From positions 1 through 64,000 of the forward strand of contig PDZV01000011.1 of NCBI GenBank assembly GCA_002753135.1: DNA of 64,000 nucleotides. The letters run 5' to 3'. Of the stretch, positions 1 to 64,000 are shown one piece after another. This DNA comes from Magnetococcales bacterium WMHbinv6. Its GTDB lineage: Bacteria > Pseudomonadota > Magnetococcia > Magnetococcales > Magnetaquicoccaceae. The number at the start of each line of letters is the position of its first letter. The stretch's first letter is position 1. Below the pieces are notes generated by a model. It worked only from the letters and a program-made list of their open reading frames with translations, searched no databases and was not told the DNA's origin. The position numbers and the translations under genes were made by a program.

Positions 1-829
1 CAATGGTAAAGGTGAGCAGCAGCAGGGAGACCACCGCTTCATCGCCGCCGAGAATGTTTTTGCTGAAGGCTGGAAACTGGGCCAAAAACAGGGCTCCATA
101 AAGCCAAAACCAGGAGATGCCCAACACCGACAAAAACAAAATTCGATCCACCCTCGGCAGCTGCAGGGTGCGCCAGGTCTCTTGCACAAAGTTGGGATTG
201 ATGCGCAAGCTGTTGTCAGGCGGCAGTGCAGCCGGAATCATCCGGCTGGCCAGATAACCGCTGACCCCAATCAGCAGGCCGCAGAGGGTAATGCGGCTGC
301 CCGGATCACTCAATGCCGCCAAAATTCCCCCCAACAAAGTGCCCAACAAAATAGCAATAAAGGTGCCTGCCTCAATCAGCGCGTTGCCTGCCACCAGCTC
401 ATGATCCGGCAAATGTTGCGGCAAAATGGCATACTTGATTGGTCCAAAAAAGGTTGAATGGGTTCCCAGCAAAAAAAGTCCGGCAAACAATATTTCGATA
501 CTGTGCCAGGCAAAACCCAGGCTGGTCAGCAAAATGATGACAATCTCCAGCAGCTTGACCCATTGCGCCATGCGCGATTTATCGTATTTATCGGCCATCT
601 GTCCGGCAGTGGCAGAAAAGAGGAAAAAAGGGAGAATAAAAATACCGGCAGCCAGATTGGCTAGCAACTCCGGTGGCAGCGTGGTCCATAACGCTGAATG
701 AAAGGTCAAAAGAACCACCAGGGCGTTTTTGATCACATTGTCGTTCAAGGCACCCAAAAACTGGGTGACAAACAAGGGCAGAAAACGACGGCTCCGCAAT
801 AAATCTGCCGGGCCTGTGGGGGTGGTCAT
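1..829 (-). CDS. lplT: LplT-like MFS transporter, C-terminus cut by window edge
   Basis: The first 276 residues of a major facilitator transporter are visible; the rest lies beyond base 1. The protein begins MTTPTGPADLL, followed by the hallmark start of the lysophospholipid transporter LplT group, FLPLFVTQFLGALNDNVIK, then several hydrophobic helices and an MADKYDKSRMAQWVK cytoplasmic loop typical of MFS loop 2-3. LplT flips lysophospholipids across the inner membrane for re-acylation by Aas. An Aas-like gene lies two genes upstream in the same direction, which supports the assignment. The start ATG (829-827) overlaps the stop of the amidohydrolase gene as ATGA, so the two are translationally coupled. 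Substrate specificity is inferred from family and context. Confidence 0.8.
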   Translation of the reverse strand, partial: MTTPTGPADLLRSRRFLPLFVTQFLGALNDNVIKNALVVLLTFHSALWTTLPPELLANLAAGIFILPFFLFSATAGQMADKYDKSRMAQWVKLLEIVIILLTSLGFAWHSIEILFAGLFLLGTHSTFFGPIKYAILPQHLPDHELVAGNALIEAGTFIAILLGTLLGGILAALSDPGSRITLCGLLIGVSGYLASRMIPAALPPDNSLRINPNFVQETWRTLQLPRVDRILFLSVLGISWFWLYGALFLAQFPAFSKNILGGDEAVVSLLLLTFTI

Positions 830-2064
830 GGCCTGTTCCTTACAAAAAAGGAGCGTGTGGCAAAAATGCGCTCGGCAAAACGGTGGCCCTGGCTGGCCAA
901 CTGCCGTTTCAGGACAAAATCAAACAACAGGGGATTGTAGGTTTGCAACTCATTCAACACCGGAACCACCTCTGGCGCAAGCAAGCCGGCTTTGGCCAAT
1001 CTTCCCGGTAAAATCAAGGGCAGTATGCCGGGCAGGGGATAATCGCTGCCGTTGAGCAGTCGATCATGCCAATCCTGCCGCTGCAGCAGGGTATGCAACA
1101 CCTCCGGTTGCCGATTGCGCAAGGTGATGGCAGAAATATCGCCAAACAGATGCTGCCGAAAGTCGGGATCATCCATCATCCGGGTAAACAGGCTGAAACC
1201 GCTCACCGCCTGCTGGCCGTGATCCAGATCCGCTTCATCGCCCAAGGTGGCGCAATGGGCCATGATCACCCGTACCCCTTGTTGCAACGCCAGACGCAGG
1301 CGCAAGGGATTGCCAAACGCGGTTTCTCCCATCCCTTCGACCGCTTTTTCCTCGCCGGTGTGGCTGAGCAGCGGCAGATCCAGGCTGGCCATGGCCTGAT
1401 AAAAGGGGCGGCAGCGCGCCTCTGCCGGGTCGATACCCATGGCCGGAGGCAACCATTTGACGGCCCGGGCACCCTCTGCTTTGGCCTGCTGCAGGGCATC
1501 AATGGCGTCAGGGCGGTAAGGGTGGATGGAGGCGATCCATTCAAAATGGTCAGGATAACGGGCGGCCAAGGCCTGCGCCGAAGCGTTGGCGACATAAAAA
1601 GCACTTTTTTCCGGCAGGGCTTGGCCGTTCTCTTTATGCGCCTGATCAAAGGCCAACAGCAGCAGTTTGGCACCCGGAGGAAACTGTTCCAACAGGCGGT
1701 TCAGACGGGCGATATAGCTCAGATCAATTTGACCTGGACGTTGATCGACACAGGCGGCGTTGAGATAAAAAAGCCGTTGCACATAATGAACCGGATGCCA
1801 GAGGCTGCCCTGCCTGGCAGGCAGCCGAATGCCGCTGTCCGAGTCGCCCACCCCGGCGATATGGGCGTGACAATCCCAAAAGTCGGCGGGATCGATTCCT
1901 TGCCAGGCGGCTTGCACGATTGGATGCGCGGCCAAATGGGCAGGCAGACCCTCATGGCAGGGGTTCCAAAGCAGCGGGGTGGCCCAGGCAGGCGCGGATG
2001 TGGTCAGCAGGCCCAGGCTGGCCAGGCCGATCTTCTGCAACAGGCTGCGCCGCGTCCGGTTCAT
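826..2064 (-). CDS. Tat-type exported amidohydrolase (TIM-barrel metal-dependent hydrolase)
   Basis: A 412-residue protein of the amidohydrolase-2 type. The N-terminus TRRSLLQKIGLASLG is a twin-arginine-like signal ending near SAPAWA, so a folded periplasmic enzyme is likely. The metal site is visible as HAH (H66, H68), a central SHTGEE, the strand GVRVIMAHCATLG, GDISAI and the late aspartate motif NGSDYPLP. Such enzymes hydrolyse C-N, C-O or C-C bonds; the substrate cannot be read from the sequence. It sits between the aas-like and lplT-like genes with ATGA overlaps on both sides, so it is translated from the same message. Its insertion into this normally adjacent pair suggests work on a lipid-derived or envelope compound, which is inference. 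Confidence 0.8.
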   Translation of the reverse strand: MNRTRRSLLQKIGLASLGLLTTSAPAWATPLLWNPCHEGLPAHLAAHPIVQAAWQGIDPADFWDCHAHIAGVGDSDSGIRLPARQGSLWHPVHYVQRLFYLNAACVDQRPGQIDLSYIARLNRLLEQFPPGAKLLLLAFDQAHKENGQALPEKSAFYVANASAQALAARYPDHFEWIASIHPYRPDAIDALQQAKAEGARAVKWLPPAMGIDPAEARCRPFYQAMASLDLPLLSHTGEEKAVEGMGETAFGNPLRLRLALQQGVRVIMAHCATLGDEADLDHGQQAVSGFSLFTRMMDDPDFRQHLFGDISAITLRNRQPEVLHTLLQRQDWHDRLLNGSDYPLPGILPLILPGRLAKAGLLAPEVVPVLNELQTYNPLLFDFVLKRQLASQGHRFAERIFATRSFFVRNRP

Positions 2065-4214
2065 CGCACCTTCTCGGCCATCTGCTTCAAGGTGACATAA
2101 TCGACTTTGCCGGTACCCAACAGTGGCAGGGCATCAATACGCACGATTTTGCGCGGCACGGCCAACTCCGGGCTGCCCAGTTCACGGGCTTGGCCGAGCA
2201 ACCGTTCGCGGTCCAATTGGGGATCGGTGGTGAAAAGTATCAGCGCCTCGCCCTTGCTGGGGTCGGGCTGACTGCTGGCGGCATGTTGTTGCTCCGGCGA
2301 GGCGGCAACGGCCAATTTTTCCACACTTTCCAGGCTGATCATCTCCCCTGCCACTTTGGCAAAACGTTTGATGCGGCCAATGATGCGGATAAAACCGTCA
2401 TCATCCACCGTGACCAGATCACCGGTTTCATACCAGCCCTCCCCGGCGCTGCAGGAGGGGGGTTGCAGGTGACCGGGTTGATCGGTCTTGAAATAACCGG
2501 AAAACAGATTCGGGCCATAGACCTGCAACATGCCACCACGGCTGATGCCGGGCACCGCTTCGATACGCCAGGAGATGCCGGGCAAAAAGGTGCCGACCGT
2601 ACCGCTGCGATAGGCAAGGGTGGTGTTGCAGGAGAGAACCGGCGCGGTTTCGGTGGCTCCGTATCCTTCCAGAATGCGCAGACCAAATTTTTCAAACCAC
2701 AGGGTGCGCACGTTATCGGTCAACTTTTCTGCCCCGGCGATCACGTAGCGGATGCGGAAAAAATCATACGGATGGGCAAATTTGCCATAGTTGGCCAGAA
2801 AAGTGTTGGTACCGAAGAGAATGGTGCAGGCCCGGTCGTAGGCGGTCTCCGGGACGATCCGGTAGTGCAGGGGGGAGGGATAGAGAAAGAGGGGAATACC
2901 GCTGATCAGCGGCAGCAGGGCTCCGACTGTCAGGCCAAAAGAGTGAAAGAGCGGCAGGGCATTAAGAATTTTATCGTTCGGCGAAAAATCGACGATGGCG
3001 CGAATTTGTGCCAGATTGGCCAGCAAGGCCCGGTGTGAGAGAACCACCCCTTTCGGTGTTCCTTCCGAACCGGAGGTGAACAGCACCACTGCAGGCGATT
3101 CGGGCTCTTCCGGCAAGGCAAAACGGCGCGGCAGCCACAAGGCATAGCCCATCAACCACAGTTTGTCAGCCAGGGTGATGGCAGGTCGTAAATCCTCCAG
3201 ATAGAGCAGGCGGATACCCTGCAGACCAGCCAGTTTTTCGGTCAGATTGGCCTGCTCGACGAAGGCGTGTGATGTGACCACGGTGCGAATGGTGGCGGCC
3301 AGACAGGCCGACTGCATCCCCTCACGACCAGCGGTATAGTTGAGCATGGCCGGTACCCGCCGCCGGGCGGTCAAACCAAGCAGCAGCGCTGCGGTCACCG
3401 CCAGATTGGGCAGCAACAGCCCGATACGATCCCCTTCTTTGACCTCGGGGGCAACCCGCTCCAGCACGCGGGTCAGCAGCAAAGCCATTTTCAGCAGATC
3501 CTGATAGCGGTATTCAATCTGCTTGACATCTTCGACCAAAGGCATAAAACGGCCATGCAAGGCGATGGCGTCGCAAAAGGCAGCAAACAGGGTATGGTGC
3601 GGGGTGGTGGCAAAAATCATCTCCTGCATCATCCGCTGCATGGCCCGCCCGGCTTTGCTGCGGCGTTGTTTGGCCAGCGGCGCATCGGGCATCGGCAGGC
3701 TGGTTGGCGGCAGCAGGGTGATGGTGATTTTGGGCAACAGTCGACGCGGAAACGGCTTTTTCAGGCGGGAAAAAGGGGTCAAGGCCGTGCCATGCAGGCG
3801 CACGGGCAGAATGGTGGCCCCACTTTTGGCGGCAGCGAAGGCAGGACCGTCATAGACCTTCATCAAACTGCCGGTCAGGGTGATGCGCCCTTCGGGAAAA
3901 ATTAAAACCGGTCGTCCCGACTCCAACAAACGAATCACCTTTTTCATCGCCATCGGGCTGTTGCTGTCCACGGCCAACGTTTCCACCTGCGAGAGCAGCA
4001 TCCGGAAAAAGCGGGAGCGCAGCACGCTGGTATGGACCACGATCACCGGATCCACCGGCAAAAAGAGGCTGAGCAGCCAGCCGTCGAGAAACGATTCATG
4101 GTTGGCGATGATCAACAGCCGTTCGGCCTGCAGCGCTTGCTGCTCACCGACGACACGGACCCGAAACAGTAAGCGGGTCAGTTGACGCATCAGAAAGCGA
4201 AGCAGTGCTTTCAT
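2061..4214 (-). CDS. aas: Bifunctional lysophospholipid acyltransferase / acyl-ACP synthetase (Aas-like)
   Basis: A 717-residue two-domain protein with the layout of E. coli Aas. The PlsC-type acyltransferase half has NHESFLD (residues 38-44, the HX4D motif) and FPEGR (106-110). The AMP-binding ligase half has the P-loop LFTSGSEGTPKG (about 378-389), GYGATETAP, YETGDLV and a C-terminal LLGTGKVDY lysine motif. Aas activates a fatty acid onto acyl carrier protein and transfers it to 2-acyl lysophospholipid at the inner membrane, working with LplT. Both ends overlap neighbouring genes as ATGA, showing tight coupling with the Sir2 gene upstream and the amidohydrolase downstream. Length matches the family. 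A more general acyl-AMP ligase role cannot be excluded. Confidence 0.88.
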   Translation of the reverse strand: MKALLRFLMRQLTRLLFRVRVVGEQQALQAERLLIIANHESFLDGWLLSLFLPVDPVIVVHTSVLRSRFFRMLLSQVETLAVDSNSPMAMKKVIRLLESGRPVLIFPEGRITLTGSLMKVYDGPAFAAAKSGATILPVRLHGTALTPFSRLKKPFPRRLLPKITITLLPPTSLPMPDAPLAKQRRSKAGRAMQRMMQEMIFATTPHHTLFAAFCDAIALHGRFMPLVEDVKQIEYRYQDLLKMALLLTRVLERVAPEVKEGDRIGLLLPNLAVTAALLLGLTARRRVPAMLNYTAGREGMQSACLAATIRTVVTSHAFVEQANLTEKLAGLQGIRLLYLEDLRPAITLADKLWLMGYALWLPRRFALPEEPESPAVVLFTSGSEGTPKGVVLSHRALLANLAQIRAIVDFSPNDKILNALPLFHSFGLTVGALLPLISGIPLFLYPSPLHYRIVPETAYDRACTILFGTNTFLANYGKFAHPYDFFRIRYVIAGAEKLTDNVRTLWFEKFGLRILEGYGATETAPVLSCNTTLAYRSGTVGTFLPGISWRIEAVPGISRGGMLQVYGPNLFSGYFKTDQPGHLQPPSCSAGEGWYETGDLVTVDDDGFIRIIGRIKRFAKVAGEMISLESVEKLAVAASPEQQHAASSQPDPSKGEALILFTTDPQLDRERLLGQARELGSPELAVPRKIVRIDALPLLGTGKVDYVTLKQMAEKVR

Positions 4215-4984
4215 CTCTGGAGCGGCTCCTCTGCAAGAGCGTTGACAATCTGCGGTAAAATGAAACCTGCCGGGCCGTGCAGATTGAAATCGGCGACGGG
4301 ATCGAGGCTGGTGCCGTTGGGGTTGATTTGTACCACGGTAGCCCCGTGCTGTTTGGCTTGAAACGGCAATTGAGCCGCCGGCCAGACCAGCGAAGAGGTG
4401 CCGATGGAAAAAAGCAGGTCACACTGATTGGTTGCCTGTTCTGCCTGCTGCCAGATGGTCTCCGGCAGCGATTCCCCAAACCAGACCACGCCGGGACGAA
4501 TCGGACCGCTGCAACGGGCACAACGCGGCGGGGTCAGGCGACGTCCCCCTTCCGGTTCATCGGGAATGCCTTCCGGCAGAGGATAGGGGGTGGCACAGTT
4601 GAAACAACGGGGCTGATGCAGCGAACCATGCAGGCGCAGCAGGTGCTGGTTGCCCGCCCGTTCGTGCAGGTTATCGACGTTTTGGGTGATCAGGGTCAAT
4701 TCCGGGACCAGTGGCAGCAGTCGGGCAATGGCCAGGTGGGCCGGGTTGGGTTCGGCCAGCAATGCTTTGCGGCGACGCCATTCATACCAGCCCCAGACCA
4801 GATCCGGATCAGAGAGAAACCCCTCCGGGCTGGCCAGACGGGCCGGATCAAAACGGCTCCACAAGCCGGTCAAGGCATCGCGAAAGGTGGGAATGGCACT
4901 CTCTGCTGACACACCGGCACCAGTAAACACCACGACCCGTTGGCATTGTTGCAAACGGGAGACAACCAAAGACAAGGCTTCCAT
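4211..4984 (-). CDS. Sir2-family NAD-dependent protein deacylase
   Basis: A 257-residue sirtuin. It shows the NAD-binding start VVFTGAGVSAESAIPTFRDA, the catalytic TQNVDNLHERAG followed by LHGSLH (catalytic histidine), a zinc ribbon CFNC...CARC, GVVWFGESLP and SIGTSSLVWPAAQLP. Family members remove acetyl, succinyl or longer acyl groups from lysines, consuming NAD+. The chosen start is ATG at 4984, four bases after the stop of the giant repeat gene; a GTG at 4996 would add four residues and overlap that gene. The stop overlaps the aas-like start as ATGA. Because CobB-type sirtuins control acyl-CoA synthetases by deacylating their ligase lysine, coupling to an AMP-forming ligase gene is functionally sensible, though inferred. 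Confidence 0.9.
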   Translation of the reverse strand: MEALSLVVSRLQQCQRVVVFTGAGVSAESAIPTFRDALTGLWSRFDPARLASPEGFLSDPDLVWGWYEWRRRKALLAEPNPAHLAIARLLPLVPELTLITQNVDNLHERAGNQHLLRLHGSLHQPRCFNCATPYPLPEGIPDEPEGGRRLTPPRCARCSGPIRPGVVWFGESLPETIWQQAEQATNQCDLLFSIGTSSLVWPAAQLPFQAKQHGATVVQINPNGTSLDPVADFNLHGPAGFILPQIVNALAEEPLQR

Positions 4985-4988
4985 GCCG

Positions 4989-7900
4989 TTACACACCCCA
5001 TAAAGTGGCCATGGCTTCTGCTTTTCCAGACTGATGAAGGGAATCCAGCGCCTCCACCTGGGTCAGGGTTAAACCATGGGCACTCCAGGCGGCCATTCCG
5101 GCTTCAAAATGGCTGGCAGTGCCATTCCAAGTGGTGGCAATCGATTTAACCTGGGCGACCGACAGAGAATCCAGTTGCAAGGCGGTGAGGCTGGCGATTT
5201 GTGTTGTTGTCATGGCGCGAATTTGCGCGGTTGTCAAGCCATCACATTGCCCTGCACGCAAAGAAGCCACTGCCGTGGTGGTCAAGGCGACCAGTTGCAG
5301 CGTGCCAAAGGCACCAATCTGGGCGGAACGCAGCAGGGTTAACTGGCTGTCGGCCATGCCGCTTACCTGAACGGAACTCAATCCGGCCAGTTGGCTATTG
5401 GCCAGAGAGGCCCATTGCAAGGCGGTGAGACCGTCGAGTTGTGTATTGGCCAAGCCGAGCAGTTGCCGAGAAGCAATACCGTTCCATTGCAGCGGGGTAA
5501 AGAGAGCCAGTTGTTCAGAGGAGAGACCATCCCATTGGCTGTTGGCCAAAGCGGACAACTGCAGCGAGGTCCAGCCAGAGAGTTGCGCAGCCGTCAATTG
5601 GGCCAATTGCCGGCTGGAAAGCCCATCCAACTGGGTGTTGGCCAGAGCTTGCCACTGTCGAGAGGTCAAATCCAATACCTGTGGGGCCAGCAGCAGGCTC
5701 AGTTGCCTGGAGGTCAAACCATCCAGTTGGGTGTTGGCCAGCGTAATCCACTGCTCGGCGGGCAAAGCGCTCAACTGGGTGATGGCCAGGGCCGAGAGTT
5801 GTGTGGAGGTCAGCAGATCCATCTGACTGGCCGGCAATCCCGACAAGGTCAGAGAGGTCAAACCGTCCAGCTGCGTATTGGCCAACCCACGCCAGGCAAG
5901 GGAGGTAAAAGCAAAGAGCTGCTCCACTGCCAAGGTTTGCAACTGCAAGGAAGCGATGCCGTCCCATTGCGTTGTCGCCCAGGAGGCCAGTTGTGCCGAG
6001 GTGAGAGCGGACCATTGGCTGGCAGCAAGGCCGGCCAAACGTGTGGAGGAGATTCCGTTCCATTGTACGGGCGTCAAGGTTGCCAACTGATCCGCAAGCA
6101 GGCCATCCCATTGGCTGTTGGCCAGCGAGGCCAAGGCAAGAGATGTCAGGGCAGCGAGTACCGTGTTGCTCATCTCACCCAATTGTCGCGAGGTCAAACC
6201 ATCCAGTTGACTGTTGGCCAGAGCACGCCAATGCAGGGAGGTCAGCCCGGATAGTTGTTCCTGGTGCAGATTTTTCAGCTGCAGGGAGGTCAGACCATCG
6301 AGTTGACTGTTGGCCAAACCCTGCCACTGTGGCGCAGACAATCCGGCCAACTGGCTGTTGGCCAAGGACGAAAGCTGCCAGGAAGTCAGGAGATTCAACC
6401 GTTCATCTGGCAGGATGGCCAGACTTTCTGAGTTCAAACCATCCAATTGGGTATTGGCCAGCCCCCGCCAGGCCAGAGAGGTAAAAGCAGACAACTGTCT
6501 TGCCGCCAGGGATTGCAGCTGCAAAGAGCCGAGACCGTCCCATTGCGTCGTTGCCCAGGAGGCCAGTTGTGCGCTGGTGAGGTCGGAAAGTTGGCTTGCG
6601 GCAAGAGCGGCCAGTCGCAGTGAGCCAACGCCGTCCCACTGGGAGTCAGAGAGGGTGGCCAGTTGTTGCGCAAGCAGGCCGTCCCATTGGCTGTTGGCCA
6701 GAGAGGCCAGAGAGAGGGATTTCAATCCAGGGAGTACCAAACGGCTCAAAGCGCCTAATTGGGTGGCAGTGAGTCCATCCAACTGTGTGTTGGCCAGAGA
6801 ACGCCAGTGCAATGAGGTGAGTCCGGGAAGTTGTTGGCTGTGCAAATTTTTCAGTTGCAATGAGGTCAAGCCGTCGTATTGGGTGTAGGCGAGGGTAGTG
6901 AGTTGCATGGCAGAGAGCGCCTGCAGCTGACTATTGGCCAAGCCGCTCCATTGCCGGGAGGTCAAGCCTCTGAGCTGTTGAGGGGTCAAATTGGCCAGTG
7001 CAGCGGCTGGCAAACCATCCAGTTGACTGTTTGCCAAAGTGGTCAATAGGCTGGAGTTCCATCCTTGCCATTGCGCATCGGAGAGGGCGCGCAGCTGCAG
7101 CGAACCGACAGCGCGCAATTGGGTATTGGCCAGTCCAAACCATTGCCCGGCATCCAAACCGGCCAGTTGACTCGTTGACAGGCTGGCGATGGTTTGTGAG
7201 CTGAGCCGATTAAGCAGCGGTTCCTGCCACTGTGCCAGCTGTTCGGAGGAGAGACCAATGAGTTGCCTGCTGCCAAGAGCGGCCAGTTGTCCGCTCTGCC
7301 ACTCTTGCCACTGGCTGGCCGTCAGTGTCCGCAGTTGTTGTGAGGTGAGCCCTTTGAGCTGGGTATTGGCCAATCCGGCCCATTGTGTGGCGCGGATGCC
7401 AGCAAGTTGCGTATCGGCCAAAGCAGTCAGGTGCAGTGAACCCATGCCATTGAGCGTTTCATTGCTGAATGCGCTCAAATGTGCAGAGGTGATGCCATCC
7501 CATTGGCTGTTGGCCAGACCACTCAATTGCCCGCTGCTCAGGCCAGTCCATTGATAATCACCTGTCGCGGACAGTTGCGCGGCAAGCAAACCGTCCAACT
7601 GACTGTTGCTCAGACCGCTCCAATGCTGGTTACCAAATGTCTGCAATTGACTGGCAGACAAGCTCTGCAACTGCAACGCACGCATACCATCCAATTGACT
7701 GTTGGCCAGGGAAGCCAACTGCGTGGCAGTCAAACTGTTCCATTGAGTCATTGCCAGGGCGTTCAATTGGCTGGACCGCAGACCATTGAGTTGTTTGTCA
7801 CTCAGGGAGTGCCACGCCGAGGAAAGCAGCCCATCCAACTGGGTATTGGCCAGCTGGGTTAATTGGCCGGAGGTCAACCCCAGCAGAGAGTTGCCGGACA

Positions 7901-10900
7901 ACACGCTGAGTTGCCCAGAGGCGAGACCATCCAGTTGGCTGTTGGCCAAGGCGTACCAATGAAGAGAGGTCAGGTATTGCAGCGATTGGATACTCAGACG
8001 GTTGAGTTGTCGGGAGGTCAGGCCGTTATATTGGGTGTTGGCCAGGCTGACAAAGCTGTTGGCCGGTAAAGCCAGCAACTGGCTATCGGCCAGGGCTGTC
8101 AGTTGTAAAGAACTGAAGCCATTGAGCTGGGCAGCTTCCAGGGCTTGCAGAGTGACATCAGTCAGGCCATCCAATTGGCTGTTGGCCAGGCTGAACAGTT
8201 GGCGACTGTTCAGCGGGCAACCTTGGGCAAAGGGTGCAGAACGCAGTTGTACGGAGGAGAGGCCATCCAATTGGGTGTAGTCCAATTTTTCCCACTGTGC
8301 CGAGGTCAAGCCAGCCAATTGTGTGGCGGCAAATTTGTTTAATTGCCCAGAGCTGAGGAGATGCAGGGTTTGCTCGTCAAGGATTGCCATGGTCGAGGAG
8401 CGCAGACCGTCCAGTTGGGTATTGGCCAACCCTTTCCATTGGTTGCTGCCCAAGGATGCCAGCCAGGTTTCATCCAGAGTGTGTACCTGCTCGGAACGCA
8501 GGCCATCCAATTGGCTGTTGGCCAGAGAGGTCACTTGATCATGGCTCATGCTGCTTAACTGGCTGACCGCCAAGGCGGCCAATTGCGCCGAACGTAGCCC
8601 ATTGAGTACGGCAAGAGCAAAAGAGGCCAAAGCCAAAGAGCTGAGACCATCCAGTTGGGTATTGGCCAATGCAACCAATTGCGCACTGTTGAGGGATTCT
8701 CTCAGCTTTTCCTGGCCTTGCCATGGGATGGTATCCGCTGCCAGGGGTAAGGGAAAGAGGGTTGCTATGTGTTGGCTGGTCAGCCCATCCAGTTGGCTGT
8801 TGGCCAGCGATTGCCACTGTGGTGCCGTAACATCAACCAATTGCGTGGCAGCCAACGTGCGCAGCTGCAAGGAGGTCAGACCATTGAGTTGTGTGGCCGA
8901 CAAACCGGCCCAGCGTTCTGCCGGCAAGGCGGTCAGTTGACTGGTAGCCAGTGATGCCAGATTCTGTGAACTCAAACCATCCCATTGGCTGTCGGCCAGA
9001 TGTGCCAGTTGTGCTGCCTGCAAACCATCACATTGACTGGTGCTGAGTTTGAACAGCTGGACGGAACTCCAACCATCCCATTGTGTGGCAGCCAGAGAGT
9101 GCAGCGAGCGGGAGGAGAGGCCGCGCAATTGGGTGACTGCCAGAGTGTTCCACTGGGCAGCGGTGATGCCGTCAAGTTGCGTTGTGGCCAGAGCAGCCAG
9201 CTGTTGGGTGGTGACGCCATTCCACTGTTGGGCATCCAACAAGCGGAGTGCATCGGCGTGAAAACCATCCAGCTGGGTGTTGGCCAAACCAGCCAATTGG
9301 TTGCTGCAGAGAGTGGTCAACAGCTCTTGTCCAACTGTGGTCAAGGCTTGTGAGCGCAGACCGTCCAGTTGGCTGTTGGCCAAAGATTGCAGTTGCAGTT
9401 TGCTCAATCCCTGCAACTGTGTGTCGGCCAGGGCAAATATCTGGTTGGAACGCAGACCGTTGAGCGTGGTCACGCTGAAATTGGCCAAGGTGTCCGAGAG
9501 CAGGCCATCCAGTTGGCTGTTGGCCAGAAAAAGCAACTGTTGCGAGGTGAACAGGCTGGATGATCTATCCAGGACATACGTTTCCAGTTCCAATGGGTTG
9601 TCGGATACAGAAGCGTTCAATAAGGCGGAGAGAGCAAGCAGTTGATCCGCTTGCAAACCATCCAGTTGTGTATTGGCCAGGCTGTGCCATTGCTTGTTTG
9701 CCAACGAGGCCAATTGGGTTGCGGGCATGGCGCGTAACTGGTGCGAAGCAAGGCCATTCCATTGACTATCGACCAATGAGGTCAGTTGTTTGGCATACAG
9801 CCCTTGCCATTGGCTTGCCGCCAGGCTGTTCAGTTGCAGCGATTGTAACCCGTTCAATTGGGTCTCGGATAATGTGTATAACTGATCGGCGGTCATCCCA
9901 TTCAATTGGGTATGGGCCAATTGTGCCAACTGTAGCGAACTCAATCCGTCCCATGTGCTTTGTCCCAGGAGGTTGAGTTGACTGGAGGTGAGGCCATCCC
10001 ATTGTGTATTGGCAAACGATGCCAGTTGGTGTGGCGTGAATGCACAGATCTGTTGTGGGGTCAGCGCGGCCAGTTGTCCACTGCTCAAACCATTGAGCTG
10101 TGCCGTACTCCAGATGGCAAGATGATCGTTGTCGATTGCCTGCAATTGGGATTTATTCAGGGCAGCCAATTGACTGCTGCCCAGTTGCGACCATTGGCTG
10201 CCGGCCAGGGAGGCCAGTTGTGAACCATTCAATCCCTGCAGTTGAGCGGGAGTTAACCAGCTCAGACTTTCCGCATCCAGTGCATCCAGTTGTTCCGCAC
10301 TCCATTTGCCCAATTCACTGCTGCTCAGGTTGATCAGTTTGGCAACCTGGATGGACTTTTGCATCATCTCGTTGAGTTGATCCAGGTTCAGCCCATTGTT
10401 GTCAGAAGTTTGCAGCAGCGTGCGATTATCGGCTCTGATCTGCACGCCGGTAATGGTCTGATTTGAAAAACCATCCAGGAAAGGAAAATCGCTAAGAGAC
10501 TGCTTGCCCGGAGAAATGCTGCCAGCAAAATGATCCAGGGTGAAGGTTACTCTGGTATCTTTGTTCCCGGATGTGTGGTAGGGGTCATGCAGGATAATTT
10601 CAACCTTGTTGGGGGCAAAGGTGCAGTCGTAACGAATCAGGTTAACGGGTTGTTTTGGTGTGCCAACCTGGATGCCGGTGATGGTGATGCTGGTGTTGCT
10701 GCTTTCCACACCCGGTATCACACCGATTGTGGTCATGGACGAAGGGAAGGTGCCGTTGATCGCAAAGGTGAAACTGTCTGTCGCCATTTGCAACTGGCGC
10801 GAGGAGAGTTTGAGAGAAAACATCAGTCTGCCGGCAGTAACCGACTGGCTGCCCGCAGAGTAGGTGCCGTTCAGGTAACAGGAAAACTGCGCGATAGTGC

Positions 10901-11153
10901 CGGATTGCAGGCTGCGTGACTCTTTGTAAGTCAGGTTTGACCCGGCAATGATTACCAGGTAGCGATCGGTCGGTGAAGACAAACTGGCAAATTGAGTGGC
11001 AAAGGTGTTTTCTGTCGATTCTTTGATGACAAATTTGCTTTTATCCAGGGAGGCAGAGCCGAATTGATCCTTCCATTCACTGACCACGCTTTCTGGAATG
11101 CAAAGTTTGCTAAAGTTACCAAGAAGTTGCATGAGATCGACCGTGTTGCTCAT
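4989..11153 (-). CDS. Giant 2054-aa leucine/glutamine-rich repeat protein
   Basis: Residues 1 to about 287 are non-repetitive, rich in Ser, Thr and beta-branched residues, with no signal peptide. From about residue 288 to 2007 the protein is built of 16-residue repeats, consensus QLDGLTSxQLxxLANT, roughly one hundred copies. Each splits into two 8-residue halves of type QLxxLxSx. A few units carry insertions. A 47-residue tail ends the protein. Such short solenoid-like repeats occur in large secreted or surface proteins, but no transport signal is evident here. The start is well supported: AAGGACT lies upstream of ATG 11153 at normal spacing. It is the first gene of the run leading to sir2, aas and lplT. 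Function is unknown; adhesion or scaffolding is a guess. Confidence 0.9.
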   Translation of the reverse strand: MSNTVDLMQLLGNFSKLCIPESVVSEWKDQFGSASLDKSKFVIKESTENTFATQFASLSSPTDRYLVIIAGSNLTYKESRSLQSGTIAQFSCYLNGTYSAGSQSVTAGRLMFSLKLSSRQLQMATDSFTFAINGTFPSSMTTIGVIPGVESSNTSITITGIQVGTPKQPVNLIRYDCTFAPNKVEIILHDPYHTSGNKDTRVTFTLDHFAGSISPGKQSLSDFPFLDGFSNQTITGVQIRADNRTLLQTSDNNGLNLDQLNEMMQKSIQVAKLINLSSSELGKWSAEQLDALDAESLSWLTPAQLQGLNGSQLASLAGSQWSQLGSSQLAALNKSQLQAIDNDHLAIWSTAQLNGLSSGQLAALTPQQICAFTPHQLASFANTQWDGLTSSQLNLLGQSTWDGLSSLQLAQLAHTQLNGMTADQLYTLSETQLNGLQSLQLNSLAASQWQGLYAKQLTSLVDSQWNGLASHQLRAMPATQLASLANKQWHSLANTQLDGLQADQLLALSALLNASVSDNPLELETYVLDRSSSLFTSQQLLFLANSQLDGLLSDTLANFSVTTLNGLRSNQIFALADTQLQGLSKLQLQSLANSQLDGLRSQALTTVGQELLTTLCSNQLAGLANTQLDGFHADALRLLDAQQWNGVTTQQLAALATTQLDGITAAQWNTLAVTQLRGLSSRSLHSLAATQWDGWSSVQLFKLSTSQCDGLQAAQLAHLADSQWDGLSSQNLASLATSQLTALPAERWAGLSATQLNGLTSLQLRTLAATQLVDVTAPQWQSLANSQLDGLTSQHIATLFPLPLAADTIPWQGQEKLRESLNSAQLVALANTQLDGLSSLALASFALAVLNGLRSAQLAALAVSQLSSMSHDQVTSLANSQLDGLRSEQVHTLDETWLASLGSNQWKGLANTQLDGLRSSTMAILDEQTLHLLSSGQLNKFAATQLAGLTSAQWEKLDYTQLDGLSSVQLRSAPFAQGCPLNSRQLFSLANSQLDGLTDVTLQALEAAQLNGFSSLQLTALADSQLLALPANSFVSLANTQYNGLTSRQLNRLSIQSLQYLTSLHWYALANSQLDGLASGQLSVLSGNSLLGLTSGQLTQLANTQLDGLLSSAWHSLSDKQLNGLRSSQLNALAMTQWNSLTATQLASLANSQLDGMRALQLQSLSASQLQTFGNQHWSGLSNSQLDGLLAAQLSATGDYQWTGLSSGQLSGLANSQWDGITSAHLSAFSNETLNGMGSLHLTALADTQLAGIRATQWAGLANTQLKGLTSQQLRTLTASQWQEWQSGQLAALGSRQLIGLSSEQLAQWQEPLLNRLSSQTIASLSTSQLAGLDAGQWFGLANTQLRAVGSLQLRALSDAQWQGWNSSLLTTLANSQLDGLPAAALANLTPQQLRGLTSRQWSGLANSQLQALSAMQLTTLAYTQYDGLTSLQLKNLHSQQLPGLTSLHWRSLANTQLDGLTATQLGALSRLVLPGLKSLSLASLANSQWDGLLAQQLATLSDSQWDGVGSLRLAALAASQLSDLTSAQLASWATTQWDGLGSLQLQSLAARQLSAFTSLAWRGLANTQLDGLNSESLAILPDERLNLLTSWQLSSLANSQLAGLSAPQWQGLANSQLDGLTSLQLKNLHQEQLSGLTSLHWRALANSQLDGLTSRQLGEMSNTVLAALTSLALASLANSQWDGLLADQLATLTPVQWNGISSTRLAGLAASQWSALTSAQLASWATTQWDGIASLQLQTLAVEQLFAFTSLAWRGLANTQLDGLTSLTLSGLPASQMDLLTSTQLSALAITQLSALPAEQWITLANTQLDGLTSRQLSLLLAPQVLDLTSRQWQALANTQLDGLSSRQLAQLTAAQLSGWTSLQLSALANSQWDGLSSEQLALFTPLQWNGIASRQLLGLANTQLDGLTALQWASLANSQLAGLSSVQVSGMADSQLTLLRSAQIGAFGTLQLVALTTTAVASLRAGQCDGLTTAQIRAMTTTQIASLTALQLDSLSVAQVKSIATTWNGTASHFEAGMAAWSAHGLTLTQVEALDSLHQSGKAEAMATLWGV
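5133..10292 (-). repeat. Roughly one hundred tandem 48-bp coding repeats
   Basis: The DNA encodes 16-residue units back to back. On the plus strand the core recurs as versions of CCATCCAGTTGGGTGTTGGCC and CCATCCCATTGGCTGTTGG-type words at 48-bp spacing. Copies differ at many synonymous and replacement positions, so the array is old and not freshly homogenised. Conserved positions are Q1, L2, G4, L5, Q9, L10, L13, A14, and T/S16; W often replaces L2. Insertions interrupt the period near residues 490-515 and in two or three later places. Confidence 0.9.
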
Positions 11154-11199
11154 CGTGGGAGTCCTTCATTGCCAGAGCTGCGTTAAACATCTTATATTC

Positions 11200-11217
11200 A
11201 ACTTCTTTCAAGAAGTT
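11200..11217. promoter_or_regulatory. 8-bp inverted repeat upstream of the giant repeat gene
   Basis: AACTTCTT-TC-AAGAAGTT is a perfect dyad with a 2-base spacer, 46 bases before the start of the giant repeat gene and in the region shared with the divergent hemerythrin gene. Its position fits an operator. No convincing sigma-70 -35/-10 pair could be fixed around it, so the role is inferred from symmetry and location. Confidence 0.4.
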
Positions 11218-11377
11218 ACGCCGACTTTTGCTGGCAATCAAGTGATAAAATGTCAATCAATTATGGTAATAAGTAATGATGACCGTATTGGGAATCCGTT
11301 CTGGTTTTGCGGCAAGAAAATGTGGTAGATTTCCCTGATGTTCAATGTCAACCGGTTTTTGTGTGAGCGCGAAAACA

Positions 11378-11779
11378 ATGTATACCTTGCAGTGGGACGA
11401 TGCCTACGTCATTGGTCAACCGTTGATCGATCAGCAGCATCAAATGCTCTTTCAACTGGCGAATCGGGTTTTCCATATCAGTCAGGAACACAATCAACGG
11501 CATGCGTTGCAGGAGGTTTTTGCAGCGCTGTTTGATTATACCGAACGACACTTTCACGACGAGGAGGAGGTTTGGCAATCGTTGGAGGCGACACTGTGTC
11601 GGCAGCACCGGGAGAGACATCGGCAGTTGAAACAGAGTCTGGAAGCCATCTGGAGCGAGGATTCCATTTTTGCAATCGCGGAGACCCTGAATCGTCTGTA
11701 TGATTGGATGCAAGAGTTGGTGGATCATATTACCCAATTTGACCGCTTCATGAATCAACAGATTGCCGTCAACAGCTGA
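11378..11779 (+). CDS. Bacteriohemerythrin
   Basis: A 133-residue single-domain hemerythrin. It has the typical beginning MYTLQWDDAYVIGQPLIDQQH and the full set of di-iron ligands: the first helix DQQHQML, a second-helix histidine, HFHDEEEVW with the bridging glutamate, HRERH, and the final HITQFDRF supplying histidine and aspartate. Such proteins bind oxygen or NO, for storage, delivery to oxidases or oxygen sensing in microaerobes. I start it at ATG 11378 because the family begins right there; an in-frame ATG at 11345 would add 11 residues that do not look like hemerythrin. Neither start has a strong ribosome-binding site. It is transcribed divergently from the giant repeat gene. Confidence 0.9.
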   Translation: MYTLQWDDAYVIGQPLIDQQHQMLFQLANRVFHISQEHNQRHALQEVFAALFDYTERHFHDEEEVWQSLEATLCRQHRERHRQLKQSLEAIWSEDSIFAIAETLNRLYDWMQELVDHITQFDRFMNQQIAVNS

Positions 11780-11797
11780 CACCCTATCAGGTTACGG

Positions 11798-14296
11798 ATG
11801 GCTCTAATGCACAAATCACGGACGGGATGGAGGCTGTTGTCGCTCTTTGCCCTTTTGTCGGCCATGGCGATGGCTCAGGCTGATAACAGCAGCGAGGGGT
11901 GCGCGGCAGGCCGTTCGGGTGGCAATTGCCGCAACAATGAAGGCAACAAAGCGGCTCCAGAAGCGGCACGACCGTCTCAGCCAACGCAGCATGCCCCAAC
12001 ATCCGCTCCGCAGACTGCACCCGCTGAAGCCCTCCGACCAGCAGGCCGGCCAGAGGTGCAGCGTGTGGCACCCGCTGAAGTTGTCCGACCAGCAGGCCGG
12101 CCAGAGGTGCAGCGTGTGGCACCCGCTGAAGCCGTCCAACCAGCAGGCCGGCCAGAGGTGCAGCGTGTGGCACCCGCTGAAGCCGTCCGACCAGCAGGCC
12201 GGCCAGAGGTGCAGCGTGTGGTGCCAGTTGAAGCGGTCCAACCAGCTCTTACGGTTCCAAGTGCAGAGAGGCACCGCCCGACGGTAACAGAACCAATCCA
12301 CCCCTCCGCGACGCCGCGCACTATGCAACCGCACTCTTCTCGGGCGGAAGAGCCCCTGCGTACCCCTGCGACGCCGCGCACTGTGCAACCCCAGCCTGCG
12401 CGGGCAGAAGAGGAACCCCTGCGTACCCCTGCGGCGCCGCGCACTGTGCAACCACAGCCTCCACAGCCAGAAGGAGCAGCCCATACCTCTCCGAAGCAGC
12501 GCACTATGCAACCGCAGCCTGCACGGGCAGAAGAGGCTGTGCGCACCCTCTCTCCTGCGCCCGTTGGTGAGAAAAAACAGACGCATGCGCCAGAGGTTTT
12601 TCCGCCGGGTCACTCCTATTCTGGATCGGAGATCTCGTTGCCGCATCAAAGCGATCTGGAAGAACCGGCACAGAAAGTGCGGCAGCGAGAGTTGCGCCAG
12701 CCAAAGGCGGCAGAGTCGCATCCGCTGCCCGCTCCTGCCCAGCAGCTCGAACCCAAAAGAGCGCAGCCGGTTGAGGCGTTGCGACCGTCCACTGCTGCCC
12801 CTGGTAAAGAACCGTCACAGGCACGACCAGTCGAACAGATGAAATCGCTGCAACCGACAGCTCCGCTGCCGGAGCGCATCAGACGAGAGCCGGGATTTTT
12901 CCATGGCGAAGGAGAACACACAAGCCCGAAACGGGCGAAGCCGATCGTGCGCCAGGCCATTGCGCTCAATCCGGCAACCACGGTGTTTGTGCAGCAGGGC
13001 AAAGAAGATGTGACGGTGCAGCACAAAACAGCGGATGGCAAAGAGTGGATCATGCAGGCGCGGCCATCTGGCAAACATCGTCCTCATTTGGAAATTTATC
13101 AACAAAGCCGCGATCCTGACAGCGGTCAGCAAACTCGTTGGTATCCGGATGGAAGGCGGATAGTCTATGGCAAGGATTTTGTGACCCATACGCTGCCGCA
13201 GCGGATAAGCTTGACCCAGCACAATAATGGCTTGCGCAGTGCCTTTTTACCCAGTGGCAACGTTGAGCGGCACGCACGCACGGCAGAGCATACGCAACGC
13301 TATTTTCAGGAAGAGTTTGCCACCCATCACCAGCAAGGTCATGAACAGCGGATTATTCGCCGCACGGTCTATGCCCGCTTGCACGGGCCAAAAGTGGTGG
13401 TGTTGCCACAGCCGCAAATCTGGATTTATCGTCCTCTGCTGGTGCATCGCTCGGAGGTGTATACCTACGATCCGATCGTGTGGCAGCCATCGATCTATGC
13501 GCTGCTGCTGCAGCCATTGGCCACACCGATCGTGGTGACGCGGGAGTGTCTGTTGTGTCCGCCGCCGGTGATTGTCACCAGCACACCGATCACCACCTAT
13601 CGCCAGCCGATTGATTGGTTGACCGATTGGCAGTTGGCCGGTGCCCTGTATGACGGCATGATCTGGTATGCGCCGCCAGCACAGGAGAGTCGGTATGATT
13701 GGGCAGCATCAGGGGGGAGCGAATCCTTGACGCACATGCAGCGACAACTTGCCGAGGCGATGGCGGAAAATGAGACGTTGCGCAGCGAGTTGGCGGACAA
13801 AGAGCAGCAATTGGCTGCCATTGTCGACTACAATCAATCGGTTGTGGATGATAGAGCCTCCGCGGGTGGCACAAGCGGGGCCTCTCGTCCGGTGACCATT
13901 CCCGATCGGGTACGCAAACAGATGCGTCGGCAAGTGCAGGAGGAGATAGAGCGCCATCAACAACAACAACCAGGCTCCTTGGCTACTCTGTTGGCTTCCG
14001 GGGAGGCGATGCAGACCATTTTTCAGGTTGCCGAACGCCTGGATGTGACGGATAGCCAGAGTGGTGGCACCTGTGTGTTGACAACCGGTGACCTGTTGCA
14101 GTTCAACCGTCTGCCAGGCAGTGACGAGAGTGTGGCCGCCATGAAAATAATCACCGGTAAATCAACTAGTTGCCCTGTTGGCAGTGTGGTGCATGTGGGA
14201 CTGCGCGAACTGCAGGAGATGATGAACGCTTTCAGCCAACGCCTGGAAAATAACGTTGATCGCCTTGCCGAAGAGCTGCTTCCACCACCCCGTTAA
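11798..14296 (+). CDS. Secreted proline-rich tandem-repeat protein, function unknown
   Basis: An 832-residue protein with a signal peptide (residues 1-28, cleavage after AMAQA). Residues 74-145 hold four and a fraction copies of a 17-residue repeat (APAEAVRPAGRPEVQRV type). Residues 171-250 hold four 19-21-residue repeats (ATPRTVQPQPARAEE type). A long proline/glutamine-rich linker follows. A folded middle part (about 385-630) contains many Tyr, Trp and His residues, including WYPDGRRIVYG and a CLLCPPP cysteine pair. Then comes a coiled coil near 640-680 (LTHMQRQLAEAMAENETLR) and a C-terminal domain (about 690-832) with two cysteines. I do not recognise a family. The layout suggests an envelope-spanning or surface protein. 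It follows hemerythrin by 18 bases, so the two may be cotranscribed. Confidence 0.8.
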   Translation: MALMHKSRTGWRLLSLFALLSAMAMAQADNSSEGCAAGRSGGNCRNNEGNKAAPEAARPSQPTQHAPTSAPQTAPAEALRPAGRPEVQRVAPAEVVRPAGRPEVQRVAPAEAVQPAGRPEVQRVAPAEAVRPAGRPEVQRVVPVEAVQPALTVPSAERHRPTVTEPIHPSATPRTMQPHSSRAEEPLRTPATPRTVQPQPARAEEEPLRTPAAPRTVQPQPPQPEGAAHTSPKQRTMQPQPARAEEAVRTLSPAPVGEKKQTHAPEVFPPGHSYSGSEISLPHQSDLEEPAQKVRQRELRQPKAAESHPLPAPAQQLEPKRAQPVEALRPSTAAPGKEPSQARPVEQMKSLQPTAPLPERIRREPGFFHGEGEHTSPKRAKPIVRQAIALNPATTVFVQQGKEDVTVQHKTADGKEWIMQARPSGKHRPHLEIYQQSRDPDSGQQTRWYPDGRRIVYGKDFVTHTLPQRISLTQHNNGLRSAFLPSGNVERHARTAEHTQRYFQEEFATHHQQGHEQRIIRRTVYARLHGPKVVVLPQPQIWIYRPLLVHRSEVYTYDPIVWQPSIYALLLQPLATPIVVTRECLLCPPPVIVTSTPITTYRQPIDWLTDWQLAGALYDGMIWYAPPAQESRYDWAASGGSESLTHMQRQLAEAMAENETLRSELADKEQQLAAIVDYNQSVVDDRASAGGTSGASRPVTIPDRVRKQMRRQVQEEIERHQQQQPGSLATLLASGEAMQTIFQVAERLDVTDSQSGGTCVLTTGDLLQFNRLPGSDESVAAMKIITGKSTSCPVGSVVHVGLRELQEMMNAFSQRLENNVDRLAEELLPPPR
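12017..12220 (+). repeat. Four 51-bp tandem repeats (17-aa units)
   Basis: Four adjacent units encode APAEALRPAGRPEVQRV and near copies (AEVV, AEAVQ, AEAVR variants). They are almost identical in DNA sequence, for example the shared word CAGCAGGCCGGCCAGAGGTG. A degenerate fifth unit continues to about 12244. The high identity suggests recent slippage and copy-number variability. Confidence 0.92.
12308..12550 (+). repeat. Four 57-63-bp tandem repeats (19-21-aa units)
   Basis: Units begin at 12308, 12368, 12431 and 12494 and encode ATPRTMQPHSSRAEE, ATPRTVQPQPARAEE, AAPRTVQPQPPQPEG and KQRTMQPQPARAEE, each with a short tail. They are more diverged than the 51-bp array just upstream. This second repeat family lies in the proline-rich stalk of the same gene. 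Confidence 0.85.
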
Positions 14297-14463
14297 CCCG
14301 GTTGGTAACCCATTTGCACCTTCGAGAAAGAAAAAATGGCCGGTGGAATAAAATTATCTTGCAATACAGGCAAAAACAGTAAATGATTGTAGGCGTCTGA
14401 ACAGGCCATCCGCCGGGGTCGGAGTATACCCTGTGGAACCAACAGAATGGGGAGCAAGTGACC

Positions 14464-14868
14464 ATGACGCACATTTTGGTTGTCGATGATGATGAAGAAG
14501 TTTGCCTTCTCCTGACGGCAATTCTCAGTAATCATGGGTATGATGTCGCTTCAGCCATGGATGGCAGGGAGGCGTTTCGACGCTTGATGCAAGAGTCATT
14601 TGATCTGGTTATCACCGATATTTTTATGCCGGAGATGGATGGTTTCCGTTTGATCCACTCGCTGCGGGAGCAAGCGGTGCAGGTGTTGGCCATTTCGGCT
14701 GGGTTTCATGAATTTACGGCAGGGGTAACATTGCGCATGGCAGGTGCTTTGGGCGCGGTTACCCTGGGCAAACCGATTCGGGCCAACCAGTTATTGGAGC
14801 AGGTGGAGACGATGTTGCGTCTTCCTGAAACGGTGGCTCATCGGAGAAAAATGGCATGGGGTGTGTAG
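14464..14868 (+). CDS. Single-domain response regulator (CheY-like receiver)
   Basis: A 134-residue receiver domain with no output domain. Acidic residues DDD (8-10), phospho-acceptor D52 in VITDIFMPEMDGF, an ISA switch segment and the conserved lysine in TLGKPIRA are all present. It should take phosphate from a histidine kinase and signal by protein contact or phosphorelay. ATG 14464 is chosen because GGGGAG sits nine bases upstream; a GTG at 14458 would be too close to it. The stop overlaps the next gene, a hybrid kinase, by 13 bases, so this is probably its partner. Confidence 0.88.
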   Translation: MTHILVVDDDEEVCLLLTAILSNHGYDVASAMDGREAFRRLMQESFDLVITDIFMPEMDGFRLIHSLREQAVQVLAISAGFHEFTAGVTLRMAGALGAVTLGKPIRANQLLEQVETMLRLPETVAHRRKMAWGV

Positions 14869-17800
14869 ACCAGCAAAGCAGATACAGAAGGCAGAAGAGC
14901 ATTGTCTGCTGGCTGGTTGTTCATCTGTTTCTCTGTTGTTCTTTGGGGCAGTTGTTTGCCGAAGAAGCACGCAAGACGGTAACGGCGGCGGTCTTGCGGG
15001 ATTTTCCTCCCTTAAGCATGATCGGCAAAGATGGCAAGCCATACGGTTTGGCCATTGAGCAGATGGAGTTTCTCGCCGGTGTGTTGAACTGGAAGGTGCA
15101 GTATCGTTTAGTGGAAAACTGGCAGGAGGCTGCGCAGGCTGTGCGCGAAGGTGAGGCCGATTTGTCGCCAACCGTTGCCATCACCCCTCAGTGGGAAAAG
15201 GAGTTCCTGTTTTCTGATCCGGTATTGACCACCCTGGTCTCCTGCTTTGTCACGGAAGAGAACAGTTCGATCACCAGTTGCGATAATTTGACCGGGCGTT
15301 CCATTACCGTGGTGCAGCAGGGGGCAGCCTATCAACAGCTGAGTAAACGCACCGATATTCAACTTGTTCCGGCAATCAATCTGGAAGCGGCCATTTATTC
15401 CCTGCTAAACAAACAGGCAGACCTGTTGATTGCCCCGCAGCCAAGTGTCATGGCAAAACGGGAATGGCAGAGTTCACCACGACGGGTACGGGTTATTGGC
15501 AATCCGTTTTTGGAGATCCGGCGGGGTGTTCTTTTGTCTCGGCAGCACAGTGACTGGTTGACAAGTCTCAATTCAGCCGTCGTGGTATGGAAAAACAGTC
15601 GTCAATTTCAGGCCGCGTTTCGTCAATATTATGCGGATACGGCAGATTTGAAAAAAAAAGAAGGAGAGTCTGACGGGATCATCGCTGATTGGTTGCCGGT
15701 TTGGCTGGCTGCAGTGCTGTTGGCAGCCTTTGTCGCCTGGCGCAAGTCATGGTTGCGAGTGAGCGGTTGGACTGTTTCGTCCAACTTTTTTTTGCGTAAA
15801 GAGACGGCCTGGATTGTGTTGCTGTTTGCAGGGGTCGTGACGGTTATCTATTGGTATTTCAGTTGGAAGGCGGCAGAAAGCCGTAACAACGATCGGATTG
15901 AATACACCGTCGAGGAGGCACGACAAGCGATCAGCAAGCGGATGCTGGAGTATGAACAGGTATTGCGCAGTGGCGTGGCCTTGTTCAACGCCAGACGTAA
16001 CGAAGTGGATCGTCGTTTGTGGCACGACTTTGTCGCCACCTTGCAGATTGATACCTATTGGCCGGGGATTCAGGGGATCGGCTTCAGTCTGATGATTCCT
16101 GCCGCAGAGAAGGAGGCGCATCTGGCCCAGATTCGTCGCGAAGGGTATGCCGATTATACGATACGTCCAGAGGGGGAGCGGTCACTCTACAGTTCGATCA
16201 TCTTTCTGGAGCCGTTCCGGGACCGCAATCTGCGTGCTTTTGGTTATGACATGTTTTCCGAGCCGGTACGGCGAGCGGCCATGGAGAGGGCGCGTGATAC
16301 AGGTCTGGCCTCGTTGTCGGGTCCGGTTCGCCTGGTACAGGAGACCAGTACCGATGTGCAGGTTGGATTTTTGCTCTATTTGCCAGTCTACCGTGCCGGA
16401 GTTTCTCTGGAGACGGTGGAAAAACGTCGGCAAGCCCTGGTCGGGTTTGTCTACAGCCCGTTTCGTACCAAAGATCTGATGCGGGGTATTTTGGGCCACG
16501 GCATTCCCGATATGGATTTTGCCGTGTATGACGGCTTGGAGATCAGCGAAGAGAATCGATTGTACAGCTCCGTCGGCAACGATACGGTTCGCTCAGTTCA
16601 GCAAAAGGCGTTGTATACCGTTTCTCGGACAGAGGTGATTTTGGGTCGGGTATGGACGGTTGTTTTTCACAGTCGCCCTGAGTTTGAACAGAGGTTGAGC
16701 AGCAATCAACCGTGGCTGGTGCTGGCCCTGGGTGTGTTTATCGACCTGTTGTTGTTTCTTCTTTTTCGTTTTCTGGCCGCACGGCAGGAAGAGGTCCAGC
16801 GGGAGGTCAAACGCACCAGTCGGGAGCTGCATCAGTCGGAGGTTCGTTACCAGCAGTTGGTGGATAATATTCACGATGTCATTTTTCAAACCGATAGGCA
16901 GGGTTGCTGGCAGTTTCTCAATCCGGCCTGGGAGGAGATCAGTGGTTATACGGTGCAGGAGTCATTGCACCGCCCGTTTTTGACCTATACCCACCCGCAA
17001 TTTCATGGCCAATTGCTGCAACAGTTTCAAGATTTACTCGATGGCTTCATTCCTTACTATCGCGATGAGGTGATCGGCTTGCGTCGGGATGGTACGCCGG
17101 TGTGGGTGGAACTGTATAGCGGTGCGCGTTTGAATGAACACGGGCACATTATTGGATCTTTTGGCACTTTGCGTGATATTTCGGCGCGACGCCAAGCCGA
17201 GGAAGCGGCCTATGCCGCACGAGAGGCCGCCGAAGCAGCCAACCGGGCCAAATCGGAATTTTTGGCCAATATGTCCCATGAGTTGCGTACCCCGCTCAAC
17301 AGTATGCTGATTCTCTCCAAATTATTGGCCAATGATCGCAATTTGGGCAATGAACAGCAGGATTCCGCACGGATCATTCATGAAAGTGGCAGCGATTTGT
17401 TGCGCTTGATCAATGATATTCTTGATTTGTCCAAGGCAGAGGCAGGCCGGTTGGATGTGGTGGCCACGAGCATCTCTTTTGCGAGCCTGCTGGAGAGTTT
17501 ACAACGGCAGTTTCGTCCGGTGGCCTTTTCCCGGCGCTTGCAATGGTCGCAGAGCCTGGCGCTGGATTTGCCGGGACAGTTGGTTACCGATCCCATTAAG
17601 GTCGAACAAATTTTGCGCAACCTGTTGAGCAATGCCTTCAAGTTTACCGAACGAGGTGGCGTCCATTTGGCCATCGAAAGGCCCTCGGCAGAGGAAACAT
17701 TTCATCAACCGGGGTTGTCGGCGGGCAATACGGTGGCATTGCGGGTCAAGGATAGCGGGATCGGTATTCCCGCCGATAAATTTGAACTGATTTTTGAAAG

Positions 17801-18896
17801 TTTCCAGCAAGTGGAAACGACCACCAGCCGCAAATATGGCGGTACCGGTTTGGGTTTGACGATTGCCCGACGATTTGCCTCCTTGTTGGGTGGAGAAATA
17901 CATTTACAGAGCCAACTGGGTGCCGGAACGCTTTTCTCATTGATTCTGCCGCTCGCTTTTCCCTACCCTGACAAAATTTTGGCCGTCACCAGCGATCCGG
18001 ACAGGGTACGCAGTGAGGAGGTTGTGGCAGATTTTCGTCATCCAGGAGCAAGAATTTTGATCGTCGATGATGATGAACGAAACCGTTTGGCCTTGCAAAA
18101 AAGTTTGGCCGGACGGGCGGGTCAGCTCTATTTTGCGGTGGACGGTGCCGATGCGCTGCAGGTGTTGCAGGCGCATACGGAAATCAACCTGGTGTTGATG
18201 GATATCATGATGCCGCGCATGGATGGTTACCAGGCGATGCGGGAGATTCGCAACCAACCCCGTTTTGCCCAATTGCCGATCATCGCCTTGACGGCAAAGG
18301 CGATGCCGGGGGACAAAGAACGGTGCCTGCAGGCGGGTGCCAACGATTATCTGGCCAAGCCGGTGGTGTTGGAGCGATTGTTTGCCGTTTTGCAGGAGTG
18401 GCTGAGTCATGTGGCGGTTGCAGAGGCAGTCGCCGAAGAGCAGGCAAGAAGGCCGCCCGTGGCGACAGCCATCACGGATCAACCGTTCGAGCCAGCCAGC
18501 GCATTGTTGCCACAGGGTGAACTGGACAAAAATCTGCTGTTGGTGGGTGAGGATGTGCGACGCAATTTTCTTTTGGCCCAGCAGTTACAGCAGCGGGTGG
18601 CCAGGGTGCAGATTGCCGGTAACGCCCAGCAACTGTTCCGCCTGCTGGCTGAGCGGCAAGCCGTCCATTTGCTCATCGCCGACTATTCGGTCAACGCCCC
18701 TGAGCTGCAGTCGATTCTGCATCAATTGCGGCAGGGAAAAGGTATGGCACACCATTGCCCGTTACTGGTGTTGACGGCAGAAACAGAACAACATGCCTGG
18801 CAAACGCTTCTGGCTGAAGGAGCGAATCGCTGTCTGCAGCGCAACGCAGCACCGGAAGCGTTGTGGGAGACAGTATTGTCCATGCTTGAAAAATAA
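14856..18896 (+). CDS. Hybrid histidine kinase with SBP-like and CHASE-type sensor domains
   Basis: A 1346-residue membrane kinase. In order: signal segment (about 14-36); periplasmic substrate-binding-protein-3 type domain (about 40-255); two membrane helices near 270-292 and 310-332; a CHASE-type periplasmic domain (about 335-600, with GIGFSLMIP); a membrane helix (about 612-635); PAS (about 655-770); HisKA with H808 in MSHELRTPL; HATPase with GTGLGLTIARR; receiver 1 with D1116 in LMDIMMPRMDGY; and a C-terminal receiver-like domain with D1276 in IADYS but altered acidic-pair and lysine positions, probably degenerate. Two outside sensor modules in one chain suggest integration of two ligands. 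It overlaps the response regulator before it and its TAA shares a base with a possible ATG of the next kinase. Confidence 0.9.
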   Translation: MGCVDQQSRYRRQKSIVCWLVVHLFLCCSLGQLFAEEARKTVTAAVLRDFPPLSMIGKDGKPYGLAIEQMEFLAGVLNWKVQYRLVENWQEAAQAVREGEADLSPTVAITPQWEKEFLFSDPVLTTLVSCFVTEENSSITSCDNLTGRSITVVQQGAAYQQLSKRTDIQLVPAINLEAAIYSLLNKQADLLIAPQPSVMAKREWQSSPRRVRVIGNPFLEIRRGVLLSRQHSDWLTSLNSAVVVWKNSRQFQAAFRQYYADTADLKKKEGESDGIIADWLPVWLAAVLLAAFVAWRKSWLRVSGWTVSSNFFLRKETAWIVLLFAGVVTVIYWYFSWKAAESRNNDRIEYTVEEARQAISKRMLEYEQVLRSGVALFNARRNEVDRRLWHDFVATLQIDTYWPGIQGIGFSLMIPAAEKEAHLAQIRREGYADYTIRPEGERSLYSSIIFLEPFRDRNLRAFGYDMFSEPVRRAAMERARDTGLASLSGPVRLVQETSTDVQVGFLLYLPVYRAGVSLETVEKRRQALVGFVYSPFRTKDLMRGILGHGIPDMDFAVYDGLEISEENRLYSSVGNDTVRSVQQKALYTVSRTEVILGRVWTVVFHSRPEFEQRLSSNQPWLVLALGVFIDLLLFLLFRFLAARQEEVQREVKRTSRELHQSEVRYQQLVDNIHDVIFQTDRQGCWQFLNPAWEEISGYTVQESLHRPFLTYTHPQFHGQLLQQFQDLLDGFIPYYRDEVIGLRRDGTPVWVELYSGARLNEHGHIIGSFGTLRDISARRQAEEAAYAAREAAEAANRAKSEFLANMSHELRTPLNSMLILSKLLANDRNLGNEQQDSARIIHESGSDLLRLINDILDLSKAEAGRLDVVATSISFASLLESLQRQFRPVAFSRRLQWSQSLALDLPGQLVTDPIKVEQILRNLLSNAFKFTERGGVHLAIERPSAEETFHQPGLSAGNTVALRVKDSGIGIPADKFELIFESFQQVETTTSRKYGGTGLGLTIARRFASLLGGEIHLQSQLGAGTLFSLILPLAFPYPDKILAVTSDPDRVRSEEVVADFRHPGARILIVDDDERNRLALQKSLAGRAGQLYFAVDGADALQVLQAHTEINLVLMDIMMPRMDGYQAMREIRNQPRFAQLPIIALTAKAMPGDKERCLQAGANDYLAKPVVLERLFAVLQEWLSHVAVAEAVAEEQARRPPVATAITDQPFEPASALLPQGELDKNLLLVGEDVRRNFLLAQQLQQRVARVQIAGNAQQLFRLLAERQAVHLLIADYSVNAPELQSILHQLRQGKGMAHHCPLLVLTAETEQHAWQTLLAEGANRCLQRNAAPEALWETVLSMLEK

Positions 18897-18928
18897 TGGA
18901 ATTATTAAACGTACCAGGGAGCAGGTCA

Positions 18929-21769
18929 ATGGAGAGCGAAGCCGTTACGGTGCTTGTGGTAGATGACAGTCTGGCCAATCGGCAGGCCATGCTGCAACTG
19001 CTGACCCCCCTGGGCTGTCAAGTGGTGACGGTGGCTTGTGGTGAAGAGGCGTTGCAACAGATTTTGCAGCTGGAAATTGCCTTGATTTTGATGGATGTCA
19101 ATATGCCGGACATGGATGGTTACCAAACGGCAACCCTGATCAAAAGCCTGCGCACGACGCATCATATTCCCATTATTTTTTTGACGGCTGCCTATCGGGA
19201 TCCAGCCCATTTGTTGCAGGCCTATCAGGCGGGCGGAGTGGATTATCTGGAAAAACCGTTTAACGACCTTATCTTGCTTAGTAAAGTCAGTTTTTTTCTC
19301 GATCTGTATCGCAAAGACAAAGCCTTGGCTACAGAGATTCAGCGCAACCGTGTGTTACTGCAGACCCTGCAGGAAGAGCGCCAACGTTTTGCTGATATCA
19401 TCTGGGGGACTGGGGTTGGTACCTGGGAGTGGAACGTGCAAACGGGTGAAACCTGCTTCAATGAACGTTGGGCAGAGATCATCGGTTATACGTTGTCGGA
19501 GCTGCAGCCGGTCAGTATTGAGACCTGGCTTGCTTATGCCCATCCAGAGGATCTGCAACAGAGCCAGGCGGCGCTGCAACGCCATTTTGCCGGGGAGAGC
19601 GAGGCGTATGAGTGCGAAAGCCGTATGCGGCATAAAAACGGGGAGTGGATTTGGGTGCTGGATCGCGGTCGGGTAATCCGCTGGGATCAAGCCGGCAGGC
19701 CATTGTGGATGTCGGGCACCCATTTCGATATTACCGAACGCAAACGGGCAGAGATGGTGGTTGAGCAGCAGCGTCTGGAGTTGGAACAGCTGAAAAATCG
19801 CTATCAACTTTTGTTTGCCAATTCTCCGGATGCCTATTTTATCATGGAGTTGGATGGTGGGGTGATCAGCGATTGCAACCAGGCAGCGGAACGGATGCTG
19901 CGCAGTGCATGCCAAAAAATTCTCGGCATGCGCCCTGATCAATTATCCCCGCCCAGACAACCGGATGGCCGCACCTCCCTGGAGGCGGCAGCGCAAATCA
20001 TTCAGGAGACACTGCAACAGGGCAGTCACCGCTTTGAATGGGTACACCAACGGTCGGATGGAGAGGCGTTTTGGGCAGAGATAACCATTTCCCTGATCGA
20101 TTTTCCCGAGCGCCAGGCGTTATTGGTGGCATGGCGGGAGATCACCGACCGCAAACAGATGGAGGTCAAACTGATTGAGGCCAAGGATCGGGCCGAACAG
20201 GCCAATCGGGCGAAAAGTGAGTTTTTGGCCAACATGAGCCATGAAATTCGTACCCCGATGAATGCCATTCTCGGCATGGCCGATCTGTTGTGGGAGAGCG
20301 ATCTGGTGCCGGAACAGCGCAAATTTGTCCAGGTATTTCGTTCGGCAGGTGAAAATCTTCTCAATATCATTAATGACATTTTGGATTTGTCCAAAATTGA
20401 GGCCGGGCAGTTGGTTTTGGAGCGCATTGCCTTTGATTTGGCCGAAGAGATGCAGGTGGTCTGCGACATTATGGCGCTACGTTGCCATGCCAAAGGGTTG
20501 CAATTGCAGCATCGCATCTATCCGGGCATTCCCTCTTTTCTGCTGGGAGATCCGACCCGACTGCGGCAGATATTTTTGAATCTGCTGGGCAATGCGGTCA
20601 AGTTTACCGAGCAAGGTGCCGTTCATTTTGCCGCAGAAGCGGTACAAATGGCTACGGCAGGCGGACCAGTGATGATTGAATTTCGTGTTGCGGACACCGG
20701 TTCCGGTATTCCTGCCGAACGATTGGCATCCATTTTTGACCATTTTGTGCAGGTGGATTCGTCGATCACCCGTCGTTATGGTGGAACGGGACTGGGGTTG
20801 GCCATTGTCAAGCGCTTGACCGAAGCCATGGGTGGTCGGGTCGATGTGGCAAGCCGGGTGGGGCAGGGAACGGAGTTTCGTCTGTTGATTCCGTTTCAGG
20901 AGGGGGAGTTGCTTGCGGTCAACAAGCAGCTCGACTTGCGTGGCGTGCGGATATTGATCGTCGACGATGTGGAGAGCAACCGACTGGTGTTTCGCGAAAC
21001 GTTGTTGCCCTTTCATGCCGAAGTGGAAGAGGCCGGTGATGCCCCGACGGCTTTGCAGCGCATGGAAGAGGCGTTGGCCCACCAGCGCCCCTATGATGTG
21101 ATTCTTCTCGATGTGCGCATGCCGGGCATGGATGGCTTTCAATTATTGAACTGTTGGCGGGCGGCAGGACGCCCCGGGGCACCGATTCTGATCATGTCCT
21201 CGGAACATCAGGATCTCTATTTGCAACACTGTCGCCAATATGGTGTGCAGCATTACATGATCAAACCGGTGCGCCGTGTCGATTTGTTGCAGATGATCGA
21301 TCGGATACGGCATCCGCCGCTGTTGCCAGGTGAGCAAACGATGGCGATGATGCCTTGCCAGGAACCCGTTCGGATTTTGCTGGCGGACGATTCGGAAGAC
21401 AATCGTTTGTTGATTCAATCTTATCTGAAAGGGTACCACTGCCGATTGCATACGGCAGAAAATGGTGTCGAGGCGCTGCGATATTTGGAGAATAATGTGT
21501 ACGATCTGGTTTTTATGGATATTCAGATGCCGGTCATGGACGGATATGCTGCCACACGCGCCTGGCGGCGGCTTGAACAAGACCAAAACCGCCATCGTCT
21601 GCCCATCATCGCCCTGACCGCCTACGCCCTGGCCGAGGATGTCGTCCAAAGCAAACAGGCCGGTTGTGATGCGCACCTGACCAAACCACTCAAAAAGAAA
21701 ACCTTGTTGGAGATGGTGGAACGCTTTCAGCCCAACAAGTGTACGAGCGAAAATTATCGTCACACATGA
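18929..21769 (+). CDS. Cytosolic hybrid histidine kinase, REC-PAS-PAS-HisKA-HATPase-REC-REC
   Basis: A 946-residue protein without membrane helices. It starts with a receiver (D56 in LMDVNMPDMDGY), then two PAS domains (about 150-275 and 290-410), HisKA with H438 in MSHEIRTPM, HATPase with GTGLGLAIVKR, receiver 2 (D728, LLDVRMPGMDGF) and receiver 3 (D864, FMDIQMPVMDGY). An N-terminal receiver on a kinase fits a phosphorelay from the upstream membrane kinase or the single-domain regulator. I start at ATG 18929, where AGGGAG lies seven bases upstream. An in-frame ATG at 18896 overlapping the previous stop has no such site. The three genes 14464-21769 form one signalling operon with no DNA-binding output domain. 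Confidence 0.9.
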   Translation: MESEAVTVLVVDDSLANRQAMLQLLTPLGCQVVTVACGEEALQQILQLEIALILMDVNMPDMDGYQTATLIKSLRTTHHIPIIFLTAAYRDPAHLLQAYQAGGVDYLEKPFNDLILLSKVSFFLDLYRKDKALATEIQRNRVLLQTLQEERQRFADIIWGTGVGTWEWNVQTGETCFNERWAEIIGYTLSELQPVSIETWLAYAHPEDLQQSQAALQRHFAGESEAYECESRMRHKNGEWIWVLDRGRVIRWDQAGRPLWMSGTHFDITERKRAEMVVEQQRLELEQLKNRYQLLFANSPDAYFIMELDGGVISDCNQAAERMLRSACQKILGMRPDQLSPPRQPDGRTSLEAAAQIIQETLQQGSHRFEWVHQRSDGEAFWAEITISLIDFPERQALLVAWREITDRKQMEVKLIEAKDRAEQANRAKSEFLANMSHEIRTPMNAILGMADLLWESDLVPEQRKFVQVFRSAGENLLNIINDILDLSKIEAGQLVLERIAFDLAEEMQVVCDIMALRCHAKGLQLQHRIYPGIPSFLLGDPTRLRQIFLNLLGNAVKFTEQGAVHFAAEAVQMATAGGPVMIEFRVADTGSGIPAERLASIFDHFVQVDSSITRRYGGTGLGLAIVKRLTEAMGGRVDVASRVGQGTEFRLLIPFQEGELLAVNKQLDLRGVRILIVDDVESNRLVFRETLLPFHAEVEEAGDAPTALQRMEEALAHQRPYDVILLDVRMPGMDGFQLLNCWRAAGRPGAPILIMSSEHQDLYLQHCRQYGVQHYMIKPVRRVDLLQMIDRIRHPPLLPGEQTMAMMPCQEPVRILLADDSEDNRLLIQSYLKGYHCRLHTAENGVEALRYLENNVYDLVFMDIQMPVMDGYAATRAWRRLEQDQNRHRLPIIALTAYALAEDVVQSKQAGCDAHLTKPLKKKTLLEMVERFQPNKCTSENYRHT

Positions 21770-21961
21770 ACGTTGGCCAATTGCCAGCCAGAAGAACAAG
21801 CACTGACCGTCGCGCAGCATTCGAACCCGTTTGACCGTCAAACCGGCCAATTGACCACCGCTCAACCACTGGAGCCCAACCCCTGGATGGCCGTCTGAGC
21901 TGGCGAACCATAAAGCGAAGGGCTCTTGGTCTCGAATGCGAACAGATTCTAACCGAAACGA

Positions 21962-22126
21962 CTATTCGGTTTCAAACGGCACTCCCTTTTGACCTGCAGT
22001 GGCCGGGGTCAGGAAGGGGTCTGCCTTGACAAAAAGGGCAATGACAATGCCAGCCAATTTGTAGAAAAGAGCGCTGAGGCCGGAGGCGTTGTCTTGCGAA
22101 GTGAGGTCCATCGATGCATCAGACAT
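21962..22126 (-). CDS. 54-aa small protein with one hydrophobic segment
   Basis: This small frame encodes a protein starting MSDASMDLTSQDNASG, then a hydrophobic stretch LAGIVIALFV (about 24-33), then a hydrophilic tail ending GQKGVPFETE. It has no cysteine. The start is strongly supported: AGGAG stands seven bases before ATG 22126. It is convergent with the kinase gene ending at 21769 and divergent from the small membrane protein at 22691. A short hairpin (21951-21971, arms AACCGAA/TTCGGTT) overlaps its stop. I recognise no family; it could be a small inner-membrane protein or a peptide precursor. Confidence 0.6.
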   Translation of the reverse strand: MSDASMDLTSQDNASGLSALFYKLAGIVIALFVKADPFLTPATAGQKGVPFETE

Positions 22127-22395
22127 GGTTAGGCTCCTGCAGAATAATCGGGTGAACGAGGGCGGACGGCTTGTCAGAAACCGTCACAATTCTGAAAAAG
22201 TTGTTTTTTTGGAGTAACGCACTGCAACTGCCAGATTCAAAATGTAAAAACCTCTCATTTCATTCCACTTTCCTACTATCTTTTTACTCCAACCTGGCGC
22301 GCGATTCAATCATAAATTTTTGCGAGAGTGAATTTGTTTTCCAGTCAACCTGCTCATCTGGATTGACTGCCTGTGATGGTCGATAGGTCGCTATA

Positions 22396-22407
22396 GGGGT
22401 GCAGCAT
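22396..22407 (+). repeat. GGGGTGCAGCAT, first copy of a direct repeat
   Basis: GGGGTGCAGCAT occurs here and again at 22484-22495, 88 bases apart, on either side of the AT-rich candidate promoter. Here it runs into TTTATGCTAA, so GCAGCAT...ATGCT forms an imperfect dyad. Two similar half-palindromes bracketing a promoter resemble a cooperative operator pair. Confidence 0.5.
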
Positions 22408-22488
22408 TTTATGCTAAGAGGCTATTTGTTGATATTCATAATATATATCGGATAAATTATAATTCTATCTGATTATGTCATGAGGGGT

Positions 22489-22502
22489 GCAGCATATGCT
22501 GC
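22489..22502. promoter_or_regulatory. Perfect 14-bp palindrome GCAGCATATGCTGC, candidate operator
   Basis: The second GGGGTGCAGCAT copy (22484-22495) continues into a perfect 14-bp palindrome, GCAGCATATGCTGC. Perfect even-length dyads of this kind are typical of homodimeric repressor or activator sites. It lies about 190 bases before the 91-aa membrane protein gene. The binding protein is unknown. Confidence 0.45.
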
Positions 22503-22690
22503 ATATGGGTTGGATTCTGTTTGTCCATCAAAAACTGATACAACAAATTGAAAATATTATGTAATGATCAGAATCGTTCAGGCAGGCACAATTCTTGAGG
22601 TGGATTCGTTACTTTTTGTGGCAAAAGAGGCGTCGCTTTCCGGTTCGGCTCTTTTTGTCAGAACCGATCACCGAAGGGGAGAGTCGTGCC

Positions 22691-22966
22691 ATGTTGATGT
22701 CTGCATTGGATTGGCCGTTGTGGAAAATGATGCTCTTTGTGTGGCTGTCGCTGGCGGTGGTCAAGTCGGTGATCACTACCGGTACTTTATGGCAATATGT
22801 CTTGGCAGATGCGGGCAGGTGGCGCAATTCAATGGTGGGGACCATGCTGGCAAGTGTATTGATGTGTGGTTTGGTGCTGTTGTTTGCCCCCTTTTTGCTG
22901 TTGAGTCAGCGACAACGTTTCTGGATTTTTCCAGATCAGCACCTGCAGCAACTGTTGCGGCGTTGA
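22691..22966 (+). CDS. Small two-helix membrane protein, unknown
   Basis: A 91-residue protein starting MLMSALDWPLWKMM, with two predicted membrane helices (MLFVWLSLAVVKSVITTG and MVGTMLASVLMCGLVLLF...) and a basic C-terminus ending QQLLRR. ATG 22691 has AGGGGAG nine bases upstream. A longer TTG-started version from 22595 lacks such a site and adds a very basic stretch. The hydrophobic periodicity and ribosome site make this frame more believable than the overlapping longer frame at 22564-23268. No family recognised. It lies about 300 bases upstream of the sugar-modification cluster. Confidence 0.55.
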   Translation: MLMSALDWPLWKMMLFVWLSLAVVKSVITTGTLWQYVLADAGRWRNSMVGTMLASVLMCGLVLLFAPFLLLSQRQRFWIFPDQHLQQLLRR

Positions 22967-23275
22967 TCTGCCGCTTTAATGGTGAAAAAAGAGATGGGGT
23001 TGTCTCTGCTGTTTTGTGCCACTGGCTGTCGTCAGCCAAACCCTGTTCTGCGAAAATAGGGTCGTTTTTCCCTCCTGTGTGTTGTTCCGACAACTTTATC
23101 CGCCTTTCCCGGTGCGACGGGTCAATTCGTTTTTTGGTTGACTTTTACTTGCTGTTAGCCCCATTCTGGGGCATTAACTACAGGCGACTGCAGGTTGTTT
23201 TCTGGCGGTCGTCAGCGGTTGTGCAACGATTGCGGCCCGCATGTCGGGTCGATCAATGGAGTGGATAAAAAAGAC
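22967..23275. other. Non-coding stretch before the sugar cluster
   Basis: No convincing protein gene was found in these 309 bases. There are two short hairpins: GTTGT-TCCG-ACAAC near 23081-23094 and GCCCC-ATTCT-GGGGC near 23158-23172. Neither is followed by a thymine run, so they are not classic terminators. A 26-codon frame from 22980 (MVKKEMGLSLLF...) is too short to call. A promoter for the cluster beginning at 23276 should lie here, but I cannot place it firmly. Confidence 0.35.
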
Positions 23276-24382
23276 GTGAGCCGGGATACCTTTCGCATTG
23301 ACAGTCATAAACTGATCTACCACCCCGAACGGGCAGCGCAGGTGTTGGCAGCGCAAGGGGATTGGCAACGGGCCAAATCGGTCTATCCGATCTATATGGA
23401 AGTGGCCTTGATGGGGGCGTGCAATCATCGCTGTGTTTTTTGTGCGGTCGATTATATCGGCTATCAATCGGTGCGTCTGGACCATGGTCTGCTCGCCCAG
23501 CGCATTCCGGAGATGGCCCGTTTGGGGGTCAAAAGCATAATGTTTGCTGGCGAAGGAGAACCTCTGCTGCATAAGCAGGCGGCGGAAATTGTCACCATGA
23601 CCAAATCTGCCGGTATCGATGTCGCCTTTACCACCAACTGTACGGTGCTGCCGCCCGGATTCCTGGAACAGGGATTGCCGGCCTGTTCCTGGTTGAAGGT
23701 GTCGATCAACGCCGGTACCCCGGCGACCTATGCGGCCATCCATCAGACCAAAGAGAGCGATTTTGCCAGGGTAATCGACAATATGTCGCGCATGGTCCAG
23801 GCCCGCCGTGCCGGTGGTTTTAACTGCACTTTGGGGGCGCAGGCTTTGTTGCTGGATGACAACGCTCATGAAATGGAAACGCTGGCCCGTTTGTGCCGGG
23901 ATGAGGTCGGGCTGGATTATTTGGTGATCAAACCCTATTCGCAACATTTATTCAGCACCACCGAGCGCTATAAAGGGATTGATTATCAGCAGTTTTTGCA
24001 GTTGGGTGAGAGGTTGGCTGCCCTAAATACCGATCGTTTTTCCTTGATTTTTCGAGGTCATACCATGCAAAAATATGCCGACAAAGAGAAAGAACGTTAC
24101 GATCGGTGTTATGCGGTGCCCTTTCTTTGGGCGTACATTATGGCCGATGGCACCGTTTCCGGTTGCAGCGCCTTTTTAAAAGATGAACGTTTTGAATATG
24201 GCAATATCCGCGAACACAGCTTTCGCGATATTTGGGAAGGGGAACGTCGGCGACAGAGTTTTCATCTGGTCTCCACGGAGTTGGATATCGCTGAGTGCCG
24301 CGTCAACTGCCGCATGGATGAGGTCAACCGTTATCTGCACCAGATCCATCGACAATCCATACCCCACATCAACTTCATTTAA
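23276..24382 (+). CDS. Radical SAM/SPASM protein of sugar cluster
   Basis: A radical SAM enzyme of about 368 residues. The cluster-binding motif is CNHRCVFC (C49, C53, C56), followed by FAGEGEPLL, the GGE-like SAM-binding motif. The C-terminal part has a SPASM-type arrangement: CYAVPFLWAYIMADGTVSGC, GNIREHSFRDIWEG, then CRVNC. SPASM proteins hold auxiliary iron-sulphur clusters and modify peptides or carbohydrates by radical chemistry. A nearly identical opening (SRDTFRIDSHKLIYHPERAAQ) is what I expect at the N-terminus of this family, so I place the start at GTG 23276; a TTG at 23195 would add 27 unlikely residues. It leads the plus-strand sugar cluster, so a role in sugar or glycolipid modification is inferred. 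Confidence 0.82.
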   Translation: MSRDTFRIDSHKLIYHPERAAQVLAAQGDWQRAKSVYPIYMEVALMGACNHRCVFCAVDYIGYQSVRLDHGLLAQRIPEMARLGVKSIMFAGEGEPLLHKQAAEIVTMTKSAGIDVAFTTNCTVLPPGFLEQGLPACSWLKVSINAGTPATYAAIHQTKESDFARVIDNMSRMVQARRAGGFNCTLGAQALLLDDNAHEMETLARLCRDEVGLDYLVIKPYSQHLFSTTERYKGIDYQQFLQLGERLAALNTDRFSLIFRGHTMQKYADKEKERYDRCYAVPFLWAYIMADGTVSGCSAFLKDERFEYGNIREHSFRDIWEGERRRQSFHLVSTELDIAECRVNCRMDEVNRYLHQIHRQSIPHINFI

Positions 24383-24410
24383 ATGATTGACGCACGCAAC
24401 AGGTGACCGG

Positions 24411-26447
24411 ATGAAAAACAGACGGGGAGTAAAACCGCAGGTGCGGCAAGTGCCTGCCGTTGCTGGGGGGCGAATGCCGGTCAATACTCTGGAAATTCAA
24501 AAAAAATTAGCGGAAGCCAATCTTTTTCGCGCCCAGAATCAACCGGCCAAAGCTCTGGCCCTGTGTGAAGAAATTTTGGCAGTTGAGCCACAACAACTGG
24601 ATGCCTTGTTTTTATCCAGCAACCTGTTTTTGCAGAGCGAGCAGTTTGTCGCAGCCAAAGAGCGGATTGAACGGGCTTTGTTGTTACAACCCAACAGCCC
24701 GGTATTGCTCTTCAACACTGGCTTGATTCTGTTTGCCTTGCAAGAGTGGGCGGCATCGGAACAAAAATTACGTGCCTTGTTGGCGTTGGAACCGCAGCAC
24801 CAGCGTGCCTTGTTCCTGCTCGGTCAACTGATGTTCAAAACGGAACGTTGGGAGGCAGCGGTCGAATTTTTACACAGATCGGTGGAAAAGGCCCCGGAGC
24901 ATGTGGACAGTCATCTCATGTTGGGCGCGGCGCTGCACAAATTGTCTATTCCCTTTTATGGTCATTATCATCAACGGTTAGGTGATTATTACGCCGGACG
25001 TCCTCCGACAAAGCCAACCCGCTTGCAGCATACCTTTTTTCTGCAACCCGAAAGAGCCCTGCAAAGTGCCCGGGCAGCGGGAAGAGTGCAGGAAACCATT
25101 CAAAAATCGGTCCTGCAGGTCTGTTATTATCTTGGAGATCCGCTGCCGGAGGCACCAAAAACAGCGATCGGTTTGCCGCCAGATAACGTCAGCCTGTTGG
25201 ATTTTTTCACCCATAACAGCATGACTCATCCAGAAGCAATCGATTTTGATCCTGCCAATGCGCTGGAACGGGCAGAGGCAAAACGGATTGTGCAACTTTT
25301 GTACAAATCTTTGATCTTGCGCAGTCAAACGCAAAGCGAACTGGAAAAAAAAAGCCGGGCGACGGCACCAGCCTATGGTCCTGATGGCCGGTTGCGGGTT
25401 TTTATCGCCACGTCGCGCAAGTTGGATGTCATGCTGACCAATTCATACGGCTTGCAGGCAGCCTTGCAGCAGCTGGGGTGTGAAGTTTTCATGGCCATGG
25501 AACAGGAAGAGCGGCAAAGCTACCATGCCATTCATTTTTTGCAGCAGTTGATCGATTTTCATCCACAGGTGGTGATCGATATCAACAACTATTTCAAACT
25601 GGCGATTCATCCTGATGTCTATGGTGTATACTGGTATCAGGATCCGATGCCGATTCTGTTTCGCGGCAAGCCTCTCCCCTGGAGACCACGGGATCTGCTC
25701 TATTCGTTATGCGATGAATTTACCGCCATGTTGCACCGCTGCGGTGCCGGTACCGTGCATCTGCAAGGTTTTTGTTATGATCAACAGATTTTTCGCGATT
25801 ATGGCCTGCCGAGAAAACGCAAGATTGTTTTTGTCGGCTCGGCGCATGATTTTGTGTTGAAACAATATGTTGGTACCGAGTCCATTCTGGCACGCATGTG
25901 GACCATGGTCGAGCGGGGAGAGATGATTACCCCTGCCCTTTTGGATGAGTTTGCCGCTTCTTGTTCCTTTCCGGCGAATGAAATATTCTTGATGGTGTGG
26001 AGTTATGTGGTCAGAAAAAGCGCCGTGCGCTGGCTGTGTGAGATTGCTTCCTCACTCCATATGGAGGTGGTCATTTATGGTCGCGGCTGGGAGGCAGATC
26101 CGGCGGTCGCCCCCTATTTCAAAGGACCATTAACGCATGGCAAAGCGGTGGCGGATGCCTACAACGAGGCTGAATTTGCCTTGGTTTGTCAGGGCAATGA
26201 CCTGCAAAGTCAACGGTTGGTGGAGGTTGCGGCCTGTGGGGCCACTCCGGTTGTGTACGACTGTCGTTATTGTGCCGATCCACCGCATTGGGATGATGAG
26301 TGTCTGTGGTTTCGCACCAGAGAGCAGTTGCTGGCCTGCCTGAACCACAAACCAGCCAAGCCTCCGTTTGGCATCAGTCAGGGTCGCACCTATCTGGATT
26401 ATGCCCAGCACATTTTGCAGCATATTCCACTGGCGGTACAACAATAA
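24411..26447 (+). CDS. TPR protein fused to CgeB-like glycosyltransferase
   Basis: A 678-residue protein. Residues about 20-180 form tetratricopeptide repeats (AKALALCEEILAVEP, ERIERALLLQPNSPVLLFN, KLRALLALEPQHQRALFLLG). Residues about 330-670 look like a GT-B glycosyltransferase of the CgeB type, with RVFIATSRKLDVM, QDPMPILFRGK, KIVFVGSAHDFVLK, VVIYGRGWE and VEVAACGATPVVYDCR, the last resembling the nucleotide-sugar binding end of the fold. The ATG at 24411 has AGGTG close upstream, so the TTG at 24387 is rejected. The gene lies 28 bases after the radical SAM gene. A related protein without TPRs is encoded at 60724-62295. Donor and acceptor are unknown; flagellin or lipopolysaccharide glycosylation is possible. 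Confidence 0.72.
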   Translation: MKNRRGVKPQVRQVPAVAGGRMPVNTLEIQKKLAEANLFRAQNQPAKALALCEEILAVEPQQLDALFLSSNLFLQSEQFVAAKERIERALLLQPNSPVLLFNTGLILFALQEWAASEQKLRALLALEPQHQRALFLLGQLMFKTERWEAAVEFLHRSVEKAPEHVDSHLMLGAALHKLSIPFYGHYHQRLGDYYAGRPPTKPTRLQHTFFLQPERALQSARAAGRVQETIQKSVLQVCYYLGDPLPEAPKTAIGLPPDNVSLLDFFTHNSMTHPEAIDFDPANALERAEAKRIVQLLYKSLILRSQTQSELEKKSRATAPAYGPDGRLRVFIATSRKLDVMLTNSYGLQAALQQLGCEVFMAMEQEERQSYHAIHFLQQLIDFHPQVVIDINNYFKLAIHPDVYGVYWYQDPMPILFRGKPLPWRPRDLLYSLCDEFTAMLHRCGAGTVHLQGFCYDQQIFRDYGLPRKRKIVFVGSAHDFVLKQYVGTESILARMWTMVERGEMITPALLDEFAASCSFPANEIFLMVWSYVVRKSAVRWLCEIASSLHMEVVIYGRGWEADPAVAPYFKGPLTHGKAVADAYNEAEFALVCQGNDLQSQRLVEVAACGATPVVYDCRYCADPPHWDDECLWFRTREQLLACLNHKPAKPPFGISQGRTYLDYAQHILQHIPLAVQQ

Positions 26448-26511
26448 CCGGGCATCGCGGGCCTGGTGAGTCGGCACTCGTGGCGTAATTACTTGACGCT
26501 GGGAATAGCAT

Positions 26512-28038
26512 ATGTCTGAAACGAAAATTTTATCTTTACAGGAACTCGGTGAACGGTCTCGCCACTACCGCCAGCAGGGAAAAAAGGTGGTTTTGTGTCA
26601 CGGAGTGTTTGATCTGCTCCATCCGGGACACATGAAACATCTGCAGAAAGCGCGGGAGATGGGGGATGTGTTGTGCGTGACCCTGACCACCGATGAGCAT
26701 GTCAACAAAGGACCAGGAAGACCGGTATTTACCGGGCAGTTGCGGGCGGAGAGCCTGGCGGCGCTGGCCTGTGTGGATCATGTGGCCATCAACCAGGCAC
26801 CGACGGCGGTGCCGGTGATTCATACCGTACAGCCGGATATCTATGTCAAAGGCCAGGATTACAAGGTGGTCGAAGAGGATATCAGCGGCAACATTTCCAC
26901 CGAGCAGGAGGCGGTGGAGTCGCATGGCGGGCGCTTGTGTTATACCGAAGAGATTCAGTTCAGCTCCTCGAGCATCATCAACGACCAGTTTGATGTTTTT
27001 CCACCGGCCACCAAAGAGTTTTTGCAGGGTTTCAAGGCCAGGTATCAGGCCGAAACGATCGTCAAAATCGTGCAGTCGTTGCATGAGATGCGGGTGCTGG
27101 TGGTCGGTGAGGCGATTGTTGATGAATATTGTTACGTCAACCCGATGGGCATGGTGGGCAAAGGGGTCAATGTCATCGCCTGCCGCTACGGATCGACCGA
27201 ACAGTTTGCCGGTGGTTCCCTGGCCGTCGCCAACCATTTGTCAGGATTTGTCAAACGCTTGAGTCTGTTGAGCGGCCTGGGGCAGCATGACCCGCACGAA
27301 CCGTTCATCCGCGCCAAACTGGCACAGAATGTCGAGCCCTTTTTTCACTATTACGAGTCGGCCCCCACCCTGGTCAAAAGACGGTTTGTCGATGAAAACA
27401 TGAACAAACTGTTTGAACTCTATTTTGGTGACGAAGAACCGTTGACCGCAAAGGTGGAAAGTGCCATTTGCCGCTGGCTGGTAGAGCATGCCCACACCTA
27501 TGATCTGGTGATCGTGCCGGATTATGGCAACGGTTTGATTTCGCCCGCCATTGTCCAGGTGTTAAGCAAACATGCCCGTTTTCTGGCCGTCAATACGCAA
27601 GTCAATGGCGGCAATCGGGGTTACCATGTGGTGACCCGTTATCCACGGGCCGATTTTGCCGCTGTCAACGAACCGGAATTGCGCCTGGCGGCCCATGACC
27701 GTTTCGGCACGCTGGAGTCGCTGACCCGCCGAATCAACAAGCAGCTGCACAGCAAACAGTTTTCGGTCACCCGTGGATCGCAGGGGGCAATGCTGCTCGA
27801 CAGTGCCAGCAATCGCATCCTGGAGATTCCGGCTTTGTCCACCCGGGTGGTGGATCGGGTGGGGGCTGGTGACAGTTTTCTTGCCTTTGCCAGTCTGGCG
27901 CTGGCTGGGGGGATTGATCCAGAGATTGCCTTGTTTATCGGCAGTGCGGCGGCTGCGCTGGATGTGCAGATCGTCTGCAATCGGGAACCGATTGAGCCTG
28001 TGCCTTTGTTTAAATATATTACAACGTTACTGAAATAA
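26512..28038 (+). CDS. Sugar nucleotidyltransferase-PfkB kinase fusion, HldE-like in reversed order
   Basis: A 508-residue bifunctional enzyme. The N-terminal domain is a cytidylyltransferase-type nucleotidyltransferase with VVLCHGVFDLLHPGH (H37/H40 of the HxGH motif) and YVKGQDYK. The C-terminal domain (about 190-508) is a PfkB/ribokinase-type sugar kinase with FAGGSLAVANHL and RVGAGDSFLAFASLA (catalytic D454). HldE of lipopolysaccharide heptose synthesis joins the same two activities with the kinase first; here the order is reversed. It probably phosphorylates a sugar phosphate at C1 and then attaches a nucleotide. The SIS isomerase, HAD phosphatase and transketolase downstream supply the other steps of a heptose-like pathway. 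The exact sugar is inferred, not shown. Confidence 0.87.
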   Translation: MSETKILSLQELGERSRHYRQQGKKVVLCHGVFDLLHPGHMKHLQKAREMGDVLCVTLTTDEHVNKGPGRPVFTGQLRAESLAALACVDHVAINQAPTAVPVIHTVQPDIYVKGQDYKVVEEDISGNISTEQEAVESHGGRLCYTEEIQFSSSSIINDQFDVFPPATKEFLQGFKARYQAETIVKIVQSLHEMRVLVVGEAIVDEYCYVNPMGMVGKGVNVIACRYGSTEQFAGGSLAVANHLSGFVKRLSLLSGLGQHDPHEPFIRAKLAQNVEPFFHYYESAPTLVKRRFVDENMNKLFELYFGDEEPLTAKVESAICRWLVEHAHTYDLVIVPDYGNGLISPAIVQVLSKHARFLAVNTQVNGGNRGYHVVTRYPRADFAAVNEPELRLAAHDRFGTLESLTRRINKQLHSKQFSVTRGSQGAMLLDSASNRILEIPALSTRVVDRVGAGDSFLAFASLALAGGIDPEIALFIGSAAAALDVQIVCNREPIEPVPLFKYITTLLK

Positions 28039-28083
28039 TTGTCTGGTGGCAGCGTGATCGTTGCAGCTTTACAAGGAGTCGAA

Positions 28084-28725
28084 ATGGTGGCAAACCGACC
28101 GGGCGGATTGCCAGGGATGCGTGTCGGGATTGATCTGGATAACACCTTGATCGATCTGGACGATCTTTTTTTTGTGCAGGCGGTAGAGCGGGGTTGGTTT
28201 GCCGCCCAACCGATCTTGGACAAAACCGCCGTCCGGGATTGCCTGCGGCAACGGGAAAGTGGTGAGTTGCTCTGGCAATCCTTGCAGGCAGAAATCTACG
28301 GGGTCACCCTGAGGCAAGCGCCATTGATGGCCGGGGCAGATCTTTTTTTGCGTTCGTGTCAAGCACAAGGGGTGACGGTATTCATCGTCAGTCACAAAAC
28401 CCACTACGCCGGGCAGGAGGAAAACCGCTTTGATATTCGGGCAACGGCGACGCAATGGCTGACGGAAAAAGGTTTTTTTCGTGCGGAGGGGTTTGGCCTG
28501 GCCCCGGAAAATCTCTTCTATGAGTCAACGCGCCGGGAAAAGCTGGCGCGCATTGCAGAGCTGCAACTGGACTGTTTTATCGATGATCTGCCGGAGGTGT
28601 TGACCGATCCCCATTTTCCGCACGGGGTGCGACCGATCTGGTTTAACCCGGCGGGACGGGATGCCTTGCCCGGTATTGTCTCCTGTGGCCATTGGCTGGA
28701 GATGGCAGCGCATGTCTTTGTCTGA
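28084..28725 (+). CDS. HAD-superfamily hydrolase
   Basis: A 213-residue HAD-fold protein. The nucleophile motif is VGIDLDNTLID (DxDxT), motif II is the serine in FIVSHKTHYAG, and motif IV is CFIDDLPEVL. Position in the cluster suggests it removes the phosphate from a sugar bisphosphate, the role GmhB has in heptose synthesis, although its sequence is not obviously GmhB. ATG 28084 has AAGGAG five bases upstream; an earlier in-frame start at 28039 lacks one. The end overlaps the kinase-like gene that follows by 14 bases. Confidence 0.75.
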   Translation: MVANRPGGLPGMRVGIDLDNTLIDLDDLFFVQAVERGWFAAQPILDKTAVRDCLRQRESGELLWQSLQAEIYGVTLRQAPLMAGADLFLRSCQAQGVTVFIVSHKTHYAGQEENRFDIRATATQWLTEKGFFRAEGFGLAPENLFYESTRREKLARIAELQLDCFIDDLPEVLTDPHFPHGVRPIWFNPAGRDALPGIVSCGHWLEMAAHVFV

Positions 28726-29704
28726 AGAGAGTTTGCAGCAGCTGTTGCAGGTGGCCGAGGGGTTGTTGGGCGCACCGCTCTGCTTGCGGGAGATAGGCGG
28801 TGGCGGCAATCATCGCCTGTTGCGTCTGGCGTCTGCAGAGGGTGAGTATGCGCTGAAATATGATCCGCTGCCCGATGCCAGTGGTCGGGATCGCTTGGCC
28901 AGAGAGTGGCATGCCATCGCCTTTTTGCGCGAACAGGGCATGACGGATTTGCCGCAGCCGCTTGCCTGGTCTGCACAAGATCGTTGCGCTTTGTACCAGT
29001 GGATTGATGGCCAGCGGGTGACTGCTTTGACACTGCCTCTGGTGACAGAAATGTTGGCTTTTTTGCAACGTCTGCGCCGCCTGGAAGGGCTGCCCAGCGC
29101 ACGGCAGATGCCGTTGGCCTCAGATGCTTTTGTCACCCCGAGTGCGGTGGTTGCGCAATTCCGGCGTCGTTATGAGCGGTTGTGGCAGGGGCAGCAGGAT
29201 CCAGAGCTGCAGAAATTTTTGCAGCAGCGCCTGCTGCCGCTGGCGGAAACGGTGATGGCACAAGCCGAAACAGCCCTGGCCGATCTCTGGCAACAAACGG
29301 TGCCGATGATGCTGAGCCCCTCCGATTTTGGCATACACAATCTGCTGCGCCAGGCGGACGGGCGCTTGATTTTTCTGGATTTGGAATATTTTGGTTGGGA
29401 TGACCCGAGCAAACTCTGTTCTGATTTTCTCTGGCACCCGGCCATGCTCTGCCCGGAGGATGCCGCCCGTTGTTGGCTGCAAGGCATGCAGGCCCTCAGC
29501 CATGAGGATGCCGACTTTCGGCAGCGTTTCGCGGCGTTGCATCCTCTGAACGGTTTGATCTGGTGCTTGATCCTCTTGAATCCTTTCCTGCCGGAAGGGT
29601 GGCAGCGCCTGACCACCTCACAACCCAAAGAACAGCTGTTGGCCCAGCGTTTGGCAGAGGCCAATCAGCGTGTGCAGCTTATCAAAAAGGGATTGCCATC
29701 ATGA
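28712..29704 (+). CDS. Aminoglycoside phosphotransferase-like (APH/choline kinase fold) protein
   Basis: A 330-residue kinase-like protein. The glycine-rich N-lobe segment EIGGGGNHRLLRL, the lysine in EYALKYDPL, the catalytic loop LSPSDFGIHNLL (standing for HGDxxxxN) and the metal-binding LIFLDLEYFGWDD are visible. APH-fold enzymes phosphorylate small molecules such as sugars, choline or aminoglycosides. The usual HGD is SDF here, so the family aspartate is kept but the histidine is displaced. It overlaps the HAD gene at its start and the transketolase gene at its stop (ATGA), so it belongs to the sugar pathway; antibiotic resistance is unlikely in this context. Confidence 0.72.
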   Translation: MSLSEESLQQLLQVAEGLLGAPLCLREIGGGGNHRLLRLASAEGEYALKYDPLPDASGRDRLAREWHAIAFLREQGMTDLPQPLAWSAQDRCALYQWIDGQRVTALTLPLVTEMLAFLQRLRRLEGLPSARQMPLASDAFVTPSAVVAQFRRRYERLWQGQQDPELQKFLQQRLLPLAETVMAQAETALADLWQQTVPMMLSPSDFGIHNLLRQADGRLIFLDLEYFGWDDPSKLCSDFLWHPAMLCPEDAARCWLQGMQALSHEDADFRQRFAALHPLNGLIWCLILLNPFLPEGWQRLTTSQPKEQLLAQRLAEANQRVQLIKKGLPS

Positions 29705-30525
29705 GTGATGCCGTGAATGAACCGTTGGATGAACGGTCCCGTTATTTGCGCCGACTGGTGTTTCGCGCCATGCAGGGCGGAGGACGAGGCCATCCGGGTT
29801 CTGCCTTGTCATTGATTGAAATTGTCCGCGTTCTCTATGACGATATTTTGCAGGTTCGACCCGCCGGATTCGATTGGCCGCAGCGGGACCGCTGCATCTT
29901 AAGCAAAGGGCATGGCTGTCTGGCCTTGTACGCCATTCTGGCGGATAAAAAATTTTTCCCGCTGGAGGAGCTGGACCGTTTTTGTCGTCTGGATGCCATG
30001 TTGGGCGGCCACCCGGAGCTGGGCATGGTGCCGGGGGTGGAAGCATCAACCGGGGCCTTGGGGCATGGTTTGTCTATCGCTGCCGGCATGGCCCTGGCCG
30101 CACAGCGCAAAGGGGAAAAGCATCGGGTGATGGTCATTCTCGGTGACGGCGAGTTGGACGAAGGTTCCGTCTGGGAGGCGGCGATGTTTGCCGCCAAGCA
30201 TCGCCTGGACCATTTGACCGCCATCGTCGATTACAACAAGCTGCAATCCTACGGCCCGGTCGAACAGGTGCAGGGTTTGGAGCCGTTGCTGGATAAATGG
30301 CGCGCCTTCGGCTTTGCCGTGGAGGAGGTGGATGGCCACAATCCGGCGGCCTTGCGGGCGCTCTTTGCCCGCTTGCCGTTGACCGCAGGCAAACCCACGG
30401 CAATATTGTGTCACACGGTAAAAGGCAAAGGGGTGCCGATGGCGGAAAACAATCCGAACTGGCACCACAAATCCAGCTTCAAAGCTGAAGAGCTGGCCCA
30501 TCTGCAATCGGCCCTGGGGAGTTAG
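29701..30525 (+). CDS. Transketolase, N-terminal subunit
   Basis: A 274-residue thiamine-diphosphate-binding half of a split transketolase. It carries GGRGHPGSALSLIE, DRCILSKGHGCLALYA, EASTGALGHGLSIAAGMA, the ThDP/metal motif ILGDGELDEGSVWEA and HTVKGKGVPMAEN. Split transketolases often serve specialised sugar pathways. It is followed after only three bases by the C-terminal half. The start ATG at 29701 overlaps the preceding stop as ATGA. In this cluster it may make a heptulose or add a two-carbon unit to a sugar; this is inference. Confidence 0.9.
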   Translation: MSDAVNEPLDERSRYLRRLVFRAMQGGGRGHPGSALSLIEIVRVLYDDILQVRPAGFDWPQRDRCILSKGHGCLALYAILADKKFFPLEELDRFCRLDAMLGGHPELGMVPGVEASTGALGHGLSIAAGMALAAQRKGEKHRVMVILGDGELDEGSVWEAAMFAAKHRLDHLTAIVDYNKLQSYGPVEQVQGLEPLLDKWRAFGFAVEEVDGHNPAALRALFARLPLTAGKPTAILCHTVKGKGVPMAENNPNWHHKSSFKAEELAHLQSALGS

Positions 30526-30528
30526 AGC

Positions 30529-31452
30529 ATGCGCCGCGTCTGTTTGGAAATGGTTCATCAACTGGCACGAAGCCAGCGACAGGTTATATTTATCGGTTCC
30601 GACCTGGGCAGTGGCACTTTGCAGGCGATGCAAAAAGAGTTGCCCGAGCAGTTTTTCATGGAGGGTATAGCCGAACAGAATTTGATCGGTGTCGCGGCAG
30701 GGATGGCCATGGAGGGGTATATTCCCTACGTCAACACCATCGCCACCTTTATCACCCGGCGCTGTCTGGAGCAGATTGCCGTCGATCTGTGCCTGCCCAA
30801 CCTGCCGGTTCGTTTGATTGCCAACGGGGGTGGTTTGGTCTATGCCCCCCTGGGGCCGACCCATACCACGCAAGAGGATATTGCTCTGTTGCGCGCTTTG
30901 CCCAATATGACCATCGTTGCCCCGGCGGATGCGCCGGAAATGACGCGCCTGATGGAACAAACCGTCGACTGGCCGGGTCCGATCTACATCCGTTTGGCCA
31001 AGGGAGGCGATCCGCTGGTATCGCGGCAGGAGGATGGTTTTCGTATCGGGCAGGCGATTTGTTTGCGCCAGGGTACGGATGTGCTGCTGTTGAGTTATGG
31101 CGTGATGGTGCAACGGTCGCTGCAGACCGCTGCATTGTTGGCCGAACAGGGCATCTCCTGCGCGGTTTACAACTGCCATACCCTCAAACCGCTCGATTCG
31201 TCCCTGTTGTCGGTCATGGCGGCGGCGCGTCTGGTGGTGACTGCCGAAGAACACTCCCTGATCGGTGGCCTGGGCAGTGCCGTGCTGGAAATGCTGATGG
31301 ATGCCGGCCTGCTCAAAGCGGTGTTGCGTTTGGGGCTTCCCGATCAATTTCCCCATCGCTACGGTTCTCAGGAGCAACAATTGGCTGGCTTGGGCCTGGA
31401 TGCAGAGGGGATGAGCCAACGTATTCAACAACGGCTGGCCGGGTTGCCCTGA
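30529..31452 (+). CDS. Transketolase, C-terminal subunit
   Basis: A 307-residue partner of the preceding gene, with the pyrimidine-binding domain and C-terminal domain. The catalytic glutamate lies in MEGIAEQNLIGVAAGMA, followed by TFITRR and the LVYAPLGPTHTTQEDIALLR segment. The C-terminal domain starts near DVLLLSYGVMVQ and has AEEHSLIGGLGSAV. GGGGAG stands about seven bases before ATG 30529. The two halves together equal one complete transketolase of about 580 residues, as in other split enzymes. Confidence 0.9.
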   Translation: MRRVCLEMVHQLARSQRQVIFIGSDLGSGTLQAMQKELPEQFFMEGIAEQNLIGVAAGMAMEGYIPYVNTIATFITRRCLEQIAVDLCLPNLPVRLIANGGGLVYAPLGPTHTTQEDIALLRALPNMTIVAPADAPEMTRLMEQTVDWPGPIYIRLAKGGDPLVSRQEDGFRIGQAICLRQGTDVLLLSYGVMVQRSLQTAALLAEQGISCAVYNCHTLKPLDSSLLSVMAAARLVVTAEEHSLIGGLGSAVLEMLMDAGLLKAVLRLGLPDQFPHRYGSQEQQLAGLGLDAEGMSQRIQQRLAGLP

Positions 31453-31524
31453 CAGGGTTTATTGCTCCGGGGCAACTTAAAGCAGCCGATTGATTTCTGG
31501 ATGGAAAGTGGACAAGAGACCAAG

Positions 31525-32142
31525 ATGAACGAACTCGACAAACTGTATGCCGCCAACACCGATCCGTCCCATTTTGCCGCTGGCTATTTTAACTATCTGG
31601 CCACCTTGTGCAGCCGGATGGATGCCCAGGCCATTGGACAATTCATCACCTTGCTGCTGCAGGCCAGAGAACGGGGGGCCCGCATTTTTTTTATCGGCAA
31701 CGGTGGCAGTGCCGCGACGGCCAGCCATTTTGCCAACGATATTTCGATTGGTTCGCGCAGCCGGGAACGTCCGTTTCGCGCCATCAGCCTGGCGGATAAC
31801 ACCTCGATTATCACCGCCATTGGCAACGATTTTGGCTACGAGCAGATTTTTTTGCGCCAGTTGGAGACGCAGATGGAGGAGGGTGATCTTCTGGTCGCCA
31901 TTTCCGCCTCTGGCAATTCGCCCAATGTGCTGTTGGCAGTGGAGTATGCCAGGCAGCGCGGCAATAGCACGATTGGTTTGACCGGGTTTGACGGTGGCCG
32001 TTTGCGGCAGATGGTCGATCTCTCCCTGCATGTGCCGACACTGCCGGGCGAATATGGTCCGGTGGAAGATCTGCATATGATTTTTGACCATTTGGTCGGG
32101 GCCTATTTGATTCAGACGGTACGCAAGGAGTTGGCACAATGA
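31525..32142 (+). CDS. SIS-domain phosphoheptose isomerase-like protein (GmhA-like)
   Basis: A 205-residue sugar isomerase domain protein with FFIGNGGSAATASHFANDI, AISLADNTSIITAIGNDFGYE, and VAISASGNSPNVLLAV, which match GmhA/DiaA proteins. GmhA turns sedoheptulose-7-phosphate into heptose-7-phosphate. With a transketolase just upstream and an HldE-like fusion in the same operon, GmhA function is more likely than DiaA. ATG 31525 (MNELDKLYAAN) is preferred for its AAGAGA upstream; ATG 31501 or TTG 31462 would add unlikely residues. The stop overlaps the epimerase start as ATGA. Confidence 0.82.
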   Translation: MNELDKLYAANTDPSHFAAGYFNYLATLCSRMDAQAIGQFITLLLQARERGARIFFIGNGGSAATASHFANDISIGSRSRERPFRAISLADNTSIITAIGNDFGYEQIFLRQLETQMEEGDLLVAISASGNSPNVLLAVEYARQRGNSTIGLTGFDGGRLRQMVDLSLHVPTLPGEYGPVEDLHMIFDHLVGAYLIQTVRKELAQ

Positions 32143-33158
32143 GTACAAAACCGATTGCCGTGGTGACGGGTGGTGCCGGTTTTATCGGCAGTCACATGGT
32201 GGATTTATTGTTGGCATCGGGCTATCAGGTGCGCATTCTGGATAATCTGCAGGGTGGCCATCTGGCCAATCTGGCCCATCTGCAGAACAATCCGGATGTG
32301 GTACTGGATCAGGGTGATATTCGCGAGCTGTTGCCGGAGAGTTCCCTGTTCCAGGATGTGGCGCAGGTCTACCATTTTGCCGGGATCGGGGATATTGTCC
32401 CTTCGATGGAGCAGCCCATCGATTATATGGCCACCAACGTGCAGGGCACGGTGCGGGTGTTGGAGGCGGCACGCGCCGGGGGGCGTCATTCGTTGCAGCG
32501 TTTTGTCTATGCCGCCTCTTCCTCCTGTTACGGGCTGGCGGCGACGCCAACACGGGAAGATTTTCCCATTCAAGCGCAATACCCGTATGCCCTGAGCAAA
32601 AATCTGGGCGAACAGGTGGTGCTGCACTGGCGGCAGGTGTATGGTTTGCCGGTCAACTCGATGCGCATTTTTAACGCCTATGGCCCACGGGTGCGGACCA
32701 CAGGTGCCTATGGCGCGGTTTTTGGGGTCTTTTTTCGGCAAAAATTGGCCGGTTATCCCTTTACCGTGGTGGGCGATGGCACGCAGACCCGGGATTTTAT
32801 CTATGTCACCGATGTGGTGCGCGCCTTTTATATGGCCGCCTGCAGCGGGCATGAAGGGGAAATTTATAATGTGGGGGCCAACAATCCGCAATCGGTGTTG
32901 CGCCTGGTGGAGTTGTTGGAGGGAGAGGTGATTTTTGTCCCCAAACGACCGGGTGAGCCGGATTGCACCTGGGCCGAGACGGCCAAGATCAATCGTGATC
33001 TGGGCTGGTACCCGCTGGTGGATTTTGCCACCGGGGTGCGCACCATGATGCAGGATATTGAACGTTGGCGGGATGCCCCCCTGTGGGATGTCTCCGGTAT
33101 TGCCAAAGCCACCGAGAGTTGGTTCAAATATTTGGGCAAAGCCAACGAACCGGCCTGA
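32139..33158 (+). CDS. NAD-dependent nucleotide-sugar epimerase/dehydratase (extended SDR)
   Basis: A 339-residue GalE/RmlB-type short-chain dehydrogenase. It has the Rossmann start VVTGGAGFIGSHMVDLLL, FVYAASSSCYG, the catalytic tyrosine-lysine pair in YPYALSKNLGE, RIFNAYGPR and DFIYVTDVVRAF. It should epimerise or oxidise a nucleotide sugar using bound NAD. It is translationally coupled to the isomerase before it and closes the plus-strand cluster. It could fill the HldD role or make another sugar; the sequence does not decide. Confidence 0.87.
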   Translation: MSTKPIAVVTGGAGFIGSHMVDLLLASGYQVRILDNLQGGHLANLAHLQNNPDVVLDQGDIRELLPESSLFQDVAQVYHFAGIGDIVPSMEQPIDYMATNVQGTVRVLEAARAGGRHSLQRFVYAASSSCYGLAATPTREDFPIQAQYPYALSKNLGEQVVLHWRQVYGLPVNSMRIFNAYGPRVRTTGAYGAVFGVFFRQKLAGYPFTVVGDGTQTRDFIYVTDVVRAFYMAACSGHEGEIYNVGANNPQSVLRLVELLEGEVIFVPKRPGEPDCTWAETAKINRDLGWYPLVDFATGVRTMMQDIERWRDAPLWDVSGIAKATESWFKYLGKANEPA

Positions 33159-33181
33159 GCGGTGCTGCCGGTCAAGCGGCT

Positions 33182-34084
33182 TCAGGGGTTTACCGTCATC
33201 TCGATGACCGCCTGTGCCGAAGGCAGGGTAAGGCCCAGATCGCGCTGCAGGCGGGAGACCTCCAGGGTGGAGTGTTGCAGATAAATTTCCTCGTGCAGTC
33301 CGGCATCACGGTAGGAGCGGGCTTGTACCAACGCCGGATCGCAGCCGAGATGGCTGCAGATCTGCCGGGCAGCCTCGGCATAGCTTATATCCTGCAAGGC
33401 GGTGATCTGCCAGATGCCCCCCTGGCGGCGCTCGCCGATCAGGCGCAAAAGAGAGACCACGGAAGACAAGGCCACCGGGGCCATGACCACATCATGAAAC
33501 GGCTGGATGGCCCGTCCCTGCAGTAAATCATTTTTCCAACCCTGCAACAGGGCATCGTTTGCTGGCAGCACCTTGCTCAAGCGCACAATGGCCGTCTGCG
33601 GGCAGGCGGCCAGCAGGCGCTGTTCGGCGCTTGCTTTTTGTCGCCCGTATTCGCTGGTGGGCGAATAGGGCGCATCGGCAGCCACGTGCGGCTGTCGGCC
33701 ATCAAACACCCGATTGGTGGAGAGAAAAACGATAAAACAGCCCTCTGCCGCCAACCGTTCCGCCAACAACACCATGCGTTCCACATTGATCTGGTAAGAG
33801 TGTTCCGGTTCTCTGCGGCACTGATCCAGGCGGCAGACGGCGGCACACAGGTAGGCGGTGCCAAGCCCTGCAGGCAGCGACCAGCTGGCCGGATCGGCTT
33901 GCAGGTCCAGAGGGAGCAGCTGCGCGGTGGGTTGTTGCACGCGGCGGCTGGTGGCAAAAAAAGGTGTGCCCGCCTGTCGCAAGCAGGTGGCGAGAGCGCT
34001 GCCAATCACGCCATCGGCACCGACCAGCAACAGGCCCTGCCTGGTCTCTGATTGCGGGAGAGAGTACGTTGCAAAAGGGATCAT
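33182..34084 (-). CDS. RmlD-like NAD(P)-dependent sugar reductase
   Basis: A 300-residue extended SDR of the dTDP-4-dehydrorhamnose reductase type. The start GLLLVGADGVIGSALATCLRQAG is a GxxGxxG dinucleotide site; FLSTNRVFDG, the YGRQKASAEQ tyrosine-lysine pair and the segment ending in GIWQITALQDISYAEAARQI are typical of RmlD. These proteins reduce a 4-keto sugar on a nucleotide carrier. It is the last gene of a three-gene minus-strand unit that converges on the plus-strand cluster with a 23-base gap. No terminator with a T-run is visible between them. Confidence 0.78.
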   Translation of the reverse strand: MIPFATYSLPQSETRQGLLLVGADGVIGSALATCLRQAGTPFFATSRRVQQPTAQLLPLDLQADPASWSLPAGLGTAYLCAAVCRLDQCRREPEHSYQINVERMVLLAERLAAEGCFIVFLSTNRVFDGRQPHVAADAPYSPTSEYGRQKASAEQRLLAACPQTAIVRLSKVLPANDALLQGWKNDLLQGRAIQPFHDVVMAPVALSSVVSLLRLIGERRQGGIWQITALQDISYAEAARQICSHLGCDPALVQARSYRDAGLHEEIYLQHSTLEVSRLQRDLGLTLPSAQAVIEMTVNP

Positions 34085-34091
34085 CAGGCTG

Positions 34092-34757
34092 TTACTCGAA
34101 GTAGATAAATTCGTAGTCGCCGCTGTAGCCGAAATGGTTGTAGAGCCATATCCATTCGGCGGTATCGAAAAAGGATTCGCAGGTCAAAGCCCAGCATTGC
34201 AAATTGAACAGCTCTTGTTCGTTGCGATAGCTCTCCAACATCACGTAGCCGTTTTTGCCGACACGTTCAATTTCACGCAGGGCTGTCTGCAACTCAAACA
34301 GACGCAGATTATGCAGGGTTCCCAGAGAGATGACCAGATCAAACGCTTTGTCGCCGAACGGGTAGGGATCTTGTGCCTTGTAGTGAAACAGTTTGTCGCG
34401 AATCTCCTCTTTGGCGTTGGCCAGGGCGTGCCGGGAGATGTCAAAGCCAACCAGTTCGGCTTCCGGCAGCAGTTGTTGCAACTCGTAGAGCAGAAACCCT
34501 TTGCCAACGCCCACATCCAAAATTTTCGCCTTGGCGGGCAGTTGGTAGGTGTCGATCAAGGCTTGGGCCACCGGCTTCCAGCGACCCGGCATATAGCGAT
34601 AGCCGCCGTAACCGAAGCGGCGGTCACCATCCCAGTAGCGCTCTTCATACTCTTTGGCAACCTGCATGCAGAGGACTTTTTCGTCCTGCATGCGACCATG
34701 ATAATCCCGCTTGGTGGCAACATGCAGCGGGGTGACAAGATTGAGCAATCTGCCCAT
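34092..34757 (-). CDS. SAM-dependent methyltransferase of sugar cluster
   Basis: A 221-residue class I methyltransferase. Motif I is ILDVGVGKGFLLYELQ, followed by ELVGFDIS (acidic end of strand 2) and FDLVISLGTLHNL (motif II/III region). ATG 34757 has AAGGAG eleven bases upstream; the earlier TTG at 34766 would sit too close to it. The gene lies between a radical SAM gene upstream and an RmlD-like gene seven bases downstream. It probably methylates a sugar or a radical-SAM-modified intermediate. Confidence 0.82.
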   Translation of the reverse strand: MGRLLNLVTPLHVATKRDYHGRMQDEKVLCMQVAKEYEERYWDGDRRFGYGGYRYMPGRWKPVAQALIDTYQLPAKAKILDVGVGKGFLLYELQQLLPEAELVGFDISRHALANAKEEIRDKLFHYKAQDPYPFGDKAFDLVISLGTLHNLRLFELQTALREIERVGKNGYVMLESYRNEQELFNLQCWALTCESFFDTAEWIWLYNHFGYSGDYEFIYFE

Positions 34758-34838
34758 AGCCGTCAAAACTCCTTCATTGGCAAACAGGTGTCGGGGATGC
34801 TGACCGGTGGGCCGCGCATCGGCGCAACCGGCGACGAA

Positions 34839-35903
34839 TCAGACAAAAAAGCCATGTTCCGGATCGATGGAGAGCAGATCGAGAATTGCCAGATTTTTGC
34901 TGTGGGTAACGCAGTGATGGCGGCACGATTCCGAGGGGTTGAACTGGAATAATTTTTTCTTGTTCTCTTCCGAAAACCAAAACTCTTTGAAGGAGCGGTC
35001 CCGGATGGAGCCGAGCGTGCCCGCCTCGGTATAGGCTTTGTCCTGGCAGGTGTAGACGGTGGCATCGGCCCCGATCACGGTCAAAAACTGCAGAAAGGGG
35101 CACTGGGTATAGCTTTTATCGAAACGCTCTTCCAGTTCGTGGTAGTGATCGATGATGGTGAAACGGGCATCGTTCAAGGCTTTCGCCGCTTCAATTTGGG
35201 CAGAGGTTTCCTGCATGATCTGGCTGTGGTATTCGTTATTGTTGTGCCCTTCGTTGGCGATGACCACGCCGGAAAATTTGATATGGTTGACGCCCAATGA
35301 TTTGAGCAGGCGGCTGGTTTCCAGGATGTGGGTATAATTTTCGTGGGTGACGATAAAGCTGATGCCGAGAACGCAGCGATCCCCCATGGCGACAAAGGCG
35401 CGGATATTGTCGCACAATTTGCTGAAATCCCCCTCTTTGATGCCACGGAAACGGGCATAGCTGGCATCATCCCAGGCATCCAAAGAGATGCGAACCCAGG
35501 TGGCATGACGGGCCAGGGCCTCGGCCATTTTGCCTTTCAGGTTGGCCCCGTTGGTCAAGGTGGCCACCCGCACCCCGCCATTGGCCAATCGTTCGATCAT
35601 TTCCGGCAGATTTTTGTAGACCAGCGGATCGCCACCGCCGGAAAAGGTAACCGCCTTGACCCCCATGCTGATGCAATCATCGACAATTTCCGACATTTTT
35701 TCATAACTGAGCGACTCCCGCTCCACCATATCGGCCCCCAGTTGCAGATGATCGACCCGATAGGCGCAGTACCAGCAGTCATGGTTGCAGATATTGGTCG
35801 GTTTGATCCGAATATGCACCGGCGCACAGACGCTCTGCGTGCGCAAAGCGTCGATATGGTCGGAAAAGCGGAGAAATTTCAGGGAGCTGTACAATTTTTT
35901 CAT
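34839..35903 (-). CDS. Radical SAM/SPASM protein (second in cluster)
   Basis: A 354-residue radical SAM protein. The cluster motif is CNHDCWYC (C39, C43, C46); FSGGGDPLVY is the SAM-binding GGE-type motif. Late cysteines in QCPFLQFL, TVYTCQDKAY and SCRHHC are placed like SPASM auxiliary cluster ligands, and GSIRDRSFKEFWF matches the GNIxxxSFxxIW signature of that domain. It is similar in layout to the gene at 23276, which suggests paralogues with related substrates. It is the first gene of the minus-strand unit with the methyltransferase and RmlD-like reductase, divergent from the conflict-type locus at 36266. Confidence 0.87.
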   Translation of the reverse strand: MKKLYSSLKFLRFSDHIDALRTQSVCAPVHIRIKPTNICNHDCWYCAYRVDHLQLGADMVERESLSYEKMSEIVDDCISMGVKAVTFSGGGDPLVYKNLPEMIERLANGGVRVATLTNGANLKGKMAEALARHATWVRISLDAWDDASYARFRGIKEGDFSKLCDNIRAFVAMGDRCVLGISFIVTHENYTHILETSRLLKSLGVNHIKFSGVVIANEGHNNNEYHSQIMQETSAQIEAAKALNDARFTIIDHYHELEERFDKSYTQCPFLQFLTVIGADATVYTCQDKAYTEAGTLGSIRDRSFKEFWFSEENKKKLFQFNPSESCRHHCVTHSKNLAILDLLSIDPEHGFFV

Positions 35904-36265
35904 GATGATTGCTTTCTCTGGTTATCCTGCCAGGCATGGCCCCGGCTTAAGGTCTACATTTGCAATTTAATGCACAGGTGTGGAGGAAGGCAACAGAAAA
36001 CGTGGTTGCCCTGCCTGCAGCAGGGGGGGAGCTGTGGCGCAGACGATCCCTGACGGGGGCGCAACTGGAGCAATCGGGCAACCAACCAATACTCCCGTTG
36101 TTGCCATCCTGCAAAAAAAAGCGCACTGTTGGGCTGACTGTCTGGGGTAGCACTTTGGTGTCATTTGTCGTAGAATGGCATGGAACGACAGGTGGTATTT
36201 GTTCGATCTTTTGTATAGCTTATTGTTTTATTGATAAATTTCTATCTTTTCTGCTTGGGACAGCC
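35904..36265. promoter_or_regulatory. Divergent intergenic region between sugar and conflict-type loci
   Basis: These 362 bases hold no gene I accept. An open frame runs through it from 35960 into the phosphoesterase but reads like noncoding sequence. The last 80 bases before 36266 are AT-rich (TTTTGTATAGCTTATTG, TTTTATTGATAAATTTC), which fits a promoter for the phosphoesterase operon: a weak TTGTAT-N16-GATAAA pair can be drawn. Promoters for the radical SAM gene must lie at the other end. Confidence 0.4.
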
Positions 36266-38308
36266 ATGGCAAACCACTTTTCCCAGCCGCTGCGTTGGCT
36301 GCATCTGTCGGATCTTCATTTGGGGTCGCCAGGCAAAGAGGTTTGGTGGCAGACCAATGAGGATTTTGCCGTAAGTATTCAGAGCATGGTAAAACAGCGG
36401 GGTGCAGCACCAGACCTGCTGTTGCTGACCGGAGATATTACCCATCAGGGTAACCCCGATGGCTACTCCTTGTTCAAGGAGTTTTACGAGCGGCTTTGTC
36501 AATGGTTGGGTAATAGGCCGGTCATTATTCCGGTGCCGGGCAACCATGATTTACTGCGGCCAAAGAGCAAACTTGCGGCAAGAAATCTGCAAATTCTCGA
36601 TAATTTTGCCCAAGGTGATGCGGATGAGTTTATCAAGGAACTCAATAATGACCTGTGGAACCGCAAGGATGCCTCGTTCTTTATGCCGTTATTTCACCAC
36701 TATCAACAATGGCTGCAAGAGTATATTCAACCCGCATGGCAATCCGTCGGTATTAAACATCTTTTGTCCTTTTTTCCCGGTGATGTGCGGGTTGATATTG
36801 CCTTGCCGTACAAGCCACCTGTGACGGTGGTCGGGCTTAACTCGGCGTGGCGACATTTTACCGATCTGAACCCCGGTCAGTTGGAAATCTACCGCCAGCA
36901 GCAGCACCAACTACTGGTGAATCATGACTCTGCTGCCGCCAAATTATTGCTGCTGCACCATCCCTATTCATGGTTTTCGCCAATATCATCCACTTTTTTT
37001 CAGAGGGATATTTACCAGCCTGATCGCTATTTGGCCTGCCTGTTCGGGCATATGCACGAGGGGAATGCCACTGCGGTTGCCCAGTACGGCGGTAAACCGC
37101 GTCACTATTTTCAGGCCCCCTCCCTGTTTGGTTTGGAAAATTATGGTACGGCAACGGAAAAAAGGTCCATGGGTTATGCCTGGGGTGAGTTGGATGGAGA
37201 CGGATGTCTGCGCATTTGGCCGATGAAGCTGCATGTGACCACTAACCAGGAAATCAAGTTTGTTTATGACCAGGATTGCGGAGGGGGTAGCTCCACAGGC
37301 TTTTTGTTGCGGCAGTGCCAACCGTCAGCAACCCCGGAGCCAACTGCAGCCGCCGTCAGCCCACCGCCAATAAGTGACGGACAGAGCAGAATAGTGGAAG
37401 CAAGAGGGACTTCTTCGCGCCATGTGTCTGTCGTAGTTTATGCCGAAGCAGCCAAAAAAGAGGAACCAAAACCGCTGCTGCGGGATGGCGCGGCGATGTT
37501 TATTGCTTTCAAGAACAAATTGGAAAAGCTGTTCGCTTCTGCTCCTGCAGCCCTACAGCTCTGCAGTAAAAAACTGGGCAAAGAGCAGGCAGCGGATGCA
37601 CAGGTTCCACTCATACCGGTGGAGCCGTTAGTGGACGGTTTGCTGGCATTAGGGTTTCCCGAGGTCAAGGATATTCTGCTGGCAGCACAAAGAGAGTTGG
37701 CAGAACAGGATCCAGATGCTGAAAAGGTGATCAAAAAAATCAGCCGTTTGATCCTGCCCTGGTTGCTGGTCTTTTGGCGTTTTTCGCCCCAAAAACCGAT
37801 AGAATGGATAGAGCAAGGCATTTTGGCCAATGTGTTGCCGATTCCGGCGGGTATCTCTTCGATGGCTGAGTTGATCATGGCCGGTTTGGATCACCGGGAG
37901 GTGACCTGGCAGGCTATACACTCTTTTCCCGTGAGTAAGTTTCTCATAGATATGGAATTTTTGCCGGAAGGGGGGATCAGCAACAGCACTCAAAAAGATC
38001 TGGAAATCATCCGCACGGATCTCTACAAGCGGATTGAAATACCTGGCAATGTAAAAACGATTGCTGAACAAGATCGGGCAATTAATACGCAATTGGAATT
38101 CCTGTTCCAAAAAGGGGTACGTTACTACCTGATTTGTGCAGCCATGACAGGTGATACGAAATCTGATCAGCGTTTTCAGGCTCGGATTGCCGCGATTCAA
38201 CAACAGTATCCGATTGTTGCGCTCGTAGGATTGAACCGGGATTTGATAGATTTTGACCAAAGATTATTTAACGAAATTAGGGAATTATTGGTTACGGAGG
38301 ATGTATGA
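36266..38308 (+). CDS. Calcineurin-like metallophosphoesterase with unknown C-terminal region (conflict-type locus)
   Basis: A 680-residue protein. The N-terminal third is a calcineurin-fold phosphoesterase with all metal motifs: LSDLHLG (D16, H18), LLTGDITHQGN (D57), VPGNHD (N93, H94, D95), LLLHHPYSWF and FGHMHEGN. A low-complexity proline-rich link follows, then an unrecognised C-terminal region (about 400-680), partly hydrophobic (LILPWLLVFWRF) and ending in an alpha/beta stretch. ATG 36266 has GGGA five bases upstream. The stop overlaps the MoxR gene as ATGA. Calcineurin-like phosphoesterases occur as effectors or regulators beside MoxR-vWA systems; nucleic-acid or nucleotide cleavage here is an inference. 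Confidence 0.82.
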   Translation: MANHFSQPLRWLHLSDLHLGSPGKEVWWQTNEDFAVSIQSMVKQRGAAPDLLLLTGDITHQGNPDGYSLFKEFYERLCQWLGNRPVIIPVPGNHDLLRPKSKLAARNLQILDNFAQGDADEFIKELNNDLWNRKDASFFMPLFHHYQQWLQEYIQPAWQSVGIKHLLSFFPGDVRVDIALPYKPPVTVVGLNSAWRHFTDLNPGQLEIYRQQQHQLLVNHDSAAAKLLLLHHPYSWFSPISSTFFQRDIYQPDRYLACLFGHMHEGNATAVAQYGGKPRHYFQAPSLFGLENYGTATEKRSMGYAWGELDGDGCLRIWPMKLHVTTNQEIKFVYDQDCGGGSSTGFLLRQCQPSATPEPTAAAVSPPPISDGQSRIVEARGTSSRHVSVVVYAEAAKKEEPKPLLRDGAAMFIAFKNKLEKLFASAPAALQLCSKKLGKEQAADAQVPLIPVEPLVDGLLALGFPEVKDILLAAQRELAEQDPDAEKVIKKISRLILPWLLVFWRFSPQKPIEWIEQGILANVLPIPAGISSMAELIMAGLDHREVTWQAIHSFPVSKFLIDMEFLPEGGISNSTQKDLEIIRTDLYKRIEIPGNVKTIAEQDRAINTQLEFLFQKGVRYYLICAAMTGDTKSDQRFQARIAAIQQQYPIVALVGLNRDLIDFDQRLFNEIRELLVTEDV

Positions 38309-39330
38309 GCAACCCCTATTTGATACCGATGCCGGAAGAGATGTCACTGCCGTTGCGGGTGGAGTTGGCCGGGGCGCAGCGGGTGATGGACCGGGTCCAT
38401 TTGATGGGCAGGGGGGAGATGTTGGCCGTCAATGCCGCCATCGCTGCCGGACGGCCCTTGCTGGTGCGTGGTGAGCCGGGCATTGGCAAAAGCCAGATGG
38501 CCCGTGCTGCCGCCAAGCTGTTGGGGCGGGTGTTTGTCAAACATGTCATCGACTCCCGCTCGGAATCCCGCGATCTGCTCTATCACTACGATGCCGTGCG
38601 CCGTCTCGCCGATGCCCAGGTGGTCGGGGCATTGGGTGAGAGTGGCGAGGCCAAATGGCAGGAGGTGCAGGCGAGGCTCGACTTGAGCCGTTATGTGCAG
38701 CCGGGGCCGTTGTGGTGGGCTTTCGATTGGCAAAATGCTCTGCTGCAGGCAGAAAAAAGCAACAGTCAACCACCACCGCAGCCCGATGGCGGCGATTGGC
38801 AAAAGGGGGCGGTGCTGTTGCTTGATGAAATCGACAAGGCAGAAACCGAATTGCCAAACGGGTTGTTGGAAGCGCTGGGCAACCGCTCTTTTACCCCCTT
38901 GGGGCAGAGCCTCCCGGTCAGTGCCGGCGATTCCCTGCCGCTGGTGATCATCACCACCAACGAAGAGCGTGCCTTGCCGGATGCCTTCATGCGGCGCTGT
39001 CTGGTGCTGCGCCTTGGACTGCCGGGTAGTGACGGTGAGCTGAAAAACTTTCTGATTGCCCGTGGCGAGGCCCATTTCAACAGCGCATCGTCGTCTATTG
39101 CCCAAGATGTGTTGCAGGAGGCAGCAGAATTGCTGGCCCGCCATCGGCGCGAGTCGCTCAAGGCCCAGGTTACCCCGTTGCCGGGCCAGGCCGAATATCT
39201 GGATCTGTTGCGTGCCGTGTTGGGGTTGAGCAGTGAAAGCAAGGGGCAGTTGGCCCTGCTCAAGCAGGTGGGTGAGTTCACCCTGAAGAAAAATATGGCC
39301 TGGGATGCCTCTGCCATGGGCAGCCATTGA
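38305..39330 (+). CDS. MoxR-type AAA+ ATPase
   Basis: A 341-residue AAA+ ATPase. Walker A is GEPGIGKS (56-63), Walker B is GAVLLLDEIDKAE, sensor 1 is TTNEERALPDAFMRR with the arginine-finger segment. MoxR ATPases act with vWA-domain partners to remodel or activate client proteins using ATP. It overlaps the phosphoesterase gene as ATGA and the next gene as TGATG, so the three are made together. The next product carries a vWA-like segment, which supplies the expected partner. Confidence 0.88.
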   Translation: MSNPYLIPMPEEMSLPLRVELAGAQRVMDRVHLMGRGEMLAVNAAIAAGRPLLVRGEPGIGKSQMARAAAKLLGRVFVKHVIDSRSESRDLLYHYDAVRRLADAQVVGALGESGEAKWQEVQARLDLSRYVQPGPLWWAFDWQNALLQAEKSNSQPPPQPDGGDWQKGAVLLLDEIDKAETELPNGLLEALGNRSFTPLGQSLPVSAGDSLPLVIITTNEERALPDAFMRRCLVLRLGLPGSDGELKNFLIARGEAHFNSASSSIAQDVLQEAAELLARHRRESLKAQVTPLPGQAEYLDLLRAVLGLSSESKGQLALLKQVGEFTLKKNMAWDASAMGSH

Positions 39331-42300
39331 TGCTCAGGCCGGAAAGCCGATTGCCCCAGGCCGGGGGAGGGTATGCTGATCTGCTGCGTGCCTTGCAAAT
39401 GGGTGGGGAGGAGTCGCTGTCGACCATGGCGGCTTTGCTGGGTTTTGTCCAGCAACCCCCACCGCCACCGTTGCCGGAAAAGAGCGCCTCCCCCGTGAGC
39501 GAACCGCCAACCACGGCGGAACCGGTCCAGCCAAAGAAGGGCTACCCGCAAAATCTTGCCCCGCTTCCGTTGTGGCGCTTGCAACAGTTTGAGGCCCGAG
39601 AACCGTTGACGATTGATAATACGGTCAAAGAGGAGGGGAAGGATACCCGGCCTCATGCTGCCCCGAACTGTCAGCCGTTGTTTGCCTGGAACCGTTTGGC
39701 CCCCCGTCTCCGGCAGCGATTTACCGAGTTGATTGTGGGGCGTGATCCCGATTTCGACAAAATCATCGCCCGCATCAGCCGAGGCCAAGAGCTGCACCCT
39801 ATTCCTTGTCGGCTGCGGCGACGTTGGGGGCGGGGGGTGCAGATCATTTTGGACCGTTCACAGCGGCTGGCTCCTTTACAGGCCGATCTGGATCAAGCGG
39901 CTGGGCAACTGGCTCGTTTGTTTCCACACCGTGCGGTGGAATATGCCATGGTGTGGGAACAGCAGCCAGAACCCCTGCGGGTAGGGAGTAATGGGCAATG
40001 TTCCTCCTATCAGCTGCCGGAAGCAGGTACTTTGGTAGTAGTGTTGGGGGACATGGGGTTTTTTGCCGCCGAAGGGAGCGGCACCCAGCGCCAGTGGCAA
40101 CGGTTGGGACATCGCCTGCAGCAGCAGGGATGCCGGACGATGGTACTCAACCCCTGTCCCGAGGATCGCTGGTTACCGGAACGGTTGCCGAGTTGGACCA
40201 TGCTACCCCTGCTGGTCGGCAAACGGGGCGCACCGCCCACGGCGGAAGAGCTGCAGGCACGGGCCGAACGATTGTTGTGCCACCTCTCCCCGGCCATTCG
40301 CATCGAGCCGGGCTTGTTGCGGGCGGTGCGCGCACTGCTGGGCACGGAGGCTGATCACGGCACCGAAGTGGATGCCTGGAACCATCCGGCCATGGCCGGG
40401 CGCAACCGTGTGGCGGGCGTTCTGCATCCACAAGAGGCTGAACGACTACGCCAAGTTTTTGCCGGGCTGGAGCTTGCGAGACAACAGGCGGTGGTCCTTT
40501 GCCTGCAGCAGTGGCGCAGTGGCTTGGACAAGGAGATCTGGTTTGAAGAGTTGCTGAAACTGCAACCAGAGCAACTTCCGGAATCCATCCGCAACAACGA
40601 TTGGCTGGCAGCAAAAAGTTTCTTCATGAACATTGTCCCCCAAGAGGGAACACAGGGAGATGAGTCACTGTTAGATTGGTTTGTACGGGTAGACCGGCGG
40701 GCTTCGGCAGACTTTTATCAGGGGGAGGATCAGCAGCTACGCCTGGCCCTGCAACGACTGAATCTGGCCGCCTTGGGCGAAAGTGGCAGTGCGGAGGTGC
40801 GGGCAGGCTTTGACCTGCGCTTGATGCCCAAGGTGCGGGAGCAACCCCTGCTGCTCTCCTTGTCCCATCAAGGCAAGCAGATCATTCTGGGTGATGCGGC
40901 AGCGGAGGGAAGCCTGCTGGGGGCAATTCGCAGTTGTCAGGATAAAGTGTTGGTTGGGCGTGTGTTGCCAGGAAGCTCAGAAGCGGCAGAGAACTTTTGG
41001 CAAGGCGGCAAGGCTCCTTCCTGGGCCGATGCCTGGGGGTGGGATACGTTTGGGGCGTGGGTGGAGTTTGTTGTGGGTGAGGTGCGCCAGCGTATGCGCT
41101 GGATACCGGCGGGTAGCTTTATGATGGGTTCGCCGGAAAGTGAGCTAGAGCGCAATAACAATGAGGGTCCCCAACATCGCGTTAGCTTTCATCAGGGTTA
41201 TTGGCTCTTTGATACTACCTGTACCCAAGCTTTATGGCAGGTTGTGATGGGTGAGAATCCAAGTCGATTCCGTTCTCCAGATCGGCCAGTGGAAAGTGTC
41301 AATTTCATGGATGTGCAAAAGTTTCTCCGAAGGATCGGAGAACGTTTATCCAGAATCGACTTGACTTTGCCTAATGAGGCTCAGTGGGAATATGCCTGTC
41401 GAGCTAATACTCATACTGCATATAATTTAGGTGATTCTATCACGAAGAAACAAATAAATTTCGATAGTATGAACGGTACTGTGCCTGTGGCATCTCTTCC
41501 GCCCAATCCGTGGGGGTTGTACGAGATGCACGGTAATATATGGGAGTGGTGTCAAGATAGCTGGCATAATTCTTACGAAGGCGCACCCAATGATGGTTCT
41601 ACATGGCACATCAGAGCCGCAATGTCAGAGGAGAAGCGAGTTATACGTGGTGGTTCCTGGCGCGATTCAATGCCTAGTGTGCAAACTACCACGCGCAGTA
41701 GGCTTGATCCACGACGACGCAATAGTTACCTAGGCTTTCGCTGTGTCCGAATGCCAATAAGCCAAGCAAGCGGGCAAGTTACGGAGCCGCAGTTGGCGGT
41801 ACCGGAACAGCAATTAGTGTACCAGACAACACGTTCTGCAGCAGTCGCCGCGACTCTTTTGGATCTGCAAGGGGATGCCAAGAGGAGGCGCTGCCAGATT
41901 CCGGGTGGATATTCTTTTCAGGTGCAAAGCGACAGCGAAACCCTCACCTTTACCCGTTACAGCAAACCGTCTTGGGCCGAGGCAATCGGGCGGGACCGTT
42001 ATGGCTTGTGGGTGAGCTTTACCCTGCCCGGTGAATCTTATCCTCCGGTGAGTCAAAAATTGCGCTGGATACCCCCAGGGCGTTTCATGATGGGTTCACC
42101 GGAGGAAGAGCCAGGAAGAGAGCAGAGTGAAGGGCCGCAGCATGAGGTAACCTTGCGGCAAGGATTCTGGCTTTTTGATACTCCTTGCACCCAGGCTTTG
42201 TGGCAGGCGGTGATGGGCAACAATCCGAGTCGCTTCCGATCAGCTTTCCGTCCCGTGGAGGCAGTCAGTTTTGATGATGCTAATAAATTTATTGATAAAA

Positions 42301-42827
42301 TCAATGAGAAACTTCCCGGTTTGTCCCTGTTTTTGCCCAGCGAGGCACAATGGGAATATGCCTGCCGCGCCGGGACAAGCAGCGCTCTTTATACCGGCCC
42401 GCTTGACATTTTAGGAGAAAACAGTGCCCCTGCCTTGGAAAAAATAGCTTGGTATGGTGGCAACAGTGGCCTAGAGTTTGATCTGAAAAATGGGGTCAAC
42501 AGCCATGATTGGCCAGAAAAATATCATCCGCACCAACAGGCTGGTTCCCACCCGGTTGCTTTGCAAGAGCCGAATGGTTGGGGACTGTATGATATGCTGG
42601 GCAACGTGCGGGAATGGTGTGCTGATGTGTGGCAGCCATCCTATCAACAGGCCCCGTTGGATGGCTCGGCATGGCCGGGTGCTGGCGAAGGCAATAATAT
42701 GCGCCATTGCAAACGCGGTGGGGCGTGGATTGATTTTGCACGCTGTATTCGTGCTGCCTATCGCAGTTATGGCGAATCTGCTGTTGGCAACAGCTATACT
42801 GGTTTTCGCTGTGCCCGTCTCCCCTGA
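39330..42827 (+). CDS. Degenerate-vWA protein with two FGE/C-type-lectin modules
   Basis: A 1165-residue fusion. Residues about 1-560 resemble the SAV_2336-type partner of MoxR ATPases: RGVQIILDRSQRLAPLQ stands where a vWA metal site would be, with GTLVVVLGDMGFFA and GCRTMVLNPCPEDRW later. Residues about 575-810 and 889-1164 are two formylglycine-generating-enzyme-type modules (MRWIPAGSFMMGSP, ALWQVVMGENPSRF, LPNEAQWEYACRA, NIWEWC, GGSW, GFRCVRM, and matching motifs in the second). Neither has the catalytic cysteine pair of true sulphatase-modifying enzymes, so they are likely ligand-binding lectin-like folds. TTG 39327 is possible, but ATG 39330 in a TGATG overlap is chosen. The likely job is target recognition for the MoxR-centred system. 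Confidence 0.8.
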   Translation: MLRPESRLPQAGGGYADLLRALQMGGEESLSTMAALLGFVQQPPPPPLPEKSASPVSEPPTTAEPVQPKKGYPQNLAPLPLWRLQQFEAREPLTIDNTVKEEGKDTRPHAAPNCQPLFAWNRLAPRLRQRFTELIVGRDPDFDKIIARISRGQELHPIPCRLRRRWGRGVQIILDRSQRLAPLQADLDQAAGQLARLFPHRAVEYAMVWEQQPEPLRVGSNGQCSSYQLPEAGTLVVVLGDMGFFAAEGSGTQRQWQRLGHRLQQQGCRTMVLNPCPEDRWLPERLPSWTMLPLLVGKRGAPPTAEELQARAERLLCHLSPAIRIEPGLLRAVRALLGTEADHGTEVDAWNHPAMAGRNRVAGVLHPQEAERLRQVFAGLELARQQAVVLCLQQWRSGLDKEIWFEELLKLQPEQLPESIRNNDWLAAKSFFMNIVPQEGTQGDESLLDWFVRVDRRASADFYQGEDQQLRLALQRLNLAALGESGSAEVRAGFDLRLMPKVREQPLLLSLSHQGKQIILGDAAAEGSLLGAIRSCQDKVLVGRVLPGSSEAAENFWQGGKAPSWADAWGWDTFGAWVEFVVGEVRQRMRWIPAGSFMMGSPESELERNNNEGPQHRVSFHQGYWLFDTTCTQALWQVVMGENPSRFRSPDRPVESVNFMDVQKFLRRIGERLSRIDLTLPNEAQWEYACRANTHTAYNLGDSITKKQINFDSMNGTVPVASLPPNPWGLYEMHGNIWEWCQDSWHNSYEGAPNDGSTWHIRAAMSEEKRVIRGGSWRDSMPSVQTTTRSRLDPRRRNSYLGFRCVRMPISQASGQVTEPQLAVPEQQLVYQTTRSAAVAATLLDLQGDAKRRRCQIPGGYSFQVQSDSETLTFTRYSKPSWAEAIGRDRYGLWVSFTLPGESYPPVSQKLRWIPPGRFMMGSPEEEPGREQSEGPQHEVTLRQGFWLFDTPCTQALWQAVMGNNPSRFRSAFRPVEAVSFDDANKFIDKINEKLPGLSLFLPSEAQWEYACRAGTSSALYTGPLDILGENSAPALEKIAWYGGNSGLEFDLKNGVNSHDWPEKYHPHQQAGSHPVALQEPNGWGLYDMLGNVREWCADVWQPSYQQAPLDGSAWPGAGEGNNMRHCKRGGAWIDFARCIRAAYRSYGESAVGNSYTGFRCARLP

Positions 42828-42842
42828 ACCCAGGCTGCAGCC

Positions 42843-43661
42843 ATGATCGACTCTTCCCAGCACCCTTTGCTTGATGGCAATCCCCCTGACTGGGCCTCCG
42901 GTTGGGGTCAGGATGCCTATGGGGTTTTTGTCGAGTTCACCTGTCGCGGTGTGCGGCAACGCATGCGCTGGATTCCTCCAGGGCGTTTCAAGATGGGCTC
43001 GCCGAAGAAGGAGCCAGAAAGATTTAGAGATGAAGGTCCGCAACATGAAGTGACTTTTACCCAGGGTTTTTGGATGTTTGATACCGCTTGTACACAAGCC
43101 CTGTGGCAGGCGGTGATGGGGACAAATCCCAGCCGGTTTACCGCAGCAGATCGACCGGTGGAGCAGGTCAGTTTTGAGGATGTTCATGATTTTATCGATA
43201 CAATCAGTAAATTGATACCAGGACTACAACTGACCCTGCCCAGCGAGGCGCAGTGGGAGTATGCCTGCCGCGCCGGAACAACTGCCCCATTCAGCTTCGG
43301 CACCATGATTAGTCCAAAGCAGGTCAATTATGATGGCAATTTTCCCTATCCCGGTGGCCAAAAAGGGGAATATCGCCAGCAAACCGTGCCGGTCGCCTCC
43401 CTTCCGCCCAATTCCTGGGGTTTGTTCGAGATGCACGGCAATGTATGGGAGTGGTGTCTGGATCATGAGTACAACTACGGGGGGGCACCAGACGACGGCT
43501 CCGCTCGGTTTCGCGCCGATGCAAAGGCTGTTGCGAGGCGGGTTGTGCGCGGTGGCTCCTGGGACTCCCTTGCGTGTACCGTGCGCTCTGCCATGCGCCG
43601 CTGGTTCGAGCCTGCGCACCGTTTCGACGACCTGGGCTTTCGCTGTGTCCGAGTTCCGTGA
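42843..43661 (+). CDS. Stand-alone FGE/C-type-lectin-fold protein, probable variable protein
   Basis: A 272-residue protein that is one FGE module: RQRMRWIPPGRFKMGSP, ALWQAVMGTNPSRF, LPSEAQWEYACRAG, FEMHGNVWEWCLD, RVVRGGSW and GFRCVRVP. No domain precedes it, so it is short and cytosolic. The pair of active-site cysteines after GGS is missing; the only nearby cysteine is in a variable position. It follows the fused gene by 15 bases and is similar to both of its modules, including bases just after the stop codon, which shows duplication. Its last forty codons have features of a diversity-generating-retroelement variable region. It is probably the diversified binding subunit of the conflict-type system. 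Confidence 0.82.
   Translation: MIDSSQHPLLDGNPPDWASGWGQDAYGVFVEFTCRGVRQRMRWIPPGRFKMGSPKKEPERFRDEGPQHEVTFTQGFWMFDTACTQALWQAVMGTNPSRFTAADRPVEQVSFEDVHDFIDTISKLIPGLQLTLPSEAQWEYACRAGTTAPFSFGTMISPKQVNYDGNFPYPGGQKGEYRQQTVPVASLPPNSWGLFEMHGNVWEWCLDHEYNYGGAPDDGSARFRADAKAVARRVVRGGSWDSLACTVRSAMRRWFEPAHRFDDLGFRCVRVP
43551..43661 (+). other. Candidate DGR variable region (VR) in the last FGE module
   Basis: Aligned to the usual FGE/CLec end (GGSWNNNARNVRSANRNRNEP type), the protein differs exactly where asparagines stand in template repeats. Codons at these positions are GAC, TCC, CTT, TGT, ACC, CGC, TTC, CAC, TTC, GAC: all NNY, as if adenines of AAC/AAT had been replaced while the third base was kept. 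TGG after CGC fits a change from AGG. One position (ATG) does not fit AAY. The intervening codons are conserved. The two modules upstream differ at the same sites. No reverse transcriptase or template repeat is in the window, so this is a prediction. Confidence 0.5.
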
Positions 43662-43679
43662 GCCCAGCCAGCAGCGGGT

Positions 43680-43753
43680 CGCGTTGTCGCGCGCGCCCGG
43701 CGACGGGACGGCTGGCGGAGCGCCGGCACGCGCAGGGCGGGCACGACAACGCG
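43680..43753. other. GC-rich nested stem-loop downstream of the candidate VR
   Basis: Outer arms CGCGTTGTCG (43680-43689) and CGACAACGCG (43744-43753) are perfectly complementary. Inside lie further arms GCGCG (43689-43694 area) with CGCGC (43729-43733), and CCGGCG (43697-43702) with CGCCGG (43721-43726). The stretch from 43661 to 43770 is much richer in G+C than its neighbours. DGR targets carry a GC-rich initiation site and a hairpin or cruciform just past the variable region. A terminator is possible, but no T-run follows on either strand. Confidence 0.6.
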
Positions 43754-43775
43754 CAGGGTGGGTTGGTCGGCCTGG

Positions 43776-44462
43776 CTATGGTTTCAACTGCCAAAAAAAG
43801 TGATACAACGTTGCCAGTTGCTTAAAATCCGCCTGCAGGGTGGTGGCCAGTTGGGGTTGGAAGAGGGTGGGGGTTACGGGTTCCTGGCGGCTCAGGTGCA
43901 GGGTTTTGCGTTGGTGCCAGGTGGTCAGGCGGGGGTCGAGGTTGGCTGTGCGTGGTTTTTGGTACATCTCTCCCTGCACGGTGAAACGGCCCGGTTGTGG
44001 CGGGGCGATGAGCTGTAAAAAGCCTGTCGGGTCGGCCTCGATACGCCGCCGGAAACGGTCCATGGTCTCGCGGCTGGGGGCGTAAAAGCCCATGCCGTAA
44101 CGGGCGTGGTCGGTGCCGAGGCCGAAATAATAGGCGGGGGCATCCTGCCACTGCTTGTTGGGACGCTTGAAGGTCAGCCACAGGCGCGGGCGGTAGGGGG
44201 ATTTATCCTGCGAGAAACGAACATCACGATAAATGCGCGATACCGTCTTGCCAATGGCCGGGCGTACCTCAAACGCCGGGTCGATGGCCAGCATCGCCGC
44301 ACTCAAGACCTCCACCAGATCCAACATCGGCTCCAGCAGGTCGCGTTGATAGTGATCCCGGTTGGCCTCAAACCACGGTTTGTTGTTGTTCTGCTCCAGG
44401 TTGCAGAGAAAGGCGAACGTTTCTGGCCGAAAACCGGCAAAAGAGGGGGTGTTGTGGGCCAT
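43776..44462 (-). CDS. DUF2461 family protein
   Basis: A 228-residue protein of the DUF2461/TIGR02453 family. The signature parts are FLCNLEQNNNKPWFEANRDHY near the start, SRIYRDVRFSQDKSPYRPRL, and the later GMGFYAPSRETMDRFR. Length matches the family. The biochemical role of the family is unknown. It is the last gene of a nine-gene minus-strand run, 15 bases after the methyltransferase gene, and converges on the conflict-type locus with the GC-rich stem-loop between them. Confidence 0.85.
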   Translation of the reverse strand: MAHNTPSFAGFRPETFAFLCNLEQNNNKPWFEANRDHYQRDLLEPMLDLVEVLSAAMLAIDPAFEVRPAIGKTVSRIYRDVRFSQDKSPYRPRLWLTFKRPNKQWQDAPAYYFGLGTDHARYGMGFYAPSRETMDRFRRRIEADPTGFLQLIAPPQPGRFTVQGEMYQKPRTANLDPRLTTWHQRKTLHLSRQEPVTPTLFQPQLATTLQADFKQLATLYHFFWQLKP

Positions 44463-44477
44463 GGCAAACCTTTTTGT

Positions 44478-45101
44478 TTACGCCAGAGGAGGTTGGGCGC
44501 TTAGCCAATAATGACACCCCTGCAGCCGGGCACCGCTCCGCTGCAGCCGCCAGCCACGGGCCAGCAGCATGCCGGTGAGTGTTGCCGGCAGCAGACGTTC
44601 CGCCTCCGGCGGACCGGCCTGCCGCCCCGGCTCCCGCTCCGGACAGGGGGCAATCGGGCCCCAATCCAGTACGGTCAACAGGCCGTCACGGCGCAACAGA
44701 CGGCCAATCTCCTGCAAGGCATCGGCTACCGCCACCTCGTGCAGGGTGAAGGCAACAAAAACCGCGTCACAACAGCCATCCGGCAAGCCGGTCGCCGTCA
44801 AATCAGCCAGCTGCAGGCGCAGTCGGGGCTGCGCCGGGAAACGCTCGCGCAACAGGGCCAACATGCTCTCCTGCAACTCCACCCCAATCACCTGCCCGCC
44901 CTCACCCACCGCCTGCAACAAAGCAGCGGTAAAAAAACCGACCCCACAGCCCAAATCGGCCACCTGCATCCCCTCGCGAATCCCCATCTCCTGCAGCAGG
45001 GGCAGAGGATCATCGATCAGGCGTCGCCGTGGATCGAGCAGATTGGCCGCCTTGGCCGGATCAAAACGGTGGTGAGGCTGATGGTCGTGCGGATGGTTCA
45101 T
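44478..45101 (-). CDS. Class I SAM-dependent methyltransferase
   Basis: A 207-residue methyltransferase of the UbiE-like superfamily. A His-rich start MNHPHDHQPHH precedes FDPAKAANLLDPRRR, then motif I VADLGCGVGFFTAALL, VIGVELQ, and CDAVFVAFTLHEV. ATG 45101 has GGGGA nine bases upstream; the TTG at 45122 has none. Proteins starting with this pattern and a LDxxxR segment are often found beside metal or redox genes. The substrate is not known. It follows the pentahaem cytochrome gene by 84 bases and likely belongs to the same transcript. Confidence 0.8.
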   Translation of the reverse strand: MNHPHDHQPHHRFDPAKAANLLDPRRRLIDDPLPLLQEMGIREGMQVADLGCGVGFFTAALLQAVGEGGQVIGVELQESMLALLRERFPAQPRLRLQLADLTATGLPDGCCDAVFVAFTLHEVAVADALQEIGRLLRRDGLLTVLDWGPIAPCPEREPGRQAGPPEAERLLPATLTGMLLARGWRLQRSGARLQGCHYWLSAQPPLA

Positions 45102-45185
45102 GGCAAAAATTCCCCAGGGCAAAAAGGTGTCGTGGTCAAATCATCGGCAAGTGAGCCTGCCATGGCAAGGGTTCACCGCACACCC

Positions 45186-45959
45186 CTAACGCAACAACGA
45201 TTTCAGGCGCAACAAATCGCCATCCAGGGCCGGATGACCATGCCACCATTGATCGTCCGGCGATTGATGGCCCACCCCCAAGCGCACGTTGGCCAAATGT
45301 TGATCGCGCATTTGTTGCCAGAGGGCACGGGCCTGCGGCATGGCAGCGGGTTCACTGGTTGCGATGCGCGCGACCACCTCCGCCCCTTCGCGCAGCTTCA
45401 TTCGTCCGATTTCCACCATCCGGTCGCCGCTCTGAAACCAGGTGGTGACCAAACGGGGCGAATGGCAGTCGCGGCAGGGCTCCTCGCGCCGTTCGGCCTG
45501 ATTCGCCGTCGGTTCGGCGCACCCCTCCCTGGGCAGCAGCGGCAGAATTTCCCGGCCTGTCTGGTGGTTGCCTCGGTGCATATGGCAATAGGCACAGCCG
45601 GGGGCACGATAGTTGCCATCGGCAAGCGGTTGATCGTAACGGTTTTCCGGCTCGGCCAGCGTGGCAATTACCCCATGTTTGGAAAGAAGATAGCTGCTGG
45701 CCTGGCGCTGGTGGCAGGTGGTGCAGGTGGCGTCGCGTCGGGCACGGGCGGCCATCTGCCCGTTGTGGCTGTTGCCGTGACAGCTGCGACAATCCAGATC
45801 CGGCAGATTGTGCGCGCTCTGTTGCCAGGCCTGCCAGAGCGTGTGATCCCGCTCGCGGTGGCAGTCGCCACAGTCGGTGGTGGCGGGCTCCGTAGCCCAG
45901 GCGCTGCTGCTCGACAGGAGCGCCAGCCACAGGAGCATCACCCAACGCCAACCATTCAT
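45186..45959 (-). CDS. Periplasmic pentahaem c-type cytochrome
   Basis: A 257-residue protein with a signal peptide (MLLWLALLSSSSAWA). Five CxxCH haem sites are visible: CGDCH (30-34), CRSCH (57-61), CTTCH (79-83), CAYCH (122-126) and CRDCH (162-166). The segment NYRAPGCAYCHMHRGNHQ closely matches NYPAPSCAYCHMKDGKHQ in the octahaem protein encoded four genes upstream, so this looks like a shortened relative of the HAO family. It is probably an electron carrier or a reduced partner of that enzyme. Its start overlaps the J-domain gene stop as ATGA. Confidence 0.87.
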   Translation of the reverse strand: MNGWRWVMLLWLALLSSSSAWATEPATTDCGDCHRERDHTLWQAWQQSAHNLPDLDCRSCHGNSHNGQMAARARRDATCTTCHQRQASSYLLSKHGVIATLAEPENRYDQPLADGNYRAPGCAYCHMHRGNHQTGREILPLLPREGCAEPTANQAERREEPCRDCHSPRLVTTWFQSGDRMVEIGRMKLREGAEVVARIATSEPAAMPQARALWQQMRDQHLANVRLGVGHQSPDDQWWHGHPALDGDLLRLKSLLR

Positions 45960-46321
45960 CGGCCTCTCCTGACCTGTGGACGCGGCGTGTTGGCCAGCGG
46001 ATCCTGCTTGTCGCTACTCCAGACCGGATCCTGGCCAAAACGGTTGAACCACCACTCTTCCGGCGAAAGATATTTTTCCACCTCCTCAACCCGGAACGAA
46101 TAGCGGTAATGGGCGCAGTAGTCGCGCAGCAGTTTGGCCGCAGCCAGCAGCTCGCGGGTCATCTCCTCGCACCGTTCCAGCTCATCGCGGCAGGTGTCTG
46201 GATGCCATTTTTTCAACAACGTTTTGGCCTGGCTGTTGATCTGCTCCAGAGTTGCCTCCTCGGCAAGGCCGAGCAGTTCGCGGGCGGCGGTGATGCGGGC
46301 ATACAGACCGGGTTTGGCCAT
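45956..46321 (-). CDS. Small J-domain (DnaJ-like) protein
   Basis: A 121-residue protein whose first part is a J domain: ARELLGLAEEATLEQINSQAKTLLKKWHPDTC, with the HPD tripeptide that stimulates DnaK. The rest (AAAKLLRDYCAHYRYSF, then EEWWFNRFGQDPVW) is not recognised. J proteins of this size often assist assembly of a specific client. Being inside a cytochrome operon, it might help maturation of the haem proteins. It starts five bases after the TVP38-rhodanese gene and overlaps the pentahaem gene. Confidence 0.72.
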   Translation of the reverse strand: MAKPGLYARITAARELLGLAEEATLEQINSQAKTLLKKWHPDTCRDELERCEEMTRELLAAAKLLRDYCAHYRYSFRVEEVEKYLSPEEWWFNRFGQDPVWSSDKQDPLANTPRPQVRRGR

Positions 46322-46326
46322 CGCTT

Positions 46327-47334
46327 TTATCTTTCTACCGGAAAGAGTTGTTGACGCCAGGCTTTCATGCCTCCACGCACCAGAATGGTCGGGCCGATAC
46401 CCAAGGCATCGAGACGGCGTACCGCCTCACCAGAACGGCGGTCGGTGTGGCAGATGATCGCCAAGGGTCGCGGCATGGCACACACCTCCTCCAGCCGCTG
46501 TTCCAGTTCCGGCAGGGGAATGTTGCAGGCACCGGGTACATGGCCGTTGTCGCCATAAAAATCGGCAGCATCGCGCACATCCAGCAGGGTCAAGGCCTCG
46601 CCGCTCTGCAATCGTTCGCGCAGGGCGGTGATGGAGAGTTCCTGCTGCTTTTGCCGGGCCTTTTGCAACCAGCGCGGCAACAACAGCACGATGGCCAACA
46701 AACCACCCGCCCACAAGGCGGCCCGCACGCTGTCGGCACTGCCTGCCGCAGCCTCCTTGCCGGCATAGCCCAGCCAGGCATAGGCCAAGCCGCCGGGGGC
46801 CATGCAGAGGAAGGAGGTGAGCAGATAATGATCAAAGCGGATACGGGTCAAGCCCAGAGCATAGTTGAGCAAATTGAAGGGAAACAACGGCACCAGACGC
46901 ACAAAGGCGACAAAACGCCAACCTTCCGTTTCCACCCCCTGCAGCAGACGGGCCAGCATCCCCTTGGCTTGCCGGGCCACCCAGGCAGCGGCCAGATAGC
47001 GGGCAAGCAAAAAGGCGATGCCTGCGCCAATGGTGGCCCCGCTCAGACAGAGCAGCCCCCCCAGCCATGGTCCAAACAACGCCCCCCCGGCCAGGGTCAG
47101 CAACGAACCGGGCAAAAACAACACCGTCGAGAGAATATACAACCCCATGAACAGCAGCATGCCCAACACACCCCACGCCTCCACCTCTGCCGCCCACCGT
47201 TGCGGATCAAACCACTCCCGGTAACGATAGGCCAACAGCACACCCGCGCCAAGCAACAGAATCAGCAACCAGCGGGTACGGTTTGAGGAGGAGATGGAGG
47301 TCAACGAGGCTTCGCTGCCAAGTGGTGTGGTCAT
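46327..47334 (-). CDS. TVP38/TMEM64-type membrane protein fused to rhodanese domain
   Basis: A 335-residue fusion. An N-terminal helix, then a VTT/SNARE-associated (TVP38, DedA-like) membrane domain (about 50-215) with FLPGSLLTLAGGALFGPWLG, FRFVRL-like VAFVRLVPLFPFNLLNYALG and further helices. The C-terminal rhodanese domain (about 235-333) has LLDVRDAADFYGDNGHVPGA and the active-site loop ICHTDRRS with the catalytic cysteine. Rhodaneses move sulphane sulphur. With a DsrE-like gene next door, a periplasmic/cytosolic sulphur-transfer task is likely, but unproven. GGAG lies seven bases before ATG 47334. Confidence 0.85.
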   Translation of the reverse strand: MTTPLGSEASLTSISSSNRTRWLLILLLGAGVLLAYRYREWFDPQRWAAEVEAWGVLGMLLFMGLYILSTVLFLPGSLLTLAGGALFGPWLGGLLCLSGATIGAGIAFLLARYLAAAWVARQAKGMLARLLQGVETEGWRFVAFVRLVPLFPFNLLNYALGLTRIRFDHYLLTSFLCMAPGGLAYAWLGYAGKEAAAGSADSVRAALWAGGLLAIVLLLPRWLQKARQKQQELSITALRERLQSGEALTLLDVRDAADFYGDNGHVPGACNIPLPELEQRLEEVCAMPRPLAIICHTDRRSGEAVRRLDALGIGPTILVRGGMKAWRQQLFPVER

Positions 47335-47349
47335 GGCTCTTCTCCCGAC

Positions 47350-47859
47350 TCAATAAATGGGTATGGCGGCATAGCCTTGGGCATGATAGCCGGTCAGGGA
47401 GACAAAGGTGTTGCCGACCACCTTGATGCCAGGCAAAACGGTGCCGTTATCCACCCCGAACAGCCCGGTGGCCAAACCGCAAACTTCCATCCGAACACCG
47501 GGTCTCTTTTGCAACTCGGCGATCAGCAGCGCAATTTCGTCCAGGAACGGATGTTGATCGATAGGAAAAGAGTCCTGGTTTTTGGAGACCAGTTTGACCG
47601 CTTTGCCACGAAAGGCCAACACCATCTCCGGCTTGACCTGCTGCCGTTGCAGATCGGCATGGGTCTGGGTAATCACCTTGAGGTAAAGGGGCAACATGTG
47701 TGGATTGGCCATATTGATGTCAAAGACCACTTTGCCGACCGTAACACCCTGTAAGGCGTCGGCATCATTCACGGTGCCCTGCGGCGATGAGGCCATGGCC
47801 GCAGCTGTCGCCAATAACAATGTCATGCCCACGATACTGATTGCAAACCACTGTTTCAT
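47350..47859 (-). CDS. Exported DsrE-like protein
   Basis: A 169-residue protein with a signal peptide (MTLLLATAAAMASS) and a DsrE/DsrF-like fold: KVVFDINMANPHMLPLYLKVI, PEMVLAFRGKAVKLV, and RMEVCGLATGLFGV with a single cysteine where DsrE proteins carry a sulphur-binding cysteine. Such proteins bind or pass sulphur. AAGGAG stands before ATG 47859. It lies between the octahaem cytochrome and the TVP38-rhodanese fusion, giving two sulphur-handling genes inside one respiratory operon. Confidence 0.78.
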   Translation of the reverse strand: MKQWFAISIVGMTLLLATAAAMASSPQGTVNDADALQGVTVGKVVFDINMANPHMLPLYLKVITQTHADLQRQQVKPEMVLAFRGKAVKLVSKNQDSFPIDQHPFLDEIALLIAELQKRPGVRMEVCGLATGLFGVDNGTVLPGIKVVGNTFVSLTGYHAQGYAAIPIY

Positions 47860-47886
47860 TGTCTCTCCTTTTACAAAATTGTTTGA

Positions 47887-49206
47887 TTATTGGTGATCCC
47901 GATTGTACTCCGTATACTCCCCCTGCTGCCACAGTGACGGGCGATCATGAACTTTTTTTGGGGTAAGGCGCAGTTGTTCGGCCTGGGCGGCGATGGCGGC
48001 GGCTTCCCTTTCCATCTGTTGATGCCGCTTTTGGCTCATCTCGCTGGCACCGTGTGCCATCCCTTTGTAGGCTGCCAGGTTGGTGAAATACCACAGCTCA
48101 AAATAGTCCCGTTCGATGGCGCTGACGTTGTAAAAGGCGGAGGCCTGCCCTTCATAAAAGCCGATCCGTTCCCGTGGCCACCATTTGCCCAGCCAATCCA
48201 TGGGGTAGGGGGGGCGTTCTTTGGCGGCAGGGGTAAACAGACCGTCGCCACGCAATCCTTTGAGCAGTCGTTCCACCGCATAGAGTTTTTGCCAGGCGCT
48301 CTGTCGTTCTGCATCCAAGTTGCGGAAAAAGTCGCGGGCCACCTCCTCTGGATGGCAATCGGCACAGGTGGCCAGCCATCGTTTGCGTTTGATTGCATTT
48401 TCGGCGCTGTGCGGGTTGACTTCGCGGATGCCAAATTTCCACACCGCCTTGTCGGCCACCTGGTGCTTGCCATCCTTCATATGGCAATAGGCACAGCTTG
48501 GCGCGGGATAATTGCCCTTGCGCAACGGTTGACGCCAATCCCAGCGCTGCCCCTCTTGCTGATAGAGGCGGCCATGTGCGCTGGCGGCATAGGCCTGGTC
48601 ATCGGGATGGGGTGGGCCGCTATGGCAGGTGATGCAGGCTTCCGGACGCCGGGCCTCGGCGGCGTCGAAACGATGTCGGGTGTGGCAAGAGTCACATTTG
48701 CTGGCTACCGAATGGCATTGCAGGCAGGCGGTCACCTCCGCTTTCGGTTTGTCGGCAAAATGTTTGCTGTCCACCGCCCGCTGCATGGCCAGCGCATGGC
48801 TGGGAAAGCCGTATTTTTTCTCCTCTTCCATCTCTGCCACCCGTTGCGGATGACAACCGCCGCAGATTTGCGGACCCGGCAGGGAGAGATTTTGATGATC
48901 GTCGCCGTGGCAGGCGGGGCACCCTACCGGTTGTGCTGCCTGCGCGTGCCGACTGGCCTGCCAATCCTTGACAATGCCGGGGGTGAGCGCTTTATGGCAC
49001 GCCAGGCAGTCATCAGCCGTATACACACCGCTCATGCGCTCCTTTTCCGGGCGGTGCATGGTTTCCGGATCCCAATATTCGTGCATGGCATCGGGTTGCC
49101 ACTGATCGGCAAACTCGCCGACCCCCTGTTGCGGCAGCGCCAGAGCGGCCCACAAAAGCGGAGAGCCGAGCAAACAGGTTACCAGGAGAGTGATGGCAAG
49201 CCGCAT
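47887..49206 (-). CDS. Octahaem c-type cytochrome of the hydroxylamine oxidoreductase (HAO) family
   Basis: A 439-residue exported protein (signal MRLAITLLVTCLLGSPLLWAA) with eight CxxCH sites at about 67, 96, 115, 161, 171, 191, 238 and 281, matching the HAO-type octahaem spacing. The C-terminal helical part has YFELWYFTNLAAYKGMAHG, where classical HAO has its cross-linking tyrosine region. Family members oxidise hydroxylamine or reduce nitrite/hydroxylamine; which direction works here depends on the tyrosine link and cannot be decided by eye. A NapH-like ferredoxin protein is encoded just upstream, overlapping by 28 bases, which favours a reductive, quinol-fed role. Confidence 0.85.
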   Translation of the reverse strand: MRLAITLLVTCLLGSPLLWAALALPQQGVGEFADQWQPDAMHEYWDPETMHRPEKERMSGVYTADDCLACHKALTPGIVKDWQASRHAQAAQPVGCPACHGDDHQNLSLPGPQICGGCHPQRVAEMEEEKKYGFPSHALAMQRAVDSKHFADKPKAEVTACLQCHSVASKCDSCHTRHRFDAAEARRPEACITCHSGPPHPDDQAYAASAHGRLYQQEGQRWDWRQPLRKGNYPAPSCAYCHMKDGKHQVADKAVWKFGIREVNPHSAENAIKRKRWLATCADCHPEEVARDFFRNLDAERQSAWQKLYAVERLLKGLRGDGLFTPAAKERPPYPMDWLGKWWPRERIGFYEGQASAFYNVSAIERDYFELWYFTNLAAYKGMAHGASEMSQKRHQQMEREAAAIAAQAEQLRLTPKKVHDRPSLWQQGEYTEYNRDHQ

Positions 49207-50345
49207 AGTGCCCCCAATCGTGCCGGAAGTTCGTGAATGGTACCCACCTGGCTGGAATAGTAGATGGCAGCGGCCAAAAGCAGCACCAGCAACGCCAGGC
49301 TGGCGAGCAGACCCCGCCGGTAGGCGGGGCGATGGCGATCCGCTTTATGCAACAGATGGTGCCGATCCTGGCGCAAGCCGGGACGCAGCAGGTTGCGCAG
49401 ATCGTGCAGGGCCAGGCTGTTGGTCGGGCAGGCGGTGATGCAGCGACCACACCCCATGCACTCGGTGCTGTCGACCCGTCCCTGGTTGGCCGCACCCATT
49501 TGCCAGACCGGAATATTCATGTCGCAGACTTTGACGCATTTGCCGCACTGGATACATTTATCTGCCTGATAATCGATGCGGAAGAGCCCCACCTTGTTGA
49601 GCAGTCCGAAGGTGGCCCCAAAGGGGCAAAGAAAGCGGCAGTAGCCCCGGTTGCCGATCCAGGGGGAGAGCAGAAAGGTGATAAAGTAGGGCACTCCCAC
49701 CACCAGGGCAAAAAAGCCCAGATAGCTGCTGGTCAAATTGTCGGCGGGACGGGTCATGGCCCACATGGCCCCCAGATAGAGAACAAACCAGATCCATTTC
49801 AAGTGGCGCCAGCGCCAGGCCCACGCACTGCGCGGTACATGGTCGGCGTGGCGGAACGGAAAACCCACCACCTCACGAATGGCGACACAGGGGCAGTTCC
49901 AGCCGCAGATGATCCGTCGGCCAAAGAGCAGCACGCCGAGCAGAACCAGAAAAAAGGTGAGGGTTCCCGGCGTGTGCAGCGAAGGAAAGGCAGGCAATCC
50001 GGCCAGATAGCCAATATAGGGTTCGATGAAGGGAAAGCCCCAGGGGATCAACCACCACAACACGGTGACGTTGGCCACCAGAATGATCAACCGTTTGCGG
50101 GTATGGGCATTTTTTTCGGCGCGGATGCGCCAGAGGCCAAAAAGGAGAATGATCACCTCTTCGGTGTAGCGATTCAGCCACAAGGGCGAGCCAAACTGAA
50201 AAAACCAGGCCTCATTAAGCCAGCCGAGAAAAGCCCAGGTGAAAGCCAGCAAGGAGAGTGCCTTGACCCACCAGGCGTAGCGTCCGGCTTGCGAACGTTG
50301 CTGGTTGGCGGGCATCAGGCGGATTGGTATCACTTTGGCTGTCAT
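49179..50345 (-). CDS. NapH-like membrane ferredoxin protein
   Basis: A 388-residue membrane protein with several helices and CGWNCPCVAIREV, the signature of NapH/NosR/RdxA-type quinol dehydrogenase subunits. Two 4Fe-4S motifs follow: CIQCGKCVKVCDMNIP and CMGCGRCITACPTNSLAL. A final membrane helix lies near the C-terminus. It probably passes electrons from the quinol pool to the periplasmic octahaem cytochrome. ATG 50345 (MTAKVIPIRL) has AGGA seven bases upstream, better than the TTG at 50363. It follows the hydroxylase gene by 42 bases. Confidence 0.85.
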   Translation of the reverse strand: MTAKVIPIRLMPANQQRSQAGRYAWWVKALSLLAFTWAFLGWLNEAWFFQFGSPLWLNRYTEEVIILLFGLWRIRAEKNAHTRKRLIILVANVTVLWWLIPWGFPFIEPYIGYLAGLPAFPSLHTPGTLTFFLVLLGVLLFGRRIICGWNCPCVAIREVVGFPFRHADHVPRSAWAWRWRHLKWIWFVLYLGAMWAMTRPADNLTSSYLGFFALVVGVPYFITFLLSPWIGNRGYCRFLCPFGATFGLLNKVGLFRIDYQADKCIQCGKCVKVCDMNIPVWQMGAANQGRVDSTECMGCGRCITACPTNSLALHDLRNLLRPGLRQDRHHLLHKADRHRPAYRRGLLASLALLVLLLAAAIYYSSQVGTIHELPARLGALCGLPSLSW

Positions 50346-50387
50346 CGCAGTTTCCTTGAACAACCCTGACAGGGGTAGCGGAGCAGC

Positions 50388-51209
50388 CTACCAGCGGTGG
50401 TTGAGGGGATAGTGATCCCTTTTGCTCTCTACAGGCATCCATAACAGAGCCCGCAACGGTTGACAAAGTTCCTTTTCTCGAGGCTGGCGCAGGCCGATTT
50501 GCATGCTGTCGTGACCGGCGATTGGTTGCGGACAGTAGCTGCCAAAGAGTCGATCCCAGCAGGAGAGGTTGAAACCAAAATTACTGTTGGTTTCCGCCGC
50601 CAGTACCGAGTGATGTACCCGGTGCATGTCGGGGGTGACCAGCAGCCAGCGCACAACCTGATCCCATTTTTCGGGAATATGCAGGTTGCCATGGTTAAAC
50701 ATGGCCATGGCGTTGAGCACTGTTTCAAAGATCAACACCGCCGTGGCCGGTGCGCCGATTACCTGAATGGCGGCCAGTTTGATGCCCATGGAGAGGATAA
50801 TTTCCAACGGATGAAAACGCAAACCGCTGCTCACGTCCAGATCCAGATCGGCATGGTGTACCCGATGCAGCCGCCAGAGCAGCGGCAGGGCATGGAACAG
50901 CACATGCTGCAGATAGATGACCAAATCGAGCAGCACAACCGCCAGCAGCAGCCGCAGCCACTCCGCACCTGACCACAGGTTGAGCACTCCCCATCCCCGC
51001 TGTTCGCCAATGGTGGCCCAGCCGACCGCCGTGATTGGCACCAGCAGGCGCAGCAACACGGTATTGATCAACACCAAAGCGAGATTGGCTGGCCAGCGTT
51101 GGGCACGCGGCAAGCTGCGTTGCCGACGGGGTGCCCAACTCTCAGCCAGCGCGACGATGATCAATACCCCCAGAAAAAGGGTCAAGCGGAGCGTTGCTTC
51201 CTGTTCCAT
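50388..51209 (-). CDS. Fatty acid hydroxylase/sterol desaturase-family membrane protein
   Basis: A 273-residue integral membrane protein with the histidine clusters of the fatty acid hydroxylase superfamily: QHVLFH, LHRVHHADLD, FNHGNLH and MHRVHHS. These bind a di-iron centre that hydroxylates or desaturates lipids with oxygen. ATG 51209 has AGGAG seven bases upstream; upstream ATGs at 51215 and 51248 are badly spaced. It heads a nine-gene minus-strand run with the multihaem cytochromes. The 28-bp dyad at 51235-51262 sits just upstream, so it may control the whole run. Confidence 0.85.
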   Translation of the reverse strand: MEQEATLRLTLFLGVLIIVALAESWAPRRQRSLPRAQRWPANLALVLINTVLLRLLVPITAVGWATIGEQRGWGVLNLWSGAEWLRLLLAVVLLDLVIYLQHVLFHALPLLWRLHRVHHADLDLDVSSGLRFHPLEIILSMGIKLAAIQVIGAPATAVLIFETVLNAMAMFNHGNLHIPEKWDQVVRWLLVTPDMHRVHHSVLAAETNSNFGFNLSCWDRLFGSYCPQPIAGHDSMQIGLRQPREKELCQPLRALLWMPVESKRDHYPLNHRW

Positions 51210-51234
51210 GCGCATTCTCCTCGGCCACATTTTG

Positions 51235-51262
51235 TACAATTCAACCATCTGGTTGAATTGTA
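51235..51262. promoter_or_regulatory. 28-bp perfect dyad, probable operator of the cytochrome operon
   Basis: TACAATTCAACCA-TC-TGGTTGAATTGTA has two perfect 13-base arms with a 2-base spacer. It lies 25 bases before the first gene of the minus-strand run and 132 bases before the divergent dmeR-like gene. A second dyad TTGAAT-TGT-ATTCAA overlaps its right arm (51253-51267), so three ATTCAA-type half sites stand close together. ATTCAA/TTGAAT half sites recall operators of ArsR-family sulphur or metal sensors, but no gene for such a regulator is nearby. Confidence 0.6.
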
Positions 51263-51357
51263 TTCAATCATATCTGTGATTTCCTGTCAAGCGCTTATTA
51301 TCGCTGATCTGCTGTTTGGCAAGTACACAGAAAAAACTTGCCCATTGACTGCTCTCA

Positions 51358-51383
51358 ATATACCATACCCCCCTATTGTATAT
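51358..51383. promoter_or_regulatory. C6-tract dyad, probable DmeR/RcnR-type operator
   Basis: ATATACCATA-CCCCCC-TATTGTATAT has 10-base arms with one mismatch around a run of six cytosines. This is the form of RcnR/CsoR-class operators, where an A/T-rich inverted repeat flanks a G/C tract. It lies directly before the ribosome-binding site (AAGGAGG, 51384-51390) of the regulator gene, so autoregulation by this protein is likely. A TTGCCC-N16-TACCAT pair just upstream could be the promoter, overlapping the operator. Confidence 0.7.
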
Positions 51384-51394
51384 AAGGAGGAGCA

Positions 51395-51673
51395 ATGAGT
51401 CATACCATTCGCGATAAAACAAAATTGTTGGCCCGCGTGCGGCGTATTCGTGGCCAGGTGGAGGCCTTGGAACGGGCCCTGGAGGCGGAAAAAGGGTGTG
51501 GGGAAGTTTTACACCAGATTGCCGCCATCCGGGGTGCGACCAATGGCTTGATGTCGGTGGTGGTGGAGGATCATGTGCGGACCCATATCGTTGATCCCGC
51601 CATTTCCTCCGAGGCAGAACGGTTGCAGGGGGCGGAAGCACTCATCGAGGTGCTGCGTACCTATTTGAAATAG
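51395..51673 (+). CDS. dmeR: RcnR/FrmR-family metal-responsive repressor, DmeR-like
   Basis: A 92-residue all-helical repressor. MSHTIRDKTKLLARVRRIRGQVEALE... is very close to RcnR and FrmR. The RcnR nickel/cobalt ligands are all in place: the N-terminal amine, H3, C35, H60 and H64. The protein should bind DNA without metal and let go when Co(II) or Ni(II) binds. It precedes a His-rich CDF exporter gene, the same arrangement as dmeR-dmeF of rhizobia. The operator is described at 51358-51383. FrmR-type formaldehyde sensing is less likely because of H60/H64 and the neighbour. Confidence 0.82.
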   Translation: MSHTIRDKTKLLARVRRIRGQVEALERALEAEKGCGEVLHQIAAIRGATNGLMSVVVEDHVRTHIVDPAISSEAERLQGAEALIEVLRTYLK

Positions 51674-51711
51674 GACGAGTTATTCATCCACCAATCAGGG
51701 AGGAAAAAGAG

Positions 51712-52722
51712 GTGCATACGGAAAATTTAAGCAGCTGGCTGCATGATCATGTCTTTGATAGCGGCAGCGAGGCGGCAGAACGCAGCACCCGTGTGGTGAT
51801 GTGGATTACCGCTGTGATGATGATCATCGAAATTGTTGCCGGTTGGTGGTTCAATTCTATGGCCTTGTTGGCCGATGGCTGGCATATGAGTTCGCATGCG
51901 GTGGCCATTGGTCTTTCCGCCTTTGCTTACGCCACGGCCCGACGTTATGCCAAGGATCCCCGTTTTGCCTTTGGTACCTGGAAAATTGAAATTCTCGGTG
52001 GTTTTGCCAGTGCCATTTTTCTGCTCGGTGTGGCAGTGATGATGTTCACCAGTTCGATCGAACGGTTGGTTGCTCCGCAGCAGATTCATTACCAGGAGGC
52101 AATTATCATTGCGGTGGCAGGTTTGCTGGTCAACGTGGTCTGTGCCCTGATTTTGGGTCGAGCCCATCATCATGGCCATGGCCACGACCACGGTCACGGC
52201 CACGGACATGCCCACGACGACCATCATGCTGCGCATGGGCATGAGCATCACGACCATCACGACCACCACCCGCAGCATGATGATCTCAACCTGAAATCGG
52301 CCTATTTACACGTCATCGCCGATGCTGCCACTTCTCTGCTGGCCATTATCGCCCTGGCTGGAGGATGGATGTATGGTTGGTCCTGGCTGGATGCCGCCAT
52401 GGGCATTGTCGGGGCGGTGATGGTGGCCATTTGGGCCAAAGGGTTGATTCGGGAAACAGGTCAGGTGTTGCTGGATCGGGAGATGGATCATCCGGTGGTC
52501 GAGGAGATCCGCGAGGTGGTCGAGGATAAAAGCCTGCCTGGTGATAGCCGCCTGACCGATCTGCACGTCTGGCGGGTGGGTAAAATGGTCTACTCCTGTG
52601 CCATGACGGTGGTCACCCACAACAGCGAACTGACAGCCGATGAGATCCGTAAGCGGTTGTCGATCCATGAAGAGATTGTCCATACCACCATCGAGATCCA
52701 TTATTGTACGGATGGTGCCTGA
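51712..52722 (+). CDS. dmeF: CDF-family cobalt/nickel exporter, DmeF-like
   Basis: A 336-residue cation diffusion facilitator with about six membrane helices. ADGWHMSSHAVAIGLSAFAYA carries the metal-site Asp and His residues of helix 2, and the second site lies in KSAYLHVIADAATS. A His-rich loop (about 152-188) between the helices has dozens of histidines in HGH/HDH patterns, usual in DmeF-type Co/Ni exporters. The start is GTG 51712 after GGGAGG. It lies 38 bases behind the RcnR-like repressor, in one operon. Zinc as a substrate is possible but less favoured by context. Confidence 0.87.
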   Translation: MHTENLSSWLHDHVFDSGSEAAERSTRVVMWITAVMMIIEIVAGWWFNSMALLADGWHMSSHAVAIGLSAFAYATARRYAKDPRFAFGTWKIEILGGFASAIFLLGVAVMMFTSSIERLVAPQQIHYQEAIIIAVAGLLVNVVCALILGRAHHHGHGHDHGHGHGHAHDDHHAAHGHEHHDHHDHHPQHDDLNLKSAYLHVIADAATSLLAIIALAGGWMYGWSWLDAAMGIVGAVMVAIWAKGLIRETGQVLLDREMDHPVVEEIREVVEDKSLPGDSRLTDLHVWRVGKMVYSCAMTVVTHNSELTADEIRKRLSIHEEIVHTTIEIHYCTDGA

Positions 52723-52724
52723 TT

Positions 52725-53849
52725 TTATTCCGGCAAAGGCAAAGAGAGGGTGATGGTTGTGCCCTGTTGTTCGCTGCTCTGCATGCTGATAGTGCCCCCT
52801 TGGGCCAGGGTCAGCAGACGGGCGGAATAGGCACCCAAACCGGTTCCTTTGCTTTTGCCGGAGGTGACATACTTGTTGAAAAACTGCGGTTGAATCTCTG
52901 CCGGAATGGTTCCCTGGTTGCCAATGGCAAGCCAACCAAAGCCATCTTTTTGCCACAAGGAGACGGTGACCGGATGCTGAGCCGGTGTTGCTTCCAGGGC
53001 ATTTTTCAGTAAATTGCCCAACAAGGAACAACACAGCAGCTCTTCACCCATGACCCAAAAAGGCACGCCGGCAGGCATCGCTGCCCCTTCCAGAAAAAGA
53101 TCAATGCGACTCTTTTTTGTCTGCAACAATCTTTGCTGAACCTTCTCCTGTTTGCGCAACAATTGCACCAGATCCAAGGTGGTGGCCTCCAGCTGAAACG
53201 TCCCCTGTTCGATTTTAAACAGTTCCATGGAGAGGTTGATCATATTCAACAACGTCTCCGCCCCATGGCTGACCAGTTGGAACATGGATGCCTGCTCTTC
53301 ATCCATCTCCAGGCTGTGTTGCAGCAGATCAAGAAAGCCGATCATGGCGTTGAGCGGGGCTTTGAGATCATGGCGCATGATTCGTTCCACATCATCGCGC
53401 AGTTGGCTGGCTTGCTGCAGTTGTTCATTCTGTTCCGCCAGGGCGCGGCGCTGTTGTTCCAGCAATTCGCGGGAGTGTTTCAAACCCAGATGGCTCTTGA
53501 TACGGGCCAGAACCACCGGCGGCGAAATCGGTTTGCTGAGAAAATCGACGGCTCCCAGGGATAACGCCCGTGTCTCTTCTTCTACGGTGCTTTGGGCAGT
53601 GACAATAATGATCGGTATATTGCGGGCGTGTTCAGCAAGCTGCATGCGGCGGCACACTTCAAAGCCATCCATCTCTGGCATGACCAGATCCAGCAACAGC
53701 AAATCGATGGGATGTTTTGCCACGATATCCAAAGCCGCTTGACCGTTGGTGGCGACAAAAAGATGGTATTCAGAGGCCAAAATGGCGGTCAACAGACGGA
53801 TATTGCTGGGCAGATCATCGACGATCAGCAGTTTTGCCTTATTTTTCAT
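52725..53849 (-). CDS. Response regulator-histidine kinase fusion
   Basis: A 374-residue soluble protein. An N-terminal receiver (phospho-acceptor D54 in LLLLDLVMPEMDGF, lysine in LSKPI) is joined by a coiled coil to HisKA with H160 in IMRHDLKAPLNAMIG and to an HATPase domain with GKSKGTGLGAYSARLL. A receiver before the kinase core suggests it is activated by phosphate from the upstream hybrid kinase. ATG 53849 has GAGGG upstream and overlaps the upstream kinase gene by 11 bases; a longer frame to 53975 has no matching site. It converges on the dmeF gene, with two bases between the stops. Confidence 0.87.
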   Translation of the reverse strand: MKNKAKLLIVDDLPSNIRLLTAILASEYHLFVATNGQAALDIVAKHPIDLLLLDLVMPEMDGFEVCRRMQLAEHARNIPIIIVTAQSTVEEETRALSLGAVDFLSKPISPPVVLARIKSHLGLKHSRELLEQQRRALAEQNEQLQQASQLRDDVERIMRHDLKAPLNAMIGFLDLLQHSLEMDEEQASMFQLVSHGAETLLNMINLSMELFKIEQGTFQLEATTLDLVQLLRKQEKVQQRLLQTKKSRIDLFLEGAAMPAGVPFWVMGEELLCCSLLGNLLKNALEATPAQHPVTVSLWQKDGFGWLAIGNQGTIPAEIQPQFFNKYVTSGKSKGTGLGAYSARLLTLAQGGTISMQSSEQQGTTITLSLPLPE

Positions 53850-56700
53850 CTTTGCCCTCGTTTGTTGCGGCTGACAACGTGGTGTATGACTTTTGCCCAT
53901 GTGGCAGTTGGTCGATGATGTGCAGCAGCAGTTCTGCCGCTTCGGCGAAGGCAAATTGTACCATTTTTTCCGCAATATGTTGCCAGTGCTGCTGCAGAGG
54001 CGGAGGCAATTGGCTATCGATGATGGGGGTCAGCTTATCGAAAGTGTGTTGGGCAGTAAAATCGGATTGGCTCAGTTGCCGGTGAAAAGTAGACAATTCG
54101 TTCACCAGCTGTTGCCACTCCTCATCATCGGCGAACCGTGCAGACTCAACAGGATTTTCTGTCCATTGGGGTGTTGAGCTTTGCTGCAGAAACTGTTTGA
54201 TATGCGCCAACAGTTCGTTAAGAAGTTGTTGAAATTGTTGCAATAATGCCGAACAGTCCGACCACGCCTCAGCACGGATAGCCATTTCCAACTGGCTGGC
54301 TACACGATACAGCGCGTTGGCCGACAGGTTGCCAGAAGATCCTTTGACCGAATGCACCAGGCGACGGGCGCTCTCTTTGTCGGCTTTGCGTCGTCCGCCA
54401 AGCGCGGTGGCGACCTCCTCGGCGGTCTGTTGGTAGTCCCGCAGAAAATCGGCCAGAATGGTCCGCAACAGGGTATGGTTTTGATTCATGCGTTGCAGAG
54501 CAGCGGCAATATCCATACCTGGTACGGCATCCAAAGGGACAGGATTGTCATTGCCCATGGCCGCTGGCACGGGCAAACGCACCGCTTGCCGCATAGGCTC
54601 TTCTTTGGCAACAAGCCAGCGATTCAAGGCGGCAAACAGGGTGGGTGCATGAATAGGCTTGCTGACATGGTCATTCATGCCCGCAGCCAAAGATTTTTCC
54701 CGGTCACTGCTCATGGCATGCGCTGTCATGGCAATGATGGGTAGCCTGGCCAAGTGTTCCTGGGCGCGCAGTCGACGGGTTGCCTCATAACCGTCCATCT
54801 CTGGCATTTGGATATCCATCAACACCCCATCGTAGGCGTTGCTTGCGATCAGTTGCAGAGCCTCCCGCCCATTGCTGGCCACGTCAAGCAGCAATCCGGC
54901 ACTTTGCAAAATTTCTTTGGCCACCTGTTGATTGATGCCGTTATCCTCCACCAAAAGCAGCCGGGATCCTTGCAGATTGGCATGCAGCAGCGGTTCATCG
55001 ACCAGGTGCTGCCGAATGCGGGAGAGAGCCTCCACCTGGACGCCAAACAGATTCATCAGGGTATCGTAGAGCAGGGAACAGTGTACCGGTTTGGTCAGTT
55101 GAGCAGCAATTTTGACGTTATCGGCAACCGGCAGATATTCCCGACCAAATTCACTCATCAACACCAGCAGGGGTGGATGCGTTGCCGAAGAACAGGTCAA
55201 CAGTTGCTGGAAAGAGGCGCTATCGGACAGTTCTTGCAGGCTGCGATCAAGCAGAATCAATGCATGCCCCTCGGCATGGATCGGCTTTTGCAGTTGTTGC
55301 ACCGCCTCGGCAAAGCTGCAAGCGGTGGATGATTGCATGCCAAACAGATGCAACACGGCTTGCGTGGCTTGGCAGGCGGTGGCATTGTCATCGACCACCA
55401 GAACCGGGCGACCCCGCACCTCTGGCGGAGCCAACAAGTTAGGGGTTTCCAAAGATTTATTGCGTTGGCAGATAACGGTAAACGAAAACAGGCTGCCAAC
55501 ACCCGGCTGGCTTTCCACCCATATCTCACCGCCCATCAGGGTGACCAGACGTTTACATATGGTCAGACCCAGCCCGGTACCAGCAAATTTGCGGCTTGCC
55601 GAACTGTCTACTTGGGTAAACGGTTGAAACAGAGAGGCTATCTTAGCCTCTGAGATGCCGATACCGCTGTCCCGCACCGTAAAAAGCAAGGTAACATAGG
55701 GATCGTTGGACGCTCTGGTAGAGACCTGCAGTTCAATTTCTCCGCGATCAGTAAATTTGAAGGCGTTACCAAGCAGGTTCAACAAAATTTGTTCCAGGCG
55801 CAACGGATCACCCCGCAAAGCGTAGTGACACTCCTCGCTGAGATGTAAAATCAACTCAACCTGTTTTTCCATACTGCGCACACGAAACAGATCGGCCAAA
55901 TGTTCCAACACATCGCGCAGCGTAAAATCAACTTCATCGAGGGTAAGTTTGCCGGCCTCAATTTTGGAAAAATCAAGAATATCGTTGATAATGTTGAGTA
56001 AAGTTTGCGCAGATCCGTCAATTTTGCTCAGATAGTCATACACTTTTGCCGAACATTCCTGTTGCAGTGCCAACGAGGTCAAACCAAGGACGGCATTCAT
56101 CGGGGTGCGCAATTCATGGCTCATATTGGCCAAAAAGTCCGATTTGGCACGGTTGGTGGCTTCGGCTGCCTCTTTGGCTTGCAAGAGAGCAGCGGTTGCC
56201 TGGTCGATGGTGCGCAAGGTCAAGCGCCGCAATGGAAACAACACCAACATGCCCCCCATAAGACTGAGAAGCAACGTTATTCGTATGGCAGAAAAACCAT
56301 CGCTAAGGGACAAGGAGATTGTCACGGTACCAACCTGCTCACCATAGTCATGGATTGCATTCTGACGTTGCACCACCGGCCAGGAGAGTTCTTCCTGTAC
56401 AGAGGCTGCTTCCTTGATCTCGTTTTGCTGATGATAGAAAACCTGGACCGAGGTACCTGGGGCATGGGTATCCTCCAGGAGTCCTTTAAGACGAATATTT
56501 TGGGTAAACCAGGTGGAAGGGTGTTGGCTGATGAATTTGTTGAGAAAAATGGTATGAATGCGCAACTCACTGCTCAAATATTTGTTGGTGTGATCCCAAT
56601 CCAGATAGAGATGGATCAACGGCGGCAAAAAGGTCACCAAGGCAGCAATAATCAGGGTGATGCTGTTGACCAGTCGCGGGAGAGCATCCGTGCGCTTCAT
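53839..56700 (-). CDS. Membrane hybrid histidine kinase with HPt domain
   Basis: A 953-residue kinase. Membrane helices near 12-32 and 142-160 flank a small periplasmic sensor; the kinase core has H195 in NMSHELRTPMNAVLG and HATPase GTGLGLTICKR. Two receiver-type domains follow: one degenerate (VLVVDDNATACQ, LLDRSLQE) and one typical (LMDIQMPEMDGY). A C-terminal HPt domain has H783 in VHSVKGSSGNL. This is a BarA/TorS-like phosphorelay layout. It overlaps the PstS-like gene before it (ATGA) and the response regulator-kinase gene after it, so all three act as one pathway. Confidence 0.9.
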   Translation of the reverse strand: MKRTDALPRLVNSITLIIAALVTFLPPLIHLYLDWDHTNKYLSSELRIHTIFLNKFISQHPSTWFTQNIRLKGLLEDTHAPGTSVQVFYHQQNEIKEAASVQEELSWPVVQRQNAIHDYGEQVGTVTISLSLSDGFSAIRITLLLSLMGGMLVLFPLRRLTLRTIDQATAALLQAKEAAEATNRAKSDFLANMSHELRTPMNAVLGLTSLALQQECSAKVYDYLSKIDGSAQTLLNIINDILDFSKIEAGKLTLDEVDFTLRDVLEHLADLFRVRSMEKQVELILHLSEECHYALRGDPLRLEQILLNLLGNAFKFTDRGEIELQVSTRASNDPYVTLLFTVRDSGIGISEAKIASLFQPFTQVDSSASRKFAGTGLGLTICKRLVTLMGGEIWVESQPGVGSLFSFTVICQRNKSLETPNLLAPPEVRGRPVLVVDDNATACQATQAVLHLFGMQSSTACSFAEAVQQLQKPIHAEGHALILLDRSLQELSDSASFQQLLTCSSATHPPLLVLMSEFGREYLPVADNVKIAAQLTKPVHCSLLYDTLMNLFGVQVEALSRIRQHLVDEPLLHANLQGSRLLLVEDNGINQQVAKEILQSAGLLLDVASNGREALQLIASNAYDGVLMDIQMPEMDGYEATRRLRAQEHLARLPIIAMTAHAMSSDREKSLAAGMNDHVSKPIHAPTLFAALNRWLVAKEEPMRQAVRLPVPAAMGNDNPVPLDAVPGMDIAAALQRMNQNHTLLRTILADFLRDYQQTAEEVATALGGRRKADKESARRLVHSVKGSSGNLSANALYRVASQLEMAIRAEAWSDCSALLQQFQQLLNELLAHIKQFLQQSSTPQWTENPVESARFADDEEWQQLVNELSTFHRQLSQSDFTAQHTFDKLTPIIDSQLPPPLQQHWQHIAEKMVQFAFAEAAELLLHIIDQLPHGQKSYTTLSAATNEGKDEK

Positions 56701-57536
56701 GGAGAGAGGCGTCGAGGCTGTTGAGAGGTGAAACCTTGCCCGACCATCCGTTGCTTGCCTTCATCCGACTGCAGGTAAGCGACAAGGGCACGCAAAGTTG
56801 GCGAGGCGTCGTGACGCATGATCAAATAGAGAGGTTTGCTCAAGGGATAGCGATGATTTTCCAGATTGGCCAGGGTTGGTTCAACCTCGTCGAGAGAGAG
56901 CGCTTTGATGGCGCGAGGTTCCGCCAGTACCATCGACAAAGAGACAGTGCCAAAGCTGTCAGGCACTTTATCGATCATGCTGACCAGATCAATATCCGTA
57001 TCCGCCAGTGCCGCCCCTGGTTGCCGATTGGCATGAGCCAGTTTCAGTGCTTCGGCCATGGCGGGTGAGATGGAATTCAATAATGCGGTATCGGCATCGG
57101 CGATCGGGCGGAGAATGACACGGATGCGAGAACCATCCGGCCATCGCTTTTGCCGACCCGCATAGATGTCAGCCACTTGTGCAAGGGTTATGTTTTGCAG
57201 CGCGACCTGTTTGGGGACCACAACCACGAACGGTGACTGGCCTAACCAGAATTGCTGCAGATTGGCCGCCTGTTCCTCTTTTTTGAGCGGACGGCCAGAA
57301 AGAGCAATATCCAAGTGCCCTTCCAGTAGCGCTTTAATCGCACCACCGCTGCCCATCGGTGGCAGGGTTGTTTCATAAGAGTCCTGGCTGTGGGCAGTCA
57401 TATAGGGTTCCAGCACCCGTTTGACTGACAAAATGGCAGATCCAGTCCCATTGATGCGCACTGTTTCTGCTGAGGCGTTGGCCAGCCAAGCCGAGAGAAA
57501 ACCGATCAACAGACTGACAATGCGTAGCACAGCCAT
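56697..57536 (-). CDS. PstS-like periplasmic substrate-binding protein
   Basis: A 279-residue exported protein (signal ending ANASA). It looks like PstS-type phosphate-binding proteins: RINGTGSAILSVKRVLEPYM at the start, PPMGSGGAIKALLEGHLDIALSGRPL, and LQNITLAQVADIYAGRQKRWPDGS. There is no ABC permease or ATPase gene near. Instead it is translationally coupled (ATGA) to a membrane hybrid kinase, so it probably presents a ligand, perhaps phosphate or another oxyanion, to the sensor, like periplasmic-binding-protein-linked kinases. The actual ligand is unknown. Confidence 0.85.
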   Translation of the reverse strand: MAVLRIVSLLIGFLSAWLANASAETVRINGTGSAILSVKRVLEPYMTAHSQDSYETTLPPMGSGGAIKALLEGHLDIALSGRPLKKEEQAANLQQFWLGQSPFVVVVPKQVALQNITLAQVADIYAGRQKRWPDGSRIRVILRPIADADTALLNSISPAMAEALKLAHANRQPGAALADTDIDLVSMIDKVPDSFGTVSLSMVLAEPRAIKALSLDEVEPTLANLENHRYPLSKPLYLIMRHDASPTLRALVAYLQSDEGKQRMVGQGFTSQQPRRLSP

Positions 57537-57643
57537 GCCAAAACTCCTCAGGGCGCTCTCAGGAATGAATAACAGGGTTAAGACAAACCCCCATTATACA
57601 GATCCGCGCTTGCACTCACAATTCGGAAATCGATAAATCGGCA

Positions 57644-58090
57644 TCATCGCAACAGCAAGAGCAAGGGTACCGCATCATGGCCATGCCAGAGCAGGGCGTT
57701 TTGTTGCCATTTCTGCCCCAGTTTGATGGCGGTTTGTTGCTCGATACCCAGCAACAACAGGCTGTTTTCGGCAGGCCATTGCCGTTGCGGATCTTCGCCT
57801 CGTGCGGTGATAAAAGGGATGCCTGCCTCTTTGATCGATTCGAGCAGGCACCATTGGCGCCGCTGATTTTCCTCCTCGCTCAACAGGCGGCTGCAGGGAT
57901 TGCAGGCAGTCAGCAGGGCGCTGCTGGCCGCGTGCAAGCGGTGGTGCAATGCGCTCAACTCCTGGCTGAATTGACCCACTTTCACGATAAAGGGAGGTTC
58001 GCTCAAAATGTGATAATCGGTAGCCAGATAGGCTTCCAGGGTTGCCGGATCGATACGCGAAGGGGGGTGCAGGGGCTGAACCATCGGCAT
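57644..58090 (-). CDS. DUF3293 family protein
   Basis: A 148-residue protein with the family pattern SSALLTACNPCSRLLSEEENQRR, ARGEDPQRQWPAENSLLLLGI and GQKWQQNALLWHGHDAVPLL. The function of DUF3293 is not known. ATG 58090 has AGGA ten bases upstream; ATG 58084 and GTG 58129 are alternatives. It runs in the same direction as the signalling operon after a 107-base gap, so it may have its own promoter in the gap to the divergent secreted-protein gene. Confidence 0.75.
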   Translation of the reverse strand: MPMVQPLHPPSRIDPATLEAYLATDYHILSEPPFIVKVGQFSQELSALHHRLHAASSALLTACNPCSRLLSEEENQRRQWCLLESIKEAGIPFITARGEDPQRQWPAENSLLLLGIEQQTAIKLGQKWQQNALLWHGHDAVPLLLLLR

Positions 58091-58289
58091 GGCATTGGCA
58101 TCCTGTGTCGATTGTTGTATTATTGCCACTTTGCTTCAGCTTGATTCTGTTCTGTTTGCGGCGTGCTGCTCTGACTCCTCTGCAGCCTGTTGCAGGCTGT
58201 TGTGCAACGGTTGTACACAACGCGGAGCAATCTGTCCATCTCTTGCAAGAATACACTCTTTCTCTTTGCCAGCCGGAGTATGAACCGTG

Positions 58290-58832
58290 ATGATCTTATG
58301 CCGAAAAATGGTATTTATCTTGCTGCTGACCGCTTCGACTGCCCATGCGGGCAACAAGCTGGCAGCCCCTTGTCTGGGCAAGACACCGGTTGCGGCAGCG
58401 GAAAAAATGTTCAAATCGTATCGGGAACGCATGCTGACCGATCCCAAGCAGTTGCGCGGTCTGGTCACGGGCGGATTGATGCACGCTCTTTCCATGGAGA
58501 ATCAATGTCGTATGGGCGGAGAGCTGTGTGCCGTCGAAGCTGACCCTTGGACCGGTACCCAGGATGGCACCATCCAAAAGCCGGTCAGCTTCCGTCTGCT
58601 CAGCAACGATCAGCGTTCTGCCAGTGTGGCCATGCATTATACCTTTGCACTCGACAATAGCCGCAAAGAAAAACGGGTGACCACGCTGTTGCTGGAACGC
58701 AACCAGGCACAATCCTGTTGGCAGTTGGCCGATCTGCTTACCCCGGCAGGTGATTCGTTGCGTGAGGTGATTGAAAGCTCGCAAAAAGAGGATGACGACT
58801 CCCCGCTACCTCCGCCCGGTTTTGGCAGATAA
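58290..58832 (+). CDS. Small secreted protein, unknown
   Basis: A 180-residue protein with a signal peptide (KMVFILLLTASTAHA). The mature part has four cysteines (PCLGK, NQCRMGGELCAVE, SCWQL), which may make disulphides, a segment resembling small DUF3828-type periplasmic folds (FKSYRERMLTDPKQLRGLVTGGLM, then beta strands) and an acidic/proline-rich end (KEDDDSPLPPPGFGR). I do not place it in a known family. ATG 58290 follows a GTG at 58287; GGAG is upstream. It stands alone between the DUF3293 gene and the next sugar module. Confidence 0.6.
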   Translation: MILCRKMVFILLLTASTAHAGNKLAAPCLGKTPVAAAEKMFKSYRERMLTDPKQLRGLVTGGLMHALSMENQCRMGGELCAVEADPWTGTQDGTIQKPVSFRLLSNDQRSASVAMHYTFALDNSRKEKRVTTLLLERNQAQSCWQLADLLTPAGDSLREVIESSQKEDDDSPLPPPGFGR

Positions 58833-59147
58833 GCGATGAGGCACCATGCAAGCGATGCAAAAGGGATGGCACGTTGTCTTGGCGCGTAGCATTGTCGAAC
58901 GGAAAGAGCCCAACCCTGAAGATAACTATTGACAGAAGACGTTTACCCGATGCATGTATAGACAAGCCATGGCGGTTTTTTCGCTCATCGTGAGCAGAAG
59001 TGCTGCCTGGGTAGATCAGCACCATCACCTCAATAATAGTCTTGGAACCAAAACATGGCAGAATCTGTCCCTTCCTGCAGGCAGCGCGATTGCCGTTGTC
59101 TCGCCTTTTGTCGGGCTTTCTGCGCAATTGGCTCATTGGAGTAGAGC
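58833..59147. other. Intergenic stretch before the second sugar module
   Basis: No convincing gene was found in these 315 bases. TTGACA near 58930 and TATAGA near 58958 look like promoter hexamers, but they are 22 bases apart, which is too far for a normal sigma-70 promoter. The strong GGAG near 59136-59139 belongs to the following gene. No terminator for the secreted-protein gene is recognised. Confidence 0.3.
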
Positions 59148-60530
59148 ATGTCTGAAACGGCTTATTCATATCCGGTTGTGTTGGTCAATGTTTCGCGCAG
59201 TACCAATGCCATCTCTTTCCCCATGGGACTCAGCGTGATTGCCAACAGCTTGCTCCTGCAAGGAATAACGCCACAAATTATTGATTTGATCACAGTAGAT
59301 CCTGCCAATCGAGAAAAAGAGTTAAAAAAAAGAATACCTGCCGAGCCGGCGATTTACGGCTTCAGTTTAATGATTGGCAATCACCATCTGGATGAAACAG
59401 AAAGACATGTTCGTATCATCCTGGAGAGCAGTCCGGAGAGTATTATCGTCTATGGCGGATCGCTGCCATCTTCTGTTCCTGAGTTGTTGTTGGAGAATGG
59501 TTGTCTGTGTCACTATATCGTGCATGGAGAAGGAGAGATAACCTTTTTTGAACTGATAAACCTGTTGCGCAGTGGGCAGGAAATTCCTGAAAATTTTTCC
59601 GGTGTTTTTTATCGTAAAAATGGCGAAATTCGCGGCACACGGAATCGTCGTATGCGTAAATTGGATCGTCTCTCTAATCCAAATTTTACGCTCTTTGATG
59701 TTGAATTTTATGCCAACTATTTCAAAGAAACGGAACTTTCATGGGAAATTATGGCCTCCCGGGGGTGTCGTGCCCATTGCACCTTCTGTTATAAATTTAT
59801 GGGTGACGGTATGTCTGTCCGCTCCGTGGAAGATGTTATGGATGAAATTGAATATATTATGAACAATCATAATATTAAAAGGTTCTATTTTGTTGATGAA
59901 AATTTTCTCCAAATGAAAAAATATTTTCTTAAATTTATCGAGGAAAAACAAAGGCGTAATTTAGTGTTTGATATGTATGCGCAGTCGCGTATTGATGAAA
60001 TCGATGAAGAAAGATGCCGTGTCGGTTCAGAAAATGGCTTGCGTGTAATCAGTACCGGCGTCGAATCGGTTTCAGAAAGCGTGTTGGAGCATATCAACAA
60101 GAATATTTCGTTGAGCGTCGCCGAAGAGGCGATTGCCCGTGCCAATCGCTATGGTATACGTGTTCACGTCAATCTCATTCTGGGATTTCCTGGCGATTCA
60201 GAAAAAAGCTGTCAGGATATGATAGATTTTGTAAATAAAAATCAGCTGTACGGGCGCGTAAAATTACACTATCTTACCCCGTTGCCTTCAACTGAACTCT
60301 ATTTGGAGGTTAAGCAAAATGGATTTATTGACAACGACTTTGAGTATGTTCGTAAATTGAATAATTTATACTGGGAAAGAGTAGTCAATATGACACAGAT
60401 GAGCGATGAGGTGTTGGATCATTATTATGGTATCATTTCTGAAATGGGAAAACAGACGCGCAAAGGATTGACATCAGAAAAATATTCAAACCAAGTCAAT
60501 GCGTGGAACATGTACAAGGTGGTCAATTGA
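59148..60530 (+). CDS. B12-binding-type radical SAM protein
   Basis: A 460-residue protein. The N-terminal part (about 1-150) resembles a cobalamin-binding domain (PMGLSVIANSLLLQG, YGGSLPSSVPELLLENG, VHGEGEITFFELINLL). The radical SAM core has CRAHCTFC (C207, C211, C214) and FVDENFL, STGVESVSESVLEHINK, LILGFPGDSEKSC. Such enzymes often do radical methylations or rearrangements in lipid, sugar or natural-product paths. GGAG precedes ATG 59148. The gene is visibly more AT-rich than the rest of the window, for example near 59860-59960, which suggests transfer. It leads the second sugar module. Confidence 0.87.
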   Translation: MSETAYSYPVVLVNVSRSTNAISFPMGLSVIANSLLLQGITPQIIDLITVDPANREKELKKRIPAEPAIYGFSLMIGNHHLDETERHVRIILESSPESIIVYGGSLPSSVPELLLENGCLCHYIVHGEGEITFFELINLLRSGQEIPENFSGVFYRKNGEIRGTRNRRMRKLDRLSNPNFTLFDVEFYANYFKETELSWEIMASRGCRAHCTFCYKFMGDGMSVRSVEDVMDEIEYIMNNHNIKRFYFVDENFLQMKKYFLKFIEEKQRRNLVFDMYAQSRIDEIDEERCRVGSENGLRVISTGVESVSESVLEHINKNISLSVAEEAIARANRYGIRVHVNLILGFPGDSEKSCQDMIDFVNKNQLYGRVKLHYLTPLPSTELYLEVKQNGFIDNDFEYVRKLNNLYWERVVNMTQMSDEVLDHYYGIISEMGKQTRKGLTSEKYSNQVNAWNMYKVVN

Positions 60531-60723
60531 TAGCATGTACCGCTGCAGCACGCATGGCGGCAGAGTGGAAACGAGACGCCTGCAGCAGTGTATGTGAAAA
60601 GATAATGCTTTTTGAGTAGAGCGCTTACGGTAGTGTCATGATGTTGAAAAGCGGATTGAGTGCGCTCAGGTTGCACTCAAATTGCGTTGCAACAGGCTGA
60701 ATGTTTTTTATCAACGAGGCAAT

Positions 60724-62295
60724 ATGCAGGAATTATTTAACAAGCTGGTTTTGCTTGACAAAGAAAATCGATTTGATAAATTGCAAAATGAGGTGGCGTC
60801 ACTGCACTGTTCTGTTGGAGAGTGGTTTATCATTGTGCAACAGCTGCTGATTACCAGGCACCTGCGCGCAGCTTTTGTTATCGCCAAGATGCTGGAACAA
60901 ACGGGGCATCAGAGCTGGATGATTTCTCTGGCATTGTGTGCAGGGCACTTGTTGTTCAACCCCACATTCGACAGAACAAACCTGTTACAATTGCTCAGTC
61001 AGCAGAGCGATACATTAACTGTCGAACAGCATACGGCAATCATTCGTTATGTTATTCCTGGCGTTATTGTCGGCCTGTCAAACCTTTCATTAAAAGTTCA
61101 AGATTTTGATACAATTGCAAAAAGTATAGACATCCTGAAGGCTGCGGTACCAGCTTATCGGAAAATATTTGACTTTCAGGCAGCAGATCCCGAACTGTGC
61201 GTGGAAAGTATCCGCCAGCAGGCTTGGCAGAGTTCGCAACTGTTTGAGAACGCTTTGCCGACCGTACAGCAGGCCCAACGTTGTCGTCGTGTGCTGGTCT
61301 GTTTGAATGGCAGCATTCAAAAAGGGAGTGGTGTCCGGATTGCAAAAGCCATGAGCGATTATGGTTGGCAGGTGGAAATGTTGCCGCGTGTGTTGGAACC
61401 AAAAAGTTTGCAGGAGGATTGTCGTATGCTCCTGGAGTGCTGTCGGCAAGGGATGCCGGAGTTGCTCCTCTTTGAAGCCAGTCATATGATCGCCCATGAT
61501 GCCGACACCTATCTGGCGATGAAAAAAGAGGTGTTGGCTCTCTTGCCTGCAGCCCATTTTCTCGGCGTATTGGTGGATGTGGACGGTAATACAGAAAACA
61601 AGATCATCGAAAAATTTGGTGCCTTTTTTGACAAGTTGGTTTCCTATGGCATTCCTCCGGCGGAGATGGCCTCTCATCCGCAATTTTCAGGAAAAATAAT
61701 GCGTGCCTGGCCACCGGTTTTTGGCGAAGGAATCGGTTCTGTCAGCAAACCGTTGGAGAGTGTTCCCCTTTTTGATGGCATTTTTCATGCTTCCAACTGG
61801 TCGCGACTGCTCTGGTATGTGGCGTTGCGGCATTATGACTGCAATATCAATTGGAAGTTGAATGTTTTTTCTTACCATAATGAGGTCTACAAGCGTTCGC
61901 CGCTGGAATATTATCGTGACTATATCAAGGGGTTGGAGGAGGCGACCTGTTGTCTCAGTCTGAGTGCTTTGAGCGCCGACAGTCCGGTGACGGATCGGGG
62001 GGTTGAACCGGAGGGGATTATGACCGGTCGGGCCATGGAGACGGTGTTGAGTGGTTCGCTGTTGATTCAAGAATATTCCCCCAATACGAGACGCTTTTTG
62101 CTTCCGGGTGAACACTATCTGGAATTTCACACCTTTGCCGAATTGCGGGCCATTCTGAAATTTATTGTCGAACACAAAGAAGAGGCCGAAGCGGTGCGGC
62201 AGAGGGGGTTTGCCTTTGCGCAGGCGCGTTACGGTCCCGATAAATTGGTGGGATACATTGATAAATTTGTTTTTTATTCCGACGACGCCTCATAG
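60724..62295 (+). CDS. CgeB-like glycosyltransferase
   Basis: A 523-residue protein. The first 190 residues are helical and not recognised. From about residue 195 it reads like a GT-B enzyme (RRVLVCLNGSIQKGSGVRIAKAM, FLGVLVDVDGNTENKI). It ends with a CgeB/Glyco_trans_1_2-type segment: GRAMETVLSGSLLIQEYSPN, FLLPGEHYLEFHTFAEL and RQRGFAFAQARYGPDKLV. It resembles in general layout the TPR-CgeB protein encoded at 24411. GAGG precedes ATG 60724; an earlier ATG at 60682 is less good. Nucleotide-sugar donor and acceptor are unknown. Confidence 0.7.
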   Translation: MQELFNKLVLLDKENRFDKLQNEVASLHCSVGEWFIIVQQLLITRHLRAAFVIAKMLEQTGHQSWMISLALCAGHLLFNPTFDRTNLLQLLSQQSDTLTVEQHTAIIRYVIPGVIVGLSNLSLKVQDFDTIAKSIDILKAAVPAYRKIFDFQAADPELCVESIRQQAWQSSQLFENALPTVQQAQRCRRVLVCLNGSIQKGSGVRIAKAMSDYGWQVEMLPRVLEPKSLQEDCRMLLECCRQGMPELLLFEASHMIAHDADTYLAMKKEVLALLPAAHFLGVLVDVDGNTENKIIEKFGAFFDKLVSYGIPPAEMASHPQFSGKIMRAWPPVFGEGIGSVSKPLESVPLFDGIFHASNWSRLLWYVALRHYDCNINWKLNVFSYHNEVYKRSPLEYYRDYIKGLEEATCCLSLSALSADSPVTDRGVEPEGIMTGRAMETVLSGSLLIQEYSPNTRRFLLPGEHYLEFHTFAELRAILKFIVEHKEEAEAVRQRGFAFAQARYGPDKLVGYIDKFVFYSDDAS

Positions 62296-62319
62296 CGTCG
62301 CCCAGTCGTGAGAGACAAA

Positions 62320-63075
62320 ATGGACGATGTGCAAGGAAAACGGGTATTGGTAACCGGTGCCAGCAGTGGTATCGGTGCGGCGGTGGCGCAGCTTTTTGCC
62401 CGCAAAGGGGCTTGTGTGGGCGTTCACTATGCCCATAATCGCAGCGGGGCGGAGGAGGTGCTGGCCGCGATTCGGGCGCAGCAGGGTGAGGCAGTACTGT
62501 TACAGTGCGATTTGCTGCAGGTTGAAGAGCGCAGCCGTTTGGTCGAGCAGTTTGTTGCCCGCTACGGTGGGGTGGATGTGTTGGTGAACAACGCCGGAGC
62601 GGCCATCAGTTTTCAGGATTTTCGCCAGATCACGCAGGAGGAGTGGTGGCAGGCCATGGCGCTGAATGCCGAGGCACCGTTGTGGTTGAGTCGTCTGGTT
62701 TGGTCCTACATGGCGCAGAATCATTGGGGACGGATCATCAACATCAGTACGGCAGCGGTCAAATTTGGTGGCAGTCCCAATGGGGTTCACTATGTGGCGG
62801 CCAAGGCGGCACTGGAAGGGATCACCATGGCGCTGGCCAAGGCGGGTGCGGCCAGCAACATATTGGTCAACGCCATTCGCTGCGGCATCATCGATACGGG
62901 GATTTATAAAAAATTGCCCGGTTATACCCAGGAACAGTTTATTCAGCGTGGCAAAAAGGCCTTTTTGGGCCGGGCCGGAACGACCGATGAGGTGGCGGGT
63001 TGGGTGTTGTTTTTGGCCAGCAGTGCTGCCGGTTATACCACCGGAGAGTTGATTTCTGTTGCCGGTGGAGATTGA
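62320..63075 (+). CDS. Classical SDR oxidoreductase (FabG-like)
   Basis: A 251-residue short-chain dehydrogenase with RVLVTGASSGIGAAVAQLFA (NAD(P) binding), VDVLVNNAGAAI, the catalytic serine in IINISTAAV, and YVAAK as the YxxxK motif. It oxidises or reduces a keto/hydroxyl group on a small molecule; the sugar context suggests a sugar or a lipid precursor. ATG 62320 (MDDVQGKR) has GAGAG just upstream; a GTG at 62308 is also possible. It starts 24 bases after the glycosyltransferase gene. Confidence 0.87.
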   Translation: MDDVQGKRVLVTGASSGIGAAVAQLFARKGACVGVHYAHNRSGAEEVLAAIRAQQGEAVLLQCDLLQVEERSRLVEQFVARYGGVDVLVNNAGAAISFQDFRQITQEEWWQAMALNAEAPLWLSRLVWSYMAQNHWGRIINISTAAVKFGGSPNGVHYVAAKAALEGITMALAKAGAASNILVNAIRCGIIDTGIYKKLPGYTQEQFIQRGKKAFLGRAGTTDEVAGWVLFLASSAAGYTTGELISVAGGD

Positions 63076-63102
63076 CGGTATTGTGAAACGGGTGTGGTTG
63101 TG

Positions 63103-63111
63103 TGCTATACT
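63103..63111 (+). promoter_or_regulatory. Candidate extended -10 promoter before the last epimerase gene
   Basis: TGCTATACT is an extended -10 element (TG, one base, TATACT). The best -35 upstream is TTGTGA at 63081-63086, with a rather long 19-base gap. It lies about 80 bases before the ATG at 63191 and might give the last gene a promoter of its own. A single element like this can occur by chance. Confidence 0.35.
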
Positions 63112-63190
63112 GGTCTTTTGGCGGCAAAATGGGGAATTGGCTTTTGCTGGCCGGGACCGGGTTGTGCAGAGACGAGCGGGTGAGTAGACC

Positions 63191-64000
63191 ATGCATTTAT
63201 TGATTACGGGCAGCAGCAGTTTTATCGGCAAAGCGTTACTGGCACTCTGTGATGCCAGGGGAATCCGGATAACCGGTATCGACAGGCAGGAGCCGACACG
63301 GCCAGATTGCCTGCAGATGGATATTCAGGATCCACATCTGGCGGATGCCATCCCGGAAGAGGTGGATGCCGTCATTCATCTGGCCGCCATGTCACGCGAT
63401 CCGGATTGTCGCAATCGGGCCAAGGCCTGTTTTGCCGTCAATGTGATGGGTACGCTTAACCTGATGGAGGCCGCCCTGCAGCGGCGGGCCCGTCAATTTG
63501 TTTTTGCCTCCACCGAATGGGTCTATGACCGTTTTACTGCCGATGTGGCAAAAACGGAGGAGGATGCCATCGATCCGGCCAATTTGCAGTCGGAATATGC
63601 GCTTTCCAAACTGGTGAGTGAGTTCAATCTGCGGCAAAAATTTCAACACGGTTTTTGTCCGGTCACCATTTTACGTCTGGGGATTATTTATGGCCCGCGC
63701 CATGATGCCTGGTCGGCTGTGGAGTCGCTGCTCAATGGGGTGGCAAGCAAGGATCAATTGACCGTTGGGGCGCAGGCGACCAGTCGCTGTTTTATTCATG
63801 TCTCCGATATTGCCGAAGCGCTGTTGGCCGCCGTCGGGCAGAGCGGTTTTGCGATTTATAATATTCAGGGGGAACGATTGGTCTCGTTGGGCGAGGTGAT
63901 CGCCACCAGCCAGACCATTTTGCAGCGGCAGATTTCCGTTGTCGAGACGGCCCCGCATACCCCCAGCATCCGCAATGTTTCCGGCGAGAAGGCCTATCGG
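63191..64000 (+). CDS. NAD-dependent epimerase/dehydratase, C-terminus cut by window edge
   Basis: The first 270 residues of an extended SDR. MHLLITGSSSFIGKALLALC is the dinucleotide site, VDAVIHLAAMSRDP and FVFASTEWVYD the central strands, and YALSKLVSEFN the tyrosine-lysine pair; ILRLGIIYGPR and CFIHVSDIAEALLAA follow. It acts on a nucleotide sugar. The frame is still open at the last base of the window. A GGGTGAG-type site stands before ATG 63191. With the genes before it, it makes a second sugar module that continues beyond the window. Confidence 0.85.
   Translation, partial: MHLLITGSSSFIGKALLALCDARGIRITGIDRQEPTRPDCLQMDIQDPHLADAIPEEVDAVIHLAAMSRDPDCRNRAKACFAVNVMGTLNLMEAALQRRARQFVFASTEWVYDRFTADVAKTEEDAIDPANLQSEYALSKLVSEFNLRQKFQHGFCPVTILRLGIIYGPRHDAWSAVESLLNGVASKDQLTVGAQATSRCFIHVSDIAEALLAAVGQSGFAIYNIQGERLVSLGEVIATSQTILQRQISVVETAPHTPSIRNVSGEKAYR

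Follow-up and report, generated by a model that had tools for sequence, protein, structure and literature searches.

A giant ALTTAQ-repeat protein of a Magnetococcales bacterium, a possible type I-exported and glycosylated alpha-solenoid

Giant, repetitive proteins that lack a Sec signal are known from type I secretion, where SiiE and the RTX/LapA-like adhesins are the closest described cases. The type I pathway recognizes a C-terminal signal that is not cleaved. A second arrangement is found in HMW1/HMW1C, in which a cytoplasmic GT41 enzyme is encoded beside a giant exported protein. The magnetotactic coccus MO-1, in turn, carries on its outside a flagellar sheath glycoprotein of giant size (>350 kDa; PMC7175107), which shows, by way of analogy, that magnetotactic cocci build structures from giant glycoproteins. 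Here, these systems are compared with a giant encoded in a 64-kb window (the whole stretch of 64,000 nucleotides that was analysed) of Magnetococcales bacterium WMHbinv6. Its genome (3.84 Mb, 80 contigs) is near that of Candidatus Magnetaquicoccus inordinatus UR-1, in the order Magnetococcales and the family Magnetaquicoccaceae (named in PMC6783814).

The window giant resembles SiiE and the RTX/LapA-like adhesins in being giant, repetitive and devoid of a Sec signal, and a type I exporter is encoded beside some of its relatives. It differs from them in its building blocks, which are helical octads as opposed to bacterial Ig domains, and in carrying neither an RTX motif (GGxGxDxUx nonapeptides) nor a match to PF00353. 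HMW1C-type systems share with ALTTAQ loci a GT41 gene adjoining the gene of a giant exported protein, export being presumed in the ALTTAQ case. However, the ALTTAQ-linked GT41 enzymes carry TPRs as in OGT/SPINDLY, unlike HMW1C, and HMW1 is exported by two-partner secretion whereas a type I route is proposed for the ALTTAQ giants; the window giant is also poor in N-x-S/T sequons (7 in the 1720 residues of its repeat body). The MO-1 sheath is an analogy only, PF20080 not having been found in the class outside one family (f1); the family of MO-1 should be among those outside it.

On balance, we favor the reading that the window giant is an extracellular solenoid without a signal peptide, probably O-glycosylated, exported by a type I system and acting as an adhesin, sheath or matrix protein. 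The window gene adjoins a SIR2 gene and not a GT41 or exporter gene, and the argument for it therefore runs through its relatives. We advance more tentatively, and short of an even chance, the broader proposal that a widespread and as yet undescribed system unites ALTTAQ giants with TPR-GT41 enzymes and type I exporters, and that its products are extracellular alpha-solenoid threads, O-glycosylated and very large. Such a system would be a helical counterpart of the Ig-like and RTX giant adhesins, would add an alpha-solenoid class to the giant secreted proteins, and might supply magnetotactic cocci with a surface material. Its recurring neighborhood allows a candidate glycosyltransferase, exporter and cargo each to be named, which makes the proposal testable. 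A limited literature search found the link between giant, GT41 and export in no paper, ALTTAQ mentioned nowhere and no function recorded for PF20080; publications on HeliScrew, Magnetococcales adhesins and giant repeats contained nothing about the family, and neither repeats nor secretion nor giant proteins come up in the paper on the UR-1 genome.

The giant gene and its octad solenoid

The giant is encoded on the minus strand at 4989..11153, in a frame of 2054 codons that starts with ATG at 11153 and runs down to 4989; the predicted protein has a mass of 218.6 kDa and a pI of 5.0. The assignment is based on the open frame, a PF20080 match over cut-off and an orthologue in UR-1. Since this orthologue shares the start codon, the head and the tail, the giant is a real gene. 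The sequence-only reading had described a single frame of this length without giving a strand, together with a 287-residue head and a 47-residue tail, all of which are found in the translated frame. It had also proposed about one hundred 16-residue repeats made of two 8-residue halves. This description agrees with the octad chain, which as scored comprises 217 octads (about 108 16-mers) over residues 288–2039 with four register breaks, one of them at residue 2001; the repeat region proper is set at residues 288–2007 (5133..10292, minus strand), from the octad chain and the alpha-solenoid model of its last part. Within this body, identity at lag 16 is 0.33, as opposed to 0.113 +/- 0.007 in shuffles (n = 500, maximum 0.134). 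The basic period is eight residues, with identities of 0.255 at lag 8 and 0.386 at lag 32. The commonest residues of an octad read Q-L-x-x-L-x-x-x, where the last three positions are often Ser, Thr, Ala or Asn; Ser and Thr together account for 21% of this body. At the DNA level, tandem repetition is nearly lost (a single 1.9-copy array), and the repeats are therefore old and maintained at the protein level.

The repeat corresponds to Pfam PF20080, the ALTTAQ repeat, which matches in 13 stretches with 47.2 bits (cut-off 26.4). PF15335 (CAAP1) also scores above its cut-off; no single stretch passes, and the same match appears in the other giants scanned, and it was therefore put down to the pattern of the repeats. 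An AlphaFold model of the last 290 residues, built on an alignment of 37 ALTTAQ segments, reached a pLDDT of 89.5 and a pTM of 0.80. In this model each octad forms one helix, mostly of 4–6 residues, and the helices stack into an alpha-solenoid; the final ~50 residues are modeled as helical with lower confidence. Furthermore, the repeat profile matches the experimental structure of HeliScrew4 (PDB 9zem) with an E-value of 1.3e-29 over 109 residues. HeliScrew4 has the same octad pattern (LTPEQIAA) and differs in being only 120 residues long and apparently designed, judging from its name and regularity; no paper describing it was found in the literature search. The confident model and the solved protein with the same repeat thus support the long solenoid that had been predicted from the Leu/Gln pattern, now with very short alpha helices as its units, and the stacking of the octads into a long thin alpha-solenoid is well supported at the level of modeling. 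Foldseek with the solenoid model returned mesothelin as the best among the matches listed, with a weak E-value of 1.4e-3 and 9zem absent from those matches, and VIA-align returned importin-alpha and armadillo proteins as best, with Z up to 7.8 at 7–8 Å rmsd. Solenoids of these types are likewise superhelical stacks of short helices, and such weak model-based matches may reflect this common arrangement and nothing more.

Head, tail and downstream genes

The head (residues 1–287; 10293..11153, minus strand) is delimited by its conservation in UR-1, where it is 34% identical, and has distant homologues in two further genomes, G023, where two copies alternate with ALTTAQ repeats, and G018, where one protein carries it. 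The G018 protein lacks ALTTAQ repeats, and its C-terminal part looks RTX-like by eye, with no accepted Pfam match. While the repeat is common to all PF20080 proteins, and giant size and a start without Sec-like features are common among the relatives fetched, this head is special to the window gene, the orthologue in UR-1 and a small number of distant relatives. A known family with a defined role, the finding that the sequence-only reading had named as its refutation, was looked for, and no accepted family was found in Pfam, NCBIfam, PHROGs or PDB sequences; searching the genomes with just the head as query gave no match. The hydrogenase-maturation model NF007777 was rejected because its 15 bits fall far below the cut-off of 190. 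The AlphaFold model of residues 1–430, built from two sequences, has a pLDDT of 59 overall and is poor in the head, where it places low-confidence beta strands between residues 41 and 250 and a helix at 257–274; as modeled, the head is probably beta-rich. The tail (residues 2008–2054; 4992..5132, minus strand) is conserved with a paralogue on contig C23 and with UR-1, ending in AMATLWGV in the window giant and in AMSILWGI in UR-1.

The UR-1 protein is a full orthologue, with the same start (MSN.VDL) and the same tail. In both genomes, the start of a SIR2-family deacylase gene lies ~4–5 bp past the stop of the giant (in the window 4211..4984, minus strand; PF02146, 4.3e-48; start taken from the UR-1 alignment), and the two genes probably form one operon. 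The SIR2 gene is followed in both by an Aas-like acyltransferase/AMP ligase and an amidohydrolase. In the window, the Aas-like gene, an acyltransferase joined to an AMP-binding enzyme (PF01553 and PF00501), lies at 2061..4214 on the minus strand and stands outside the mechanism proposed here. The SIR2 proteins of the window and UR-1 are 80% identical, and within the genus so close an orthologue was found only in these two genomes. A second SIR2 (27–31% identical to that of the window) adjoins the exporter-type ABC gene throughout the genus (7/7 genomes), which may represent a single ancestral arrangement.

Glycosyltransferases beside ALTTAQ giants

Giants of this kind tend to be broken in short-read assemblies. 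According to searches and fetched stretches, the window genome contains between seven and nine ALTTAQ giants. Besides the window gene, large frames occur on contigs C23, C28, C29, C37, C40, C62, C71 and C76, and the count is given as a range because the genes on C23, C37, C40 and C71 are cut by the ends of their contigs, so that some of them may be two parts of a single gene. The largest, on C29, would reach ~6400 residues if its TAG-interrupted frame is one gene. Among the 48 genomes of the class that were examined, PF20080 is confined to family f1 (16/18 genomes, as opposed to 0/30 elsewhere). Outside this set, relatives were sampled as 79 distinct loci, which include UR-1 and are not independent samples; the other hosts belong to Rhizobiales, Caulobacterales, Rhodospirillales, Burkholderiales, Pseudomonas, Solidesulfovibrio, Verrucomicrobiota and others.

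Clustering of the neighboring genes of these loci yielded one dominant family, which combines TPRs with Glyco_transf_41 and belongs to the O-GlcNAc-transferase/SPINDLY family. A directed search of the flanks detected 33 GT41 genes, distributed over 32 loci. Of these genes, 29 lie no more than 600 bp from the giant, where an even spread over 796 kb of flank would place ~4 of 33; the binomial probability of ~4e-23 overstates this proximity, since some loci are close relatives (four are from Phenylobacterium). One of the 29, in locus L051, is a weak match. The GT41 gene adjoins the giant in ~28 of the 79 loci, mostly as the next downstream gene on the same strand, and the hosts span many genera and several classes of two phyla (Pseudomonadota and Verrucomicrobiota). 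Closer to the window, GT41 and giant share a contig in 9 of the 16 ALTTAQ-bearing genomes of the family, ~1–15 kb apart where checked. On C29 of the window genome, a 2462-residue TPR protein with three GT41 domains follows rmlA, rmlD and rmlB, and the largest giant is encoded divergently from it; the order of giant, rml genes and GT41 is the same in UR-1, and in genome G022 giant and GT41 are ~1.15 kb apart. Based on this gene order, the Ser/Thr-rich loops between the helices would be O-glycosylated in the cytoplasm, prior to export, by an OGT-like TPR-GT41 enzyme, perhaps with a sugar derived from dTDP-rhamnose.

The most serious rival explanation accepts export by a type I system and holds that this adhesin or matrix protein is itself unglycosylated, GT41 serving other giants or targets such as flagellin. 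Beside the window giant, no dedicated GT41 gene was found, the neighbor being SIR2, and 47 of the 79 outside loci have no GT41 in the examined flank. Moreover, GT41 genes are present in 47 of the 48 genomes of the class without tracking PF20080, and GT41 must therefore have other targets too. Against this, the adjacency of GT41 and giant recurs over many genera and within the same family, and the repeat bodies are similar and rich in Ser and Thr. We consider an unglycosylated giant rather unlikely.

Export and the remaining alternatives

The N-terminus of the giant contains no strongly hydrophobic segment (best 12-residue Kyte-Doolittle mean 0.92), and Sec export was rejected, no signal being visible in sequence or hydropathy. 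The earlier remark that no export signal is visible is thus correct with respect to Sec and incomplete with respect to the relatives, which point to type I secretion. In the sister genus, a giant, an HlyD gene, an HlyB-like ABC gene and a TPR-GT41 gene lie in a row in all four genomes examined. This HlyD exceeds the TIGR01843 cut-off; the ABC exporter, which has a C39-like domain, matches TIGR01846 best with 581–596 bits, below the cut-off of 725. Type I secretion genes, which the sequence-only reading had proposed to look for nearby outside the window, gave no match over the TIGR01843 or TIGR03375 cut-off in the 64-kb window itself. The closest homologues of the sister-genus exporter lie elsewhere in the genome: an ABC protein on C29 (1052 bits, versus 300 for the next) and an HlyD on C2 (525 versus 98 bits). 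The genome also has several further type I systems.

Protease and RTX modules are typical cargo of type I systems. In a paralogue on C71 of the window genome, ALTTAQ repeats are fused to an M10 (serralysin-type) protease, M10_C and RTX, and in a Paucibacter protein (L050) to an S8 protease, a P-domain and RTX. Against the favored reading, ABC and HlyD pairs lie near only ~5 of the 79 outside loci, the repeats of the window giant lack an RTX motif, and its gene adjoins SIR2 and Aas-like genes, with neither a GT41 nor an exporter gene next to it. A Pseudoroseomonas plasmid has a further ABC and HlyD pair next to pieces of ALTTAQ sequence.

If the giant were never exported, it could be a cytoplasmic scaffold, an alpha-solenoid that organizes partners such as the adjoining SIR2 deacylase. 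The absent Sec signal would fit such a role, as would the co-location with SIR2 in both genomes that have the full-length giant (2/2), and alpha-solenoids are often intracellular binding platforms. Yet the type I exporters adjoining giants in the sister genus, the existence of protease-RTX-ALTTAQ fusions and the conservation of the short tails all speak for export, and we regard a purely intracellular role as improbable. In the favored reading of an exported, probably glycosylated solenoid, the giant would leave the cell in one step through a type I system (HlyB-type ABC and HlyD), with a signal in the conserved C-terminal tail, as the relatives suggest; the 47-residue tail is the candidate for this signal. 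Once exported, the solenoid would act as a glycosylated thread in an adhesin, sheath or matrix, and the head might be a separate functional or anchoring domain; these are the weakest steps of the proposal. The function and location, which had been left as unknown, are in this way narrowed by the Pfam repeat family and by the GT41 and type I genes beside the relatives.

A structural protein of a phage or prophage, such as a tail fiber, is very improbable: although a short, prophage-like ALTTAQ protein of 360 residues on C70 matches phrog_5906 and phrog_15773, and the window tail itself matches phrog_15773 weakly (E 0.008), a search of 50,697 phage records gave 0 matches at E 1e-5, the tail had no match in viral contigs, and the neighbors are chromosomal metabolic genes syntenic with UR-1. 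Equally little credence is due to a leucine-rich-repeat (LRR) protein, as suggested by LRR chains among the PDB sequence matches and by paralogues that match an LRR Pfam model, both of which are explained by leucine spacing; the period is 8/16 as opposed to the usual 20–29, the modeled repeats are all helix with no beta-strand, and HeliScrew4 scores above every LRR.

ALTTAQ repeats in other protein contexts

The largest ALTTAQ (PF20080) frame in the window's own genome lies on the minus strand of contig C29 at about 26.9-46.3 kb (fetched loci L024:3068-6259 and L023), and spans about 6440 codons. An in-frame TAG breaks it roughly 1064 codons in, which may reflect a pseudogene, a real split or an assembly error. 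Short ALTTAQ stretches occur in a 360-aa protein on contig C70 (L031:5757-6836) which matches the phage families phrog_5906 and phrog_15773 and is perhaps a prophage fibre that has borrowed the repeat. On contig C71, the repeats are joined to a serralysin-type M10 protease and an RTX repeat in a chimeric gene extending past the contig end (L029:3-3851); a Paucibacter protein (L050:59-1873) carries them fused with an S8 protease, a P-domain and RTX repeats. A Rhodovastum atsumiense plasmid encodes a 2913-aa ALTTAQ protein, annotated as hypothetical (L161:5428-14169), with flagellar genes on one side and a glycosyltransferase gene on the other.

GT41 and SIR2 genes

Several GT41 (OGT-like glycosyltransferase) domains per single chain are found in very large TPR proteins of the window's genome (2806 codons; contig C17, L175:7379-15796) and of G022, a relative in the same family (3781 codons; contig C92, L180:1253-12595). 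Each of the genus's seven genomes has a second, distant SIR2 gene immediately next to its gene for the type I ABC exporter (own genome, L190:3734-6953, corresponding to C29:93734-96953; other genomes, L184-L189). The window giant, the 2054-aa ALTTAQ protein gene (4989-11153, minus strand), is followed by another SIR2 gene (4211-4984, minus strand), separate from the exporter-side one.

A Pro-rich repeat protein near the giant

Close to the giant's start, the plus strand encodes an 832-aa protein (window 11798-14296) in which an apparent signal peptide is followed by several Pro-rich repeat units resembling PAGRPEVQRVAPAEA.
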